Shown: piece after piece, positions 1 to 64,000 of the stretch | How positions within the stretch are numbered: the stretch's first letter is position 1 | How the letters are laid out: each line of letters opens with the position of its first letter | NCBI RefSeq assembly: GCF_900177515.1 | Contig: NZ_FXAK01000007.1 | Span: forward strand, 1,968,501-2,032,500 | Reading direction: 5' to 3' | From: Azospirillum oryzae | GTDB taxonomy: Bacteria; Pseudomonadota; Alphaproteobacteria; Azospirillales; Azospirillaceae | Length of the DNA stretch: 64,000 nucleotides | The notes under the pieces: generated by a model | Databases searched by the model: none | What the model was told of the DNA's origin: nothing | The model's input: only the letters and a program-made list of their open reading frames with translations | Made by a program: the position numbers and the translations under genes

Positions 1-92
1 CGGCATACTGCCGGATCGGTCGGGTCGGCGATGGGCTCCGCGATCTTGCGGAGTACGGGATTGCCCATCCGGGCGATTGGAAGCACTGGCAT
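1..92 (-). CDS. def: Peptide deformylase, N-terminal part (runs off the window)
   Basis: The minus strand opens with an ATG at 92 and reads about 30 codons to the window edge. The translation begins [20 protein letters not shown], which matches the N-terminus of peptide deformylases (the ...P.LR..A.P. pattern). These enzymes remove the formyl group from the initiator Met of new proteins in the cytoplasm, using a metal held by Cys and HExxH; those residues lie outside the window. It is divergent from rpsU. The upstream ribosome site is weak, so an internal start at residue 9 is possible. The identification rests on the short N-terminus only. Confidence 0.7.
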
Positions 93-295
93 GCCGCTAT
101 ATCTGGAGTGTGAACGCGGCCGGAGCAACCGATTCCTGTGCTTCCGGCCGGGCTTATGCTTGCGCGCCGAAGACTCCCCTTCACAAAGGCGGTGGGGCAT
201 GCTACACACTGCGCCCACACAAGGGGTGCGCCCGCCGCGCATGCCTATTTGTTGCCTTGGTGCAACACGGCTCACTTGGAAGGGTGACGGTAAAC

Positions 296-499
296 GTGCA
301 AGTTCTGGTCCGAGATAACAACGTCGATCAGGCCCTCCGCGCGCTGAAGAAGAAGATGCAGCGCGAGGGCATTTTCCGTGAAATGAAGCTGCGCCGCAAC
401 TACGAGAAGCCCTCGGAGAAGCGCGCGCGTGAGAAGGCTGAAGCGGTGCGTCGCACCCGCAAGCTGCTCCGCAAGCGGATGGAACGCGAGGGCTATTAA
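296..499 (+). CDS. rpsU: 30S ribosomal protein S21
   Basis: Small basic protein of 67 residues. It begins [20 protein letters not shown] and ends RKRMEREGY, the typical alphaproteobacterial bS21. It sits on the 30S platform next to the anti-Shine-Dalgarno helix and takes part in initiation. I chose the GTG at 296 because family members start at MQVLVRDNN; a GTG at 284 is in frame but overlaps the AGGG ribosome site (281-284), while 296 lies 11 nt behind it. The longer in-frame extension back to 77 is not conserved-looking. A strong terminator follows at 572-602, so the gene is probably monocistronic. Confidence 0.95.
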
Positions 500-526
500 T
501 CGTCGGTCGCACGTAGCGACTGCGAA

Positions 527-547
527 GGGCGCGTGTGATGCGCGCCC
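527..547 (+). terminator. GC hairpin downstream of rpsU
   Basis: GGGCGCG and CGCGCCC form a perfect 7-bp stem around a 7-nt loop, 28 bp after the rpsU stop. It lacks a T-run, so it is more likely a 3'-end stabilising or pausing structure than a complete terminator; the full terminator is the next hairpin. Confidence 0.4.
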
Positions 548-571
548 AAGACCCCTTGTGTCTTGCACCCG

Positions 572-602
572 ACCGTCCCGCGATCCTCGCGTGGGCGGTT
601 TT
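572..602 (+). terminator. Intrinsic terminator of rpsU
   Basis: An 11-12 bp stem (ACCGTCCCGCGA pairing with TCGC-GT-GGGCGGT, one bulged T) with a 3-nt loop is followed by TTTT. It ends rpsU transcription and isolates panB. Confidence 0.75.
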
Positions 603-717
603 GGTGTATCTGCGCCATTTTGTTCGACCCGATTGTCCGCCGGTCAAGCGTATTGCCGGATAAGCGTATCGAACAAATTGAGAGCGAACAGGCAGCCAGC
701 CCCGGAAAGACCCGACC

Positions 718-1551
718 ATGAGCGCTTCCAACCTCACCGCCCGCCACTCGGTCCCGGCTCTGCGCGCCCGCAAGGGGGGCGAGCCGATCGTCTGCCTGAC
801 CGCCTATACCGCGCCGGTGGCCCGTCTGCTCGACCCGCATGTCGATATCCTGCTGGTCGGCGATTCGCTGGGCATGGTGGTGTATGGGCTGGACAGCACG
901 CTGCCGGTGACGCTGGACATGATGATCGCCCATGGCGCCGCGGTGGTGCGCGCGTCGGAACGCGCCTGCGTCGTCGTCGATCTGCCCTTCGGCAGCTATC
1001 AGGAGAGCAAGGAGGCCGCCTTCCGCGCCTCGGCCCGCGTGATGGCGGAAACCGGCGCCCAGGCGGTCAAGCTGGAAGGCGGGCTGGAGATGGCGGAGAC
1101 GGTTGCCTTCCTGACCGCCCGCGGCATCCCGGTGATGGGCCATGTCGGACTGACGCCGCAATCCGTCAACACGCTGGGCGGCTACAAGGCGGTCGGACGC
1201 GACGCCGAGGCCGCCGAGCGCATCGCCGCCGACGCCCGCGCCATCGCGGAGGCCGGCGCCTTCACCCTGGTGATCGAGGGCACGATGGAGCAGCTCGCCC
1301 GCCGCATCACCGAAGAGGTGGCGATCCCCACCATCGGCATCGGCGGCTCGCCGGCTTGCGATGGGCAGGTGCTGGTCACCGACGACATGCTGGGCCTGTT
1401 CGGCGCCTTCCAGCCGAAATTCGTCAAACGCTACGCCAACCTGGGCGAAACGGTCGGCGAGGCCGCCGCGACCTACGCCGCCGAGGTGCGGGCCCGAGCC
1501 TTTCCGGGTCCGGAACATTGCTTCGGGGTGAAGAAGGCGGCCACGGCGTAA
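718..1551 (+). CDS. panB: 3-methyl-2-oxobutanoate hydroxymethyltransferase
   Basis: Protein of 277 residues that transfers a hydroxymethyl group from 5,10-methylene-tetrahydrofolate to 2-oxoisovalerate, giving ketopantoate, the first committed step of pantothenate and CoA synthesis. The family signatures are visible: CLTAYTAP near residue 25, the metal-binding [13 protein letters not shown] around residue 45, KLEGG near residue 120, GHVGLTPQ near 140 and the C-terminal [18 protein letters not shown]. Length is close to the usual 260-280. panC is not adjacent. The gene starts 115 bp after the rpsU terminator, and 60 bp separate it from the following helicase gene. Confidence 0.96.
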
Positions 1552-1611
1552 CGCCCTCATCCGCACATCGTTCTTCCTCCGTTCCAGGCGATCCGCTACA
1601 GTCCGACCGCC

Positions 1612-4113
1612 ATGGACGCCCCCTCCCCCGCCTTGATCCCGCCCAATGTCGCCGCGTGGTTCCGGTCGCGCGGCTGGGCGCCGCACCCGCATCAGGTCGC
1701 CATGGTGGAGGCGGCGGAGCGGGGGGAAAGCGCCCTGCTGATCGCGCCCACCGGCGGCGGCAAGACGCTGGCCGGCTTCCTGCCATCGCTGATCGAACTA
1801 GCGGAACGGCCGCGCGAGGGGCTGCACACCCTCTATATCTCGCCGCTGAAGGCCCTGGCGGTCGACATCCAGCGCAATCTCGAACAGCCCATCGCCGAGA
1901 TGCGGCTGCCGATCCGCGCGGAGACCCGCACCGGCGACACGCCGGAAGCCAAGCGCAGGAGACAGCGCAGCCATCCGCCGCACATGCTGATGACGACGCC
2001 GGAAAGCCTGGCGCTGCTGCTGTCCTACACCGACGCCGACCGGCTGTTCCGCAACCTGCGCTGCGTGATCATCGACGAGTTGCATGCGCTGGCCGGCACC
2101 AAGCGCGGCGACCTGCTGGCGCTGGGTCTGGCCCGGCTGTCGCGGCTCGCCCCCGCCGCCCGCCGCGTCGGGCTGTCGGCCACGGTGGCGGAGCCGGAAC
2201 GGCTGCTGGCTTGGCTGTCGCGGCGCGGGCGGTATGACGGAACCGACTCCGACGACGTGCGGCTTGTGATGGGTCGCAGCGGCGCGCAGGCGGAGGTGGA
2301 GATCCTGACCTCGCAGGAGCGGGTGCCCTGGGCCGGCCACATGGCGATGCACGCCATGAAGGAGATTTACGAGCGCATCCGCTGCCAGCGCACCACCCTG
2401 CTGTTCGTCAACACCCGCGCCCAGGCCGAGTTGGTGTTCCAGGCGCTGTGGCGGGTCAATGACGACAACCTTCCCATCGCGCTCCACCACGGCTCGCTGG
2501 CGGTGGAACAGCGCCGCAAGGTCGAAGGCGCCATGGCGCGCGGCGAGTTGCGGGCAGTGGTCGCCACCTCCTCGCTGGATCTCGGCATCGACTGGGCGGC
2601 GGTTGACCTCGTGGTGCAGATCGGCGCGCCCAAGGGGTCGAGCCGGCTGGTCCAGCGCATCGGCCGCGCCAACCACCGGCTGGACGAGCCCAGCCGCGCC
2701 CTGCTGGTTCCCGCCAACCGCTTCGAGGTGCTGGAATGCCGCGCCGCGCTGGAGGCGGTGCACGACCACACGCTGGACGGCGAAGCGCCGCGGCCGGGCG
2801 GGCTGGACGTGCTGGCCCAGCATCTGCTCGGCATGGCCTGCGCCGCCCCCTTCTTGGCCGACGAGCTGTATGAGGAGGTGGTCTCCGCCGCCCCCTATGC
2901 CGCGATGACGCGTGACGAGTTCGACGACGTTCTGGATTTCGTCACGACCGGCGGCTACGCGCTCGGCGCTTATGAACGGTTCCAGCGGTTGAAGCTGCGC
3001 GAGGATGGGCGGATGGCGGTGGCCGGCCCGGCGGTGGCGCGCCAGTATCGGATGAATGTCGGCACCATCACGCAGGAGGCGCTGCTGCGCGTCCGCATGA
3101 ACCGCGGCCCGGTGCTGGGCGAGGTGGAGGAGTATTTCATCCAGGGCCTGACCCCCGGCGATACCTTCCTCTTCGCCGGACAGCTTCTGAAGTTCCTCGG
3201 CGTGCGAGAGATGGAGGCTCAGGTCGCCAAGGGCGGCACCGGCGATCCGAAGGTCCCCGCCTATGCCGGCGGCCGGCTTCCGCTGACCACCCATCTTGCC
3301 GAGCGCGTGCGCGCCATGCTGGCCGATCCGCGCCAGTGGGACGGGCTGCCGGAGGATGTGCGGGAATGGCTGCGGATGCAGCGCTACCGCTCGGTCCTGC
3401 CGAATCGCGATGGGCTGCTGGTGGAGACCTTCCCCAAGGCCGGCAAGCGCTTCCTCGTCGCCTATGCCTTCGAGGGGCGGAATGCGCACCAGACGCTGGG
3501 CATGCTGTTGACCCGGCGGATGGAGCGCTTCGGCCTTGGACCGCTGGGCTTCGTCGCCACCGACTATGTGCTGGCGGTGTGGTCCTTGCGCTCGCCCGGC
3601 GACATGGACGCGCTGTTCGACCAGGACATGCTGGGCGACGATCTGGAAGCCTGGATGGACGAATCGTCGATGCTGCGGCGGACCTTCCGCAATGTGGCGC
3701 TGATCGCCGGGGTGATCGACCGCCGCCATCCGGGGCAGGAGAAGACCGGGCGGCAGGTCACCTTCTCCTCCGACCTGATCTATGACGTGCTGCGCAAGCA
3801 CGACCCCGGCCATGTGCTGCTGCGGGCGACGCGGGCCGATGCCGCCGGCGGGCTGACCGACATCCGCCGCCTGTCCGATTTCCTGGCGCGGGTGCGCGGG
3901 CGCATCACCCACAAGGACCTCGACCGCATCTCTCCGCTGGCAGTGCCGGTGATCCTGGAGATCGGGCGCGAGCGGGTGGACGGCAGCGCCACCGACGAGT
4001 TGCTCGCCGCCGCCGAGGCCGAACTGCTGGCGGAGGCGATGCCGGAACTGGCGCCGCCACGGCCTGGGAAATCGGAAACGGGGCGCCCGCAGCAGGGACG
4101 GTTGTCGTTGTGA
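1612..4113 (+). CDS. Ligase-associated DNA damage response DEXH helicase (Lhr family)
   Basis: Protein of 833 residues in the bacterial Lhr-like superfamily 2 helicase group. Residues 30-60 carry Walker A (APTGGGKT), about 155 carries the DEXH box (IDELHAL), then LSAT (motif III), TSSLDLGIDW and QRIGRANHR (motifs V and VI), followed by the winged-helix and DEAD-associated C-terminal regions. Short Lhr proteins of about 820 residues are typically encoded with an ATP-dependent ligase, an exonuclease and the phosphoesterase PdeM in a DNA repair cluster. PdeM is present at 4645 on the same strand; ligase and exonuclease are not in this window. Precise substrate is inferred from the family, not seen here. 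Confidence 0.9.
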   Translation: MDAPSPALIPPNVAAWFRSRGWAPHPHQVAMVEAAERGESALLIAPTGGGKTLAGFLPSLIELAERPREGLHTLYISPLKALAVDIQRNLEQPIAEMRLPIRAETRTGDTPEAKRRRQRSHPPHMLMTTPESLALLLSYTDADRLFRNLRCVIIDELHALAGTKRGDLLALGLARLSRLAPAARRVGLSATVAEPERLLAWLSRRGRYDGTDSDDVRLVMGRSGAQAEVEILTSQERVPWAGHMAMHAMKEIYERIRCQRTTLLFVNTRAQAELVFQALWRVNDDNLPIALHHGSLAVEQRRKVEGAMARGELRAVVATSSLDLGIDWAAVDLVVQIGAPKGSSRLVQRIGRANHRLDEPSRALLVPANRFEVLECRAALEAVHDHTLDGEAPRPGGLDVLAQHLLGMACAAPFLADELYEEVVSAAPYAAMTRDEFDDVLDFVTTGGYALGAYERFQRLKLREDGRMAVAGPAVARQYRMNVGTITQEALLRVRMNRGPVLGEVEEYFIQGLTPGDTFLFAGQLLKFLGVREMEAQVAKGGTGDPKVPAYAGGRLPLTTHLAERVRAMLADPRQWDGLPEDVREWLRMQRYRSVLPNRDGLLVETFPKAGKRFLVAYAFEGRNAHQTLGMLLTRRMERFGLGPLGFVATDYVLAVWSLRSPGDMDALFDQDMLGDDLEAWMDESSMLRRTFRNVALIAGVIDRRHPGQEKTGRQVTFSSDLIYDVLRKHDPGHVLLRATRADAAGGLTDIRRLSDFLARVRGRITHKDLDRISPLAVPVILEIGRERVDGSATDELLAAAEAELLAEAMPELAPPRPGKSETGRPQQGRLSL

Positions 4114-4136
4114 CACCGCCCCATGCCGCCCGCAGG

Positions 4137-4520
4137 TTACTTGCGCAGCTCCGGCTCCACTCCCGGCTCGCCGCTGAACTCGACCAGAATGGTCTCGTCA
4201 CGGACGATGAACTGGCAGGCCAGACGGTAGGGCGGCGGGCGGTGGGCGTTCTCGGCCGCCTCCAGCAGGTCCCGGTTCAGCTTGCCGTTGACGGACAGGG
4301 TGACTTTCTCCTTTTCGGTCAGGTCGATGGCCATCGGCGTCTTCCCGTCCAGATAGGTCACCTTGACGAGGCAGGACCCGCACTCGCCGTCCTGGCACTG
4401 GAACGGTATCGGAATGTCGTGCTTCTTCGCCAGCGCCAGCAAAGTGCCGGTATCGCCGGCGACCGCGTAGACGGTCATGTCCTTGGGCATGTTCAGGCCG
4501 GTGAACGTCACTGTGGCCAT
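4137..4520 (-). CDS. Shethna FeSII-like 2Fe-2S ferredoxin
   Basis: 127-residue plant-type ferredoxin. The cluster ligands are in FQCQDGECGSCLVKV (three Cys near residues 41-49) and the distal RLACQ near 106. The order MATVTF...AVAG, IPF.CQDG.CGSCLVK, LDG, LT.KE, PPYRLACQ.IV, LVEFSGEPG follows, from memory, Shethna protein II of Azotobacter vinelandii, which binds and shields nitrogenase under oxygen stress. That role is inferred here. Start at 4520 has a good GGAGG six to seven bases upstream; a longer in-frame ATG at 4553 adds an unconserved 11 residues. It is transcribed against the flanking repair genes and converges on the helicase gene with 23 bp between the stops. Confidence 0.8.
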   Translation of the reverse strand: MATVTFTGLNMPKDMTVYAVAGDTGTLLALAKKHDIPIPFQCQDGECGSCLVKVTYLDGKTPMAIDLTEKEKVTLSVNGKLNRDLLEAAENAHRPPPYRLACQFIVRDETILVEFSGEPGVEPELRK

Positions 4521-4644
4521 GGGTATCCTCCGGGTATGGTTGTGATCCGCCATGCCTCCACGGCGGCGGCCCGTCCGGCTGCAAACATCATGCCCACAGA
4601 AATTTCATGGATATTGGCCGCTTCCGATGATCGCCGGTAAACGA

Positions 4645-5382
4645 ATGTTGTCAGCTTCCTCCCAAGCTCACGGCTCTGCCTGTCAGGGCGATGACAGCCG
4701 CGCCGCCCTGACCTTCCGCGGCGCCGACCTGCTGGCCGATCCATCGGGCGGGCTGCTGTGGCCGGCGGAGAGCATCCTCGCCGTCGCCGACCTGCATCTG
4801 GAGAAGGGATCGGCCTTCGCCGCGCGCGGCCGGATGCTGCCGCCCTACGACACGCGGGCGACGCTGGACCGGCTGGCGCAATTGATCGCGGCGGCGCGGC
4901 CGGCGCGGGTGCTGTGCCTGGGCGACAGTTTCCATGACCGCCGTGCGGCGGAGCGGATGGACGCCGCCGACGTGGAGCGGCTGCGCGGACTGACCGCCGC
5001 CGTCGCCGATTGGGTGTGGATCACCGGCAACCACGATCCGGAGCCGCCGCAGGGCTTCGGCGGCCGGGTGGTGGCGGAGCTGTCCGTCGGCCCGCTGACC
5101 TTCCGGCACGAGGCACAGCCGGGCGCGGTGGGCGAGTTGTCGGGACACCTGCACCCGGCCGCCGCCGTGGCGCTGGCCGGGCGGCGGGTGCGCGACCGCT
5201 GCTTCGTCCATGACGGCGCCAAGCTGATCCTGCCGGCCTTCGGCAGCTTCACCGGCGGGCTGAACGTGCTGGACGCCGCCTTCGACGGGCTGCTGGCGCC
5301 GGACTTCGAAGTGCTGATGACGGCGCGCGGCCGGGTCTATCGCTTCCCCTGCGCCCGTTTGTCGCCGGACCGCACGCGCTGA
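4645..5382 (+). CDS. pdeM: Ligase-associated DNA damage response endonuclease PdeM (metallophosphoesterase)
   Basis: 245-residue calcineurin-like phosphoesterase. Metal-binding motifs occur in order: VADLHLEKG (DxH), CLGDSFHD (GDxxHD), ITGNHD and SGHLHP, with a conserved KLILPAFGSFTGGLNV block near the end. PdeM proteins accompany the short Lhr helicase in ligase-associated repair clusters, which matches the helicase gene just upstream; the two are separated only by the inverted ferredoxin gene. The start is uncertain: ATG at 4645 or 4627 both precede the conserved LTFRGADLLADP; the ORF extends to 4552 without recognisable sequence. Confidence 0.85.
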   Translation: MLSASSQAHGSACQGDDSRAALTFRGADLLADPSGGLLWPAESILAVADLHLEKGSAFAARGRMLPPYDTRATLDRLAQLIAAARPARVLCLGDSFHDRRAAERMDAADVERLRGLTAAVADWVWITGNHDPEPPQGFGGRVVAELSVGPLTFRHEAQPGAVGELSGHLHPAAAVALAGRRVRDRCFVHDGAKLILPAFGSFTGGLNVLDAAFDGLLAPDFEVLMTARGRVYRFPCARLSPDRTR

Positions 5383-5449
5383 TGCTCTGGCCGAAGCGTG
5401 AGCGCGGCCTATATCGGTGGATCCGGATGAGACCAACCGAGCACCGCGC

Positions 5450-6919
5450 ATGCCCGCCCCCATCATCGTCTGGTTCCGCAACGATCTGCGCCTCGCCGAC
5501 AATCCGGCGCTGACCGCCGCCGCCCAGGCCTCCACCGAACGCGGTGCCCCGGTCATTCCGCTCTATATCCTCGAGGAGGAAAACGGGGAACCTTGGGCGC
5601 TCGGTGGGGCGCAGCGCTGGTGGCTGCATGGCAGCCTGGAACGGCTCGCCACCTGCTGCGCCCGCCACGGCTCGCCGCTGGTGCTGCGCCGGGGCGAACC
5701 GGGCGCCGTGCTCGATGCGCTGATCGCGGAGACGGGGGCGGAGTGCGTGCTGTGGAACCGGCGCTACACCCCCGCGCAGACCGCACGGGATTCGGCAATC
5801 AAGACCGGGTTGAAGCAACGCGGCATAGACACGCGCAGCTTCAACGCCGGCCTGCTCGCCGAGCCCTGGACCGTCCGCAACAAGAGCGGCGGTCCCTTCA
5901 AGGTCTTCACCCCCTTCTGGCGTCATCTGTCGGCCACGCTGAGCCCGCCGCTGCCGACGCGCGCACCCTCCGAACTGATGGCGCCGGCGACTGCACCGGC
6001 CAGCGACGCGCTGGAAAGCTGGGGCCTGCTGCCGACAAAGCCCGACTGGGCCGCCGGCCTGCGCAAGCGCTGGGTGCCGGGGGAGACGGCGGCGCTGTCC
6101 CACCTCGCAGATTTCCTCGACGGGCCGGTCGGGGTCTATGCGACGGAGCGCGACCGGCCGGATCGCCCCGGCACCTCCGCCCTGTCGCCGCATCTGGCCT
6201 TCGGGGAGATCGGGCCGCGGCAGGTCTGGCACGCCGCCCGCCATGCCGCCGACGCCCGGCCGGAACTGGCGCCCGGCATAGACGCCTTCCTGCGCGAAAT
6301 CGGCTGGCGCGAGTTCCAATACCACCTGCTGCACCACGCGCCTGAACTGCCCGACCAGCCGCTCGACCGCCGCTTCGCCGATTTCCCCTGGCGCGAGGAT
6401 GCCGCGGGCCTGAAGGCTTGGCAGTGCGGGCGCACAGGCTATCCCATCGTCGATGCCGGCATGCGCCAGCTGTGGGAGACCGGTTGGATGCACAACCGGG
6501 TGCGCATGATCGTCGCTTCCTTCCTGATCAAGGACCTGCTCCTGCCCTGGCAGGAAGGGGAGCGCTGGTTCTGGGATACGCTGGTCGATGCCGATCTGGC
6601 CCAGAATGCCGGCAACTGGCAGTGGGTGGCCGGCTGCGGCGCCGACGCCGCGCCCTTCTTCCGCGTCTTCAATCCCGTCCTGCAGGGCGAGAAGTTCGAT
6701 CCAGAGGGCGATTACGTCCGTCGCTACGTCCCCGAGTTGGACCGGTTGCCGCCGCGCTGGATCCATCAGCCCTGGGCCGCACCGACCGAGGTGCTGCGGC
6801 AGGCCGGCGTCCGGCTGGGCGAGGACTACCCGCGCCCGATCCTCGACCATGGCGTCGCCCGCGACCGCGCGTTGGCCCTCTACAACGAGCGCAAGGGCAA
6901 GGCGGAGGCCGCGACCTGA
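5450..6919 (+). CDS. phr: Deoxyribodipyrimidine photo-lyase (class I CPD photolyase)
   Basis: 489-residue flavoprotein that repairs cyclobutane pyrimidine dimers with blue light. The N-terminal antenna domain starts IIVWFRNDLRLADNPAL. The C-terminal FAD domain has WREFQYHLLHHAPEL, VDAGMRQLWETGWMHNR, the helix FLIKDLLLPWQEGERWF and DADLAQNAGNWQWVAGCG, all standard photolyase signatures including the Trp residues used for flavin photoreduction. ATG at 5450 is chosen because MPAPIIVWFRND is the usual N-terminus; a GTG 33 bp upstream adds unconserved residues. Transcribed like pdeM, 67 bp upstream. Confidence 0.94.
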   Translation: MPAPIIVWFRNDLRLADNPALTAAAQASTERGAPVIPLYILEEENGEPWALGGAQRWWLHGSLERLATCCARHGSPLVLRRGEPGAVLDALIAETGAECVLWNRRYTPAQTARDSAIKTGLKQRGIDTRSFNAGLLAEPWTVRNKSGGPFKVFTPFWRHLSATLSPPLPTRAPSELMAPATAPASDALESWGLLPTKPDWAAGLRKRWVPGETAALSHLADFLDGPVGVYATERDRPDRPGTSALSPHLAFGEIGPRQVWHAARHAADARPELAPGIDAFLREIGWREFQYHLLHHAPELPDQPLDRRFADFPWREDAAGLKAWQCGRTGYPIVDAGMRQLWETGWMHNRVRMIVASFLIKDLLLPWQEGERWFWDTLVDADLAQNAGNWQWVAGCGADAAPFFRVFNPVLQGEKFDPEGDYVRRYVPELDRLPPRWIHQPWAAPTEVLRQAGVRLGEDYPRPILDHGVARDRALALYNERKGKAEAAT

Positions 6920-7124
6920 GCGGCGATCTTCATCGAACGGTCACAGCCGCGCCCGCAAACGGTCACGCGCCGCCGCTATCCTGCCAACAGCGGCCCGGTG
7001 CGGCCGCGCCGTCCCGCACAGCCTCCTGGGTTCGCGTGAGAAGGACACCGACCGCTCCCCCGCCGTCGTTGCCCATGTTGGCTTGGAAAAAGCCCGGCCC
7101 CAAAAAGAACAATGCCCACTCGGC

Positions 7125-7154
7125 AAGGCGGCTCCACGTCCGGAGCCGCCTTTT
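7125..7154 (+). terminator. Intrinsic terminator between phr and zur
   Basis: An 11-bp perfect stem (AAGGCGGCTCC with GGAGCCGCCTT), 6-nt loop, then TTTT. It lies 205 bp after phr and 44 bp before the zur palindrome, so it separates phr read-through from the zinc unit. The 200 bp between phr and the hairpin hold no convincing gene. Confidence 0.65.
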
Positions 7155-7197
7155 CCATGCCGCACCGCATCGGTGCGCCGGTTGCGCCGACGACAAG

Positions 7198-7216
7198 GGT
7201 GTTATAAAGTAACACC
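7198..7216 (+). promoter_or_regulatory. Zur-box-like operator at the zur start codon
   Basis: GGTGTTA-TAAAG-TAACACC is a perfect 7-bp inverted repeat with a 5-nt AT-rich centre, ending one base before the zur ATG. Its GTTATA..TAAC character resembles known Zur operators. Its position over the expected promoter or ribosome site suggests negative autoregulation of zur and the downstream GTPase gene. Confidence 0.7.
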
Positions 7217-7217
7217 T

Positions 7218-7684
7218 ATGTCCGCGCTTCACGACCATACCCACTGCATCGCCGATGCTCTCACCCGTGCCGACGCGCTGTGCGCCGAACGGGGGGCGCG
7301 GCTGACCGCGCTGCGCCGCCGCGTGCTGGAGCTGGTCTGGTCCAGCCACCGGCCGCGCGGCGCCTATGCGATCCTGGAGGATCTGAGCCAGCAGGACGGC
7401 AAGGCGGCGGCGCCGCTGACCGTCTACCGTGCGCTGGAGTTCCTGGTCGAGCAGGGGCTGGTCCACCGCATCGAATCGCTGAATGCCTATGTCGGCTGCG
7501 CCGCACCGGGGGATGTCCATTCCGGACAGTTCCTGGTGTGCGAAGCCTGCGGCGACGCCGCCGAGATCGATGATCCGGGCGTCGGTGCCGCCATCGACGC
7601 CGCGGCGGCCGAGCGCGGCTTCCGCGTCCAGCGCCCTACCGTCGAGGTGCGCGGCCTGTGCAAATCCTGTCAGGAGAATCCCCG

Positions 7685-7688
<4 letters not shown>
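7218..7688 (+). CDS. zur: Zinc uptake regulator, Fur family
   Basis: 156-residue Fur-family repressor. It starts with a His-rich MSALHDHTHC, then a winged helix (LTALRRRVLELVWSSHRPRGAYAILEDL...LTVYRALEFLVEQGLVHRIES), and ends in a dimerisation region with VCEACGD and CKSC, two CxxC pairs that hold structural zinc in Zur/Fur proteins. Zur is favoured over Fur because of the coupled zinc-type CobW gene and the palindrome abutting the start. There is no clear Shine-Dalgarno site; the operator occupies that space, so translation may be leaderless or weak. The stop overlaps the start of the next gene (TTGA). Confidence 0.9.
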
Positions 7689-8809
<1,121 letters not shown>

Positions 8810-8840
8810 AGTCAGTCCTCTTATTTGCCTATGTTAGACT

Positions 8841-8885
8841 CCCACCCCAACCCTCCCCCGCCCAGCGGGGGAGGGTTGGGGTGGG
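8841..8885. repeat. REP-like palindromic repeat, copy 1
   Basis: Perfect 21-bp inverted repeat, arms 8841-8861 and 8865-8885, loop CCA. The arm core CCCTCCCCCGC and the flank GGGGGCAtta-GAAGCC recur at three other places in the window. It sits between the convergent cobW and M1-peptidase genes and could also stop transcription from both sides. Confidence 0.75.
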
Positions 8886-8914
8886 GGCATTAGAAGCCGA
8901 CACCTCCCCCACCC

Positions 8915-10876
8915 TCACCGCCCCACCACCCGCCGCAGCGGACTGTCGCCAACCGCCCACACCCCGCGGTCCATCGCCTTCGCGCCGTCGAACACCAGCC
9001 AGCTCTGCCGCCCGTAATGCGGCAGCGGCCGGACGAGCGCCCGCAGCGCCTCTGCGTCGGCACCCGACACCACCAGGGCCGTCCGCCCGTCCGCCGCGCG
9101 CGACACCCACACCCGCGCGCTGCCTCGTCCGGCCAGTTCCGGCGGCACCGGGGGCAGCCCGCGCGCCTCCAATTCCCGCGCCACCGCAGCGTCGGTGCCG
9201 ACCAGCAGCAGCGGGGCAGCTCCACCACCGCCTTGCTTCCCGGCGCCGTCCATCAGCCGTCCGGCCAGCGTCCTTGCGGCCCCCGCCGCTTCGCCGTCGG
9301 CGGCGATCACCCGCTCCGCACCCGGACGCAGGGTCACGTCGCGCAGGATCGGCGGCGCTTCCCCCGGCGCCAAGCGACGGAACAGGTCGAAGTCAGGATC
9401 GACCGCCACCGCCCGAACCTCCGCTTTCGCTGGAATGCGCAGCGTCGCCTGCCGGCTGTCGAAGCGGACGCCATGCTCCTCCACCCCGGCCGCCGTTTCC
9501 AGCCGCACCGGCACGGTCAAGGAATAAGGCGTGTCGGCCTCCTGCCGCAGGGTCAGCAGCACGCCGTCGCCATCGGCACGGGCATCGGCCAGGGTCAGCA
9601 TCGGCGCCCCCTGCCGCTCCACCCACTGGCTGAACAGCCAGCCCAGGTCACGGCCGGATGCCGTCTCGAAGGCATTGCGCAGGTCGGACCAGCCGGCCGT
9701 CTGGAAAGCATGTTCACTCCAGAACCGGCGGACGCCGGCGTCGAAGGCGTCGCGCCCGATCTCCGCCTCCAGCATGTGGAACAGCATCGCCGCCTTGCCG
9801 TAGCCGACGATCTGCGACGCGTCGTGCGTCTTGGACAGGAACGCCGTCAGCGGCCGGTCGCGCTCGGCCGGCAGGGCGGCATAGTCGCGCAGCCAGTCCA
9901 ACCGCATCGCCCGTGCGGCATCGGCGCCGCGTTCACGGGCGGCGGCATAATCGGCCATGTAGGTGGTCAGCCCCTCCGCCCAATTGCCGCCCTCGCCTAC
10001 CCGCACGCCGTTGCCCCACCAATTGTGCATGATCTCGTGGGTCAGCGACTGGCTGCGGATGAAGGGCAGCGGCAGGACGGCGCGGCCGATGGCGGTCAGG
10101 CCGGGAAAGCCCAGCCCCACCGGCGGTGGAACGGAAACGATGCTGAAGCCGTCGAAGGGATAGGCGCCGATGCGGGCGGACCCGGCGGCGATCGCCTGCT
10201 CCGACAGGCCGAGATAGCCGTCGGCCAGCCCCGTCTGCTCCGGATGGCGGTAGAGACGCAGGCGGAGGTCTCCCGCCACCCTTTCCTCGACCATCCAGGG
10301 GCCGGCGAAGACGGAGGGTTCCTCCACGCTGCGGCTTTCCTCGAACACCCCGCGGTAGCCGGCGGCGTCGCGCACCTCCTCCACCAGCCGCCCGGTGGCG
10401 ACGGCGACATAGGGCGCCGGCACCCGCACCGACAGGCGCCAGGTCGGCGGCTCACCGACCGCGGAAGCCGGATCGGGCAGCCAACCGCCGAGCGCCGGCA
10501 GGAAGGCGCCCTCGCCGTCCAGCGCAAGGCCGGTGCCGGCGGTGAAGCCCGGCAGCCGGCCGCCGTAGCGCAGCGTCACCGGCCCGCCTCCCTCCGGCAC
10601 CACCAGTTGCAGCCGGTCGCCACGCCGGTCCACCGGAAGGACCCTGTCGCCGGCCCGCACCTCCTGCAGCGCCAAGGCCGGGTCCAGCCGCAAGGACTGC
10701 GCCCCGGCCGGCAGGGTCAGCCGATCCACGGCCTCTATCCGTCCGGAGGCGGGATCGAGCGTCAGGTCGATGTCGTGGTGCAGCGGTGCGGCACCGGCCG
10801 GGGCGATTGCGCCCAGGGCCAAGGCCGCTCCCGCCAAGGCCCCCAGGGTCGGGACCGGGATGCGCAGGATCGTCAT
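8915..10876 (-). CDS. M1-family aminopeptidase-like metallopeptidase, exported
   Basis: 653-residue protein with an N-terminal signal peptide (hydrophobic LGALAGAALALGAIAPAGA, likely cut near residue 30), so periplasmic or outer. The zinc site is THEIMHNWWGN followed by NWAEGLTTY, i.e. HExxH plus a downstream Glu as in M1 peptidases, though the Glu is 16 rather than 18 residues after the second His and the GxMEN exopeptidase motif is replaced by GLGFPGLT. An aminopeptidase or related peptidase role is inferred. ATG 10876 gives a proper signal peptide; an ATG at 10924 overlaps the upstream chemoreceptor stop (ATGA) and would add 16 residues. Confidence 0.8.
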   Translation of the reverse strand: MTILRIPVPTLGALAGAALALGAIAPAGAAPLHHDIDLTLDPASGRIEAVDRLTLPAGAQSLRLDPALALQEVRAGDRVLPVDRRGDRLQLVVPEGGGPVTLRYGGRLPGFTAGTGLALDGEGAFLPALGGWLPDPASAVGEPPTWRLSVRVPAPYVAVATGRLVEEVRDAAGYRGVFEESRSVEEPSVFAGPWMVEERVAGDLRLRLYRHPEQTGLADGYLGLSEQAIAAGSARIGAYPFDGFSIVSVPPPVGLGFPGLTAIGRAVLPLPFIRSQSLTHEIMHNWWGNGVRVGEGGNWAEGLTTYMADYAAARERGADAARAMRLDWLRDYAALPAERDRPLTAFLSKTHDASQIVGYGKAAMLFHMLEAEIGRDAFDAGVRRFWSEHAFQTAGWSDLRNAFETASGRDLGWLFSQWVERQGAPMLTLADARADGDGVLLTLRQEADTPYSLTVPVRLETAAGVEEHGVRFDSRQATLRIPAKAEVRAVAVDPDFDLFRRLAPGEAPPILRDVTLRPGAERVIAADGEAAGAARTLAGRLMDGAGKQGGGGAAPLLLVGTDAAVARELEARGLPPVPPELAGRGSARVWVSRAADGRTALVVSGADAEALRALVRPLPHYGRQSWLVFDGAKAMDRGVWAVGDSPLRRVVGR

Positions 10877-10920
10877 GCCCCTGAAGATGGGCGCCGGACC
10901 GTCGAAGGGCCAGCGCGGCG

Positions 10921-12600
10921 TCATGCCGCGCGGATGCTCTCCAGGAAACCGTCCACCTCGCTGCGCAGCCGGTCGGCGACGCCGGTCAGACGTCCGGATT
11001 CGTCCAGCATCTCGTTGGCCTTGGCGCCGGCATCGGTCGTCGCCTCGCTGGCGCCGGCGACGTTGATCGAGACCGCCTGCGCCCCCTGGGCCGCCTGATG
11101 GACGTTGGCGGAGATGTCGCGCGTCGCCGCACCCTGCTGATCCACCGCCGCGGCGATGGCGCTGGAGATGCTGGTCATCTCGCCGATGACATGGCCGATG
11201 TCGCGGATGGCCACCACAGCCACATTGGTCGCCTGCTGGATTTCCGCGATCTTCTTCTGGATGTCCTCGGTTGCGCGGGCGGTCTGGTTGGCCAGCCCCT
11301 TCACCTCGCTTGCCACGACGGCGAAGCCCTTGCCATGCTCGCCGGCGCGCGCAGCCTCGATGGTGGCGTTCAGCGCCAGCAGGTTGGTCTGCCCGGCGAT
11401 GGAGTTGATGAGGCTCACCACCTCGCCCACCTCGTTGGCGGCGCGGACGAGTCCGTTCATCACCTCGTTGGTCCTGGTCGCCTCGGCCACCGCCTGATTG
11501 GCGACGTCGTTGGAGGCGCTGACCTGCCGGCCGATCTCGCCGATGGAACTGGACAGTTCCTCCGTGGCGCCGGCAACGGTGTTGACGCTGACCGCCGCCT
11601 CTTCCGCGGCCTGGGCAGCGGCGCTGCTGCGGCTGGTGGCGGTGCCGGTGCTGGCGGTCAGCGACTGGGCGGTCTGCCGCATGGTGCCGGCCGAGGCCGT
11701 CACCTGCCGCACCACCTCGCCGATCGACCGTTCGAAACCGTCGGCCAGCCTGGACAGCAGGGCCACACGCTCCGCTTCCGCCTTGACGTGCATTTCCTCC
11801 TGCTGGGCGCGCAGACGGCGGCTTTCCAGCCCGCGTTCCTTGAACACACCGACCGTTGCGGCGATCAGGCCGATCTCGTCCCGGCGACCGGTGTCGGTGA
11901 CCTCGACGTCGAGGTCGTCATTGGCCAGCCGGCGCATCGCCGCGGTCAGCCGCGACAGCGGTTCTGTAATGGAGCGGGCAATCCACAGCGCCAGCAGCAG
12001 GGCCGCGATGCCCAGCCCGCCGCCGAGCAGCCCGGCCTGCAGCGCGTAACGACGGAAATCCGCCTCGATATCGTCGATATAGACGCCGGTACCGACGACC
12101 CAGTTCCAGCCCGGCGTCATCTGCGCATAGGCGATCTTCGGGCTCGGCACCGTCTGCGCCGCCTTCGGCCAGGAATAAGAGACGTAGCCACCACCCTTGC
12201 GCGCCTCCTCCACCAGAAGCTGTGCGAAGGGAACGCCATTCGGATCCTTGAAGGCGCCAAGGTTCTGTCCTTCGATTTGTGGCTGCCCGCCATGGACTTC
12301 GATTTTCCCGTCCACGTCTGTAACGAACAGATATTCGCTCCCGGCATACCGCATTGCCCGAACCGCGTTCCTGGCTGCGGCACGTGCCGCATCCTGCGGC
12401 AACTCGCCTTTCGCCGCCCGCACTTCGAAGTCTTTGATGGTGCCGATCGCCACTTCGACAATGGACCGCACCTTGGCACGGCTGCTTTCCTCTTGGGTGT
12501 CGCGAAGGGATGACAAAACGATGACTGCGACACCGACGATCGCGCACAGCATGATCGCGGAAATGGTGAGGAATTTTTTGCTTATGCTGATGTTATGCAT
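10921..12600 (-). CDS. Methyl-accepting chemotaxis protein with a Cache sensor
   Basis: 559 residues. TM1 is near residues 10-32, the periplasmic single Cache domain near 35-185 ([18 protein letters not shown], then WPKA....[21 protein letters not shown]), TM2 near 190-212, a HAMP linker ([27 protein letters not shown]) and the signalling hairpin ([37 protein letters not shown]). Cache receptors of this type usually sense small carboxylates or similar nutrients and report to CheA. The ligand cannot be read from sequence. The downstream M1-peptidase gene may be coupled through an ATGA overlap. Confidence 0.93.
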
Positions 12601-12781
12601 TCAAACGACCTCCCGGATAGACATTCGAAGTCTATGGAACCGGTCTGTCGGAGTCAAAACCGTACAATTCGGACATCATTTTGCGGAAAAGCACAGCGAC
12701 ACGTTACAAAGTAATAAGGCATTCGCCGCAAATCATCACATTTCAGCGAAAAGACTCCAGAAAACAGCCCCAGACCCTAGG

Positions 12782-13387
12782 TCAACCGGGATAGCCGCGC
12801 ACCCGGTCATACAACTTTGACAATCTTTGATCGCAAATCCCTAGCTCCTTCAGGTGCTCCACCGTGTTGGCCAGGTAATCGATGTTGGGGCCGCGCTGGC
12901 CGCAGCAGCCGGCGATGCGACAAACGACCGCAGTCTCTTCGAGGCCGCGGCAATATTGCGGGTGGTTGCGGTCGACGACGAAGCAGCAGGCACTGACCGA
13001 CTCCAGCCCCTCCGCCGACCGGCCGTCGCGCAGGCGCACGCGCAGCAGCCTCGGCCGATAGACCCGGCTGTCCATCTCCCGCTCCCACAGGTAGTCGAGA
13101 GTGGACGGCACGTCCGCCGCGGCCACCCGGAAGACAATGCCCCGGCAGGAGCCGCCGCGGTCCAGCCCCAGCACCAGCCCCGGCCGCTCCGGCGTTCCGC
13201 GATAGCGGTAAGAAGCGACGCAGAAGCTGCGGTGGTATCCCGCCAGGGTCGCCGCATGTCGCTCCGCGAACATGAAGCCGGGGTTCCACATCAGCGAGCC
13301 ATAGCCGAACACCCACAGGTCGGCGCCGGGTTCGACGGCGATGTCGCCGGTCCACGCAGGAGTCGGAAGCGGTGAATCGGGAGCCAT
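12782..13387 (-). CDS. chaC: Gamma-glutamylcyclotransferase, ChaC family
   Basis: 201 residues from ATG 13387. ChaC enzymes cleave glutathione to 5-oxoproline and Cys-Gly. The glycine loop VFGYGSLMWNPGF at about 25-37 and the catalytic Glu region YLWEREM near 110 are present, with the C-terminal NIDYLANTVEHLKELGI found in the family. The ORF continues in frame to 13573 with other ATGs (13456, 13501), but the conserved domain starts just after 13387 and the extension overlaps the divergent DUF2125 gene. No start has a good ribosome site, so the N-terminus is uncertain. Confidence 0.85.
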   Translation of the reverse strand: MAPDSPLPTPAWTGDIAVEPGADLWVFGYGSLMWNPGFMFAERHAATLAGYHRSFCVASYRYRGTPERPGLVLGLDRGGSCRGIVFRVAAADVPSTLDYLWEREMDSRVYRPRLLRVRLRDGRSAEGLESVSACCFVVDRNHPQYCRGLEETAVVCRIAGCCGQRGPNIDYLANTVEHLKELGICDQRLSKLYDRVRGYPG

Positions 13388-13499
13388 GGGAGATCGCAGG
13401 AGGAAAGATCGCTTGGGGATGGTTGGACGCGAATCGGCAGCCACCGAGCCTAGCATGCGGGTTACGGGGTCGCTATAACGGTACGGAGATGGAACGGAC

Positions 13500-14564
13500 A
13501 TGCCACCGATGCGACCCAACGCCACCTCTTCCGCCCCGCGCCGCCTGCTGACCGGGCGCCGGATCGCGACCATCCTGGTGCTGATGGTCCTGCTGCTGCC
13601 TGCCCTTCTCTATTCGCTGTGGTGGTGGCAGGCGGCCCGCTCCGTGCGTGCAGGGCTGGAGACCTGGGTCGCCGACCAGCGCGCCAATGGGGCGGTGGTC
13701 GAACATGGCGGGCTGACCGTCGGCGGTTTCCCCTTCACCCTGCGCGCCAAGTTGGAAACGCTCCATCTGGCGACCCGCGGCGCCGACTGGCAGGGCGCGG
13801 GCCTGGTGGCGGAGGCGGCCCCGTGGAACCCCACCCGCATCGCCCTGACCTTTCCCGGCGAGCAGCGCCTGTCCGTCGTCCAGCCGGGTCAGCCGCCCGT
13901 CGACATCCTGGCCCCGCAGGGCGGCAGCGGCGACGTGACCATGCGGATGTCGGGCACGCTGGAGCGGCTAGCCCTGCATTTCACCGGCCTGACCGCGCGG
14001 GTCGCCGGACAGCCGGTGCCGGTCGCCGCGCTCGACGTCAGCGCCGCCCAGCCGGACCAGCCGCCGACCGAACGCGGCACCGCCGGCCTGACCGTGACAT
14101 TGAGCGCCGACGGACTGACCCTGCCCGACGGCATGCCCCCGACGCTGGGCCGCGAGGTGAAGCGGACGGAGCTGACCCTGCGCGTCATGGGCGCCCCGCC
14201 CCGGCCGGAACCGGCGAGCCTGTCGGCCTGGAGCCGCGACGGCGGCACGGTGGAACTGGACCGGCTGGCGCTGGACTGGGGTCCGCTGGGGGCGGTGCTG
14301 TCCGGCACGCTGGCGCTGGACGCGCAGTTGCAGCCGCAGGCGGCGCTGACCGCGGAGATTCGCGGCGCGCCGGCCATACTGGACGCGGTGAAGCCGATGA
14401 TGCGCCCGAACGAGGCCGCCATCGCCAAGACCGTGCTGGCCATGCTGGCGCGTCCAACCGGCCCGAACGGCGAACCGGTGGTCACCGCTCCGGTCACGGT
14501 GCAGGATCGCGCGCTTTATGTCGGGCCGTTGCGCGTCGCGGCATTGCCCAAGCTGGTCTGGTGA
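13500..14564 (+). CDS. DUF2125 domain protein, membrane anchored
   Basis: 354 residues. One N-terminal membrane segment (IATILVLMVLLLPALLYSLWWW, residues 22-43) is followed by a long periplasmic beta-rich region with VVEHGGLTVGGFPFTLRAKLETL, typical of the DUF2125 family of alphaproteobacteria. These proteins resemble AsmA-like or lipid-transfer beta structures in pattern, but no function is established that I know of. It is divergent from chaC with overlapping upstream regions, and probably single. Confidence 0.8.
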   Translation: MPPMRPNATSSAPRRLLTGRRIATILVLMVLLLPALLYSLWWWQAARSVRAGLETWVADQRANGAVVEHGGLTVGGFPFTLRAKLETLHLATRGADWQGAGLVAEAAPWNPTRIALTFPGEQRLSVVQPGQPPVDILAPQGGSGDVTMRMSGTLERLALHFTGLTARVAGQPVPVAALDVSAAQPDQPPTERGTAGLTVTLSADGLTLPDGMPPTLGREVKRTELTLRVMGAPPRPEPASLSAWSRDGGTVELDRLALDWGPLGAVLSGTLALDAQLQPQAALTAEIRGAPAILDAVKPMMRPNEAAIAKTVLAMLARPTGPNGEPVVTAPVTVQDRALYVGPLRVAALPKLVW

Positions 14565-14713
14565 CAAGTATCGGGCGGAACCGCCGATAAACGGCGGAAA
14601 TGCAACAGGTGGCGGCGGGCATGACGCTTCCATGACTCCGCCCCCTTGTTTCACACGGCGCATCAGGTCAAATTGACGCAGTCCCTGTCGCGGCTGCCAT
14701 GGTGCGTCGGTCG

Positions 14714-15481
14714 ATGTGTCGGTTTCTTGCCTATTGCGGCGAACCCGTGTTCCTGGAAACGCTGGTCTGCACGCCCTGCCATTCCCTGATCGAACAGTCG
14801 ATGCACGCTGCGGAGGCGAAGACCGAAACCAACGGTGATGGTTTCGGTGTCGGCTGGTACAGCGAGCGGACCGAGCCCGGCCGCTATTGCGAGATCCGCC
14901 CGGCTTGGTCGGACGAGAACCTGCAGTCGATCTGCAGCCATGTCCGCTCCCACCTGTTTTTCGCCCATGTGCGGGCGGCCACCGGCACCGCGGTCAGCCG
15001 GGCCAACTGCCATCCCTTCAAGGCCGGGCGTTTCCTGTTCATGCACAACGGGCAGGTCGGCGACTGGCCCCGCCTGCGCCGCCGGGTGGAGGCGATGATC
15101 CCGGACGAGCTGTACAGCACCCGCACCGGCACCACCGACAGCGAGGCGATCTTCCTCGCCGCGCTGGGCCAGGGGCTGGAACAGGAGTCGGTCGGCGCTT
15201 TCCAGCGCGTGCTGCATTCCATCCGCGACGAGATGCAGGCGTTGGATATCACCGCGCCGCTGCGCTTCACCGCGACCTGGACCGACGGCGAGCGGGTGTG
15301 GGCGGTGCGCTGGGCCTCCGACGACAAGCCGCCCAGCCTGTACTGGCGCCGGGGTGAGAATGGCCTGATCGTGGTGTCGGAGCCGGTCGACGCCCAGCGC
15401 GACCAGTGGCGGCAAGTTCCCCCCAGCGGCGGGCTGGTGGCGCGCATCGGCGCTGCGCCGGAGATGTTCACGTTCCACTGA
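14714..15481 (+). CDS. Class II glutamine amidotransferase (YafJ/EgtC-like)
   Basis: 255 residues. The protein must start at ATG 14714 because the next residue is the catalytic N-terminal Cys (MCRFLAYCGEPV), exposed after Met removal; the in-frame ATG at 14699 would bury it. NGDGFGVGWY, FAHVRAATGTAVSRANCHPF and FMHNGQVGD are the expected glutaminase motifs. It is a free-standing Ntn-type GATase, related to EgtC and YafJ; the acceptor substrate is unknown, and no ergothioneine genes are nearby. It converges on the receiver-kinase gene with only 10 bp between stops. Confidence 0.85.
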   Translation: MCRFLAYCGEPVFLETLVCTPCHSLIEQSMHAAEAKTETNGDGFGVGWYSERTEPGRYCEIRPAWSDENLQSICSHVRSHLFFAHVRAATGTAVSRANCHPFKAGRFLFMHNGQVGDWPRLRRRVEAMIPDELYSTRTGTTDSEAIFLAALGQGLEQESVGAFQRVLHSIRDEMQALDITAPLRFTATWTDGERVWAVRWASDDKPPSLYWRRGENGLIVVSEPVDAQRDQWRQVPPSGGLVARIGAAPEMFTFH

Positions 15482-15491
15482 GAGGGAGGAA

Positions 15492-16718
15492 TCACCCCTC
15501 CAGCAACCGGTCCTTCGGCAGCAGGATGGTCACCGCCGTGCCGCGCCCCGGTGCGCTGTCGATCTCCACGCCGCCGCCATGCAGCTCGGCGAAGCGGCGG
15601 ACGATGGGCAGCCCCAGCCCGACGCCTTCATGCTGGCGGACCAGCGAGCGTTCCGCTTGGGTGAAGGGGTTGAAAATGCGCCCCATCAGCTCGGCCGGGA
15701 TGCCGGGCCCGTCGTCGCGCACGGTCAGACCGACGAAGTTGCCGCGGTCCTCCACCGCCACGGCGACATGGCCGCCGGTGGGCGTGAACTTGACCGCATT
15801 GTCCAGCAGGTTCAGCACCATCTCGCGCAGCCGCCGGCGGTCGATGCGCATGCGGAAGGCGGGACAGGGATGGACGGCCAGCGTCAGCCGCTTGCCCGCC
15901 GCCTTCGGCGCCAGCATGTCGGCGCAGCCGGTCAGCAGTTGGGGGATGTTGACGTCGCTTTCCTGGATCTCGATGGAGCCGGTGGAGCCGCGGGTATAGT
16001 CCAGGATGTTGTTGACCATGGTCAGCAGCGACCGGCCGCTTTCCTCGATCAGCTTCACATATTCCAGGTAATCGGGATGGCCCAGCTTGCCCATCCCCTC
16101 CCCCGCCAGCACGTCGGCGAAGCCGATGATGGAATTCAGCGGCGTGCGCAGCTCGTGGCTCATCACCGCCAGGAAGTCCAGCTTGGCACGGTCCGCCTTG
16201 CGCGCCGCCTCCAGCGCGTCCGACAGTTCGGCGGTGCGTTCCGATACCCGGTGTTCAAGCTCGCGGTTCTGTTCGGCGGCGCGGCGGTAGAGCTTGCGGA
16301 TCTCCACCATGTTGCGGACGCGGTGCAGAAGCTCCCAGGCGATGAAGGGCTTGGTCAGGAAATCGTTCGCACCCAGCTCCAGCGACTTGCGCCGGGTCTC
16401 CTGGTCGGTCTGGGCGGTCAGCACCAGGATCGGCACGTAATCGTCGCCGAAGATCGGCTTCAGCCGCTCCATCAGGTCAAAGCCGCTCATGTGCGGCATG
16501 CGGATGTCGATCAGCAGGAGGTCGAACGGCTCGGCCGCGCACAGGTCCGGCACCTTGCGCGGATCGGTCTCGCCACGGACTTGGCGATAGCCGTCGTGGC
16601 TCAGGATTTCCCGCAACAGGTCGACGTTGGACGGGTTGTCGTCCACGATCAGGATGCTCGCGTCCTTGACCTGCTGGGCGAGCGCCGGGTCGATCTGGCT
16701 CCTGTTCATCGGGGGCAT
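15492..16718 (-). CDS. Receiver-histidine kinase (REC-HisKA-HATPase)
   Basis: 408-residue soluble signalling protein with inverted hybrid order. The receiver domain (ILIVDDNPSNVDLLREIL, LLIDIRMPHMSG, LTA, TKPF) covers residues 20-140; a coiled segment leads to the kinase, with the His in FLAVMSHELRTPLNSIIGF near 195 and HATPase boxes NLLDNAVKFTP, DDGPGIP, GVGLGLPIVRRFAELHGG. No sensor or membrane segment is seen, so input presumably comes by phosphorylation of the receiver. No dedicated output regulator is adjacent. Confidence 0.9.
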   Translation of the reverse strand: MPPMNRSQIDPALAQQVKDASILIVDDNPSNVDLLREILSHDGYRQVRGETDPRKVPDLCAAEPFDLLLIDIRMPHMSGFDLMERLKPIFGDDYVPILVLTAQTDQETRRKSLELGANDFLTKPFIAWELLHRVRNMVEIRKLYRRAAEQNRELEHRVSERTAELSDALEAARKADRAKLDFLAVMSHELRTPLNSIIGFADVLAGEGMGKLGHPDYLEYVKLIEESGRSLLTMVNNILDYTRGSTGSIEIQESDVNIPQLLTGCADMLAPKAAGKRLTLAVHPCPAFRMRIDRRRLREMVLNLLDNAVKFTPTGGHVAVAVEDRGNFVGLTVRDDGPGIPAELMGRIFNPFTQAERSLVRQHEGVGLGLPIVRRFAELHGGGVEIDSAPGRGTAVTILLPKDRLLEG

Positions 16719-16819
16719 GCACCTTTGAACCGTCCGCGTGGGAAATTAGATTTGCCGCTGAACGGATCGAATGCAAATGAAATGATCGGAAAACAACCGG
16801 GTTCTGCGGCGGTCTCCAC

Positions 16820-17269
16820 TCAGGCCCGCTTTTCCCAGCCGCCGCGGTCGGTCTGCTGCCAATAGGTCAGGCTGTGGCCGGCCGCCTTGCAGGCCTTCCA
16901 GCGCTGGCGGGCGGCCAAAACCGCCTCCTCGTCGTTGCCGTCGAACAGATCGCAGACGAGTTCAAAGCCGTCCATGCGGTCGCTGACGCAGCCATCCACC
17001 GTGACCAGCACGGTGGCGCCGTTGGGGTTCTCGTCGGCGTCGGTCAGCCACACCGGTTGCTTGTCGGCGAAGCCGTCGCGCGCCGCCCCGTGTGGCAGGA
17101 AGGAGCCGGGATCGTAGGTCCACAGATGCTGGTTCAGCATGTCCACCCGCTCCGGCGAACCGGCCAGCACGACGGCACGCCAGTTCCGCTCAAGAACCTT
17201 CTCCAGGATCTTGGGCAGCGCCTGCTCCATCGTGCGCCGTTGCAGGTGGTAGAAGCGGACTTCGGTCAT
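16820..17269 (-). CDS. holC: DNA polymerase III subunit chi
   Basis: 149 residues from ATG 17269, preceded by AAGGAGCC. The sequence TEVRFYHLQRRTMEQALPKILEKVLERNWRAVV..., WTYDPGSFLPHG, GCVSDRMDGFELVCDLFDGNDEEAVLAARQRWK matches HolC, the clamp-loader component that links the replisome to SSB. It follows pepA on the same strand with 24 bp between them, a conserved pairing in proteobacteria. Confidence 0.92.
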   Translation of the reverse strand: MTEVRFYHLQRRTMEQALPKILEKVLERNWRAVVLAGSPERVDMLNQHLWTYDPGSFLPHGAARDGFADKQPVWLTDADENPNGATVLVTVDGCVSDRMDGFELVCDLFDGNDEEAVLAARQRWKACKAAGHSLTYWQQTDRGGWEKRA

Positions 17270-17293
17270 GGCTCCTTCACACAACTCAGGTCA

Positions 17294-18802
17294 TCAGGCT
17301 TCGTGGTATTCCGCCACGAAGCGGTCGAGCAGGCGCACGCCGAAGGCGGTGGCGCCCTTCGGCACCGTGGCGCCGTCCTTCTTCGCCCAGGCCACGCCGG
17401 CGATGTCGATGTGCGCCCACGGCACGTCGTTGACGAAGCGCTTCAGGAACTGCGCGCCGACGATGCTGCCGGCGCCGCCGCCCGACCCGGTGTTCTTCAT
17501 GTCGGCGGCCGGCGAATCGATCTCCTTGTCATAGCCGTCGCCGAGCGGCATCCGCCACACCGGCTGGCCCACCTTCAGGCCGGCGGCCGTCAGGTTCATG
17601 GCGAGATCGTCATCGTTGGCGAACAGGCCGGCATGCTCGTGACCGAGCGCCACGATGACGGCGCCGGTCAGGGTGGCGAGATCGATCATCAGCTTGGGCT
17701 TGTAGGCGTCCTGCGCGTACCACAGGCAGTCGGCCAGCACCAGACGGCCTTCGGCGTCGGTGTTGATGACCTCGATGGTCTGGCCCGAGGCCGAGGTGAC
17801 GATGTCGCCCGGACGCTGCGCCGTGCCGGACGGCATGTTCTCCACCAGGCCGACGATGCCGACGGCGTTGACCTTCGCCTTGCGGGCGGCCAGCGCGTAC
17901 ATGGTGCCGATCACGGTGGCGGAGCCGCCCATGTCCCACTTCATGTCTTCCATGCCGGCCGCACCCTTGATCGAGATGCCGCCGCTGTCGAAGGTCACGC
18001 CCTTGCCGATGAAGGCGACCGGGCGCTTGTCGTCGGCATCCGGGTTGCCGTTCCAGCGCATGACGACCACGCGCGGCTCGCAGGCGCTGCCTTGCGCCAC
18101 GCCCAGCAGGGCGCCCATGCCGAGCTTCTTCAGCTTCTTCTGATCGAGGATCTCGACCTCGACGCCGAACTGCTCCAGGTCCTTCGTCTTCTCGGCGAGG
18201 CTTTCCGGATAGATGACGTTGGCCGGTTCGGACACCAGATCGCGGGTGAAGCGGATGGCGTCGGCCAGCGTGTCCAGCTTCTTGAAGGCGGCCTTGGCGG
18301 CGCCGTCATCCTCGACCAGCAGCGTCAGCTTGCGCAGGCTGGGCTTCGGGTCCTTCTTGTCGGACTTTTTGTCGTTGGTCCGGTACTTGTCGAACTTGTA
18401 GCTGCGCAGCTGCGCGCCGAAGGCGATCTCGGCCGAGGCGGCGGCCGGGGAAAGCTTGGCCTCCTCCGGCAGTTCGACCAGCAGCGCGGCCTCGTCGGCG
18501 GCCTTGTCGAGCTGGACGGCGATGGCGCCGCCGGCAGCCTGGAGGACCAGATCGGTCAGGTCGGCGCCCTTGCCGATGCCGACCAGCAGGATGCGGTCAA
18601 GCTCGGTCCCCGCCGGGGCGAGCAGCGTCAGCGTCTCGTCCTTCTTGCCGGTGAAGCGGGCGGCGGCCATGGCGCGGGCCAGCGCCCCGCCGGTCTTCTG
18701 ATCCAGATCCCGCCCGATCGGACCGAGGCTGCGGTCGGCGGCGACGGTCACGGCGAGCACGCCGGAGGACGGCAGGGACGGCTTGGCGAAGGAGAACTTC
18801 AT
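17294..18802 (-). CDS. pepA: Leucyl aminopeptidase (M17)
   Basis: 502-residue cytoplasmic aminopeptidase with two metal ions. The C-terminal catalytic domain has GKGVTFDSGGISIKGAAGMEDMKWDMGG and the signature NTDAEGRLVLADCLWYA, both complete. It removes N-terminal residues from peptides and, in some bacteria, also binds DNA in plasmid resolution. AGAGGA precedes ATG 18802. Operon with holC downstream. Confidence 0.96.
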   Translation of the reverse strand: MKFSFAKPSLPSSGVLAVTVAADRSLGPIGRDLDQKTGGALARAMAAARFTGKKDETLTLLAPAGTELDRILLVGIGKGADLTDLVLQAAGGAIAVQLDKAADEAALLVELPEEAKLSPAAASAEIAFGAQLRSYKFDKYRTNDKKSDKKDPKPSLRKLTLLVEDDGAAKAAFKKLDTLADAIRFTRDLVSEPANVIYPESLAEKTKDLEQFGVEVEILDQKKLKKLGMGALLGVAQGSACEPRVVVMRWNGNPDADDKRPVAFIGKGVTFDSGGISIKGAAGMEDMKWDMGGSATVIGTMYALAARKAKVNAVGIVGLVENMPSGTAQRPGDIVTSASGQTIEVINTDAEGRLVLADCLWYAQDAYKPKLMIDLATLTGAVIVALGHEHAGLFANDDDLAMNLTAAGLKVGQPVWRMPLGDGYDKEIDSPAADMKNTGSGGGAGSIVGAQFLKRFVNDVPWAHIDIAGVAWAKKDGATVPKGATAFGVRLLDRFVAEYHEA

Positions 18803-18933
18803 CTGGTCCTCTTGTGGGGGATTGGGCGAATACGCCCGGATGATGTCAGCGGCGGAAAGCCTACCCCACGGATAAGGAGCGCGCCACCCCGGCTGTCAAG
18901 GTGGGGGAGTTGCCTCGCCATGCCCCCTCCCTT

Positions 18934-18983
18934 CCCATGGCTGCGCCATGGGCCCCTTCCCTCCCCCGCTGGGCGGGGGAGGG
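18934..18983. repeat. REP-like palindromic repeat, copy 2
   Basis: Two adjacent hairpins: CCCATGG/CCATGGG (18934-18952) and CCCTCCCCCGC-TGG-GCGGGGGAGGG (18959-18983). The 3' flank reads GGGGGCAatc-GAAGCCGAC, as in copy 1. It lies between the pepA start and the rsmB stop, both on the minus strand. Confidence 0.7.
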
Positions 18984-19027
18984 TTAGGGTGGGGGCAATC
19001 GAAGCCGACTGCTCCCCACCCCCTCAC

Positions 19028-20425
19028 TCACGCATCGATCGCCTTGCCCAGCTCGACCGGATCGACCTCTCCCTGCTCCAGCCCGACATCGGACACGCTC
19101 TCTTCCGATACGCTCTCTTCCGCGCGGCGTTCCAGCACGGCGGCGAAGAAGCCGTCGGTGTCGTGGCGGGCCGGGGTCAGGCGCAGGTACGGACCCTCGA
19201 CCGGCGGCGCGCCGGCCTCCTCCTCCGCCCACACCTCGGCGACCGGCTTCACGATGAAGTCGTGGTGGGTCTGCAGGAAGGCCTCAACCTGCGCCTCGTT
19301 CTCGTCATGCAGCATGGAGCAGGTGGCGTAGATCAGCCGCCCGCCCGGCTTCACCAGACGCGCCGCGCTGTCCAGGATGTTGGCCTGCAAGGGCAGCAGT
19401 TGTTCCAGACCCGGCCCGAGCTGGCGCCAGCGGGCATCCGGGTTGCGGCGCCAGGTGCCGGTGCCGGAGCAGGGAGCATCCACCAGAACGCGGTCGAACT
19501 TGCGCTTGTGGCGCTTCACCCAAGGATCGCGCTCGCTGGTCAGCGGGTGGGCCTCGATGTTGTGCAGGCCGGCGCGGCGGAACCGCTCGGCGGCGCGCTT
19601 CAGGCGCTTGTCGAGCACGTCGCAGGCGACGACACGGCCCTTGTTCTTCATCAGCGCCGCCACGGCCAGCGTCTTGCCGCCGGCCCCGGCGCAGAAATCG
19701 ACCACCTGATGACCCGGCTTCGGCGCCACCGCCAGCGCCACCAGCTGTGAGCCCTCGTCCTGGATCTCGACCAGACCGTCCTTGAAGGCGTCGACGCTGC
19801 CCAGCGGCGGCCGGCCCTTGACGCGCAGGCCAAGCGGCGACCAGCGCGTGGTCTCCGCCGTGATCTGCGCCTTGGCCAGCGCCTTGATGGCGCTCTGCTG
19901 GTTGGCCTTCAGCGGGTTGATGCGCAGGTCGAGAGGCGCCGCCTCCAGCAGCTTCTCCATCTCCACCCCGAAGCGGTCACCCAGCGAGGCGCGCATCGCC
20001 GCTTCCGCCCACTCCGGACACTCCACCCGCACCGTCTCCGGCATGTCGGGATGGTCCATCGTATGGCATTCCAGCTTGCCGACCATCGCCAGCTCGTCGT
20101 CGGTCAGGCGGGCCGGGGCGAACTTGCCGCCGCTGAACATCTCCAACACCACGCCGGCGTTGCGGTTCTCCTCCAGCAGCAGATAGGCCAGCACGCGGGC
20201 GCGCGGGGTGGCGCGCTCGTAGCCGCCGCGCTCGATCCACCAGCCGAGCCGGGCATGGCGGCGCAGGATCGCGTAGGCCATCTGGGCGATGGCGGTGCGG
20301 TCCTTCGACCCGATGTAGCGGCGGTTGCGGAAATAGGCGCTCATCACCGCGTCGGCGGGGCGAGGGGTCTCGTCGATCTCGGTCAGCAGATCGATGACCG
20401 CCTGGAGGCGGGCGGCGGGTGTCAT
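19028..20425 (-). CDS. RsmB/NOP family RNA (cytosine-C5) methyltransferase
   Basis: 465 residues. An N-terminal NusB-like helical region precedes the SAM-binding domain: VDFCAGAGGKTLAVAALM (motif I), CDVLDKRLKRAAERF, LVDAPCSGTGTWRRNPD (motif IV with the release Cys) and YATCSMLHDENEAQV (motif VI with the catalytic Cys). Closest to 16S rRNA m5C967 methyltransferases, though the rRNA site cannot be read directly. The C-terminus holds a short repeat, EESVSEESVS. The gene stands alone between a REP-like element and the divergent mltA. Confidence 0.88.
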   Translation of the reverse strand: MTPAARLQAVIDLLTEIDETPRPADAVMSAYFRNRRYIGSKDRTAIAQMAYAILRRHARLGWWIERGGYERATPRARVLAYLLLEENRNAGVVLEMFSGGKFAPARLTDDELAMVGKLECHTMDHPDMPETVRVECPEWAEAAMRASLGDRFGVEMEKLLEAAPLDLRINPLKANQQSAIKALAKAQITAETTRWSPLGLRVKGRPPLGSVDAFKDGLVEIQDEGSQLVALAVAPKPGHQVVDFCAGAGGKTLAVAALMKNKGRVVACDVLDKRLKRAAERFRRAGLHNIEAHPLTSERDPWVKRHKRKFDRVLVDAPCSGTGTWRRNPDARWRQLGPGLEQLLPLQANILDSAARLVKPGGRLIYATCSMLHDENEAQVEAFLQTHHDFIVKPVAEVWAEEEAGAPPVEGPYLRLTPARHDTDGFFAAVLERRAEESVSEESVSDVGLEQGEVDPVELGKAIDA

Positions 20426-20837
20426 GGCGTCTGGTCCCTTGGGGTGTCACATGGCGGCGAACAGGACCGGCCGCCCGCATGTTCCCCCGCATCGGATCGG
20501 GGACGGGATGCACAGTTGCGGACGGTCCTTCACGTATGGGCTGTCGATACCGCGTTTGCCGCGCTCTGTCACGCCCTGCCGCCGCGCGGCTGCCCCGCTT
20601 GCCGCCGGAAAGGCCCGGCCGGCGCCCACCCGTGACAACCGGCCGCGACCTACCCGAAAGTGCAGGTTGGGGATTGACGACTCGGGGTAACCACCGGCAC
20701 AAACGTTCGGGTGATGTGACCTTATCGTGACCGGACCGCCAGCGCGGCCGGACGATCAGGGTCTCCGACGGACAGATCGATTGCTGGTGGCGGAGTGCGC
20801 GATGGCGGCTGCGGCTGGGGTGGCGTGTGCGCGTGAG
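20426..20837. other. Intergenic region between rsmB-like gene and mltA
   Basis: 412 bp between two divergent genes. Only short ORFs without recognisable sequence are present. The 3' part (about 20690-20760) has lower GC and two GTGACC words and may hold the mltA promoter; I see no defined operator or terminator. Confidence 0.4.
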
Positions 20838-21983
20838 ATGAAGCGGCCCAAAAAGCGGCAGCTCCTGCGGCTTTCCCTGCTCGGCGGCCTGCTGGCGACG
20901 CTGGCGGCCTGCGCCGGCACAACGCCGATGGTGGAGGGGCAGCGGAGCACCGCACAGCGCCCGACCTGGGATCAGGTGTCGCCCGACTTCCGCCACCTTG
21001 CCGGCTGGATCGACGACGACCATGCCCAGGCGGTCCCGGCGGTACAGCGCACCTGCGGCTGGGTGAAGAACCAGCCGCCGGGCAAAGCTTTGGGATCGCT
21101 GCGCGCCGCCGGCACAACCGACGACTGGCGCGCCATCTGCGCCGCCGCCCGCGACCTGCCCGCCGGCGACAGCGAGGCGGCCCGCCGCTTCTTCGAAACC
21201 TTCTTCACCCCGCGCGACGTCAGCAACGGCGAGAACGGCCTGTTCACCGGTTACTACGAGATCGAGCTGCACGGCAGCTGGACGCGGACCGAACGCTACA
21301 ACGTCCCGCTCTACCGCATGCCGGCGCGCGGCAAGCGCGGCCTGCCGACCCGCGCCCGGATCGAGGCCGGCGCGCTGAAGGGCAAGGGGCTGGAGCTGAT
21401 GTGGGTGGACGACCCGGTCGACGCCTTCTTCCTGGAAATCCAGGGCTCCGGCCGGGCGATCATGGCCGACGGGTCGGTGGTCGGCATCCATTATGCCGGC
21501 CAGAACGGTCACAGCTATTACCCGATCGGCCGCCATATTATCGACCGCGGCGAGGCCACGCCGGAACAGATGTCGCTGCAACTGATCCGCCGCTGGCTGA
21601 AGGACCATCCGGCCGAGGCCCAGCGGGTGATGAACCTCAACCCCTCCTATGTCTTCTTCAGGGTCAAGCCCGAGGTCGGCGCCCGCGGCGCCCGCAACAT
21701 GGAACTGACCCCCGGCCGCAGCCTCGCCGTGGATGCAGAGCATATCCCGCTGGGCGTACCGCTCTGGCTGGAAGTGCGCGACGCCCCGGTACCGGGCGGC
21801 GCCATCAACCGGCTGGTGGTCGCACAGGACACCGGCGGCGCCATCAAGGGACCGGTGCGCGGCGACCTGTTCTGGGGCCACGGTCCGCAGGCGGAGGAAG
21901 GGGCCGGCGTGATGAAGGCGCGCGGCCGCTACACCATGCTGACCCCGCGCAGCCTGTCGGTCCAGACCGCACAGCGGAAGTGA
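20838..21983 (+). CDS. mltA: MltA-type lytic murein transglycosylase, lipoprotein
   Basis: 381 residues from ATG 20838, starting with a basic n-region and a lipobox (LATLAAC), so lipid-anchored, probably in the outer membrane. The MltA domain has FTGYYEIELHGS, FFLEIQGSGR and the 3D domain ends with VAQDTGGAIKGPVRGDLFWG, where the catalytic Asp sits. It cleaves peptidoglycan glycan strands to give 1,6-anhydro ends during growth. An ATG at 20802 with a better GGAG site would add 12 residues before the signal sequence. Its stop overlaps the next start (TGATG). Confidence 0.92.
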   Translation: MKRPKKRQLLRLSLLGGLLATLAACAGTTPMVEGQRSTAQRPTWDQVSPDFRHLAGWIDDDHAQAVPAVQRTCGWVKNQPPGKALGSLRAAGTTDDWRAICAAARDLPAGDSEAARRFFETFFTPRDVSNGENGLFTGYYEIELHGSWTRTERYNVPLYRMPARGKRGLPTRARIEAGALKGKGLELMWVDDPVDAFFLEIQGSGRAIMADGSVVGIHYAGQNGHSYYPIGRHIIDRGEATPEQMSLQLIRRWLKDHPAEAQRVMNLNPSYVFFRVKPEVGARGARNMELTPGRSLAVDAEHIPLGVPLWLEVRDAPVPGGAINRLVVAQDTGGAIKGPVRGDLFWGHGPQAEEGAGVMKARGRYTMLTPRSLSVQTAQRK

Positions 21984-22525
21984 TGACGGAGGGCGACGGG
22001 ATCCGGCTGGAACGCCTGACCGCCCTACCCGACCGCGGGGCGGCGCTGGCCGCGCTGGAGGAGATCTTCTTCGCCTCCACCACCCGGACGGAATTCGCGT
22101 CGGACGCCGACCGCGCCGCCTTCCTGGACACCTGGACCGGCTGGTTCGTGGCGGAGGCGCCGCGGGACATCTGGATGGCGGTGACGGACGACGGGCAGGT
22201 GGTCGGCTATCTCACCGGATGCAAGGACAGTGCGGCATCGGTCGAACTGGCGCGACGCATTCCGAAATACGAGGTCTTCGCCGACCATTTTGCAGCATAT
22301 CCCGCCCATTTCCATGTGAATGTCCGGCCGGGATGGCGGGAGCATGGGCTGGGCCGACGGCTGGTCGACCGCTTTGCCGAGGATTGCCGGGCCGACGGCC
22401 TGCCCGGCGTGCATCTGGTCACCGCCGTCTTCGCCCGCAATGTCGAGTTCTACCAGCGCGCCGGCTTCACAGATGCCTGTCAGCGCGGTCCCCTGCTGTT
22501 CCTGGGACGGCGCCTGAACGCCTGA
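21983..22525 (+). CDS. GNAT-family N-acetyltransferase
   Basis: 180 residues. The acetyl-CoA loop is visible as VNVRPGWREHGLGRRLVDRF near residue 115, followed by GVHLVTAVFARNVEFYQRAGF, the usual GNAT beta4-alpha3 to C-terminal pattern. The substrate is unknown. The start shares one base with the mltA stop, so the two are translationally coupled. Confidence 0.85.
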   Translation: MTEGDGIRLERLTALPDRGAALAALEEIFFASTTRTEFASDADRAAFLDTWTGWFVAEAPRDIWMAVTDDGQVVGYLTGCKDSAASVELARRIPKYEVFADHFAAYPAHFHVNVRPGWREHGLGRRLVDRFAEDCRADGLPGVHLVTAVFARNVEFYQRAGFTDACQRGPLLFLGRRLNA

Positions 22526-22582
22526 CTTCTGGGGCATGGCTGTGCTAGGCAGGGGTATCCCCTTGTCGGAAAGCCCGTTGCC

Positions 22583-23347
22583 ATGACCCGCCCGTCCCTG
22601 CTGATCGAAAGCCCGCAGAACCCGCAGTTCAAGCTTTGGGAATCGGCGCTGGAAAGCCGCGGGCTGAAGAAGAACGGCAAATTCCTGCTGGCCGGGCTGA
22701 AGACCGTGCCGGAAGCGTTGCGCCAGCATCCCGAGCGGTTCGAGCGGCTGCTGTTCACCGATCCGGCGCAGATCGCGGGCTGGCGCCTGCCGCCGGGAGT
22801 GGAGCCGGTACAATTGGCCCCCGCCCTGTTCCGGACGCTGGACGTGTCGGGCACCGGCTTTCCGCTGCTGGTCGGCGCGGTGCCGAAGATGCCGGCCATC
22901 GACCTGTCGCAGCAGCCGCAGGGGCTGGAACTGCTGTGCGCGCTGGGCGATCCGAGCAATCTCGGCGCCTTGCTGCGCAGCGCCGCCGCCTTCGGCGTGT
23001 CGCGGATCGTGCTGCTGGAGGGCGCGGCGCATCCCTTCCACCCGAAATGCCTGCGCGCGGCCTCGAACGCGCAGTTCGCGCTGACCCTGCTGCGCGGGCC
23101 GCGCTGGGCGGCGGTGAATGAGGCGGCCGGGCCGCTCTATGCATTGGACGGCGGCGGCGAGGATCTGACTCGCTTCGACTGGCCGGCCGACATGCGGCTG
23201 ATCCTGGGCGAGGAAGGCCAGGGCGTACCCGCCGACTGCCCGGCGACGCGGCTGTCGGTGCCGACGACCGGCGCGGTGGAGTCGCTGAACGCCACAGTGG
23301 CGGTCAGCGTGGCGCTGTTCGCGCGGTATGGGGTGGTTAGGGGGTAG
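22583..23347 (+). CDS. TrmH/SpoU-family RNA 2'-O-methyltransferase
   Basis: 254 residues. An N-terminal substrate-binding part (SPQNPQFKLWESALESRGLKKNGKFLLAG) precedes the SPOUT domain: motif 1 GDPSNLGALLRSAAAFG, motif 2 LILGEEGQGVP and motif 3 VPTTGAVESLNATVAVSVALF. These knotted enzymes methylate ribose in rRNA or tRNA; the target is not evident from sequence. It runs in the same direction as the mltA-GNAT pair, 57 bp behind. Confidence 0.9.
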   Translation: MTRPSLLIESPQNPQFKLWESALESRGLKKNGKFLLAGLKTVPEALRQHPERFERLLFTDPAQIAGWRLPPGVEPVQLAPALFRTLDVSGTGFPLLVGAVPKMPAIDLSQQPQGLELLCALGDPSNLGALLRSAAAFGVSRIVLLEGAAHPFHPKCLRAASNAQFALTLLRGPRWAAVNEAAGPLYALDGGGEDLTRFDWPADMRLILGEEGQGVPADCPATRLSVPTTGAVESLNATVAVSVALFARYGVVRG

Positions 23348-23408
23348 GCTTCGAATGCCCCCACCTATCCTCCCCCGCTTCGCGGGAGAGGGTTGGGGAG
23401 GGGGTTTA
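23344..23408. repeat. REP-like palindromic repeat, copy 3
   Basis: Same family in the opposite sense: GGCTTCGAATGCCCCCACC leads into CCTCCCCCGC-TTC-GCGGGAGAGGGTTGGGG. It lies between the convergent SpoU gene and the bacteriophytochrome gene. The stem has a mismatch relative to copy 1. Confidence 0.65.
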
Positions 23409-23429
23409 ACTCCGCAAGAATTTAACCCC

Positions 23430-25979
23430 CTACCCCATCACCGACGCCAGCACCTGCACCACCTGATCCGACCCATAGGGCTTCTTCAGCACCGGGACGT
23501 CCGCGAACCGCTCCGGCACCGCAGCACTCTCGCCATAGCCGGTGGCAAAGACGAAGGGGACCCCCAGTTCCCGCAACCGCTCGGCGACCGCGAGCGAGGT
23601 CTCGTTGCCCAGGTTGATGTCCAGCACGCCGACCACCGGCGGGTCCTCGTCGATCAGGCGCAGGGCGTGGCGGACGCCGGCGGCGGTGTTGACCCGGCTG
23701 GCGTTGAAGCTCAGCAGCACGTCCTCCGTCGCCATGGCGATGATCATGTTGTCCTCCAGCAGCAGCACCGGACCACCGATGGAGAAATCGGCCGCAGGCA
23801 CCGGCAGGCTGCGCCGGCCGCTGTCCGGCAGGCTGGCGGCGACAGTGACATATTGGGCCGGGATCATGAAACGCGCCTGCAGGCCGGACAGGGCATAGGT
23901 CACCTCCGCCTCGCCCTGCAGATCGTGGGGGACGGAGCGCTCGATCACCGTGGTGCCGAAGCCGGTGCGCGACGGCGCCCGCACCGGCGGGCCGCCATTC
24001 TCCTGCCAGTCGATCAGCAGACGGCCGCCTTCGTCGATCGACCAGTCGGCCTCGACCCAGCCGCCGCTGTCGCTGAGCGCGCCGTACTTGGCCGAATTGG
24101 TGGTCAGCTCATGCACCACCAGCGCGAAGACGGAGAAGGCCTGCGGCGCCAGCAGCACCTCCGGCCCGGTCAGCCGCACCCGCTCGCTCTTGGCCGAAAG
24201 ATAGGCGCCGATCTCCGCCGCGATCAGGGCGCGCAGGGATGCCGGCCCCCAATTGTCGGCGGTGATCTGGTCATGGGCGCGGGCCAGCGCCTCGATGCGG
24301 CCGGCGACGATGGCGGCGAACTGCTGCACCGTCTCCGCCCCGGTCTCGCTCTGCCGCACCAGGGCACGGACGAGGCTGAGGATGTTGCGGACGCGATGAT
24401 TCAGTTCGGCGATCAGCAACTCCTGCCGCTCGGTCGCCTCCTTGCGGGTGCGGCCGGCGACGTCGGCCAGCCGCAGCACCACCTCCAGCAGGGTCACCCG
24501 CAGGGATTCGGCGTTGCGCTCGTCCAGCTCGCTCCAGGGCTTGGACCGGCCGCGCACGGTTTCCTTCCAGGCCTCGAAGCTCTTGCGCGGGGTCAAGCGC
24601 GGTCCGTTGGGGCCGTACTGCGCCGGCTTGGTCGGGTCGCCGCCCCAAGTGACGGTGCGGATCATCTCCTTGCGGAAGAAGACCAGATAGTCGCGCGGCA
24701 TGCGCGACACCGGGATCGCCAGCAGCCCGCAAGCCCGTTCGGTGAAGTCGCGGGCCGGCGGATGGACGGCCCCCAACTCGTCGGTCACATAGACCTTGCT
24801 GGGCGGCGTCCGGTGCAGGAAGCGCATGACGCCCAGCGTCTCCTCCCGCGTCGGCGTCTCGCCCTCCATGTGCAGCTGGCCGTCGGTGCAGCAGGCGAAG
24901 CCGTCGCACTCGATCAGGGTCCGCAGTTCCGCCGCGAAGGTGACGAGGCTGTCCAGCGGCGATTCGCTGTCGGCCAGCATCGACATGATGCGGACATGGG
25001 CGCGGCGGGCCTGCGCCTCCTGCTGGCTTTCCTGTTCGCGCTCCCGCCCTTCCAGCAGCAGCGAAACCATCTGGCCGAACAGCTCGGCGGTGGTGCGCCG
25101 TTCGAAGGAGAGCGAGCGGGCGTGACGGTGATGGCAGGCGAACAGGCCCCACAGTTTGCCGTGCCGCAGGATCGACACCGACAGCGAGGCGTTCACGCCC
25201 ATGTTGCGCAGATATTCGACATGGATCAGCGAGACGCTGCGCAGCAGGCTGAGCGACAGGTCCAGCGGCTGCCCCAAGGGATCGAGCATCGGCACCACCG
25301 GCACCGGCGGCGCGTTCACATCGGCGATGCAGCGCAACCAGTTGCGCTCGTACAGGCGCCGGGCCTGCTGCGGGATGTCGGATGCCGGATAGCGCTGGCC
25401 GAGGAAGCTGCCGATGCCGTGCACCGCCGATTCCGCGATCACTTCCCCCGACCCGTCGGGACCGAAGCGGTAAACCATGACCCGGTCGAAGCCGGTCAGC
25501 GCCCGCATCTGGCGCGCCGCCTCGCGGCAGAAGCCGTCGAAGCCGCGGGTGTTCTGGACCCGTGCGATCATCGAACGCAGCAGCGATCCCGAATCCTGCG
25601 GCCCCTCCCCCTCGCTCGGTTCCGCCTCGATCACGATGGTGGAGCCGGACAGGTGGACGGCAACGTCGCAGACAGGGGTGATGTCAGACAGGTGGATGCC
25701 GAAGGCCCGCTCGACGCTGCCGTTGATATGAGCGACCTGCAGCCGGCCACGGATGGTGTGCAGCGCCTCGCCCTTGATGACCCGCGACAGCGGATGCCCC
25801 AACAGGTCGTCGGGCTCCACCCCCAGCCAACGGCCGATGTTGGCGGAGACATGCAGGATGATCCAATCGGCCGTTACGGCGATCAGGAAACCTGTGGGCT
25901 GAATAAAACCCAGCTGGTGGATGGGCTCCCGGTCACAATCGGTGAGGTCGACAGACCCCGAAGGAACCGGGCCGCTCAT
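23430..25979 (-). CDS. bphP: Bacteriophytochrome: PAS-GAF-PHY, HWE-type histidine kinase, receiver
   Basis: 849-residue red/far-red photoreceptor. Cys15 in LTDCDREPIHQ is the biliverdin-binding residue of bacteriophytochromes. The GAF domain has YPASDIPQQARRLY and GVNASLSVSILRHGKLWGLFACHH; the PHY tongue has PRKSF. The kinase is HWE/HisKA_2 type: ELNHRVRNILSLVRALV (His528) and VVHELTTNSAKYGAL, WQENGG. A receiver domain closes the protein (LLLEDNMIIA, LDINLG, KKPY). One oddity is IQPTG where most phytochromes have IQPHG (Thr29). The upstream region has overlapping dyads at 26135-26162. It likely signals by autophosphorylation and intramolecular transfer. Confidence 0.93.
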   Translation of the reverse strand: MSGPVPSGSVDLTDCDREPIHQLGFIQPTGFLIAVTADWIILHVSANIGRWLGVEPDDLLGHPLSRVIKGEALHTIRGRLQVAHINGSVERAFGIHLSDITPVCDVAVHLSGSTIVIEAEPSEGEGPQDSGSLLRSMIARVQNTRGFDGFCREAARQMRALTGFDRVMVYRFGPDGSGEVIAESAVHGIGSFLGQRYPASDIPQQARRLYERNWLRCIADVNAPPVPVVPMLDPLGQPLDLSLSLLRSVSLIHVEYLRNMGVNASLSVSILRHGKLWGLFACHHRHARSLSFERRTTAELFGQMVSLLLEGREREQESQQEAQARRAHVRIMSMLADSESPLDSLVTFAAELRTLIECDGFACCTDGQLHMEGETPTREETLGVMRFLHRTPPSKVYVTDELGAVHPPARDFTERACGLLAIPVSRMPRDYLVFFRKEMIRTVTWGGDPTKPAQYGPNGPRLTPRKSFEAWKETVRGRSKPWSELDERNAESLRVTLLEVVLRLADVAGRTRKEATERQELLIAELNHRVRNILSLVRALVRQSETGAETVQQFAAIVAGRIEALARAHDQITADNWGPASLRALIAAEIGAYLSAKSERVRLTGPEVLLAPQAFSVFALVVHELTTNSAKYGALSDSGGWVEADWSIDEGGRLLIDWQENGGPPVRAPSRTGFGTTVIERSVPHDLQGEAEVTYALSGLQARFMIPAQYVTVAASLPDSGRRSLPVPAADFSIGGPVLLLEDNMIIAMATEDVLLSFNASRVNTAAGVRHALRLIDEDPPVVGVLDINLGNETSLAVAERLRELGVPFVFATGYGESAAVPERFADVPVLKKPYGSDQVVQVLASVMG

Positions 25980-26134
25980 CGAGCAAAGACTTCAGACAAA
26001 CGCGACCTCAAGCGGAAGCTGGACCGGCGGCGTTTGTCACGCACAGCCAAGGGATATCATCAACAATTTAGGCAGGATGAGGGAATGCCGCAACGCTCCA
26101 AAATGGCTATTCCTATGCTCTTACTAGGGCGCAT

Positions 26135-26162
26135 TAACTTAACATAGGATAAGTTACGTAAC
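26135..26162. promoter_or_regulatory. Overlapping dyads upstream of bphP
   Basis: TAACTTA (26135-26141) and TAAGTTA (26150-26156) are inverted repeats 15 bp apart, and the second arm overlaps the perfect palindrome GTTACGTAAC (26153-26162). They lie about 155 bp upstream of the bphP start in AT-rich DNA. A transcription factor site is inferred; I cannot name the regulator. Confidence 0.4.
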
Positions 26163-26244
26163 GGCCGGCGTGCTTTTGTTGCTCTACTCGATGCAGATTC
26201 CGACCGCAGCTTTAGATTTTTTTAACCACGCCCACAAACGCGGA

Positions 26245-26276
26245 TCGAGGCTCCAGCCCTGATGCCGGAGCCTCGA
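26245..26276 (-). terminator. Terminator-like hairpin after recN
   Basis: Perfect 10-bp stem, TCGAGGCTCC with GGAGCCTCGA, 12-nt loop, 30 bp past the recN stop. There is no T-run directly after it on the minus strand, though a T/A-rich stretch lies about 25 bp further on. Confidence 0.55.
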
Positions 26277-26305
26277 CATGCAAAAAGGTTAACGGTGATT
26301 GCGCG

Positions 26306-27997
26306 TCAGCCGCGGCCGGCGATCAGGCTGTCGGCCGCTGCGCGAGCTTCGGCGGTGACGGTGGCGCCGGACAGCATGCGGGCGATCTCCTCGCGCCGCT
26401 CGTCTCCGTCCAATTCGGCGACGCCGGTGGTGACCTGCTCGCCCTTCTGCGACTTCTGCACCTTCAGGTGAACGGCGCCGCGCGCCGCGACCTGGGGGCT
26501 GTGGGTAACGACCAGCACCTGCAGGCCGTGGCCCAGCGTTTCCAGCCGCTCGCCCACCGCCGCGGCGACGGCGCCGCCGATGCCGGTGTCCACCTCGTCG
26601 AACACCAGCGTGCCGACGGTGGATGTCTGTGCCAGCACCACCTTCAACGCCAGCATGAAGCGCGCCAGTTCGCCGCCCGACGCGATCTTGTTCAAGGCAC
26701 CCGGCGGGGAGCCGGGGTTGGTGGCGACCTGGAAGGCGACGCGGTCGATGCCGGACGCGTTCCATTCGGACTCGTCGAGCGGCTCGACCAGCGTCCGGAA
26801 CTTCGCCTTCTCCATCTTCAACGGCGCCAGTTCGCCGGCGACCGCCACGTCCAGACGGCCGGCGGCCTCGCGGCGGGCGGCGCTCAGCGCCTCCGCGGCC
26901 TTGTGGAAGGCAGCGCGGGCCTGTTCGGCCTCCTTCGCCAGCTTGGCCAACAGATCGCCCTGATCCTCGATCAGCAGCAGCCGGCCGGCCATCTCCTCGC
27001 GCAGGGGGGCCAGCGCATCGACATCGACGCCATGCTTGCGGGCGGCGGCGCGGAGCGCGAACAGCCGCTCCTCCAGCTTCTCCAGCGCCCGCGGGTCCAT
27101 GTCGACACCGCTGGAGGCGGCCTGCAGCGCAGCAATCGCCTCCCCCGCCTCGGTCGCGGCGCGGTCGAGCGCGGCGATGACCGGGTCCAGCGTGCCGCCG
27201 GCCTTGTCGGCGATGCGGCTCAGGGTACGAATGGCAGAGGACAGGGCGCGCTCGACGCCACGGTCGCCCGACAGTTCCGCATAGGCGGCGTTCATGCCGT
27301 CGACCAGCTTTTCCCGGTGCATCAGCACCGCGCGGGTCTCCGACAGTTCCTCCTCTTCGCCGGCCTTGGGGGCGAGCGCATCCAGCTCGGCCACGGCGTG
27401 GCGGAGATATTCCTCTTCCGAGCGGGCGCGGGCGATGTCGGCGGCGGCGGAATGGCGGGCATCCTCGACCTGTCTCCAGGCGCGGTGCGCGGCGGCGACC
27501 TGCGCCGCCTGCGCCGACAGTCCGGCATAGGCGTCGAGCACGCCGCGGTGGGTCTGCGGGTTCAGCAGGCCGTGGGTGTCGAATTGCCCATGTACTTCGA
27601 CCAGTTCGGCGCCCAGCGTCTTCAGCAGGCCGACGCCGACCGGCTGGTCGTTCACCCAGGCGCGGCTGCGGCCGTCGGTGTTGACGGTGCGGCGGATCAC
27701 CAGCGTGCCATAGCCGGAGGCGGAGTCGCCGGAATCGGCGTCCAGCCCCTGTTCCTTCAGGATGGCGAAGGCCGGGTGGTCGCCCGACAGCTCGAACTCC
27801 GCGGTGACGGCGGCCTGATCGGCGCCATGGCGCACCAGGCCGGAATCCGCGCGCGCGCCAAGGGCCAGCCCCAGCGCGTCGAGCAGGATGGACTTGCCGG
27901 CACCGGTCTCGCCGGTCAGGGCGCACAGGCCCTTGCGGAAGGACAGGCTCAGACGCTCGATCAGGACGACGTCCCGGATCGTCAGCGACACGAGCAT
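26306..27997 (-). CDS. recN: DNA repair protein RecN
   Basis: 563-residue SMC-like ATPase used in double-strand break repair. Walker A GETGAGKSILLDALGLALG lies at about residues 30-50, long coiled arms in the middle, and at the C-terminus GELARFMLALKVVLA (signature), VFDEVDTGIGG (Walker B) and QVLVVTHSPQVAA. ATG 27997 is chosen because MLVSLTIRDVVLIERL is the normal N-terminus; the ORF extends to 28183 inside bamD. It follows bamD by 8 bp on the same strand, so the two form an operon. Confidence 0.95.
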   Translation of the reverse strand: MLVSLTIRDVVLIERLSLSFRKGLCALTGETGAGKSILLDALGLALGARADSGLVRHGADQAAVTAEFELSGDHPAFAILKEQGLDADSGDSASGYGTLVIRRTVNTDGRSRAWVNDQPVGVGLLKTLGAELVEVHGQFDTHGLLNPQTHRGVLDAYAGLSAQAAQVAAAHRAWRQVEDARHSAAADIARARSEEEYLRHAVAELDALAPKAGEEEELSETRAVLMHREKLVDGMNAAYAELSGDRGVERALSSAIRTLSRIADKAGGTLDPVIAALDRAATEAGEAIAALQAASSGVDMDPRALEKLEERLFALRAAARKHGVDVDALAPLREEMAGRLLLIEDQGDLLAKLAKEAEQARAAFHKAAEALSAARREAAGRLDVAVAGELAPLKMEKAKFRTLVEPLDESEWNASGIDRVAFQVATNPGSPPGALNKIASGGELARFMLALKVVLAQTSTVGTLVFDEVDTGIGGAVAAAVGERLETLGHGLQVLVVTHSPQVAARGAVHLKVQKSQKGEQVTTGVAELDGDERREEIARMLSGATVTAEARAAADSLIAGRG

Positions 27998-28005
27998 GGA
28001 GCGTC

Positions 28006-28821
28006 CTAGAACAGGGAGTTCCAGGCTCGATTGAGCCACGACTTCTCGTTTCGCTCGGGACGCAGATTGGCGTCCACCAGCAGTGCGTAGCTGTCCGTGT
28101 ACCATTCGCTGCCGGGGAAGTTGTGGCCGAGCACGGCCGCGGCGGCCTTCGCCTCGTCGGTCACGCCCAGCGCCAGATAGCACTCCACCAGGCGGTGCAG
28201 CGCCTCAGGCACATGGGACGTGGTCTGGTAGTTTTCAACGACGGTGCGGAACCGGTTGATCGCGGCGGTATACTGATGCTGACGCAGGTAGAAGCGCCCG
28301 ACCTCCATCTCCTTGCCGGCAAGGTGATCGTTGGTCAGGTCGATCTTCAACTTCGCGTCGCGGGCGTATTTGCTGTCGGGGAAGCGGCGGACCACTTCCT
28401 GCAGGGCGTCGAGCGCCTGACGCGTCATCTTCTGATCGCGGCGCACGTCGGTGATCTGCTCGTAATAGCACAACGCCCGCATGTAATAGGCGTAGTCGAC
28501 ATCCGGGCTGCCCGGATGAAGCTGGATGAAGCGGTCGAGCGCCAGGATGGCGTCGTCGTACTTCAGATCCTGATAGTGGGCGTAGGCGGCGAGAAGCTGC
28601 GCCTTGCTGGCCGAATCCGCATAGGGATGCTGGCGCTCCACCTCGTCATAGAGCTTCGCGGCCTTCTTGTACGCCTCTTCGCGCATCGCCGCGTCGGCTT
28701 CCGACAGAAGCTGGTCGGCCGGGCGTTCGACATACGCATCCTCCTTGGTGGAGGAGCAGGCGGACAGGGCGGCGGACAGGAGGATGGCCGTCAGCGGCAG
28801 GCGGTACGGGCGAGGAAGCAT
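28006..28821 (-). CDS. bamD: Outer membrane protein assembly factor BamD
   Basis: 271-residue lipoprotein of the BAM complex, which folds beta-barrel proteins into the outer membrane. A lipobox (LSAC, Cys22) ends the signal peptide. Five TPR-like helical pairs follow: AYKKAAKLYDEVERQHPYADSA, KYDDAILALDRFIQLHPGSPDVDYAYYMRALCYYEQI, ALDALQEVVRRFPDSKYARDA and others. Length and layout match alphaproteobacterial BamD. recN follows closely downstream; lpxC, a frequent upstream neighbour, is absent here. Confidence 0.93.
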   Translation of the reverse strand: MLPRPYRLPLTAILLSAALSACSSTKEDAYVERPADQLLSEADAAMREEAYKKAAKLYDEVERQHPYADSASKAQLLAAYAHYQDLKYDDAILALDRFIQLHPGSPDVDYAYYMRALCYYEQITDVRRDQKMTRQALDALQEVVRRFPDSKYARDAKLKIDLTNDHLAGKEMEVGRFYLRQHQYTAAINRFRTVVENYQTTSHVPEALHRLVECYLALGVTDEAKAAAAVLGHNFPGSEWYTDSYALLVDANLRPERNEKSWLNRAWNSLF

Positions 28822-28947
28822 CGTCGTCTTGGGCGCTTTCGAAGTTGCCCCTGTATAGCACGCCGGGGTGAGGGCGCCGCAAGCGGTAACGCGGGGGCGG
28901 GCGATATGCCCCTCCCCGCCCCTGGCGGAAAATGGATGGAAAGCGCC

Positions 28948-29682
28948 TTAGCCGAACAGCGCGTCGATGTCGGCCTGGCTGATGTTGCCGCTCTCGGGCG
29001 TCGCTTCGGCCGGGCCGTGCAGGTCCAGGTCCTCGTCCTTCTTGGTGACGGACGGCGGCAGCGGCATCGCTTCGAACTCGCGCTTGTTCCACAGGCCCAT
29101 CATCGCGTCGACGCGCTCTTCGATGAAGGACATGGCGCGGACGACCTTGGTGATGCGCTGGCCGGTCAAGTCCTGGAAGTTGCAGGCCTCGTAGATGCGG
29201 ACGATGACGTCGACCATGTCGTTGACGCGGTCGTTGTGATAGCCCTCCGGCAGGGACGACTTCAGTTCCGACACCACCTCTTCCAGCTCTTCCGCGCAGG
29301 CCATGATGGTGTTGGTCGCGGCCTCCGTCGCGGCGACGACGGCGCTCAGTTCCTGGCTGGCCTGCTGGAACTTGTCGTCGCCGGCCAGCGGGTGGCGGAT
29401 GGCCGCCATTTCCACCTTGGTCGCCTTGATGCGGCCGGAGATGTCGGCGATCTCCACCTGGATCTGGTCGATCTGCGCCGCGTCCATGGTCAGGAAGCGG
29501 TCCAGCTTTGCGCCGAGATCGCCGATGGCGCGCAGCACCTCGGTGTTGTCGGCCTGGACGACCTGGGCCGGCACCGGAAGGGCCGCGGCCGCCGCGCCGT
29601 CCTCGATCAGGGACTGGAAGGGATGCCCGGATTTGCGGGCTTTCTGAAGCTCGGCCATGAAGGGCTTGGTCATCTGCTTCAT
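28948..29682 (-). CDS. cheZ: Chemotaxis protein phosphatase CheZ
   Basis: 244 residues, mostly helical with a long four-helix bundle. CNFQDLTGQRITKVVRAMSFIEERVDAM carries the catalytic Asp171 and Gln175, which dephosphorylate CheY-P. The extreme C-terminus, ISQADIDALFG (234-244), follows a flexible acidic linker and resembles the CheY-binding tail of CheZ and the FliM N-terminal peptide. It lies downstream of a longer CheZ paralogue and cheY on the same strand, 201 bp behind the former. ATG 29682 is used; the ORF extends upstream without similarity. Confidence 0.88.
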   Translation of the reverse strand: MKQMTKPFMAELQKARKSGHPFQSLIEDGAAAAALPVPAQVVQADNTEVLRAIGDLGAKLDRFLTMDAAQIDQIQVEIADISGRIKATKVEMAAIRHPLAGDDKFQQASQELSAVVAATEAATNTIMACAEELEEVVSELKSSLPEGYHNDRVNDMVDVIVRIYEACNFQDLTGQRITKVVRAMSFIEERVDAMMGLWNKREFEAMPLPPSVTKKDEDLDLHGPAEATPESGNISQADIDALFG

Positions 29683-29826
29683 CCTCGGTCCCGCCTCTCG
29701 GAAACGGCCGCCAGTGGCCTGTGTGTGGTGGATGTCTGGTCGCGTGCGTCGGTTCTGCGTTTGGATCGGCTGACCGCACGCCATCCAGCCATCGGCGGGC
29801 GGAGGCGGTCAATCGGGAGAGAGCCT

Positions 29827-29869
29827 GAATGCCGGTGTCGGGATGCCCTTATCGGAATGCCGGTGTCGG
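29827..29869. repeat. 15-bp direct repeat between the two cheZ genes
   Basis: GAATGCCGGTGTCGG occurs at 29827-29841 and 29855-29869, a 28-bp period, in the 201-bp gap between the two cheZ-type genes. It could be a regulatory site or a small duplication; no ORF uses it. Confidence 0.5.
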
Positions 29870-29883
29870 ATCCGGACCGCCCC

Positions 29884-30993
29884 CTAACCGAACAGAGCGT
29901 CGATGGCCGCCTGATCCAGCGGCACCGGCGGCTCTGCCGCAGCGGGCGGCGGAGGCGGGGCGGCAGGCTTGGGAGCGGCCTTGGCCTTCGGTGCGGCGCC
30001 CGGCGGCTTCGGAACCGGCTTTTTCGCCGGAGCGGGTGCGGGCGTGTCGAACATGCTGTCGATGTCCGACTGGCTCGCCACCGCCGGAGCGGCGGCGGGA
30101 GCGGGCGAATCGAACAGGCTGTCGATGTCGGCCTGACTCGCCTGGACCGGAGCCGCAGTGGGAGCCGGAGTGGGAGCCGGAGCGGGAGCCGGACTGTCGA
30201 ACATGCTGTCGATGTCGGCCTGGCTCGACTGGACCGGAGCGGGCGGTGGAGGCGGCGGCGGCGGGGCCGCGACCGGGGCCGGGCTGTCGAACATGCTGTC
30301 GACGTCGGCCTGGCTGACGCCGTGGCCGTCCAGCTGCGGACCGTTCAGCAGATGGGCGTCGGGACGGCTGTCCGTCTGCTCTTCCTTGACGATGATGCCG
30401 GCCAGCCCATCCTCGCCCCAGATGCTGATCATCGCCATGACGCGCTGCTCGATATAGCGGAGCGCGTTGACGACCTTGCTGGTGCGCTGGCCGGTCAGGT
30501 CCTGGAAGGAACAGGCGGTGAAGATGTCGTTCACCTGGGTGTCGATCTCGCCGCACATCGCGGGATCGGCGCCGCTGGCCCTGAGCTTGCCCGAAAGATC
30601 CATCAGCCGCTCCGCGGCGTTCAGGATCTCGAAGGACGCGCGTTCGGTCGAGATGACGATGGCGTCCAGCTCGTTGGTGGCGGACAGGATCTTGTCGCCC
30701 GACCCGTCGGGTGGCCGCAGCGCCGCCACTTCCCGCCGCGCCTGCTCGATCGAGGCGGCCATTTCCATCAGCTCGCGGCGCAGGACGCCGACATGCTTGC
30801 CGGCCTCCACCGCCTCGTTCTGGCGGTTCCAGGAGTCGCGGAACTCCTGGAGCATGGCGCGCACCTCCTCCGTCGCGGCCCCGAGGGACCGCCGGTGGAG
30901 CCGCCGCAGGAACGCCCTGCCCTTCGCCGATCGGGCGATGGCGTCCTCGATCTGCTCGAACTCCTCATCGGACAGCTGCGGAAGCTGCTCCAA
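29884..30993 (-). CDS. CheZ-like phosphatase with five C-terminal CheY-docking-like peptides
   Basis: 369 residues. Residues 1-205 form a CheZ-type helical bundle with CSFQDLTGQRTSKVVNALRYIEQRV, keeping Asp165 and Gln169. From 226 on, five copies of a peptide related to SQADIDSMFD (226-236, 256-266, 285-295, 306-316 and 359-369) are separated by Pro/Ala-rich linkers of 10-42 residues. The motif matches the tail of the neighbouring CheZ and the CheY-binding FliM peptide (SQAEIDALL). A multivalent CheY-P binder or phosphatase is inferred. Linker DNA is repetitive and coding. The gene follows cheY by 114 bp. Confidence 0.85.
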   Translation of the reverse strand: MEQLPQLSDEEFEQIEDAIARSAKGRAFLRRLHRRSLGAATEEVRAMLQEFRDSWNRQNEAVEAGKHVGVLRRELMEMAASIEQARREVAALRPPDGSGDKILSATNELDAIVISTERASFEILNAAERLMDLSGKLRASGADPAMCGEIDTQVNDIFTACSFQDLTGQRTSKVVNALRYIEQRVMAMISIWGEDGLAGIIVKEEQTDSRPDAHLLNGPQLDGHGVSQADVDSMFDSPAPVAAPPPPPPPPAPVQSSQADIDSMFDSPAPAPAPTPAPTAAPVQASQADIDSLFDSPAPAAAPAVASQSDIDSMFDTPAPAPAKKPVPKPPGAAPKAKAAPKPAAPPPPPAAAEPPVPLDQAAIDALFG

Positions 30994-31107
30994 ACCGGTC
31001 CACTCCCCAAACTGGATTCGCCGGCCGCCCTATGGACCGGGCACCGAACGGCAGGTGCCGCCGTCCGCCCGGACCAAACAGTCAGTCGCGATCACGAAAA
31101 CCGAGGA

Positions 31108-31473
31108 TCAGCCGCCGATGACGGCCTGGATCTTCTGCTTCAGCGTGTCGGCGTTGAAGGGCTTGACGATGTAGTTGTTCACGCCGGCCTGCTTGGCGGC
31201 GATCACGTTCTCGGTCTTGCTCTCGGCGGTGACCATGATGAAGGGCGTCGCCGCCAGCTTCGCGTCCGCGCGGATTTCCTTCAGCAACTGCAGACCGGTC
31301 ATCGGCTCCATGTTCCAGTCGGAGATGATGAGGCCGAACTTGCTCTCACGCAGCTTCGCCAGCGCCGACACGCCGTCGCCGGCCTCGTCGATGTCGGTGT
31401 AGCCGATCTGGGTCAACAGGTTCCGCACGATGCGCCGCATGGTGGCGTAATCATCGACGACGAGGATCTTCAT
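31108..31473 (-). CDS. cheY: Chemotaxis response regulator CheY
   Basis: 121-residue single receiver domain: ILVVDDYATMRRIVRNLL (acidic pair), ISDWNMEPMTG (phospho-Asp), MVTAES and VKPFNADTLKQKI (Lys). The MRRIVRN helix and WNME sequence are typical of CheY proteins that bind the flagellar switch rather than DNA-binding regulators. It heads a minus-strand group with two CheZ-type genes, so signal and its removal are co-encoded. No cheA, cheW or receptor gene is adjacent. Confidence 0.93.
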   Translation of the reverse strand: MKILVVDDYATMRRIVRNLLTQIGYTDIDEAGDGVSALAKLRESKFGLIISDWNMEPMTGLQLLKEIRADAKLAATPFIMVTAESKTENVIAAKQAGVNNYIVKPFNADTLKQKIQAVIGG

Positions 31474-31718
31474 CTAGACGTCTCCGCAATAATCCGTTGC
31501 CGGTGTCTGACCGGCCGTTACGCCCACCCGGCGCGGGGGCTGCGCCGTAATCCGGGAAGTGATGCCGACTGTAGTGCCCTAACTGCCGCCAAAAGTCATC
31601 CCCTTGGGTCACACTGCAGCAGGCTGGTAAAGAACGTGTTACCACGGACGTCAACATCTTGCGGAATCAGGGGCGCCCCCAGCACCCGGCCATGATTTGA
31701 TACAGCCGTCCGCCCCCA

Positions 31719-33770
31719 TCACAGGGGAGCGGTGGCCTGCTCCAGCCAGCGGCGGGCCGCTTCGTCCAGCAGCGGCGACAGCGACTCGCGCACCCGCGCA
31801 TGATAGGCGTCGATCCAGGCGGCCTCCGCATCGGTCAGCAGCGCCCGCTCGATCACCGACCGGTCGATCGGCACCAGGGTCAGCGGCTCGAACTCCAACA
31901 TCGGGCGTTCGGCGCCGGCCAGTTCACCCTCCGGGTCCACCGGCTGCACGACGATCAGGTTCTCGATGCGGATGCCATAGGCGCCGGTCTTGTAATAGCC
32001 GGGCTCGTTGGACAGGATCATGCCCGGCTGCAATGCCACGGTGTTGCCGACCTTCGACACCCGCTGCGGCCCCTCATGCACCGACAGGAAGCTGCCGACG
32101 CCGTGGCCGGTGCCATGGTCATAGTCCAGCCCGGCCTGCCACAGCGGCAGCCGCGCCAGCGCATCCAATTGCGAGCCGGTGGTGCCCTGCGGGAAGCGGG
32201 CGGTGGACAGGGCGATGTGGCCCTTCAGCACGCGGGTGAAGCGGTCGCGCATTTCCGCTGCGGTTGCCGGGCTCAGTTCGCCGACCGCGAGCGTGCGGGT
32301 CACGTCGGTGGTGCCGTCCAGATACTGGGCGCCGCTGTCCAGCAGGAACAGGCTGCCCGGCTCCAGCCGGCGGTCGGTCTCCGGCGTGACACGATAATGG
32401 ACGATGGCGCCGTTGGGCCCGGCCCCGGCGATGGTGTCGAAGCTGACACCGCGGAACCGCTCATTCTCTCGGCGGCAGGCCAGCAGGCGCTCCACCACCG
32501 CCAGTTCGGTGAGGTTGCCCTTCGGCGCCTCTTCGGAGAACCAGTGCAGGAAGCGGACGAGCGCGGCACCGTCACGGACATGGGCGGCGCGGGTGCCGGC
32601 CAACTCCGCCACATTCTTGCAGGCCTTGGGCAGGGCGCACGGATCGCCGTCGCGCTCCACCCTCGCACCGGCCAGATGCAGACGGTCGACGATCCAGGCG
32701 GAGGTGCAGGACGGGTCAGCCAGCACGCGGGCGGAACCACGGGCGACGGCGTCGAGCGCCGGGCCGAATTCCTCCACCGGCCGCACCCGCACCTGATTGC
32801 CGAGATGGGCAGGGGTCTGCGGCGCCAGCTTGCGCGGGTCGAGGAACAGCTCCACCGACGCATCGGCAGACAGGATGGCGAAGGACAGCGGCAGCGGCGT
32901 ACAGGGCACGTCGGCGCCGCGGATGTTCAACAGCCAGGCGATGCTGTCCGGCTGGGTCAGCACGGCGGCGGCGATGCCCTTCTGCCCCAGCTCGTCGGCG
33001 ATGCGGGCTCGCTTATCGGCGGAGCTTTCGCCGGCGAAGGCATTGTCCTGCGGCACCACGGGTGTCAGCGGGGCCGGCGGCTGGCCCTGCCATACCGAAT
33101 CGAGCGGGTTGTCCTCGCACGCCACCAGCAGGATGCCGGCGCGTTCCAGAGCGGCGCGGGTCTTCTCCACCCAGCCGATGGTGTGCAGCCAGGGATCGAA
33201 GCCGAAGCGGCCGCCCTCTGGCAAGGCGGCGGCGATCCAGTCGGTCAGCGGGTCCTCGACCAGATGCTTGTACTCGTACAGGTCGGCCGGCACCTCGCTG
33301 CGGACCTGCAGGGTATAGCGGCCGTCGACGAAGATCGCGGCGCGGTCGGACGTCACCACGGCGTTGCCGGCCGATCCGGTGAAGCCGGTCAGCCAGCCGA
33401 GCCGCTGGGCGCGCGGCGGCACATATTCGCCCTGATGCTCGTCACCGCGCGGGATGATGAAGCCGTCGAGGTCGCGGCGCTTCAACGCGGCGCGCAAATC
33501 GGTCAGACGCTCGGCCGCGCCGGGCTTTTTCGCCGGTGCCTCGGCCGTCAGCAGCGCTTTCAGCGCCTGTAGCTGTTCGGTCAGGGCCGGCGGGAGGTTC
33601 TCGCCGACCAGCACCGTCCAGGCGGCGGGATCCTCCCCCTCCGGCGCCGCCAGCACGCCGGCGAGCAGCGCGCGAACATCGGCGGGAGACCGGCCGGTCC
33701 CGGCCTCGGTCAACAGGGTCACAAGGGCGTCGTCGCCACGATAGGCAGCGGAGGGAATCGCGCTGGGCAC
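31719..33770 (-). CDS. Xaa-Pro aminopeptidase (aminopeptidase P, M24B)
   Basis: 683 residues from GTG 33770, the long three-domain type. Creatinase-like N-terminal regions (RLTDLRAALKRRDLDGFIIPRGDEHQGEYVPP, then a second around DPLTDWIAAALPEGG) precede the metal domain with LLDSGAQYLDGTTDVTRT, GTGHGVGSFLSVHEGP, SNEPGYYK and IRIENL, which supply the two Asp, His and two Glu ligands. It removes the first residue before proline. An upstream TTG at 33836 is the longer option; the N-terminal 60 residues are not well conserved, so the start is uncertain. Confidence 0.9.
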   Translation of the reverse strand: MPSAIPSAAYRGDDALVTLLTEAGTGRSPADVRALLAGVLAAPEGEDPAAWTVLVGENLPPALTEQLQALKALLTAEAPAKKPGAAERLTDLRAALKRRDLDGFIIPRGDEHQGEYVPPRAQRLGWLTGFTGSAGNAVVTSDRAAIFVDGRYTLQVRSEVPADLYEYKHLVEDPLTDWIAAALPEGGRFGFDPWLHTIGWVEKTRAALERAGILLVACEDNPLDSVWQGQPPAPLTPVVPQDNAFAGESSADKRARIADELGQKGIAAAVLTQPDSIAWLLNIRGADVPCTPLPLSFAILSADASVELFLDPRKLAPQTPAHLGNQVRVRPVEEFGPALDAVARGSARVLADPSCTSAWIVDRLHLAGARVERDGDPCALPKACKNVAELAGTRAAHVRDGAALVRFLHWFSEEAPKGNLTELAVVERLLACRRENERFRGVSFDTIAGAGPNGAIVHYRVTPETDRRLEPGSLFLLDSGAQYLDGTTDVTRTLAVGELSPATAAEMRDRFTRVLKGHIALSTARFPQGTTGSQLDALARLPLWQAGLDYDHGTGHGVGSFLSVHEGPQRVSKVGNTVALQPGMILSNEPGYYKTGAYGIRIENLIVVQPVDPEGELAGAERPMLEFEPLTLVPIDRSVIERALLTDAEAAWIDAYHARVRESLSPLLDEAARRWLEQATAPL

Positions 33771-33873
33771 GGAACCTGTTCCTCGGAAGAGTGAATCCTG
33801 TGGACACAGGCTAGGCACCCCGCAGGCGCTGCGCAAGCGGCGGGGCGGCGGCTATGCCGGTTGGGGTGGGGGT

Positions 33874-33919
33874 GTCGGCTGACGGCGCCCCCACCTAGCC
33901 TCCCCCGCTGGGTGGGGGT
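33874..33919. repeat. REP-like palindromic repeat, copy 4
   Basis: GTCGGCTGACGGCGCCCCCACC followed by CCTCCCCCGCTGGGTGGGGG, the same family as copies 1-3 but with a shortened, imperfect second arm. It lies between the aminopeptidase P gene start and the TerB-like gene stop. Confidence 0.55.
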
Positions 33920-33943
33920 CAAACTTACGGGGCTAAGGCCCCC

Positions 33944-34414
33944 TCAGGCCGGCAAACCCGCATCGTCCGGCAGCCCCAGCCGTGCCAGCACGCGCTTGCG
34001 GGCCTCGCCGCGCTCGACGTCGGAGATGTGCAGCAACCCGCCGATCCGCCGCAGCAGGCTCGACTCCAGGTCGTTCAGCACGCCGTCGGCGTAGGCGACC
34101 TCCCACAGCATCTCGATGATCCAGATTCGCTGGCCGGGCGGGCAGCGGTCCATGATGATGCTGACATAGCGGTGGTAGGGCGACACGTCCTCGGTGTCGA
34201 AGACGGCGGCGGACAGCAGGTCCTGCGCCTCTTCCTCGTTCAGATTGAAGTGGCGTCGGGCGACCGACATGATGCGGTCGCGCTCGGATTCGGAGATGGT
34301 GTCGTCGGTGCGCGCGGCCTCGACCATCAGGGCGGCGGCGGCGGCCTGCAGGGCGTCCTCGCCCGGCTCGACGCCGTCGTCGCCTGCGAACAAGGACCGG
34401 ATGCGGTTCAGCAT
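33944..34414 (-). CDS. TerB-family protein
   Basis: 156 residues. ALQAAAAALMVEAARTDDTISESERDRIMSVARRHFNLNEEEAQDLLSAA and IIEMLWEVAYADGVLNDLESSLLRRIGGLLHISD form the two helical, acidic halves of the TerB (tellurite resistance B) fold, which binds metal in some members. Alphaproteobacterial stand-alone copies have no proven function. ATG 34414 is chosen because MLNRIRSLF is the usual start; the ORF reaches 34507 and overlaps prmA. Same strand as prmA, 65 bp downstream. Confidence 0.85.
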   Translation of the reverse strand: MLNRIRSLFAGDDGVEPGEDALQAAAAALMVEAARTDDTISESERDRIMSVARRHFNLNEEEAQDLLSAAVFDTEDVSPYHRYVSIIMDRCPPGQRIWIIEMLWEVAYADGVLNDLESSLLRRIGGLLHISDVERGEARKRVLARLGLPDDAGLPA

Positions 34415-34479
34415 GGTGGCTCCCCAGAAACGTGTCGGAACATCGTCACTAGGGGAAGTCGCGTCGCCGCCCTTTGGTT

Positions 34480-35370
34480 TCAACGCTTCACCACAAGAGT
34501 GGTCCATTCCCCGACCGGGATGCGCGCCACCAGCCGCAGGCCCTGGTTCCGGTGGGCCTGGATGACGTGGCGTTCCTGCCGGTTCAGCAGGCCGGCCAGC
34601 ACGGCATAGCCGCCCTTCTTCAGGTGGCGGCGCAGTTGCGGCGCCATGCGCGACAGCGGCCGGGCCAGGATGTTGGCGGTGATGAGCGTGTAGGGCTTGT
34701 GCCGCCCGACGATCGGGGTGTGGTAGCCGTCGCCGCCCTGGGCGCGGATCATGCGCTTCTGCCCGTTCAGCGCCGCGTTGATGAGGGTGACGCGCACGGC
34801 CTCCGGGTCGATGTCGACGGCGGTGACCGGCACGCGCCAGCGCTTGGCCACCGCCAGCGCCAGGATGCCGGAGCCGCAGCCCATGTCGAGCGCCCCGCGC
34901 CGGCCGCCGCGCGGCAGCTTCAGATGGCGCGACAGCCGGTCAAGCGCCTGCAGACAGCCGTTGGTCGAGCCATGCTCCCCCGTGCCGAAGGCGGTGGCGG
35001 CGTCGACCAGCAGCGGGATGCTGCCGGCCGGCACGATGCCCTCATGGTGGGAGCCGTGGACGAAGAAGCGCCCGGCGCGAATCGGCGGGAAGCCCTGGTA
35101 GCTGTGCGACACCCAGTCGATCGGCGGCAGGTTCTCGACCGCCAGCCTCGGCTCCTCGATCCCCAGCGCCTTGGCCAGCACGGCGACGCGGGATTGCAGC
35201 CGCGCCTCGTCCGGGGCGCCGTACAGCGTCGCCTCCACCAGCCAGTTGCCGCCCTCCTCCAGTTCGAAGGTCGACACCGCATCGGCATGGTCCCCCACCG
35301 CCTCGGCAAAGGCGGGCGCATGGGCTTCGGGAACGACCAGCGCGATGCGCCAGAGCGGGGTTTGCGACAT
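34480..35370 (-). CDS. prmA: Ribosomal protein L11 methyltransferase
   Basis: 296 residues. N-terminal substrate-recognition domain, then the SAM domain: AFGTGEHGSTNGCLQAL, LDMGCGSGILALAVAKRW (motif I), VDIDPEAVRVTLINAALNG and ITANILARPLSRMAPQL (the NILA motif of PrmA). It trimethylates lysines and the N-terminus of L11. Residues 1-110 are more divergent than in E. coli. ATG 35370 starts MSQTPLWRIALVVP; the ORF continues 12 codons upstream. Followed by the TerB-like gene. Confidence 0.92.
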   Translation of the reverse strand: MSQTPLWRIALVVPEAHAPAFAEAVGDHADAVSTFELEEGGNWLVEATLYGAPDEARLQSRVAVLAKALGIEEPRLAVENLPPIDWVSHSYQGFPPIRAGRFFVHGSHHEGIVPAGSIPLLVDAATAFGTGEHGSTNGCLQALDRLSRHLKLPRGGRRGALDMGCGSGILALAVAKRWRVPVTAVDIDPEAVRVTLINAALNGQKRMIRAQGGDGYHTPIVGRHKPYTLITANILARPLSRMAPQLRRHLKKGGYAVLAGLLNRQERHVIQAHRNQGLRLVARIPVGEWTTLVVKR

Positions 35371-35484
35371 GACAGGGGCTTTCCGACAACGACGCGAGAA
35401 CAACAAGCGGCGTTTTTAGCATCAAGCCGGAAAGAGACCAAGGTTTCAGGTTATCGGGAGAATCCTTAATCGTCCGGCTGCCCG

Positions 35485-36681
35485 CTACCGTCCCGACAGC
35501 CGGTCGGCGATATCATGCATGCCCTGGGCGCGCAGGACCGACTGGCGGTGGCGCAGCAGCCGGCGGTCCAGCGCCTTCTCCACCGCCGCCCCGCCGAGCA
35601 GCGCTCCGTCCGCCCCCTTCAGCCGGTCGGCAAGGTCATGGGCCAGCATCCCGTCCGCCTTGGCGTCGCGGCGGTCGAGCGGCTGTTCGCCGGCGATGCT
35701 CTGGCGCAGGCGTTCCAGCAGAACGGCCCGGCTCTGCGGCGCACGGCCCTGCAGGGCGAGGCGGCAGACCCGGCGCAGCGAACCGGCCATCGGCGCCAGC
35801 GCCGGATCGGGATCGCGGTCGAACAGCCCGTCGGCCAGCGCGCAAAGCCCGGCATGCAGGCTGGGCTGGGCCCCCAGCAACTCCTTCACCGTGTCGGCGG
35901 ATCCCATGATGTCGGCGACCACCCCATCCAGCAGGGCGAGATGGCGCGGTTCGGCATCCTCGCCCATCATCGCCAGCAGCAGGTCCAGCTTTCCCGCCAG
36001 CGGCCCGCCGGCCTCCAGATGCTGGCACAGCAGGATCAGGAACAGCGCGTCATGGCCGGCTGGCCCCACCGCCTCCTCGATGCGGTCGCTGGTGCCGGAC
36101 AGGTCGTCGGGGTCGAAGCGCGGCAGCCGGCGCCGTTCGGCCAGCGCGTCGCGGGCGGCGCCGACGACCGCCTCCACCAGCTGGCGCAGTTCGCGGGCGC
36201 GGACGGCGTGGGAAACGCCGTGGATGTCGGCATGATGGCGGGCGGCGGCGTGGATGGCGGCGCCAAGCAGCGCCCCCTGCTCCTCGAACCGGCGGAACAG
36301 CGGCCAGGAATGCAGCAGCTCGGTCGGGGTGATGCGCTGGGCGTCCAGGTAGGGGCGCAGCAACCGGCCGATCACCACCCGGCTCTCGAAGCCGCGCAGA
36401 TCGTCGGGCGTGCGGCAGAGCGGTGCCCCCTCCGCCGTGCCGCCCAGGGTCATTCCCTTGCGCGGGGCCTGCGGAGCGGTCTTGTGCAGGATCACGGTTT
36501 CCAGCGACAGGCCGGCGATGGTGCGGAACTTCACCACCTTCGCCTCTTCCACCCCGGAGGCGGCCAGTTGCGAGCGGGCGGCCGACAGCGCCGACTCCTG
36601 ATCGGTGTAGGCCCCCTCGATGCGCCAGCGGCCTTCGCGGCGGCTCTGCACCTCGTAACTGACGCTGCCCGTTCCGAACAC
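35485..36681 (-). CDS. Conserved hypothetical protein
   Basis: 398 residues from GTG 36681, which has GGAGG nine bases upstream; an earlier GTG at 36729 is possible. I do not recognise a family with certainty. The first 60 residues (VSYEVQSRREGRWRIEGAYTDQESALSAARSQL) look like a small beta-alpha-beta unit found in several alphaproteobacterial proteins. The rest is alpha-helical, Ala/Leu/Arg-rich, with no signal peptide or membrane segment. It lies between prmA and the UvrD-type helicase on the same strand. GC and codon use match neighbours, so it is a real gene. Confidence 0.65.
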   Translation of the reverse strand: MFGTGSVSYEVQSRREGRWRIEGAYTDQESALSAARSQLAASGVEEAKVVKFRTIAGLSLETVILHKTAPQAPRKGMTLGGTAEGAPLCRTPDDLRGFESRVVIGRLLRPYLDAQRITPTELLHSWPLFRRFEEQGALLGAAIHAAARHHADIHGVSHAVRARELRQLVEAVVGAARDALAERRRLPRFDPDDLSGTSDRIEEAVGPAGHDALFLILLCQHLEAGGPLAGKLDLLLAMMGEDAEPRHLALLDGVVADIMGSADTVKELLGAQPSLHAGLCALADGLFDRDPDPALAPMAGSLRRVCRLALQGRAPQSRAVLLERLRQSIAGEQPLDRRDAKADGMLAHDLADRLKGADGALLGGAAVEKALDRRLLRHRQSVLRAQGMHDIADRLSGR

Positions 36682-36803
36682 GGCGGATAGCCTCCGGCTC
36701 TGTTGCACCGCTGCAATCTTGAGCCGCACCGGCCGCCGCGGCTGTGACGGCCGTCACAGTGCGACGATCCGTCAGCCCGCCTTCTCGGCGGGCATGCCTC
36801 GAT

Positions 36804-39137
36804 TCAGCCCGCCTTCTCGGCGGGCACGACGAAGCTGTCCATCACCTTCTTGCTGCCGGAATGGTCGAAGTCGATCTCCAGCTTGTCCTCCGACACGGCG
36901 ACGACGGTGCCGTAGCCGAATTTCTGGTGGAAGACCCGCGCCCCCTTGGCGAAGGGCGCATCGGGCCGCGCCCGCGGCGCCACCGCATAGGCGCCCTGGT
37001 CCAACGTGATGGTCTTCGGCGCCGGCGCCTGCCGGGTCGAGCCGCGGAACTGGAATCCACCGGCCCCTGCGCCTCCGCCATACCCCCCTGCCCCGCCGCC
37101 GAAGCCGCCGCCGAAACTCCCACGGCCGCCGCTGCCGGCGAACAGGCCGTTGGCGGCCTCGGCCTCCACATTGTCCTGCGGGATTTCCTCGACGAAGCGG
37201 GACGGCACGGCGCTGACCCAGTTGCCGTAGAGCCGGCGGTTGGCGGCATGGCTGACATAGGCGCGGCGGCGCGCCCGGGTCAGGCCGACATAGGCCAGCC
37301 GCCGCTCCTCCTCCAGCCCGGCGATGCCGGTCTCGTCCAGCGCACGCTGGTTGGGGAACACGCCCTCCTCCCAGCCCGGCAGGAAGACATGGTCGAACTC
37401 CAGCCCCTTGGCGCCATGCAGGGTCATCACCGTCACCTGCTCGATCCCGGCGGCCTCGGCATTCTCCATCACCAGCGCTACATGTTCCAGGAAGCCCGGC
37501 AGATTCTCGAACTCCGCCATGGCGGTGACGAGTTCCTTGAGGTTCTCCAGCCGGCCGGGCGCCTCGGGCGTCTTGTCCTCCTGCCACATGCGGGTGTAGC
37601 CGGATTCGTCCAGGATGGTTCGGGCAAGCTCGGTGTGCGGAACCGTCGACATCAGCGTCCGCCAGCGGAAGAAGTCCTGCAGCAGCCCGCGCAGGGTGGC
37701 GCGCAGCTTCGGCTTCAGCTCGTCCGTCTCGGTCAGCGCCCAACCGGCCTCGGTCAGCGACAATCCCTGCGCCCGCGCCGCGGTGTAGAGGGTCTGCATC
37801 GCCGCCGGACCGACACCGCGCTTGGGCAGGTTGACGATGCGTTCGAACGCCAGATCGTCGTCGCCGGAATTGACCACGCGGAAATAGGCCAGCGCATCGC
37901 GGATTTCCTGCCGCTCGTAGAAGCGCGGCCCGCCCAGAACCTTGTAGGGCAGACCGAGCGTGATGAAGCGCTCTTCGAACTCGCGGGTCTGAAAGCCGGC
38001 GCGGACCAGCACGGCGATCTGCGACAGAGGCGTGCCCTTGCGCTGGAGCGTCTCGATCTCCTCGCCGACCCAGCGCGCCTCCTCCTCGCCGTCCCACACC
38101 GCCTTGACCTTGACCGGCTCGCCGCCGTCGGCCTCGGTCCACAGCGTCTTGCCGAGGCGGCCCTGGTTGTTGGCGATCAGGCCGGAGGCTGCCGCCAGGA
38201 TATGGCCGGTGGAGCGGTAGTTCTGCTCCAGCTTGATGATGGTGGCGCCGGGGAAATCCGTTTCAAATCTAAGAATATTCCCAATCTCAGCCCCACGCCA
38301 AGCGTAGATCGACTGATCTTCGTCACCAACACAACAAATGTTCTTGTGAGCTTGAGAAAGTATTCTCAGCCACAGATACTGTGCGACGTTCGTATCTTGA
38401 TACTCGTCCACCAGAACATACTTGAACTTGCGGTGATATTCCGCCAGCACGTCCGGATTGTTCTGGAAGATCGTGATGTTGTGCAGCAACAGGTCGCCGA
38501 AGTCGCAGGCGTTCAGGGTGCGCAGGCGTTCCTGGTAGGCGCGGTAGATCGCCACCACCCGACCGCCGGCCACGTCGCCGCCGTCGGCGTCGCCGAGACG
38601 GTCGGGGGTCAGGCCGCGATCCTTCCAGCGTTCGATGGCGCCCAGCACCTGACGGGGCGGCCATTTCTTGGAATCGATGTTCGCGGCTTCCAGCAACTGC
38701 TTGATCAGGCGGACCTGATCGTCGGTGTCGAGGATGGTGAAATTCGACTTCAGCCCGACCAGTTCGGCATGGCGGCGCAGGATGCGGGCGGCCAGTGCGT
38801 GGAAGGTTCCGAGCCACCAGCCCTCCGGCTCGATCCCCACCAGATGGGCGACACGCTCGCGCATTTCGCGGGCGGCCTTGTTGGTGAAGGTCACCGCCAG
38901 GATCTGGAAGGCGGCGGCGCGGCGCGTCATCAGAAGATGGGCCAGCCGGGTGGTCAGCACCCGCGTCTTGCCGGTGCCGGCACCCGCCAGCACCAGGACC
39001 GGTCCGTCCAGAGCCTCCACCGCCGCCCGCTGGGTCGGGTTCAGCCCGTCCAGATAGGCGAAGCGCTGCGCGGCAGCGGGAACGGCTGCGGCAGGAGCGG
39101 CGTGGCTCAGCGGATCATCATCAAAAGCGTCTGACAT
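36804..39137 (-). CDS. UvrD/PcrA-type ATP-dependent DNA helicase
   Basis: 777-residue superfamily 1A 3'-5' helicase. Motifs are complete: LNPTQRAAVEALDGPVLVLAGAGTGKT (Q motif and Walker A), VDEYQDTN, GDEDQSIYAWRGA, QNYRS, VMTLHGAKGLEFDHVFLPGWEEGVFPN and EERRLAYVGLTRAR. The C-terminus has a Gly-rich linker (about 660-690) and a Tudor-like end (ARVFHQKFGYGTVVAVSEDKLEIDFDHSG) that binds RNA polymerase in PcrA/UvrD. Bases 38261-38400 are unusually AT-rich for this gene (about 44 percent GC) yet encode conserved residues. UvrD or PcrA naming is equally possible. Confidence 0.93.
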   Translation of the reverse strand: MSDAFDDDPLSHAAPAAAVPAAAQRFAYLDGLNPTQRAAVEALDGPVLVLAGAGTGKTRVLTTRLAHLLMTRRAAAFQILAVTFTNKAAREMRERVAHLVGIEPEGWWLGTFHALAARILRRHAELVGLKSNFTILDTDDQVRLIKQLLEAANIDSKKWPPRQVLGAIERWKDRGLTPDRLGDADGGDVAGGRVVAIYRAYQERLRTLNACDFGDLLLHNITIFQNNPDVLAEYHRKFKYVLVDEYQDTNVAQYLWLRILSQAHKNICCVGDEDQSIYAWRGAEIGNILRFETDFPGATIIKLEQNYRSTGHILAAASGLIANNQGRLGKTLWTEADGGEPVKVKAVWDGEEEARWVGEEIETLQRKGTPLSQIAVLVRAGFQTREFEERFITLGLPYKVLGGPRFYERQEIRDALAYFRVVNSGDDDLAFERIVNLPKRGVGPAAMQTLYTAARAQGLSLTEAGWALTETDELKPKLRATLRGLLQDFFRWRTLMSTVPHTELARTILDESGYTRMWQEDKTPEAPGRLENLKELVTAMAEFENLPGFLEHVALVMENAEAAGIEQVTVMTLHGAKGLEFDHVFLPGWEEGVFPNQRALDETGIAGLEEERRLAYVGLTRARRRAYVSHAANRRLYGNWVSAVPSRFVEEIPQDNVEAEAANGLFAGSGGRGSFGGGFGGGAGGYGGGAGAGGFQFRGSTRQAPAPKTITLDQGAYAVAPRARPDAPFAKGARVFHQKFGYGTVVAVSEDKLEIDFDHSGSKKVMDSFVVPAEKAG

Positions 39138-39717
39138 GGCGTCCCGGTCCGGGGATGAACGAAAATCTGCTCAAGCATGCGAATGCTGTCTTGCGGTTGG
39201 AACGTATACAGCACAGAGCCGGCCGGCACGACCCCCCGTGAGAAGCGCCTCATCCCTTCGGGAACCGCGCTCCTCGGCACCCGCGCTTATGCCGAACGGC
39301 AAGCTCCTGAGATGTAGGACTCCAACCAACGGGCGATGACATAGTCCTGATCTTCCGGATCCATCGCCTATGATAGTCCATCGCCGCTGTAGTTCAGTGT
39401 CCCGACGAGGTCACAGGTATCAGGTTAACGATTTCCCCTTTTCTGTCACAGACAGTTATTCCACCTGACCAATGCGAGCTAATTTATGTCCGCATCTTGT
39501 CTTATGCAGGCTTACGGCATATGCCCATTGCTCGACGCGAAATTTACCTAAGCGAAATTTTGCGCGGCGCAAATCGGGGGTATCTATGGATCACAACGAG
39601 GCACCCCCGAACCCTGAGGGGGAATGGGCCGGACGCGGGAGCGGAAGGTCGGGGATGCCTCCGAAGCGCCAATCGGCGCCACATCGATCCGAACGGAACA
39701 AAAGGCGGGCTGAGACC
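39138..39717. other. AT-richer leader upstream of the LuxR-type regulator genes
   Basis: 580 bp with lower GC than the flanks, without a convincing gene (an in-frame upstream extension of the regulator ORF to 39472 is not conserved-looking). It contains a 9-bp direct repeat and a palindrome (39537-39573) and a CCCCC/GGGGG hairpin (39603-39621), and probably the promoter of the regulator genes. Confidence 0.5.
39537..39573. promoter_or_regulatory. Direct repeat and palindrome upstream of the first LuxR-type regulator
   Basis: GCGAAATTT occurs at 39537-39545 and 39552-39560 (15-bp period), and TTTGCGC-G-GCGCAAA is a perfect 7-bp dyad at 39559-39573. The site lies about 145 bp upstream of the start codon. 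A regulator site is inferred from structure only. Confidence 0.4.
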
Positions 39718-40398
39718 ATGGATGCCATCAACGTTTTCCTCATCGACGCCAACAAGCTTTTCCGTGAAGGCATGAAGCGCCTGTTCGAGGGCACGTCCTT
39801 CAACGTCGTCGGCGAGGCCGGCAGCCTGCGCGAGGGCCTGTCGGCGCTCGGCACCGGCAGCAACCCCGACCTGATCCTGATCGACCTGCCGAGCGGCGCC
39901 GACGAGGAAGTCGATGCGATGCGCACGCTGCGTGAGAACCACCCGTCGATCAAGGTCGTCATCCTGACCAACGACCTGGAAACCCGCCGCCTGTCGGCGG
40001 CCCTGAGCGCCGGCGCCGGCGGCTATCTGCTGAAGGACATCGCCTGCGAGGCGCTGATGCAGTCGCTGAAGCTGGTGATGATGGGCGAGAAGGTGTTCCC
40101 GACCCATCTGGCCGAACTGCTGGTCAACGGCCGCACCGAGGACATGGGCGCCGAGCTGCCGACCCGCCGCAAGGGCCTGTCGCAGCGCGAAGTCCAGATC
40201 CTGCGCTGCCTGCTGAACGGCAACAGCAACAAGATGATCGCCAACCACCTGAACATCACGGAAGCCACCGTGAAGGTTCACCTGAAGAGCCTGCTGCGCA
40301 AGATCAACGCCTCCAACCGTACCCAGGCCGCCATCTGGGCGCTGAACAACGGCATCGGCGATCAGGCTGCCGAGGCCGGCGTCGCCGCCACCGTCTGA
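39718..40398 (+). CDS. NarL/LuxR-type response regulator (FlcA-like)
   Basis: 226 residues. The receiver (INVFLIDANKLFREGMKRLF, LILIDLPSGADEE, VILTND, GYLLKDI) has one Asp in the acidic pocket start (LIDANK) rather than the usual pair, so phosphorylation may be altered. The C-terminal LuxR helix-turn-helix is LSQREVQILRCLLNGNSNKMIANHLNITEATVKVHLKSLLRKI. In Azospirillum a regulator of this type, FlcA, controls flocculation and surface polysaccharide; identity is suggestive, not proven. ATG 39718 opens the conserved domain. A second regulator of the same length follows at 40712. Confidence 0.85.
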   Translation: MDAINVFLIDANKLFREGMKRLFEGTSFNVVGEAGSLREGLSALGTGSNPDLILIDLPSGADEEVDAMRTLRENHPSIKVVILTNDLETRRLSAALSAGAGGYLLKDIACEALMQSLKLVMMGEKVFPTHLAELLVNGRTEDMGAELPTRRKGLSQREVQILRCLLNGNSNKMIANHLNITEATVKVHLKSLLRKINASNRTQAAIWALNNGIGDQAAEAGVAATV

Positions 40399-40711
40399 TC
40401 TCCCTCGATCCATTCGACCGCTCTGCCAAAAGGTCTCGCCCGCCTTCCGTCCAGGCCGCCCGCCCCATCCATCCGGGGCAGGCGGTCGGCGGGGCGGAGC
40501 GTTGCCTTTTGCAGCGCTTTTCCGTTTCCGGCGCCCTCAATTTGCGGTGCGGCCCTGCCCCTCCACCAGGAAAGGGGGCCAGGAAAGGGGACGGGCATAG
40601 AGGAAGCGGTCTAAGACCAAAAGCGAACTACAGCGTCAGAACCGGCCTTCCTATGTGAACGTCCGGGCCGATGACGCCATCCCGGTGTCGGATCGCCGCA
40701 ACCTTCTGGAA
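40399..40711. other. Intergenic region between the two LuxR-type regulators
   Basis: 313 bp without a gene. It includes the hairpin at 40456-40485 and a GC-rich, then mixed stretch that may hold a separate promoter for the second regulator. No operator stands out. Confidence 0.4.
40456..40485 (+). terminator. GC-rich hairpin after the first LuxR-type regulator
   Basis: CCGCC-C-GCCCC pairs with GGGGC-A-GGCGG (11 positions, one mismatch, 8-nt loop). No T-run follows, so termination is uncertain, but the hairpin lies in the right place to separate the two regulator genes. Confidence 0.4.
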
Positions 40712-41392
40712 ATGCCCGCGATGAACGTGCTGATCGCCGACGATCACCTGCTGTTCCGAGACGGTCTGCGCCGGCTGCTGGCGCAATTCGACGCCGACAT
40801 GACCTTTTTCGAAGCCAGCACCTATGACGAGGTGCGGGCGCTGTGCGATGGCACCAGACCCTTCGACCTGATCCTGCTCGATCTGGGAATGCCCGGCTGG
40901 ACCGGCTTCTCGGCGCTCGGCGACATCCATGCCAGCCTGCCGAAGGCGCTTCTGGTGGTGGTTTCGGGGTCGGAGAAGCGCTCCGACCTGCTGGCGGCCC
41001 TCGAGAACGGCGCCGCCGGCTATATCCCGAAATCCTCCAGCGCCAAGGTCCTGCTGGGTGCGCTGCAACTGGTGCTTGCCGGCGGCATCTATCTTCCCGA
41101 ACAGGCGATCCGCGGCGGCGACCGTGTCGAGCAGATGCATGCCGGCCATGGCGGAAACGGCTCCGGCGACACGATGGACGAGTCCACGGCGCTGGGCAAC
41201 GGCAACGGCGACCAGTTGACGCCACGCCAGCGCGACGTTCTGGCCCGCCTGCGCGACGGCAAATCCAACAAGCAGATCGCCCATGAACTGGGGCTGACGG
41301 AAGGCACGGTGAAGGTCCACGTCACCGCGATCCTGCGGCATCTCGGCGTCCGCAACCGCACCCAGGCCGCTCTCACCGCCCAGAGTTTCTGA
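40712..41392 (+). CDS. NarL/LuxR-type response regulator
   Basis: 226 residues. Receiver: MNVLIADDHLLFRDGLRRLL with the full acidic pair, LILLDLGMPGWTG (phospho-Asp), VVSGSEK, GYIPKSS (Lys). Output: LTPRQRDVLARLRDGKSNKQIAHELGLTEGTVKVHVTAILRHLGVRNRTQA, a canonical LuxR helix-turn-helix. A Gly/Asn-rich linker (about 150-175) joins the domains. Start 40712 or 40721; an upstream GTG at 40655 adds unconserved residues. Same orientation as the FlcA-like gene; no cognate kinase is adjacent. Confidence 0.88.
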   Translation: MPAMNVLIADDHLLFRDGLRRLLAQFDADMTFFEASTYDEVRALCDGTRPFDLILLDLGMPGWTGFSALGDIHASLPKALLVVVSGSEKRSDLLAALENGAAGYIPKSSSAKVLLGALQLVLAGGIYLPEQAIRGGDRVEQMHAGHGGNGSGDTMDESTALGNGNGDQLTPRQRDVLARLRDGKSNKQIAHELGLTEGTVKVHVTAILRHLGVRNRTQAALTAQSF

Positions 41393-41396
41393 CGGA

Positions 41397-41413
41397 GGGC
41401 GGCTGCGCCGCCC
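41397..41413. terminator. Hairpin between convergent genes
   Basis: GGGCGGC-TGC-GCCGCCC, a perfect 7-bp stem, lies between the stop of the second LuxR-type regulator and the stop of the opposing hydrolase-like gene. It may serve both directions; no T-run. Confidence 0.4.
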
Positions 41414-41414
41414 C

Positions 41415-42155
41415 CTACCGCTGGCCTCGCTCCACCGCGGAGACCAGCGCCAGCAGCGCGCCGCGCAGCTCCGCCGCATGGGTCCGCGGACGGATGGCGG
41501 CGGCGTCGGGCACGGCGACGACCGTCAAGGTCCGGCAGCCGGTCAACCCGTCTTCCAGCCGTGTGAACAGACCGGCCGGGTCACTGCCCTGCATCAGGGT
41601 CACCGGCACCCGGACGGCCGGCAATTCCGAATCGAGATCTCCCAGGTCGCCGGACAGCACCGCCGGCAGCGCCCATCCGAAACGGGCGGCCAGCGCATTC
41701 CAACGGCGGCGCATCGGCGATTCGGCCCCGACATCGTCGACGATCATCACGCCGCCCACCCGTTCCGGGTAATCCAACGCCGCGGCGATGGCGAGCGGCG
41801 CCGTCACCGCGCCCGCCACCAGCACCGGCCGGCGTCCGCCGCGCTCCACCAGCAAAGGGGAGAGGATCGCCGCTCCGGCAGACGCCGGCACGGTCAACCA
41901 TTCCTGGCCCGTCGGCACATGGTCCAGCAGGCGCCACCACGCCCCCTTGCCGGGGTGAAGGAAGATCACCCGCCGTCCCGACGGATCGCCGGCGCGGTCG
42001 GCCGTACGGTCGTCCACCCTGGAACAGTCAGCCCCGGGAGCCACCCCATCCACGGCCAAGCCGGTCACCGGAAAGCGGGCGGCATCTGGCCGTCCGGCGC
42101 GGACGGTGGAAGGCTGGGTGTGAAAGAACACGGTCGCGGTCCCCGGTGCTGGCAT
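41415..42155 (-). CDS. Alpha/beta hydrolase-fold protein lacking a nucleophile
   Basis: 246 residues from ATG 42155 (42176 is an equal alternative). The order VIFLHPGKGAWW, VLVAGAVTAPLAIAAALDYPERVGGVMIVDD, VPVTLMQGSDPAGLF resembles the beta strands and helices of alpha/beta hydrolases, but the nucleophile elbow GxSxG is GAVTA (115-119) and the usual His region is not evident. A non-catalytic or divergent member is inferred. It converges with the regulator gene at 41392. Confidence 0.55.
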   Translation of the reverse strand: MPAPGTATVFFHTQPSTVRAGRPDAARFPVTGLAVDGVAPGADCSRVDDRTADRAGDPSGRRVIFLHPGKGAWWRLLDHVPTGQEWLTVPASAGAAILSPLLVERGGRRPVLVAGAVTAPLAIAAALDYPERVGGVMIVDDVGAESPMRRRWNALAARFGWALPAVLSGDLGDLDSELPAVRVPVTLMQGSDPAGLFTRLEDGLTGCRTLTVVAVPDAAAIRPRTHAAELRGALLALVSAVERGQR

Positions 42156-42371
42156 TCCGCGATGGGACTGCCCCATCGCCGAAGCCAACCCTAACGAAGC
42201 GGAACCCAAATCGTCCCGTACGATAAATCGGGCAGAAACCTTAACACGGCCCGAAAAGCCGCCCTGTCCGCAAAAGGTTTCAGCCGCCGCCGAAACACGA
42301 CAAAAGCAAAGCAAATTCCAAGACTTGCCGGCTTGTGCCGATCATCGGCCGCCGGCCGGCAAGGCAATCGG

Positions 42372-42920
42372 TCAATGCAGGGTCACCTCCTCGCCCTCGC
42401 CATCCGGCACCACCGCCAGCGGGCGGCGCAGCTCGCCGGCCAGGCTGCGCCATTCCGGCGCTCCACCCAGCTGTTGCAGCAACTGTGCGGTGAAGGCGAA
42501 GACGGCATGTTCCAACGGCCCGTTGTCCTCGGCATGGGCGTTGACGGTCAGGCAGGATTCCGCAGCGCTTTCGAAGATGGCGGCTGCGGCGCTGGCGCCC
42601 GGTCCGGGATCCGGCAGCGGGATGGCCTGCGGCTTCTCCCCGCTCACGCGCAGGCGCGACAGGTTGTCGGCCAGCAGGCGGGTGCGGATGGCGTTGTCGA
42701 CCGCGGCGGCCATGGTGTAGCCGGCCTCCTCCTCGACGGTGGCGCGCAGGATGCGCAAGCCCGCGATCAGCCCGCGGACCACGTCCCCGTTGCCGCCGCG
42801 CTTGGCCGCCGCCGCGACGGCGGTGCCGAGGATGGCAGCGACCACCGGCGAGAGCGATTCGCCGTCGCCCGGAACATTCGGCGCATCGGCGCCGGAGTCG
42901 GTGTTCAAAGCCTCGTTCAT
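42372..42920 (-). CDS. Hypothetical protein
   Basis: 182 residues from ATG 42920, which has GGAGG five bases upstream. Alanine-rich and helical, acidic overall, with no signal peptide or membrane segment. I recognise no family. ATVEEEAGYTMAAAVDNAIRTRLLADNLSRLR is the most regular helical part. It runs with the hydrolase-like gene on the minus strand, about 215 bp upstream of it, and is divergent from yccF. Codon usage fits the genome. Confidence 0.55.
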   Translation of the reverse strand: MNEALNTDSGADAPNVPGDGESLSPVVAAILGTAVAAAAKRGGNGDVVRGLIAGLRILRATVEEEAGYTMAAAVDNAIRTRLLADNLSRLRVSGEKPQAIPLPDPGPGASAAAAIFESAAESCLTVNAHAEDNGPLEHAVFAFTAQLLQQLGGAPEWRSLAGELRRPLAVVPDGEGEEVTLH

Positions 42921-43218
42921 GCGGCCTCCGATCCGTGTGAACCGGAAACGGGCGGCCCGCCGGCGATGCTGCCGACGAAGGACCCGTCCGGATGCGTCGT
43001 CATGATGCCTGTCCCGGATCTGTGGACCGAACGGATACGGTTCAAGGCATGGATGGCATACACCACCCCCTCTTTCGCGCCGCCGGACGGGGTGCCCCAT
43101 CTTTGGAGTGGCCAATTTCCAAAGGAGCAAGGTCCAAACGGCCGGAAGCTGAAAGGCCCGCCTCTAGGCGCGCGGCGCGACCGTCACCACATCTGCGGCG
43201 AAAGGGAGGTTTCTTGTC

Positions 43219-43656
43219 ATGTCACTGCTCAGTCTTCTCCTCAATGTGCTGTGGTTGTTCACGGGCGGCATCTGGATGGCGGTGGGCTGGCTGCTGGCCG
43301 CGGTTCTGATGGCGTTGTCCATCGTCGGCCTGCCCTGGGCCCGGTCCGCCCTGACCATCGCCCATTACACCCTGCTCCCCTTTGGGCAAACCGCCGTGCG
43401 GCGGGATGAGTTCCGCGGGCGCGAAGACATGGGCACCGGCGCCTTGGGCTTCATCGGCAATATCGTCTGGTTCGTGCTGGCCGGGTGGTGGCTGGCGCTC
43501 GGCCACCTGATCTCTGCGGTCGGCCTTGCCATCACCATCATCGGCCTGCCTTTCGCCTGGGCGCATCTGAAGCTCGCGCTGCTGGCGCTCTGGCCGGTGG
43601 GGACGGAGATCGTGCCGTCGGACGACGCCGGCCGGCGTGTGGCCGGGCGGCTCTGA
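43219..43656 (+). CDS. YccF-family inner membrane protein
   Basis: 145 residues with four hydrophobic stretches in two similar halves, NVLWLFTGGIWMAVGWLLAAVLMALSIVGLPW and NIVWFVLAGWWLALGHLISAVGLAITIIGLPF, the internal repeat of the YccF (DUF307) family. Function is unknown. AGGGAGG lies upstream of ATG 43219. It ends 28 bp before the convergent DUF3095 gene stop. Confidence 0.85.
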   Translation: MSLLSLLLNVLWLFTGGIWMAVGWLLAAVLMALSIVGLPWARSALTIAHYTLLPFGQTAVRRDEFRGREDMGTGALGFIGNIVWFVLAGWWLALGHLISAVGLAITIIGLPFAWAHLKLALLALWPVGTEIVPSDDAGRRVAGRL

Positions 43657-43684
43657 TCCCGGACCAGCGCCACGTTCCGCCAAC

Positions 43685-44899
43685 TCATCCCAGGGCGGCG
43701 GCTTCCATTTCCTTCGCCGCCCCGCCTTCCTGCCCGGACTTTTCCCGCGCCTTCATCGCCTTCAGCATGACCGACGCCCGCCAGAAACCCAGCCCGGCGC
43801 CGTCGACGAAATGCACATGGCGGTCCGCCGTCACGTCGCCGACCAGACAGGTGACGGTGGTGGCATCGGCCCGCGCGGTGCCGTAGCGGATCGAGCCGGC
43901 CTGGGCCGCCTGGGCCAGCAGAGTTTCGATCGCGTCCGCCTCCCCCTCCGTCACGTCAAGCACCAGCCGCGGACCGCCTGCCGATTTGCGGAAATCGGTG
44001 CGCTCCGCCATGTGTCGGCGGTAGCGCTGCGGATCGAAACGGCCCAGCGTCAGCCCCAACTTCAGCAGCAGGACCAGCAGCCCCGATCCGGCCAGGGCCT
44101 TGCCCACCCGCCGGATGCCCGTTCCCACACGGGCGCCGTCCCGGCCGCCGCGCGCCTCCATCAGCAGGGCGCGCCAGTCCGGCGGCCAGCGCGCCTCCAG
44201 CCGCTCCCCCAGCCCCAGCGGAGCGGCGCCGGCGGTGGGTACGATGGCCTCGATGGCGCGCTGGACGCGGGCCAGCTCCAGCAGCCCGGCCGCGCCCGGA
44301 TCGACCGCATCGACGATCACGCACAGTACGGTTCCGTGCCGCGGCGGCACCGGGTTCCAGCGGCAGGACACCGACTCAAGGCCCGGCAGCGGTCCTTCCT
44401 GCGGCGGCAGGCGCCAGCGCGCATCCTCCTTCACCCAGGCATCGGCGGCCACCACCCCGGCGCCCAGGAACAGCCCGAAGCTGTTGCCGTTGCCGACATC
44501 GTGCAGGGCGGCCATCACCTCCAGCCCCTGGTCGAGCAGCGCCCGCACCGGCACCAGTCCGACGCGCAGCGGCACGTCCATCACCGCCGCCGACCAGTGG
44601 GCGAGCGCCGAGAGCGCAGCCCGCGCCGCGTCCTCCCGTCCCGGCGGCACCGCGGCGATGGCGCCGTCGCCGCCGAACTGGCAAGCCGCCGGCTCCTGCC
44701 CGACCCGCACCGCGTCGGACAGCACCGCGACCACCCCGGCGGCAACGAAATTCACGTCGCGGTGACGGCCCTGCCCGGCTAGTCGCGTGCTGCCGGTGAC
44801 GTCGGCCACCGCCAGCGACCATCCGCCGTCCAGCGCCGCATAGCGCCGCGGGTCCGAGGCCTCGGCGGCGAAATCGCGGATCACCGGCAACAGCGGCAT
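43685..44899 (-). CDS. DUF3095 protein, class III cyclase-like
   Basis: 404 residues. SLAVADVTGSTRLAGQGRHRDVNFVAAGVVAVL and CQFGGDGAIAAVPPG look like a nucleotide cyclase-type fold (the metal Asp and a GGDG turn), which defines DUF3095, followed by a C-terminal domain of unknown role (FDPQRYRRHMAERTDFRKSAGGPRLVLDVT). There is no N-terminal membrane segment. Whether it makes a cyclic nucleotide is unknown. Apparently monocistronic. Confidence 0.8.
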   Translation of the reverse strand: MPLLPVIRDFAAEASDPRRYAALDGGWSLAVADVTGSTRLAGQGRHRDVNFVAAGVVAVLSDAVRVGQEPAACQFGGDGAIAAVPPGREDAARAALSALAHWSAAVMDVPLRVGLVPVRALLDQGLEVMAALHDVGNGNSFGLFLGAGVVAADAWVKEDARWRLPPQEGPLPGLESVSCRWNPVPPRHGTVLCVIVDAVDPGAAGLLELARVQRAIEAIVPTAGAAPLGLGERLEARWPPDWRALLMEARGGRDGARVGTGIRRVGKALAGSGLLVLLLKLGLTLGRFDPQRYRRHMAERTDFRKSAGGPRLVLDVTEGEADAIETLLAQAAQAGSIRYGTARADATTVTCLVGDVTADRHVHFVDGAGLGFWRASVMLKAMKAREKSGQEGGAAKEMEAAALG

Positions 44900-45147
44900 G
44901 GCGGAGCCTCCCCAATGGGCAGCGACAAGGCGAGGACCGATCGTAGCACGGCCTCGGCCATCACGGCAGGGAGGTCGAACTCTGAAGGCCGCGCGGCAAC
45001 GCCGTCGGAGCGGATCCTGAATACTGAAATTACCGTGCCGTAACCGATGCTTAGGTCATTAACCGTTGTTAAAGGATATGGCGCCGAAACTGTCGGAATA
45101 TGTCGGCACGGTTTCACGCCTTCGAAAACCAGGGGACGTATCTCTTC

Positions 45148-45513
45148 ATGTCTTGGCTGTCGAAATTCTCCGGAGGCAACAAGGAGCCGGGTGGCACGAA
45201 AGCCGCCGCGGAACCGCGTAAGGAGCGCCCGTCCACCCCGCCCAAAATCGTGATCGACCACCACGACTATGTGCCGGAGGAGTTCGTCCTCGGCTCCTTC
45301 CGCATCCGTCCCTATGACGGCGACCTGATCGCCAAGCAGAAGTTCGACTTCCGCCTGCAGTTCGACCTCGGCGGCGACCCGGTGGACGTGTCCTGCATCG
45401 GGATGGTGGTGAAGCTGACGGAGGAGGCCGGCCTCGTCGCCCGCTACCAGTCGCCGCAGCCCTTCTACGAACGCAAGCTCGTCGAGTACATGAAGGCGCT
45501 GAAGGGTCTTTAA
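45148..45513 (+). CDS. Hypothetical small protein, possibly PilZ-like
   Basis: 121 residues from ATG 45148. A charged, flexible N-terminal 45 residues precede FVLGSFRIRPYDGDLIAKQKFDFRLQFDLGGDPVDVSCIGMVVKLTEEAGLVARYQ, a beta-rich block that faintly resembles a PilZ domain (D-x-S-x-x-G, then a barrel strand) but lacks the RxxxR motif for cyclic-di-GMP. Function is unknown. It precedes mutL by 54 bp on the same strand. Confidence 0.55.
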   Translation: MSWLSKFSGGNKEPGGTKAAAEPRKERPSTPPKIVIDHHDYVPEEFVLGSFRIRPYDGDLIAKQKFDFRLQFDLGGDPVDVSCIGMVVKLTEEAGLVARYQSPQPFYERKLVEYMKALKGL

Positions 45514-45567
45514 GCGCGCGACTATGCCCGAAGATGGTGGTGCCGGGCGCCGGCTGCCACTATATCT

Positions 45568-47487
45568 ATGGGCATGCCGATCCGTCTGCTTCCCGAAACA
45601 CTGGTCAACCGCATCGCCGCCGGCGAGGTGGTCGAACGTCCCGCCGCCGCCGTCAAGGAACTGGTGGAGAACGCCATCGATGCCGGCGCCACCCGCATCG
45701 ACGTGGTGGCGCGCGACGGCGGCAAATCGCTGATCGCCGTCACCGACGACGGCTGCGGCATGACCGCCGACGAGCTGGTCCTGGCGGTCGAACGCCATGC
45801 CACCTCCAAGCTGCCGGGCGACGACCTGCTCGACATCCGCTCTCTCGGTTTCCGGGGGGAGGCTCTGCCCTCCATCGGCGCCGTCAGCTGCCTGACCATC
45901 ACCAGCCGCGCGCGCGGCGCCGACAGCGCCTGGAGCCTGACGGTGGATGCCGGCGCCAAGGGGTCGCCGCAGCCGGCGGCGCTGGCCCAGGGCACGCGGA
46001 TCGAGGTGCGCGACCTGTTCGCCGCCGTGCCGGCCCGGCTGAAGTTCCTGAAGGCGTCGCGCACCGAATACGACCACATCGCCGATTGCCTGGAGCGGCT
46101 GGCGATGGCCCATCCCGGCGTCGCTTTCACGCTCAGCGACGGCGGGCGCGGCGGGTTGCGGCTGAGCGCGGCGCAGGGCGACCTGCTGGACGCCCGGCTG
46201 ACCCGGCTGGGCGCGCTGATGGGCCGCGATTTCCAGGAGAACGCCGTGCCGGTGATGGCCGAGCGCGAGGGCGTGTCGCTGGCCGGCTGGATCGGCCTGC
46301 CCACCCTGCATCGCCCGACCGCCAAGCACCAGCACCTGTTCGTCAACGGCCGCCCGGTGCGCGACAAGCTGATGGTCGGTGCCGTGCGCGCCGCCTACGC
46401 CGATTTCCTGCCGCGCGACCGCCACCCGATGCTGGCGCTGTTCCTCGACATCGACCCGCAGGAGGTCGACGTGAACGTCCACCCGGCCAAGGCCGAGGTG
46501 CGCTTCCGCGACCAGGGTCTGGTGCGCGGCCTGATCGTCGGGTCGCTGAAACACGCCTTGGCCGAGGCCGGCCACCGCGCCTCCACCACCGTCGGCCTCG
46601 CCACGCTCGGCGCCCTGCGGCCAGAACAGTCTGGCGAGAGCGACAGCGGTTTCACCCCCTCGCCCCTCCCCTACGGACGTTCCGGCGGCAGTTCGGGCGG
46701 GAATTGGGGTGGTTCCTACACGCCGGCCGCCGTGCCGCGCGGTCTGGCGGAACGCTCCGCCGCCTTCCAGGCGCCGACCCAGACGGGACTGCCGCCCTTG
46801 CAAGGCCGTCTCAGCGGTTTCGGCAACGGCTTCGCCCCCGGCGCCCGCCCGCCGGAATACCGCACCCCCGACCCGGCCGCGCAAAAGCCCGAGCCGCCGC
46901 CCGACAGCCACCCGCTGGGCGCGGCGCGGGCGCAGGTCCACACCACCTACATCGTGGCGCAGACCCGCGAGGGAATCGTCATCGTCGACCAGCACGCCGC
47001 CCATGAACGGCTGGTCTACGAGCGGATGAAGACCGCCCTGCTGGAAGGCGGGGTGAAACGCCAAGCCCTGCTGATCCCCGAACTGATCGAGTTGGACGAA
47101 CCCTCCGCCAATCGCCTGCTGGCCCGCAGCGCCGAACTGGCCGAGTTGGGTCTGGTGATCGAGGGCTTCGGCCACGGCTGCGTCATGGTGCGCGAGGTCC
47201 CGGCCCTGCTCGGCCAATCCGACGTGAAGAACCTGATCCGCGACCTTGCCGAGGAATTGTCCGAACTGGGCGACGCCCTGTCGCTGAAGGAGCGCCTGGA
47301 GGAGGTCTGCGCGACGATGGCCTGCCACGGCTCCGTCCGCGCCGGCCGCACGCTGAGCGTCGACGAGATGAACGCGCTGCTGCGGCAGATGGAGGCGACT
47401 CCGCACAGCGGACAGTGCAACCATGGGCGGCCGACGTATGTGGAATTGAAGCTGGCGGATATTGAGAGGCTGTTTGGGCGGAGGTAG
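45568..47487 (+). CDS. mutL: DNA mismatch repair protein MutL
   Basis: 639 residues. The GHKL ATPase domain has [31 protein letters not shown] and [14 protein letters not shown] Pro/Gly/Ser-rich linker (about 365-455) leads to the C-terminal dimerisation domain. It holds [12 protein letters not shown] (Asp474), the DQHA(x2)E(x4)E metal motif of endonuclease-active MutL, plus ACHGSVRAG and CNHGRP. So this MutL probably nicks DNA itself, as in bacteria lacking MutH. ATG 45568 or 45574. Confidence 0.96.
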
Positions 47488-47574
47488 GGCGATGCGCAAT
47501 AAATAGTTTAATGCGCACCTGCAACATTCTGACCACAGAGAAATCTATAAGCCTGCGCTTCCCCCGGAGTTCAA

Positions 47575-47603
47575 TTGACACTCACCTCCACGCTATGTAT
47601 AGC
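47575..47603 (+). promoter_or_regulatory. Sigma-70-like promoter of mazEF
   Basis: TTGACA (47575-47580), a 17-bp spacer and TATAGC (47598-47603), placed 26 bp before the mazE ATG, with GGGAG about 8 bp before the start codon. The -35 is a perfect match to consensus. The region upstream is AT-rich with a 7-bp ATGCGCA direct repeat. Confidence 0.55.
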
Positions 47604-47629
47604 CCTCGTATCTACGGCGGGAGCCCATC

Positions 47630-47869
47630 ATGCGCACCGAAGTCGCCCGTTGGGGCAACAGCCTTGCCCTCCGCCTGCCGAGCCCGATTGCCGATCAGAC
47701 CGGCTTCGCCGAAGGCACGCCGGTCGAAATCGAAGTCGAAAACGGGCGCATCGTCATTCGTCCGGCCACGCCGCGGTATGCCCTGGACGATCTGCTCGCC
47801 GGCATCACGGCGGACAATCTGCCGGACGAGTCCTTCGAAGATGAACCGCGTGGGCAGGAATTGCTGTGA
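47630..47869 (+). CDS. mazE: MazE-type antitoxin (AbrB fold)
   Basis: 79 residues. The N-terminal swapped-hairpin DNA-binding domain is RTEVARWGNSLALRLPSPIADQTGFAEGTPVEIEVENGRIVI, typical of MazE/PemI. The acidic C-terminus (LPDESFEDEPRGQELL) is the segment that usually wraps around the toxin. It would neutralise MazF and repress its own promoter just upstream (47575-47603). The stop overlaps the toxin start (GTGATGATG). Confidence 0.92.
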   Translation: MRTEVARWGNSLALRLPSPIADQTGFAEGTPVEIEVENGRIVIRPATPRYALDDLLAGITADNLPDESFEDEPRGQELL

Positions 47870-48204
47870 TGATGCCGGATCGCGGCGATCTGGTGTGGAT
47901 CGACTTCACGTCGCAGGCGGGGCACGAGCAGGTGGGGCGACGCCCTGGATTGGTGCTGTCGCCCCGCGCGTATCACAATCGCACGCCCTTCGTCGTGGTC
48001 TGCCCGATCACCAGCAAAGTGAAAGGCTACCCGTTCGAAGTCGCGCTGCCGCCGGGGCTGCCGGTCGGCGGGGTCGTGCTGGCGGATCAGGTGAAGAGCC
48101 TCGACCGCCGTGTTCGCCAACTCGACCCGGCCGGCTCGGTGCCCGAAGCGGTGCTCCAGCAGGTACTTGCCAAACTGGCGCCCCTGCTGTCGCTCCGCCT
48201 CTGA
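47869..48204 (+). CDS. mazF: MazF-type endoribonuclease toxin
   Basis: 111 residues, start ATG 47869 (GTG 47866 and ATG 47872 are equally near). DRGDLVWIDFTSQAGHEQVGRRPGLVLSPRAYHN, CPITSKVKGYPFEVALP and GVVLADQVKSLDRR match MazF/PemK/ChpB, an mRNA interferase that cleaves mRNA at short sequences. The key Arg in the RRP and the LADQVK region are present, so the toxin looks intact. Coupled to mazE. Confidence 0.93.
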   Translation: MMPDRGDLVWIDFTSQAGHEQVGRRPGLVLSPRAYHNRTPFVVVCPITSKVKGYPFEVALPPGLPVGGVVLADQVKSLDRRVRQLDPAGSVPEAVLQQVLAKLAPLLSLRL

Positions 48205-48213
48205 CGCCTCCCC

Positions 48214-48825
48214 TCAGTACCCCACCGTGAACCGCTTGCGCTCGTGCTTCGGCGTCTCGATCTCGTCGACCAGCGCCACGGCGAAGTCCTCGTAGCTGAT
48301 CCAGCTGCGCCCCGAGCCGTCCACCAGCAGCGCGTCGTCGCCCAGGCGAAACTTGCCCGTCCGCTCGCCCAGCACGAACTCGGCGGACGGCGACAGGAAG
48401 GTCCAGTTCAGGTCGGGCTCGGCCTTCAGGCGGTCGAGGAACTCGGCGCCCTTGGTGGCTTCGGCCTTGTAGAGGTCGGGGAACTCCGGGGTGTCGATCA
48501 GGCGGACGCCGGGGGCGACCTCCAGGCTGCCGGCGCCGCCGACAACCAGATAGCGCGGCACGCCGGACTGCTTCACCGCGCCGATCAGGCGATCGGCGTC
48601 GCCCATCAGGAACATCACGGCACTGACCACGGCGTCATGGCCGGCCAGCAGCGGGGCCAGCGTTTTAGCATCGTTGGCGTCGCCCGCCTTAACGGTCAGG
48701 CCGGGAGCGGCGGCGACCTTGGCCGGGTCACGGACGATGGCGGTCACGCTGTGGCCGCGGCGCAGCAGTTCGGCCTGGATGCGGCTGCCGGCGCGGCCGG
48801 CGGCGCCGATGATGGCGATCTTCAT
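48214..48825 (-). CDS. NAD(P)H-binding oxidoreductase, atypical SDR
   Basis: 203 residues. A Rossmann start (MKIAIIGAAGRAGSRIQAELLRRGHSVTAIVRD, GxxGxxG) is followed by AGDANDAKTLAPLLAGHDAVVSAV and YLVVGGAGSLEVAPGVRLIDTPEFP. Members of this NAD(P)H-dependent FMN reductase/NmrA-like group have varied or unknown substrates and no catalytic Tyr-Lys pair is obvious. It is divergent from the HxlR-type regulator, which is a common control arrangement. ATG 48825 is chosen. Confidence 0.82.
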   Translation of the reverse strand: MKIAIIGAAGRAGSRIQAELLRRGHSVTAIVRDPAKVAAAPGLTVKAGDANDAKTLAPLLAGHDAVVSAVMFLMGDADRLIGAVKQSGVPRYLVVGGAGSLEVAPGVRLIDTPEFPDLYKAEATKGAEFLDRLKAEPDLNWTFLSPSAEFVLGERTGKFRLGDDALLVDGSGRSWISYEDFAVALVDEIETPKHERKRFTVGY

Positions 48826-48959
48826 GGCAGGTGGTCTTCCACTAGGTTTCCAATGGTGACTTGATGCCGTTTTAGAAATCTGGTGTAAAGAAGGCACCTT
48901 TTCGTGACATGGTCACCCGCATGTAACCGCCGGGGCCGACCTCTTGGGAGTGGATGCGG

Positions 48960-49397
48960 ATGGACAACAGCCTGCTGGGGCTCGGCGGCAAGCGGCCGTC
49001 GGAGGTGGATGATCTCCCGGACGCCTATGCCTCCGCCTGCCCGACGCGGCAGGCGCTGGACCGGATCGCCGACAAATGGACGGTGCTGATCCTGGGATTG
49101 CTGGAAAGCGGGCCGATGCGCTTCAACAGGCTGCGCCGCGAGATCGAAGGCATCTCGCAGAAGATGCTGTCGCAGACCCTGAAAAGCCTGGAGCGCGATG
49201 GGCTGGTCAGCCGCAAGGTCTTCGCCACCGTGCCGGTCACCGTCGAATATTCCATCACGCCGCTGGGCGCGACACTGGCCGAAACGCTGGTGCCCCTGCG
49301 CGTGTGGGCCGAGACCCACATCGCACAGATGCTGGAAGCCCGCGCCGCCTATGACCGCAGCGAGGAGGATGGACCGGCCCGGCTGGACGTCGCTTAG
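48960..49397 (+). CDS. HxlR-family transcriptional regulator
   Basis: 145 residues. The winged helix reads ACPTRQALDRIADKWTVLILGLLESGPMRFNRLRREIEGISQKMLSQTLKSLERDGLVSRKVFATVPVTVEYSITPLG, typical of HxlR, with a Cys near the N-terminus (ACPT) that in related regulators senses oxidants or aldehydes. It probably controls the divergent oxidoreductase gene. The stop overlaps the opposing trehalose-synthase-like gene stop by 4 bp. Confidence 0.88.
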   Translation: MDNSLLGLGGKRPSEVDDLPDAYASACPTRQALDRIADKWTVLILGLLESGPMRFNRLRREIEGISQKMLSQTLKSLERDGLVSRKVFATVPVTVEYSITPLGATLAETLVPLRVWAETHIAQMLEARAAYDRSEEDGPARLDVA

Positions 49398-51079
49398 ACT
49401 TCTTCCCCAGGCTTCTTGTCCGCCTCCGTTCGCCGCAGCAGGTAATCTAGCCCGCCGACCCGGAACCAGCGATAGCCGTAGGCCTCCATCACCAGACGGT
49501 GGCGGCCCTCGGCGTCGGGTTCGCTGTGGTCCTCCGACAGCAGGTTGACCAGCCGGCAGGACTGGCCATGGCCGTCCACGTCCAGGACGACCTCGCAAGG
49601 CTTGTCCGACAGGTTGTGCATCACGACGACGCCGTTGTTGCGCCAGTCATAGCGCAGGGCCAGCACCTCCGGCCGGCCGGTCTTCAGGATGCGGAAGTCG
49701 CCCCAGCCGATCTCCGGGCATTCCTTGCGCATGCGGATGATGCGCTCGGTCCAGTTCAGCAGCGAGCCGGGATCGCGGCGCTGGATCGCGGCATTGATCC
49801 GCTCGAACCCGAAGACGCCGCCGCTGATGACCGGGCTTTCCGGTTCGTCGGACTTGGTGAAGCCGCCATGCGGCTCGTCCGACCACTGCATCGGCGTGCG
49901 GGCGCACTCGCGCTCGGGCAGCGACAGGTCGTCACCCATGCCGATCTCGTCGCCATAGCGGATGACCGGCGTCCCCGGCAGGGTGAACATCAGGCTGTAG
50001 GCCAGTTCGATCCGCCGCCGGTCGTCGTGCAGCATCGGCGCCAGTCGCCGCCGGATGCCGCGGTCATAGAGCTGCATGGATTTATCCGGCCCGAAGGCGG
50101 CGAACACCGCCTGGCGCTGCTCTTCGGTCAGCCGCCCGAGGTCGAGTTCGTCATGGTTGCGCAGGAAGCTGCCCCATTGCGCGGTGGCCGGGCGCGGCTT
50201 GGTGATCTCCAGCGCCTTGGCCAGCGGCCCGGTGTCGGCGGTGGCGAGCGCGTAGAACAGGTGCTGGTTGACCTGGAAATTGAACATCATGTGGCAGCGA
50301 TCGCCGTCCTCGCCGAAATATTCCAGGTCGTCCTCCGGCAGGATGTTGGCCTCCGCCAGCAGAACGGCGTCGCCGCGGCGCCACTGCACGAACTCGCGGA
50401 AGCTGCGCAGCATGCGGAACTGCTCCTTCGGCTTGGCGATGTCCGCCCCCTTCTCCGCGATGATGAAGGGCACGGCATCCATGCGGAAGCCGGCGACGCC
50501 CAGCTGGATCCAGAAGCCCATGATCTTCAGCAGTTCGGCATGAACCTCCGGGTGCGAGGTGTTCAGGTCGGGCTGGAATTTGTAGAAGCGGTGGAAATAC
50601 CAGGCCTTGGCCTCGCGGTCATAGGTCCAGGTCGATTTCTGCACGCCGGGAAAGACCATGCCCTTGTCGGCATTCTCCGGCTTCTTGTCCGACCAGACAT
50701 ACCAGTTGCGGTATTTGCTGCCGGGATCGCTGCGCGCCTGCTGGAACCAGGGATGCTGGTCGGAGGTGTGGTTGATGACCAGATCGATGATGACGCGGAT
50801 GCCGCGCTGTTCGCAGGCGTGGGTGAATTCCACGAAGTCGCCCAGCGTGCCATAGCGCGGATCGACAGTGTAGTAATCGGCGACGTCGTACCCGCCGTCC
50901 TTCATCGGCGATGTCTGGAACGGCCCCAGCCACAGGCAGGTCACGCCAAGCCCTTGCAGGTAATCCAGCCGGCGCAGCAGCCCCTGGAAGTCGCCGATGC
51001 CGTCGGCATTGGCGTCCATGAAGGTCGACAGCGACAGATTGTAGATGACCGCGTTCTTGTACCAAAGGTCCCGGATCAT
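49394..51079 (-). CDS. GH13 trehalose synthase-type glucosyltransferase (TreS-like)
   Basis: 561 residues. The N-terminus LWYKNAVIYNLSLSTFMDANADGIGDFQGLLRRLDYLQGLGVTCLWL and the boxes VIIDLVINHTSDQHPWF (I), GFRMDAVPF (II, nucleophile), LLAEANIL (III, acid) and FLRNHDEL (IV) match TreS, which interconverts maltose and trehalose, and related alpha-amylase-family enzymes. No fused maltokinase domain. ATG 51079 opens MIRDLWYK. Function as TreS versus another GH13 activity is uncertain, but stress or osmolyte metabolism is a reasonable inference. Confidence 0.85.
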   Translation of the reverse strand: MIRDLWYKNAVIYNLSLSTFMDANADGIGDFQGLLRRLDYLQGLGVTCLWLGPFQTSPMKDGGYDVADYYTVDPRYGTLGDFVEFTHACEQRGIRVIIDLVINHTSDQHPWFQQARSDPGSKYRNWYVWSDKKPENADKGMVFPGVQKSTWTYDREAKAWYFHRFYKFQPDLNTSHPEVHAELLKIMGFWIQLGVAGFRMDAVPFIIAEKGADIAKPKEQFRMLRSFREFVQWRRGDAVLLAEANILPEDDLEYFGEDGDRCHMMFNFQVNQHLFYALATADTGPLAKALEITKPRPATAQWGSFLRNHDELDLGRLTEEQRQAVFAAFGPDKSMQLYDRGIRRRLAPMLHDDRRRIELAYSLMFTLPGTPVIRYGDEIGMGDDLSLPERECARTPMQWSDEPHGGFTKSDEPESPVISGGVFGFERINAAIQRRDPGSLLNWTERIIRMRKECPEIGWGDFRILKTGRPEVLALRYDWRNNGVVVMHNLSDKPCEVVLDVDGHGQSCRLVNLLSEDHSEPDAEGRHRLVMEAYGYRWFRVGGLDYLLRRTEADKKPGEEV

Positions 51080-51389
51080 GGCCGCTCCATCCCATTTGCC
51101 ACTCCCCGGCCCGATGCGGGGGCGACAGGCGGGGAACAGCGGCAAGGGCACTTTGGTTGCGGGATGGACCGGTCTTCAGCGGTAGGGGTGCCTGCGGCAA
51201 AGTTGCAGGTCAGGCATCCGGCATCTGGCATGCAAAACTTTTTGCGATGGCATGCCAGTTTGCTTATGTTGCAGCACAGCATGACTTGACCGTCACCGTG
51301 GGCGCTCACCGCCCGCGGGGATGCCGTTTGCAGTCATGCGCTGTTGTTCCTGTCGACGCCCTCCCCTCCCCGATAAGGACGCCTTAACC

Positions 51390-51611
51390 ATGATCGAGAC
51401 CCAGGCCCTTCTGTTCCTCGCACTGACCGGCATGATCGGCCACGCCGTCTATATGGCCAGCGGCCGCGGCGGCTTCACCGTGATCGAGCCAGAGAAGGAA
51501 GAGACGGAGGAAGAGCCGGGCATCCTGTTCTCTTCCGAGCGGTTCCAGCAGGCGGCTCACAGCGATCCCAAGTCCGACAAGGCGAAGGACCGCCCCTTCT
51601 GGATCGAATGA
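51390..51611 (+). CDS. Small membrane-anchored protein of unknown function
   Basis: 73 residues from ATG 51390. One N-terminal hydrophobic segment (ALLFLALTGMIGHAVYMA) is followed by an acidic, then polar tail (KEETEEEPGILFSSE, SDKAKDRPFWIE). No family is recognised. A strong hairpin starts within its stop codon, supporting a real short transcript. Confidence 0.5.
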   Translation: MIETQALLFLALTGMIGHAVYMASGRGGFTVIEPEKEETEEEPGILFSSERFQQAAHSDPKSDKAKDRPFWIE

Positions 51612-51656
51612 CGGAATGGGCCGGGGCGCTTCGCGCATCCCCGCCCCATTTCCGTC
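51610..51656. terminator. Strong hairpin at the end of the small membrane protein gene
   Basis: GACGGA pairs with TCCGTC at the base and GGG...GGGG with CCCC..CCC higher up, with small bulges; the stem spans 47 bp. It also lies downstream of the oxlT-type gene stop (51692) and so could act in both directions. No long T-run. Confidence 0.55.
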
Positions 51657-51691
51657 AGCCGGTTCCCTGAACCAGCCCCCCGGCTGTTGCC

Positions 51692-53044
51692 TTACCCGTT
51701 GGCGGTGCCGGCTGCGGCCCCGACCGGGACGGAATGTCCGGCTTCATCCTGCTCCGCCCGGCGCGCCAGTTCCGCATTGCGGGCATGGTGGCGGGCCAGC
51801 ATCGGCTTCAGAACCAGCAGCGCACAGGCCGCCGCGGTCAGGTCCATGGTGGCGGTGACGTACAGCACAGTCGCCCAGGTGCCGGTGGCTTCCATCAGCA
51901 GGTTGCCCATCGGCACCAGCAGGGCCGCGACACCCTTGGCGCAGTACAGGACGCCATAGATCTTGCCGGCATGCTTGGTGCCGAAGGTGTCGGCCGAGGT
52001 GGCGCTGAACAGGCTGTACACTTCGCCCCAGGCCAGGAAGACCATGCCGCTGAGGATCAGGAACATCATCGGGTCATGGCCGAAGCGGCTCAGCATGATG
52101 ATGCCGATGCCTTCCAGCGTGAAGGCGACGAACATGGTCGCTTCACGGCCGATATGGTCGGAGATGAAGCCGAACAGCGGGCGCGAGATGCCGTTCATCA
52201 CGCGGTCCAGCATCAGGGCGAAGGGCAGAGCCGCCATGGTCAGGCCGAAGACGCTGACCGGGGCTTCCTTCACGCCCAGATCGTGGGCGATGACGCCCAG
52301 CTGGGCCACAGCCATCAGGCCGCCGGTGACGGTGCCGATGAACATCGCCCACATCACCCAGAACACCGGGGTGCGGATCGCCTCGCCCAGCGTGTAGTCG
52401 CGACGGGTCTGCGCCACCTTGGTGGAGGCCTTGACCTGCTCCTTCTGCGGCATGCGCAGGAACAGCGAGGCGGCGATGATGAGGGCGCCCTGCAGCAGGC
52501 CGAACCAGAAGAAGGTGGTCTGATAGCCGCTGCTGTGGATCATGGCCGAGATCGGCAGGATGGTCAGCGCCGAGCCGGCGCCATAGCCGCCCGCGGTCAG
52601 GCCCACCGCCAGTCCGCGCTTTTCCGGGAACCACTTCAGTGCGTTGTTGACGCAGGTGGCGTAGACGCAACCGACGCCGATGCCGCCGATGGCCGAGCCG
52701 ACATACAGCATTGCGAGCGAGCCGGCGTAGCTGTCGATGACCCAGGACAGGCCGGTGAAGAAGCCGCCGGCGGCGACGATCACGCGGGGACCGTATTTGT
52801 CGATGAAATAGCCCTCGATCGGCGTCAGCCAGGTCTGCACGACGACGAAGATGGTGAAGGCGGTCTGGATCGACGCACGCGTCCAGCCATGGGTCGCCTG
52901 GATTTCCGGGACGAACAGCGTCCAGGCGTACTGGATGTTGGCGGCCGCCACCATGCAGACGATGCCGACGACGATCTGCGTCCAGCGGACCGCATCGGAC
53001 ACCGGCGGCGCCGAAGCCGCCGGTTGTGAATTCATATGAGCCAT
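51692..53044 (-). CDS. MFS transporter of the oxalate/formate antiporter family
   Basis: 450 residues with 12 predicted membrane segments. The sequence (NIQYAWTLFVPEIQATHGWTRASIQTAFTIFVVVQTWLTPIEGYFIDKYGPR, PEKRGLAVGLTAGGYGAGSAL, ISRPLFGFISDHIGRE) follows the OFA family around OxlT, which swaps oxalate for formate. Substrate is not certain; other OFA members carry other carboxylates. Its 650-bp upstream region has several dyads, including TGGTATACCA at 53234, suited to a GntR/FCD-type regulator. No decarboxylase gene is adjacent. Confidence 0.85.
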   Translation of the reverse strand: MAHMNSQPAASAPPVSDAVRWTQIVVGIVCMVAAANIQYAWTLFVPEIQATHGWTRASIQTAFTIFVVVQTWLTPIEGYFIDKYGPRVIVAAGGFFTGLSWVIDSYAGSLAMLYVGSAIGGIGVGCVYATCVNNALKWFPEKRGLAVGLTAGGYGAGSALTILPISAMIHSSGYQTTFFWFGLLQGALIIAASLFLRMPQKEQVKASTKVAQTRRDYTLGEAIRTPVFWVMWAMFIGTVTGGLMAVAQLGVIAHDLGVKEAPVSVFGLTMAALPFALMLDRVMNGISRPLFGFISDHIGREATMFVAFTLEGIGIIMLSRFGHDPMMFLILSGMVFLAWGEVYSLFSATSADTFGTKHAGKIYGVLYCAKGVAALLVPMGNLLMEATGTWATVLYVTATMDLTAAACALLVLKPMLARHHARNAELARRAEQDEAGHSVPVGAAAGTANG

Positions 53045-53180
53045 CGTGCCTCCCGTTTAACTTGCCTGAGCCGGCGGCGCGGCCCCTCTCCCGGGGACCG
53101 GCACGCCAATCACGATTGCGGAATGACCCGGACGGACCGCTCTTGCTGACGGTTCCTTTCCGGAACTCGGCGCGGATGCC

Positions 53181-53243
53181 GACAATCGCTCGGAGTTCGA
53201 TTGTCCCGATTTAGGAATGCCAGATATGTAATCTGGTATACCA
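53181..53243. promoter_or_regulatory. Stacked inverted repeats upstream of the oxlT-type gene
   Basis: Three dyads: GACAATCG/CGATTGTC (53181-53188, 53198-53205), CCAGAT/ATCTGG (53220-53236) and the palindrome TGGTATACCA (53234-53243). The last has the form of sites bound by GntR-family (FCD) regulators of carboxylate use. They lie 137-199 bp upstream of the start codon. Confidence 0.45.
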
Positions 53244-53396
53244 AAACCGGGGACAAAAAGACACCGACGGCCGGATCGACGCCGTAGGCATACAGATAGA
53301 CAAAGTAAACACTACAATTCGCGTCGCGCCGGATGCCCGGTCCACACCGGTTCTTGTGTCGGTTCACCCGCTTTGACGTAGGTTCTGCAAAAAGAA

Positions 53397-53433
53397 GCCG
53401 TGCCGGTACCTGCACGGCCCCCTCGAACGAGGG
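53397..53433. other. Pair of RNA-type hairpins in an intergenic region
   Basis: GCCGTGC/GCACGGC (53397-53418) is followed directly by CCCTCG-AA-CGAGGG (53420-53433). A ribosome site and an 18-nt ORF follow (53445-53475). Could be a structured leader or small RNA; nothing downstream on this strand is controlled, so function is open. Confidence 0.3.
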
Positions 53434-53697
53434 TGTGCAGTCTTAGGAGATAGGTAGATGCCGCCGTTTCCATAAGGAACCGCATCGGCGACACATGATC
53501 TTTTGCTCGGATTGTTTTGGAACTCAACAGTCCGTTTCGTCTTTCCGCATGATGGAAAAACACGGAGGGCAGCCTTGGAACGCAAGGGATGCGTTACCAC
53601 CGGCCTCTGGGCATGGTCAGACAAAAATGGAACTCGGGGGTATTGAAACAGCGGACCGGCAACCCCGGGGATAGGGGCGCGGCGTCCCTCGCTGCGG

Positions 53698-54258
53698 TCA
53701 GACCGGGTGGCGGACCGTCAGGAAGGCGACGCGGGTGTCGCCGTAGCGGCGTTCATCGACCGCCGTGAAACCGTCGGGAAGCGGCAAGGGGTCGCGATCG
53801 GCAACCTCGACCACCGCGAGCGCGCCGTCGGCCAGCCAGCCAGCGCGCAGCAAACCCTCCAGCGCGCGCGGCGCCAGCCCCCGGCCATAGGGAGGGTCGA
53901 GGAAAGCCAGCATGCAGGCACGGGACGCCGGGGGTGGCTTGGTGGCATCGGCGCGCAGGATTTGGGCATTCCCCGCCTCGAGCAACGCCTCGACATTGGC
54001 ACGCACTGCGTCCAGCGCCGGCCGCCCCATGTCGAGGAAGCCGCACCAGGACGCCCCGCGCGACAGGGCTTCCAGCCCCAGCGCGCCGGTGCCGCAGAAC
54101 GCATCGACGACCGTGGCGCCCTCGAACTCGGGCGCCCAGTCGGCATGGGCCAGGATGTTGAAGATGGCTTGCCGGGTGCGGTCGGTGGTGGGACGGGTAT
54201 CGCGCCCGCCCGGCGCCACCAGACTGCGGCCGCGGTGCTTACCGCCGACGATCCGCAC
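53698..54258 (-). CDS. rsmD: 16S rRNA (guanine(966)-N2)-methyltransferase
   Basis: 186 residues from GTG 54258. MRIVGGKHRGRSLVAPGG opens the RsmD family; DAFCGTGALGLEALSRGA is motif I and FLDPPYGRGL the N-methyltransferase DPPY motif. It methylates G966 of 16S rRNA before 30S assembly. The start overlaps the end of the upstream pseudouridine synthase gene by 20 bp, a standard alphaproteobacterial operon. Confidence 0.93.
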   Translation of the reverse strand: MRIVGGKHRGRSLVAPGGRDTRPTTDRTRQAIFNILAHADWAPEFEGATVVDAFCGTGALGLEALSRGASWCGFLDMGRPALDAVRANVEALLEAGNAQILRADATKPPPASRACMLAFLDPPYGRGLAPRALEGLLRAGWLADGALAVVEVADRDPLPLPDGFTAVDERRYGDTRVAFLTVRHPV

Positions 54259-55558
54259 GCGGGCGCTCCGTCCGTCCGCCGGTACCGCCACCGGACCTGT
54301 CGCCGCCGCCGGCCTTCGGCCCGCCGCCGCGCGGTGCCGGACCGGCGCCCTTCGGACCCGTCGGCTTACCGTCCCTCGGCTTGGTGTCGCGGGACCTTGT
54401 ACCTTCCGAACGGCCACCCTCCGACCGGAAACCATCCGGCTTCGGGGCTCCGGCCTTGGATCCGCCGGACTTCGTCCCCCGTCCACCGGCCGCACCACCG
54501 CCGAGAGACAGGGTGCCCCGGGTCGATGCGCCCCGCCGGGCGGGCTTGGCCTCCTCGGTGCGGGCGGCTTCGGCTTCGTGCCGCTTGGTGGCGGAGCGGG
54601 GCGCACGTTTCGGAGCGGCCTTGGCGTCCGTCCTCGCGTCCGCCTTCGCATCCGTCTTGCCGGTTGCACGGCCGCCGGGCGCCGCCTTCGCCGGAACGGC
54701 CTTCACCGCCGCATCGGCTCTCGCCTTGGCGCGCTGCTTGGTCCCGGATTCGGCAGGCTCCGCCCCTTCGGGCGTGCCGAAGAAGGGGGCGATCTGTTCG
54801 CGGACGACGCGCTTCGGCACCTCCTCGACGGCGCCCTCCTCCAGCTTGCCGAGCTGGAAGGGACCATAGGCGACGCGGATCAGCCGGTTCACCTGGAGCC
54901 CGAGCGACTCCATCACCTTGCGGATCTCGCGGTTCTTGCCTTCCTTCAGGCTAACGGTCAGCCAGGCGTTGCGGCCCTGGATGCGGTCAAGAACGGCCTC
55001 GATCGGGCCGTACTTCACGCCTTCGATGGTCGGACCCTTTTCCAGTGCCGCCAGTTGCCGCTCGTCAACCTCGCCGAAGACGCGCACGCGATAGCGGCGG
55101 GTCCAGCCAGTCGCCGGCAGTTCCAGGAAGCGGGCCAACTCGCCGTCGTTGGTCAGCAGCAGCAGCCCCTCGGTCGTCAGGTCGAGACGGCCGATGGAAA
55201 CCACGCGCGGCAGGTCGGGCGGCAGGCGGTCGAAGACGGTTTCGCGACCCTTCTCGTCACGGGCGGTGGTGACCAGCCCCGACGGCTTGTGATAGCGCCA
55301 CAGGCGGGCAGGCTCCGGCTCCGGAATGACCTTGCCGTCGACCTGCACGATGTCGCCGGAGCGGACCACGCAGGCGGGGCTGTCGAGCACGCGGCTGTTG
55401 ACCGCGACGCGGCCCTCGGCGATCCAGCGTTCGGCGTCGCGGCGCGAGCAGAGCCCGGCGCGCGCCAGTCGCTTGGCGATGCGTTCGCCGCCGTCGGCAG
55501 CGGAGCCGGCGGCAGGGGTGGCGGATTTGGATTTCTTGGCGGTATCGGAGCGGTCCAT
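54239..55558 (-). CDS. RsuA/RluB-family pseudouridine synthase with long basic tail
   Basis: 439 residues. An S4 RNA-binding domain (ERIAKRLARAGLCSRRDAERWIAEGRVAVNSRVL, residues 25-58) precedes the synthase core with GRLDLTTEGLLLLTNDGE (catalytic Asp126) and KEGKNREIRKVMESLGLQVNRLIR. Residues from about 245 to 439 are low-complexity, rich in Gly, Lys, Arg and Ala, and probably disordered RNA-binding. RluB (23S U2605) is the most likely activity. It is in an operon with rsmD and divergent from tadA. Confidence 0.9.
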   Translation of the reverse strand: MDRSDTAKKSKSATPAAGSAADGGERIAKRLARAGLCSRRDAERWIAEGRVAVNSRVLDSPACVVRSGDIVQVDGKVIPEPEPARLWRYHKPSGLVTTARDEKGRETVFDRLPPDLPRVVSIGRLDLTTEGLLLLTNDGELARFLELPATGWTRRYRVRVFGEVDERQLAALEKGPTIEGVKYGPIEAVLDRIQGRNAWLTVSLKEGKNREIRKVMESLGLQVNRLIRVAYGPFQLGKLEEGAVEEVPKRVVREQIAPFFGTPEGAEPAESGTKQRAKARADAAVKAVPAKAAPGGRATGKTDAKADARTDAKAAPKRAPRSATKRHEAEAARTEEAKPARRGASTRGTLSLGGGAAGGRGTKSGGSKAGAPKPDGFRSEGGRSEGTRSRDTKPRDGKPTGPKGAGPAPRGGGPKAGGGDRSGGGTGGRTERPRADRRR

Positions 55559-55663
55559 GGCCGGACCATAGGGCCTGGACGCGCCGCCCGCAACACGAGT
55601 CCAGTGCCCGGACACCGGAATCCGGTTGACGCGCTCCCGGCGGGGTTGGCACCCTGCCCGGCC

Positions 55664-56116
55664 ATGCCGTCTCCCCGCTATATGGACCTCGCCTTCGCCG
55701 CTGCCGAGGCCGCCGCCGCGCGTGGCGAGGTGCCGGTCGGCGCCGTCGTCGTCGACCCCGCGACGGGCTCCGTCCTCGCCACCGCCGGCAACCGGACGGA
55801 GGAGCTGTGCGACCCGTCCGCCCATGCCGAGCTGCTGGCGATCCGTGCCGCCTGCGCCGTCCGCGGCCAGCCCCGCCTGCCCGGCTGCGACCTCTATGTG
55901 ACCCTGGAGCCCTGCGCGCTGTGCGCCGCGGCGATCAGCTTCGCCCGCATCCGGCGGGTCTATTACGGCGCCTACGACCCCAAGGGGGGCGCTGTCGATC
56001 ACGGCCCGCGATTCTTTACGCAGCCGACCTGCCACCACGCGCCGGAGGTCTACAGCGGCATCGGCGAGACACGGGCGGGGGCGCTGCTGCGGGGGTTCTT
56101 CAGGGAACGGCGGTGA
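55664..56116 (+). CDS. tadA: tRNA-specific adenosine deaminase
   Basis: 150 residues. The zinc deaminase motifs are SAHAELLAIR (HAE) and LEPCALCAAAISFARI (PCxxC), with GAYDPKGGAVDHG after them, as in TadA, which converts A34 to inosine in tRNA-Arg(ACG). Start at ATG 55664; ATG 55682 is an alternative. It is divergent from the RluB-type gene, a conserved arrangement. Confidence 0.93.
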   Translation: MPSPRYMDLAFAAAEAAAARGEVPVGAVVVDPATGSVLATAGNRTEELCDPSAHAELLAIRAACAVRGQPRLPGCDLYVTLEPCALCAAAISFARIRRVYYGAYDPKGGAVDHGPRFFTQPTCHHAPEVYSGIGETRAGALLRGFFRERR

Positions 56117-56355
56117 GCCTGCCGCCCGCCACCATGGACTGCACGCGCAATATTGCTTCCTGCATCAAGCAATAGAATTTCTTCAAAAAGACAGTAAATG
56201 ACGCATCTTCATTCGCAGAAGGCACGGATGAAAATCCCCGCCCCCTCAGCAGCCGCGGAGATGTAACGCGTAAATACTGATTAGCCTGTTAAGTGTTTGT
56301 TCAGCGAATATATGCCGATGATGCGCGGACCGCTTTAAGCCATCAGGAGTCGCAA

Positions 56356-57861
56356 ATGTTGTCGTTCCGCAAGCCACAGGACAATCAGGCTGCCGAAGAG
56401 CTGGCTCTGCTGGGGCGCCATGCGGGTGTCGGGCTGTGGGACGCGGTGATCCACAACGGCGATCCGATGCATGCGCAAAGCCGTTGGCACTGGTCGCCGG
56501 AATTCCGCCGCCTCGTCGGCTTCGACCGCGACGACACGACGGGTTTCCCCAACGTCGTCAATTCCTGGGCCGACCGGCTGCATCCGGACGATGCGAAGCG
56601 GACTTTCGACGCCTTCATGGCCTGCCTGAACGACCGCAGCGGTCGCACCGGCTATGATGTGAATTACCGGCTGAAGGTGAAGGACGGCAGCTATCGCTGG
56701 TTCCGCGCCATCGGCGGCGTCGCCCGCGACAGCAGCGGACTGGCGTTGCGCGCCTGCGGATCGCTGATCGACATCGATGCCGAGCGCAATGAACTGGAGC
56801 GGGCCAAGCTGCTCGACCGCCATGCCGGCGTCGGGCTGTGGGATGCGGTCTTCCACAATGGCGATCCGATGCACGCGCAAAGCCGTTGGCACTGGTCGCC
56901 GGAATTCCGCCGTCTCGCCGGATTCGAGCGCGACGACACGACGGGCTTCCCCAATGTCGTCAATTCCTGGGCCGACCGGCTGCATCCGGACGATGCCGGA
57001 CGCACCTTCGACGCCTTCATGGCCTGCCTGAACGACCGCAGCGGTCGCACCGGCTACGATGTCGATTACCGGCTGAAGGTGAAGGACGGCAGCTATCGCT
57101 GGTTCCGCGCCATCGGCGGCGTCGCCCGCGACAACAACGGCTTGGCGTTGCGCGCCTGCGGATCGCTGATCGACATCGATGCGGAGAAGCTGGCCGAGCT
57201 GCGGCAGGTGGAGATGGACGGCGAGCGCCGCCGCACCGTGTCCGGCCTTGCCGAATCGCTGGACCGTGAGGTCGGCACCGCCGCCGACCGTGCCACCGCC
57301 AACGCCCAGACCGTCGCCGCTGCGACGGAAGAGCTGTCGGCCTCCATCTCCGACATCAGCAACCGCGCCAACGAGGCGTCGGGCGCCTCGCTGAAGGCGT
57401 CCGAGGAGGCGTCGCGCACGAATGCCGCGGTTGAGGCCCTGGTCACCTCGGCCGAGCGCATCGGCGCCATCACCAAGCTGATCAACAGCATCGCGTCGCA
57501 GACCAACCTGCTGGCCCTGAACGCCACCATCGAAGCCGCCCGTGCCGGAGAGGCCGGCCGCGGCTTCGCCGTCGTGGCGAACGAGGTGAAGTCGCTGGCC
57601 CAGCAGAGCGGCAGCGCGGCCGACGACATCGCGGCGCAGATCGCCTCTGTCCAGCAGGAGGCGCTGCACGCGGTGGACGCCATCCGCCGCATCGGCACCA
57701 TCGTCACCGACGTCCAGCAGATCTCCACCACCATCGCCGCCGCCGTGTCGCAGCAGGAATCGGCGACCAAGGAGATCGCTCACAGCGTCACCCGCGTTGT
57801 CCGCGACATCGAGGTGGTGTCGCAGAACATCGCGTCCGCATCGGAGCGTCTGCGGGCGTAA
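56356..57861 (+). CDS. Soluble methyl-accepting chemotaxis protein with duplicated PAS domains
   Basis: 501 residues with no membrane segment or HAMP. Two PAS_3-type domains occur in tandem, roughly residues 20-142 and 156-276; both contain GRTGYDVNYRLKVKDG-type sequence and RWFRAIGGVARD. They are nearly identical in protein and DNA (402-bp period). The signalling hairpin follows: [20 protein letters not shown] and GRGFAVVANEVKSLAQQ. Start at 56356 has AGGAG 6-7 bases upstream. PAS domains may bind heme, flavin or a metabolite; the ligand is unknown. Confidence 0.92.
   Translation: MLSFRKPQDNQAAEELALLGRHAGVGLWDAVIHNGDPMHAQSRWHWSPEFRRLVGFDRDDTTGFPNVVNSWADRLHPDDAKRTFDAFMACLNDRSGRTGYDVNYRLKVKDGSYRWFRAIGGVARDSSGLALRACGSLIDIDAERNELERAKLLDRHAGVGLWDAVFHNGDPMHAQSRWHWSPEFRRLAGFERDDTTGFPNVVNSWADRLHPDDAGRTFDAFMACLNDRSGRTGYDVDYRLKVKDGSYRWFRAIGGVARDNNGLALRACGSLIDIDAEKLAELRQVEMDGERRRTVSGLAESLDREVGTAADRATANAQTVAAATEELSASISDISNRANEASGASLKASEEASRTNAAVEALVTSAERIGAITKLINSIASQTNLLALNATIEAARAGEAGRGFAVVANEVKSLAQQSGSAADDIAAQIASVQQEALHAVDAIRRIGTIVTDVQQISTTIAAAVSQQESATKEIAHSVTRVVRDIEVVSQNIASASERLRA
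56419..57184 (+). repeat. 402-bp tandem duplication encoding the two PAS domains
   Basis: Bases 56419-56782 and 56821-57184 are near-identical direct repeats offset by 402 bp (134 codons). Long identical runs such as the block around CCGTTGGCACTGGTCGCCGG show a recent or gene-conversion-maintained duplication. Confidence 0.85.
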
Positions 57862-57877
57862 GTACGGACATGAAAAA

Positions 57878-57904
57878 GGGGGCGCAGCGATGCGCCCCCG
57901 GTTT
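57878..57904. terminator. Bidirectional intrinsic terminator
   Basis: GGGGGCGCA-GCGA-TGCGCCCCC, a perfect 9-bp stem with a GNRA-like tetraloop, preceded by AAAAA and followed by CGGTTTT. It lies between the convergent chemoreceptor and purD genes and fits both. Confidence 0.75.
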
Positions 57905-57926
57905 TCCTATAGAAGCGAAAGCGGTC

Positions 57927-59213
57927 CTACCGCCCCACCGCCCGCCAGCCGATGTCGCGGCGGCAGAAGCCGTCCGGCCAGTCCAGCGCATCAACCGCCT
58001 TGTAGGCCGCCGCCTGCGCCTCGGCCACCGTCGGCGCCAGCGCGGTGACGCCCAGCACCCGGCCGCCGACCGACAGCACCCGGCCATCCTCGGCGCGCTT
58101 CGTTCCGGCATGGAAGACGGTCACATTCTCCACCGCGCCGGCCTTGTCCAGCCCGCGGATCTCAGTGTTCTTGGCGTAGTCGCCGGGATAGCCGTTGGCC
58201 GCCATCACCACGCACAGCGCGGTCTGGTCGTGCCAGCGCAGGTCGATGCTGTCCAGCACCCCGTCGGCCGCCGCCACCAGAGCGGCCAGCACGTCGGACT
58301 TCAGCCGCATCATCAGCGTCTGGCATTCCGGGTCGCCGAAGCGGACGTTGAACTCCAGCGTCTTCGGCACGGGGCCGTCCGGCGTCTGCATGATCATCAG
58401 GCCGGCGAACAGCACGCCCTTGAAGGGCTTGCCTTCCGCCGCCATGCCCTTGACCGTCGGCAGGATGATCTCGCGCATCACGCGGTCCTGCAGATCGGGC
58501 GTCAGCACCGGCGCGGGGGAATAGGCGCCCATGCCGCCGGTGTTGGGGCCGGTGTCGCCGTCGCCGACCGCCTTGTGGTCCTGGGCCGAGGCCAGCGGCA
58601 GCGCGTTCTCGCCGTCGCACAGCGCGAAGAAGCTGACCTCCTCGCCGTCCAGGAACTCCTCCACCACCACCTCGGCACCGGCGGCACCGAAGCGGCCACC
58701 GACCAGCGCGTCATCGATGGCCTCGAACGCCTCCTGCTCGGTGCGGGCGACGGTGACGCCCTTGCCGGCGGCCAGCCCGTCGGCCTTCACCACGATGGGC
58801 GCACCATGCTTGCGGACATAGGCCTTGGCCGCTTCCGGATCCTTGAAGCGCTCGTAGAAGGCGGTGGGCACCCCGTATTTCGCCAGGATGTCCTTCATGA
58901 AGCCCTTGGAGCCCTCAAGCTCCGCCGCCGCCGCGCTGGGGCCGAAGGCCTTGACGCCCAGCGCCGTCAGCTTGTCGACCAAACCCAGCACCAGCGGGCC
59001 TTCCGGGCCGACGACGACGAAGTCGATGGCGGTGTCCTGGACGAAGCGCACCAGCGCGTCGACATCCTCCGACCCGATGGGGACCAGCGTGGCGACGTCG
59101 GCGATGCCGGCATTGCCCGGCGCGCAATAGAGCGCGTCGCACAGCGGCGAATTGGAAATGGCCCAGCAGAGCGCGTGCTCACGACCGCCCGATCCGACGA
59201 CGAGGACTTTCAT
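57927..59213 (-). CDS. purD: Phosphoribosylamine-glycine ligase
   Basis: 428 residues from ATG 59213 ([19 protein letters not shown]). ATP-grasp enzyme of purine synthesis that joins phosphoribosylamine and glycine to give [60 protein letters not shown] are all intact. It is divergent from xseA, 73 bp apart, a frequent neighbourhood in this class. Confidence 0.96.
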
Positions 59214-59286
59214 GGGGTGGCGCTCCTTCCGCCTTGTTGCCGACAGCGCGCCTTGTATCATGGCGGCGCCCCAACTCAAGAGCGCC

Positions 59287-60906
59287 ATGACGTCCGAAAA
59301 CGCACCCCTCATCGCCCCCGAACCGCGCCCCGGCTCCAACCTTCCGGAATTCACCGTCGGCGACCTCGCCCGCCGGCTGAAGCGCAGCATCGAGGAGGAA
59401 TTCGGCTTCGTCCGCGTTCGCGGCGAGATCAGCCAGCCGAAGAAGCACAGCTCCGGCCACTGCTACATGCGCCTCAAGGACGACACCGCGGTGATCGAGG
59501 CGGTGTGCTGGCGCGGAACCATGGCGAAGCTGGCGGTCCGGCCGGAGGAAGGGCTGGAGGTCATCGTCACCGGGCGGATGACCACCTACCCCGGCCGCTC
59601 GCAATACCAGCTGATCGTCGAGTCGATGGAGCTGGCCGGCGAAGGCGCGCTGCTGAAGATGCTGGAGGAGCGCAAGCGCCGGCTGGCGGCGGAGGGGCTG
59701 TTCGACCCCGCCCGCAAGAGGCGCATCCCCTTCCTGCCGGACGTGATCGGCGTCGTCACCTCCCCCACCGGGGCGGTGATCCGCGACATCCTGCACCGGC
59801 TGAACGACCGCTTCCCCCGCCATGTCCTGCTGTGGCCGGTCGCCGTCCAGGGCGAGCGCGCGGCAGCCGAGGTGACGGCAGCCATCGAGGGCTTCAACCG
59901 CATCCAGCCCGGCGGCCGCATCCCCCGCCCGGACCTGATCATCGTGGCGCGCGGCGGCGGCTCGCTGGAGGACCTGATGGCCTTCAACGAGGAAAATGTC
60001 GTCCGTGCCGCGGCGGCCAGCGCCATCCCGCTGATCTCCGCCGTCGGGCACGAGACCGACACCACCCTGATCGACTTCGCGTCGGACCTGCGCGCGCCCA
60101 CCCCGACCGCCGCCGCCGAAATGGCGGTGCCGGTGCGTGGCGAGTTGCTGGCCCAGATCCTGGACGACGAGCGCCGCCTGCTCGCCTGCGCGTCGCGCGC
60201 GGTGGAGGACCGCCGCAACCGAGTGGAGGGGCTGGCCCGTGGCCTGGGCGATCCCCGCGCCCTGCTGGAGGGTCATGCCCAGCGGCTGGACGACCGCGCC
60301 GAACGCCTGAACCTTGCCGCCTCCGCCCTGCTGGAGCGGCGGCGCACCCGCGTCGGCGAGCTGGCCGCCAAGCTGCGCCATCCGCGCGAGAAGCTTGCCC
60401 AGGCGGAACAGAAACTGGCGTCCGAAAGCCGTGCCCTCGATTCGGCTCTGCGCCATGCGGTGACCACCGCCGGCGGCCGGTTCGACCGCATCGCCGGCCG
60501 GCTGTCGCTGACCCCGGCGCGGGTGAAGCTGGCGGATGGAGAGCGCCGCGTCGCCGACCTGACTCCGCGCCTCGACCGCAGCTATGCCAAGGGGGTTGCC
60601 GACAAGGCGGCGAAGCTGGCGTCGCTCGGCCAATTGCTGGAAAGTTACAGCTACAAGGGCGTTCTGGCCCGCGGCTTCGCCCTGGTCGAGGATCGCGACG
60701 GCCGCCCGGTGACCCGCGCCGATCAGGCGACGCCGGGTCTGGCCGTCAACATCGTCTTCGCCGATGACGCAAAAGTTGCAGCAACCATCGACGGCGGCGC
60801 CCCGAAGGCGGAGGTCAAGACCGAGGCACCGGCGGAGGCCAAGCCGGAGAAGAAGCCGGCAGCGCGCAAGCCGCGGGTGACGCCGGTGCAGGGGACACTT
60901 TTCTGA
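59287..60906 (+). CDS. xseA: Exodeoxyribonuclease VII large subunit
   Basis: 539 residues. The OB domain ([44 protein letters not shown]) is followed by the catalytic core ([89 protein letters not shown]) and a helical C-terminus ending in an Ala/Lys/Pro tail. It digests single-stranded DNA; the small subunit XseB is not in the window. ATG 59287 is favoured; 59260 is possible. Confidence 0.95.
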
Positions 60907-60911
60907 CCGGA

Positions 60912-60939
60912 AAGGCCGCGCCTCACCGGGCGCGGCCTT
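60912..60939. terminator. Hairpin between convergent xseA and pyrC
   Basis: Perfect 11-bp stem AAGGCCGCGCC/GGCGCGGCCTT with a 6-nt loop in the 40-bp gap between the two stops. A short T/G stretch follows on the plus strand; it probably serves both genes. Confidence 0.65.
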
Positions 60940-60946
60940 GTTCGCC

Positions 60947-62002
60947 TCACACCGCCCCCGCGAAGCTCCAGCGCAGGGTCTCGCCGCTGCGGAAGGGCAG
61001 GACGGCGTCGCCCTCGCTGACCAGGATCAGGTCGGGGGCGATCGACCGACGGCGTTCCAGAGCGACGCGCTCCTCGCTGACCGGCAGGTTGTAGAAACGC
61101 GGGCCGTTCAGGCTGGCGAAGGCCTCCAGCCTGTCGAGCGCGCCGGCCTCGTCGAATGCCTCGGCGTAGAGTTCCAGCGCATTGGCGGCGGTGAAGCAGC
61201 CGGCGCAGCCGCAGGCGGCTTCCTTGGCCGTCACCGTGTGCGGGGCAGTGTCGGTGCCCAGGAAGAACGGCCCCTCGCCGCTCGTCGCCGCCTCGACGAG
61301 CGCCACCCTGTGCGTCTCGCGCTTGGCGATCGGCAGGCAGTAGAGATGCGGACGAATGCCGCCCTGGAAGATGTGGCTGCGGTTGATCAGCAGATGGTGC
61401 GCGGTGATGGTGGCGCCGATCCGGCCGCTGGCGGCATGCGCCCGCACGAACTGCACGGCGTCGGCCGTCGTCACATGCTCCAGCACCACGCGCAGGGTCT
61501 TGTGACGCTCCAGCAGCGGGGCCAGGATGGTGTCGATGAACACCGCCTCGCGGTCGAAGATGTCGACCGACTGGTCGGTCACCTCGCCATGGATCAGCAG
61601 CGGCATGCCGATTTCCGCCATGCGCTCCAGCACCGGGGCGATGCGGGCGATGTCGGTGACGCCATGGGCGCTGTTGGTGGTGGCGTTGGCGGGATAGAGC
61701 TTGGCCGCTGCGAACACCCCGTCCCTGAAGCCCTGGGCCAGATCGTCGGCATCGGTGCCGTCGGTCAGATAGGCGGTCATCAGCGGGGTGAAGGCCACGC
61801 CGTCCGGCAGGGCCGCCAGGATGCGCTCGCGGTAGGCCACGGCATCGGCGGCCGTCGCCACCGGCGGCTTCAGGTTCGGCATCACGATGGCGCGGCCAAA
61901 CTGACGGGCGGTGAAGGGTAGAACCGCTTTCAGCATGGCGCCATCGCGCAAATGGACATGCCAGTCGTCGGGACGGCGGATGACAAGGCGGTCGTTCGGC
62001 AT
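60947..62002 (-). CDS. pyrC: Dihydroorotase (class II, homodimeric)
   Basis: 351 residues from ATG 62002. It closes carbamoyl-aspartate to dihydroorotate in pyrimidine synthesis. The binuclear zinc site is seen: [26 protein letters not shown] (carboxylated Lys), [19 protein letters not shown] and FLGTDTAPH. The N-terminus and length match class II PyrC, not the long class I type. The ORF runs upstream to 62119 without similarity. Confidence 0.95.
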
Positions 62003-62132
62003 GGATCGGGTCCCGGCGCTGCTGTCGAGTGGGGCGGTTCGCTTGGACGACGTTCTATCGCCATCGTCGCCGCATCTCAACAGAGGCGGGCACGGACTGG
62101 AAACACGGACGGGAAACAAGAGGTGAAGCCGG

Positions 62133-62166
62133 CAGCCCCCCGCCGGCCGGCGTTGGCGAGGGGCTG
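62133..62166. terminator. Nested palindrome between pyrC and the exported low-complexity gene
   Basis: CAGCCCC (62133) pairs with GGGGCTG (62160) around an inner palindrome CGCCGGCCGGCG (62141-62152). A stable structure, but without a T-run on either side, so termination is uncertain. Confidence 0.35.
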
Positions 62167-62183
62167 GCCGTCTTGCCGAGACC

Positions 62184-62747
62184 TTACTGGACGGTCGTCG
62201 AGGTCTTGACCCCCAGGATGTCGTCGATCTTCGCGGCCTGCTCGGCGGTCACCGGCTTGCCGCCGATGGTGGCGAGCTGCTGCCGTGCCTCGGCCACCGC
62301 CTTGTCGCGGGCGGCGCTGTCCTTCAGCGCATGGGCGGCCAGCATCTGCTCGTGATACTTGCCGAGCTGGACCGTCAACTGCTCGGTCGGCTTGGCGCCC
62401 AGTTCCTTGGCGACGGCATCGGCCTGGGTCTTGGTCACCTCGGCCTTCGGAGTGGCGGCGACCTGCTCATGCTTGGTCTTGCCGGCCTCGGCCTTGGTGG
62501 CGTCGGCTTTCGGGGCTTCGGTCTTGGTAGCCTCGCTCTTGGTGACGGCCTTCTGCTCGACCTTGGCGGTCGGAGCGGGCGCAGTCGTGGTGGAGTCGGT
62601 CGTCGCGGCGGGGGCGGACGCGGCCGGAGCGGCCGGAACGACCGTTGCGGCACCCGCGCTCAGCACAGGGACAGTCGCCACCAGGGCGGCAAACGCAAAG
62701 GTCGAAACGGACGAGCGGATACGCGACCCAAAGACGGTGCCGGACAT
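62184..62747 (-). CDS. Exported low-complexity Ala/Lys/Glu/Thr-rich protein
   Basis: 187 residues. A signal peptide ([21 protein letters not shown]) is followed by an Ala/Pro/Thr region and a repetitive basic/acidic stretch ([20 protein letters not shown]), then a more ordered C-terminus ([40 protein letters not shown]). No family is recognised. It is probably periplasmic. Its ATG is about 205 bp from the divergent hisS start. Confidence 0.6.
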
Positions 62748-62952
62748 TTGGTTTCTCCATTTCGGTGAGCGATCCTCGTTGCGGGATCGTGCTTAGATGA
62801 ACGCGGCCCGGCTGACGTTCATTCCACGCTCTTCCAAAAAATTTCCGCCCCAACTGAAAAATTTATCCCGGCCTTTTTGGGCGCAGGTGACGGGACCGGC
62901 GAAAGGGGCTAGAAAACGCACGCTTTTCCTATCCAAGCGCGGACCTTCTCCG

Positions 62953-64000
62953 ATGAGCCTGATCACGCCCCGCACCCCGCCCGGAACGATGGAGCTGCTG
63001 CCGCGCCAGCAGGTGGCCTTCCAGCGCATGCTGGACACCATCCGCCGCGGTTACGAGCGGTTCGGCTTCGTCCCCGTAGAAACCCCGGTGTTCGAGACGG
63101 TGGACACGCTGTTGACCAAGTCGGGCGGCGAGACGGAGAAGCAGGTCTATTTCGTCCAGTCGACCGGCGCCATCCAGCAGGGCAACAAGCCGGAACTGGC
63201 CCTGCGCTTCGATCTGACCGTGCCGCTCGCCCGCTATGTGGCGGAGCATGAGCGCGACCTCGCCTTCCCCTTCCGCCGCTATCAGATCCAGCGGGTCTAC
63301 CGCGGCGAGCGGGCGCAGCGCGGGCGCTTCCGCGAATTCTACCAGTGCGACATCGACGTGATCGGCAAGGACAGCCTGTCCGCCCATTACGACGCCGAAA
63401 TCCCGGCGGTCATCCACCATGTCTTCAGCGAACTGAACTTCGGCGGCTTCACCATCAACGTGAACAACCGCAAGATCCTGCTGGGCCTGCTCGACGGCCT
63501 GGGCGTCGCCGATGCCGACACCCGCGTGCTGGTGCTGCGCGAGATCGACAAGCTGGACAAGATCGGCCGCGACAAGGTGCGCGACAGCCTGCTTGGCCTC
63601 GGCGTGACCGAGCATGCCGCCGACACCATCCTGTCGCTGATCGACATAAAGGGCAGCAACGCCGAGACTCTGGCGGCACTTGGCGCGCTGGACATCGAAA
63701 ACGCCATCTTCCGCGAGGGCGTCGGCGAACTGACCACCGTCATCGAGGGGCTGAAGGCCTTCCAGGTTCCGGAGGGGACGGTGCGCATCAACCTCGCCAT
63801 CGCGCGGGGGCTCGATTACTACACCGGCACCGTCTACGAGACCTTCCTGAACGACCATCCCGGTATCGGCTCGGTCTGCTCCGGCGGGCGCTACGAGAAT
63901 CTCGCCAGCCACTACACCAAGTCGAAGCTGCCGGGCGTCGGCATCTCCATCGGCGCGACCCGCCTGTTCTACCAACTGATGGAGGCCGGCATCATCAAGG
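62953..64000 (+). CDS. hisS: Histidine-tRNA ligase, N-terminal part (runs off the window)
   Basis: 349 codons are present; the stop lies beyond the window. The class II core has [53 protein letters not shown] (motif 2) and [14 protein letters not shown] (histidine-A box), with [16 protein letters not shown] (motif 3 region) near the window end. It charges tRNA-His. It starts [23 protein letters not shown] 62953 is well placed after CTTCTCC, though with a weak ribosome site. Confidence 0.95.

Follow-up and report, generated by a model that had tools for sequence, protein, structure and literature searches.

The stretch of DNA analysed here, referred to below as the window, is 64,000 nucleotides of an Azospirillum oryzae contig (NZ_FXAK01000007.1), and its host genus is one of nitrogen-fixing soil and plant-associated bacteria that use several CheY proteins. 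On the minus strand a cheY gene (31108–31473; 121 amino acids) is followed by a cheZ gene whose product carries an array of docking motifs (29884–30993; 369 amino acids, TTG start; the start codons chosen by script for its orthologues are TTG or GTG), and then by a second cheZ (28948–29682; 244 amino acids, Pfam CheZ 38.1 bits) with a single terminal motif (28951–28980). The C-terminus of this second CheZ is ISQADIDALFG, and both neighbours are as an initial annotation of the DNA had described them. The intergenic gaps are 114 and approximately 200 bases. A scan of the locus for promoters and terminators found nothing promoter-like on either strand; the only terminator-like sites, two in number, are on the plus strand and are no excess over shuffles. 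Also on the minus strand of the window, at 23430–25979, is a bacteriophytochrome-like sensor (PAS_2, GAF, PHY) with an HWE histidine kinase domain, for which inspection by eye suggested a C-terminal receiver.

The Pfam CheZ profile (PF04344) matches residues 149–237 of the array protein at 48.5 bits, the curated cut-off being 30.7. Its score with the equivalog model for the E. coli type, NCBIfam NF008368, is 41.5 bits, below the 257-bit cut-off, and so it is to be regarded as a CheZ homologue rather than an E. coli-type equivalog. Residues 1–200 (30394–30993, minus strand) form the helical CheZ core, with AlphaFold2 helices at 9–20, 23–92, 100–140 and 144–198. Within it the heptad FQDLTGQ, residues 163–169 (30487–30507, minus strand), supplies by alignment the catalytic D165 and Q169, which we take to be the counterparts of D143 and Q147 in E. 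coli CheZ. That the core keeps its catalytic Asp and Gln had been claimed, correctly, and this DxxxQ pair is invariant in the 16 of 16 and 36 of 36 proteins of two alignments. The remainder, residues 201–369 (29887–30393, minus strand), is a Pro/Ala-rich tail, mostly unstructured by prediction, judging from linker composition in the genus and from the model.

In this tail there are five copies of a peptide of the form [S/D]Q-x-[D/A]-[I/V]-D-x-[L/M]-F with Pro/Ala linkers between them, all encoded on the minus strand. Motif 1 is SQADVDSMFD, residues 227–236 (30286–30315; predicted helix 228–235), placed by phmmer alignment at the usual CheZ tail position. The others were found as pattern matches: motif 2, SQADIDSMFD, residues 257–266 (30196–30225; predicted helix 259–263); motif 3, SQADIDSLFD, residues 286–295 (30109–30138; predicted helix 288–292); motif 4, SQSDIDSMFD, residues 307–316 (30046–30075; predicted helix 309–313); and motif 5, DQAAIDALFG, of a terminal class, residues 360–369 (29887–29916; predicted helix 361–368). 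The initial annotation had put five copies of SQADIDSMFD type at residues 226, 256, 285, 306 and 359. The five sites stand, though each true start is one residue later, and four copies are of that type; the terminal one belongs to a distinct class with A for D at the fourth position, the position which we take to be that of Q204 in E. coli CheZ. Copies 2 to 4 repeat copy 1, and copy 5 is of the separate class DQ[AS]AIDALFG. Against the docking signature SQx[DE][IV]Dx[LM][LF] four copies fit, and the fifth has D in place of S and A at the acidic position.

Is the first of the five an addition at all? In a phmmer search of solved structures, residues 143–237 of the array protein align at E = 3.1e-4 with residues 121–211 of E. 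coli CheZ (1kmi_Z), through LLNGPQ and on into motif 1. On this comparison motif 1 is the ordinary CheZ tail position and not an extra copy, and through it the array CheZ would possess the C-terminal CheY-binding helix that lies past the linker.

Chance emergence of such short motifs in a tail of low complexity can be set aside: 200,000 shuffles of the tail (151 residues) gave one motif in 34 cases and two or more in none, and the proposal of a five-peptide array is upheld. Nor are the motifs a product of the linker itself, as Skermanella-type tails are long and Pro/Ala-rich without having inner motifs. A sequencing or frame artefact is excluded by matches in 45 of 45 genomes of the genus. The linkers, described earlier as Pro/Ala-rich, are indeed 39% Pro and 36% Ala in the genus. 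At the DNA level Tandem Repeats Finder sees only fragments, with periods of 63 and 90 among others, and copy counts are therefore based on protein motifs. A plasmid search with the array gene gave 5 records, with a best query cover of 53%, and none of them covered the array.

CheZ is characteristically a dimeric four-helix bundle; the AlphaFold2 model here, of the monomer, is helical, with long core helices and a mean pLDDT of 66.9. In the tail the five motifs are the only places with predicted helices of at least four residues, in a region of low confidence (10-residue means of 41–63, and 72 at the end). A distant protein with eight motifs (L133) has predicted helices on six of them and one short extra helix at 207–210. 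With the low-confidence model Foldseek returned no match at E <= 0.001, and CheZ was absent among the matches listed by VIA-align 2; as low-confidence helical models match many long-helix proteins, nothing is drawn from the fold searches.

The A. oryzae genome itself (7.67 Mb in 10 contigs) was searched for related proteins. Four CheZ proteins were detected with E-values under 1e-20: the array protein with five motifs, its neighbour with one, and two others, L002 with two and L003 with one, which also pass Pfam CheZ. A degenerate DNA pattern for the motif has 12 matches in the genome and its reversed control has 0. CheZ and FliM genes account for eight of these matches (three array copies, three other CheZ tails and two FliM proteins). 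The remaining four fall at three sites unrelated to these, including a palindromic one that is read on both strands and so counted twice. The docking signature precedes the FliM domain in each of the two FliM proteins, and this, with the 1kmi_Z alignment, agrees with the likeness to the CheZ tail and the FliM N-terminus that had been pointed out.

Resemblance of the array motifs to the FliM peptides of the same genome is one of the reasons for considering that the array mainly holds CheY-P, as a buffer or decoy competing with FliM, and leaves much of the dephosphorylation to the neighbouring CheZ. That second CheZ is adjacent in all 44 genus loci, and five sites per subunit favour stoichiometric holding. 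We consider this unlikely. D165 and Q169 are kept in every protein of the two alignments and pN/pS in the core is 0.105, neither of which a pure sink needs. The initial annotation had suggested a multivalent CheY-P scaffold or sink working with the ordinary CheZ; with the catalytic core conserved a pure sink is less likely, and an intact catalytic site is more simply read as that of an enzyme that has gained docking sites.

The product of the adjacent cheY is the likely partner. Its best solved relatives are CheY proteins, e.g., 2che and 2fka, and it is identical to the CheY of 2che, presumably that of Salmonella, at 70 of 118 positions. CheZ tail and FliM N-terminal peptides bind the alpha4-beta5-alpha5 face of CheY in a phosphorylation-dependent manner. 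In the 2che alignment the adjacent CheY keeps Y106, V108, F111, L116 and K119, with K92 replaced by T and T112 by N; K92 we take to be a FliM-contact residue, with a role in FliM binding presumed for the other positions also. The partner face is accordingly partly conserved in sequence, and the change of K92 to T counts against the docking-array reading. In the genus the array gene is flanked on the same strand by the cheY, upstream, and the one-motif cheZ, downstream, in 44 of 44 loci, and in the family a receiver gene is near an array or two-motif cheZ in 14 of 15 loci checked. The order cheY, array cheZ, cheZ suggests joint function, and the single transcription unit proposed in the initial annotation is a possible one.

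A genome search with the adjacent CheY gave 14 receiver matches, itself included, the next best being 42% identical. Taken with the presence of three stable motif classes (VSQxDVD first, SQ[AS]DID inner and DQ[AS]AID terminal), this abundance of receivers would permit a division of labour in which the classes bind different receiver proteins. The near identity of the inner copies means that they do not have a private partner each, so that at most the first and terminal classes could be specialized, and of the alternatives dealt with here we rate this as the most improbable.

How widely is the array maintained? All 45 Azospirillum genomes have a match to array cheZ, named relatives including A. 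oryzae, A. lipoferum, A. brasilense and others. The gene is cut by a contig end in one genome (G029; L061/L131) and this locus was excluded from motif counts; in another, G043, it is in two frames (L062, G043:C2:2055263-2056341), through either a frameshift or a sequencing error, and this locus is counted among the 44 read but excluded from the pair test. In these 44 loci the number of copies is 3 in 1, 4 in 19, 5 in 16, 6 in 7 and 7 in 1; the A. brasilense records read have four or five.

Such variation, from 3 to 7 within a genus, together with DNA that is partly repeat-like and a tail of low complexity, is what might be expected if the additional copies were neutral products of tandem-repeat slippage that contribute nothing beyond the first. 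The codons of the motifs tell a different story. When first copies are compared across genus genes pS is 0.381 and pN 0.0059, for last copies 0.325 and 0.0048, and for inner copies within one gene (119 pairs) 0.328 and 0.0207; the inner copies of a single gene thus differ synonymously and hardly at all in protein. For 125 close pairs, matched in copy number and with cores no less than 90% identical, pN/pS is 0.039 in motifs, 0.149 in aligned linker codons and 0.105 in the core, figures which are descriptive since the pairs are not independent; 1568 of 13132 linker columns are gaps. Purifying selection on the motif codons is stronger than on the core or the linkers. As motifs are recognized partly by conserved positions, two extra checks were made. 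Motif positions left free by the pattern, four in number, have a ratio of 0.040 and the five that it demands 0.050, and with the same ratio at free positions the signal is not a by-product of the pattern. Among the 44 genus genes no decayed copy was recognizable, and the 21 weak windows are all plain Pro/Ala linker. Inner copies in the genus have S at the free first position and D at the free fourth position in 120 of 120 cases. These conserved free positions, the lack of decayed copies among the 44 genes and the occurrence of arrays in separate lineages all tell against neutral expansion, which is very unlikely.

A search of alphaproteobacterial genomes for CheZ with repeated motifs, and comparison of their copy numbers, had been advocated, and the outcome is, in the loci read, 3–7 in the genus, 2 or 6–9 elsewhere in the family and mostly two or fewer outside it. 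In the family all 82 genomes, of 13 genera, have a match; the order-level search covered the same 82. Among fetched loci, orthologues of the Skermanella type (g13; long Pro/Ala tail) and of g2, g4 and g7 have two motifs, those of g3 have 6–9 in three uncut loci, and g8 has 7 and g9 has 8. Since Skermanella-type orthologues have two motifs only, the array is dispensable in near relatives. In a scan of named genomes for loci with the core FQDLTGQRTSK there were 49 loci, two of them cut by contig ends, with 2 motifs in 13, 3 in 2, 4 in 14, 5 in 9, 6 in 5, 7 in 4, 8 in 1 and 9 in 1. D is at the free fourth position in 107 of its 110 inner copies, as are I and F at their positions in 107 each, these two being restricted and not fixed by the pattern. 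The possibility that the acidic and hydrophobic positions vary freely in related species, which had been put forward as a ground for abandoning the idea, is answered by the D count here and by that in the genus.

Departures at key motif positions (ALM, DMD and AGID variants) do occur, in metagenome-assembled genomes outside the genus, and count against the docking-array reading. Near-motif copies are SQADIDALMS, NQAGIDSMFD, DQSDMDALFG and NQADMDALFD (L071/L137, G050; L066/L135, G046; L067/L138, G049; L068/L136, G048), and these are perhaps weaker, retuned or decaying docking sites. A few counts from such genomes shift by one depending on whether ALM or DMD variants are allowed, and those for L067/L138, L073/L140 and L225, cut by contig ends, are minima.

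At E <= 1e-10 CheZ is present in 155 of 387 alphaproteobacterial genomes. Outside the family 63 tails were read, in a non-random set for which loci were picked on their rank among the matches, a long open frame and a spread over families, and to which several genomes contribute two or three loci. At most two motifs are present in 59 of these tails, and three or four in the other 4. The exceptions (G380 with 4 motifs, and G440, G314 and G320 with 3) have acidic or mixed linkers. Three of these loci, L222, L228 and L229, belong to one family and the fourth, L242, to another, and they are apparently separate expansions. In L216, L226 and L227 two docking motifs are fused without a linker, e.g., DQDEVDQIFSQAEIDALFD, perhaps giving one continuous helix that binds two CheY molecules. 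On a tree of 177 CheZ cores, made by a quick method and with many weak forks, the character 'three or more motifs' requires 5 label changes, of which starred branches force 3. A single gain followed by two losses could account for the 3 forced changes, so that repeated origin is probable rather than proven. In the same tree L121 (NZ_QOKW01000035.1), titled Roseomonas genomospecies 6, falls inside Azospirillum, and the label looks wrong. Many of the alphaproteobacterial loci read have two-motif tails, and arrays of 3–9 are found in several Azospirillaceae lineages, which makes the array an extreme of a graded multi-motif CheZ tail. The initial annotation knew of no CheZ with such an array: no description was found in the literature searched either, but the protein is not a solitary oddity, with 3–9 copies in several lineages.

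What would so many docking peptides do? The analysis provides CheZ membership, motif identity, conservation, purifying selection, copy-number differences and linkage to cheY, and the reading which we favour, with moderate confidence, is that each copy is a tethered CheY-P docking site raising capture and repeated dephosphorylation by a catalytically competent CheZ dimer, copy number being an adjustable gain. The single CheY-P docking helix of CheZ would have been multiplied along a flexible Pro/Ala tail, so that if the protein is dimeric like E. coli CheZ the five peptides per subunit become ten per dimer. CheY-P would dock on any motif and be held at high local concentration beside two active sites, to one of which, if E. 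coli CheZ is a guide, the flexible tail would present it. Dephosphorylated CheY would leave because unphosphorylated CheY is expected to bind less well, and neighbouring motifs would refill the active site with the next tethered CheY-P. The array should then lower the level of CheY-P required for half-maximal phosphatase rate, make dephosphorylation processive and keep some CheY-P away from FliM, with the gain shifting between species via gain and loss of repeat units.

The main rival, and one with wider consequences, is that CheY-P bridges docking sites and active sites of different dimers, giving assemblies that are possibly polar or phase-separating and a cooperative switching of phosphatase activity. 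A bridging model, with highly active CheYp-dependent oligomers, has already been proposed for the one-motif E. coli CheZ in the accessible part of an earlier report (PMC1447658), and if it holds the extra docking sites, ten per dimer on flexible linkers, would strengthen CheY-P-linked assemblies. Bridging is unnecessary, as a tail can reach its own active site, and such a network seems to us improbable, to about the same degree as the buffer.

On the favoured reading of tethered sites with adjustable gain, a bacterium may tune the ending of a swimming signal via its number of docking peptides. A broader proposal, which we offer as tentative and somewhat doubtful, is that chemotactic gain is under evolvable control through the number of docking sites in CheZ, a state reached independently in different lineages. 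The array would act as a CheY-P capture hub with as many as nine motifs per subunit, and its valency would determine sensitivity, memory and the threshold for switching, possibly by way of CheY-P-driven CheZ networks at the cell pole. The textbook CheZ has one docking helix per subunit, and here is a natural series of one to nine on the same catalytic core, which makes the effect of valency on signal termination testable, including the earlier idea that CheY-P links CheZ into oligomers of high activity. The array also provides a clear example, in bacteria, of the repetition of a linear motif under selection.

Among known systems, E. coli CheZ (PF04344; 1kmi) shares with the array protein the FQDLTGQ active site, the linker and the LLNGPQ...SQxxVD tail peptide, and has a single terminal docking helix in contrast to five on Pro/Ala linkers. 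The FliM N-terminal CheY-binding peptide likewise has an SQxEIDxLL-type signature, which the two FliM proteins encoded here share; it is one copy on a motor protein, with an L end, as against five on a phosphatase with an F end. As far as can be told from the available portions of the papers concerned, the C-terminal helix of E. coli CheZ, on a flexible tether, holds the main affinity for CheYp (PMC1447658) and Q204L in the C-terminal peptide is reported to lower phosphatase activity (PMC12270135). A nearer counterpart is the CheZ of Azorhizobium caulinodans, also alphaproteobacterial, for which the text at hand gives D165 and Q169 together with a conserved C-terminal region that binds CheY (PMC7750401, PMC8563088). 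There a single C-terminal helix is modelled, residues 225–236, the place of motif 1 here, and an array is unmentioned in those portions of the two papers. Its polar localization is independent of CheA (PMC7750401, in part), and according to excerpts of a further report a cheZ and another cheY are located away from the main che cluster (PMC8429497). For A. brasilense, CheY6 and CheY7 sit outside che1 and che4 in a source whose available text lacks the word 'phosphatase' (PMC8100600), and in RNA-seq of strain Ab-V5 a maize compound raised a cheZ, the paralogue being unspecified in the part accessible (PMC12421955). Closest in form are the two-motif alphaproteobacterial CheZ proteins (Rhodospirillum-type, Niveispirillum, Skermanella), where a first motif again comes after an LLNGP-like sequence and a terminal SQ or DQxxIDxLF follows, with a linker of zero to >100 residues and, unlike the array protein, no inner copies. 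In the open PMC literature, with most subscription papers outside its scope, no description of repeated docking motifs in CheZ was found in the text available. Within the literature searched the array is undescribed; it is real and conserved, probably a recurrent elaboration of a known enzyme, and an extreme one rather than a new kind of system.
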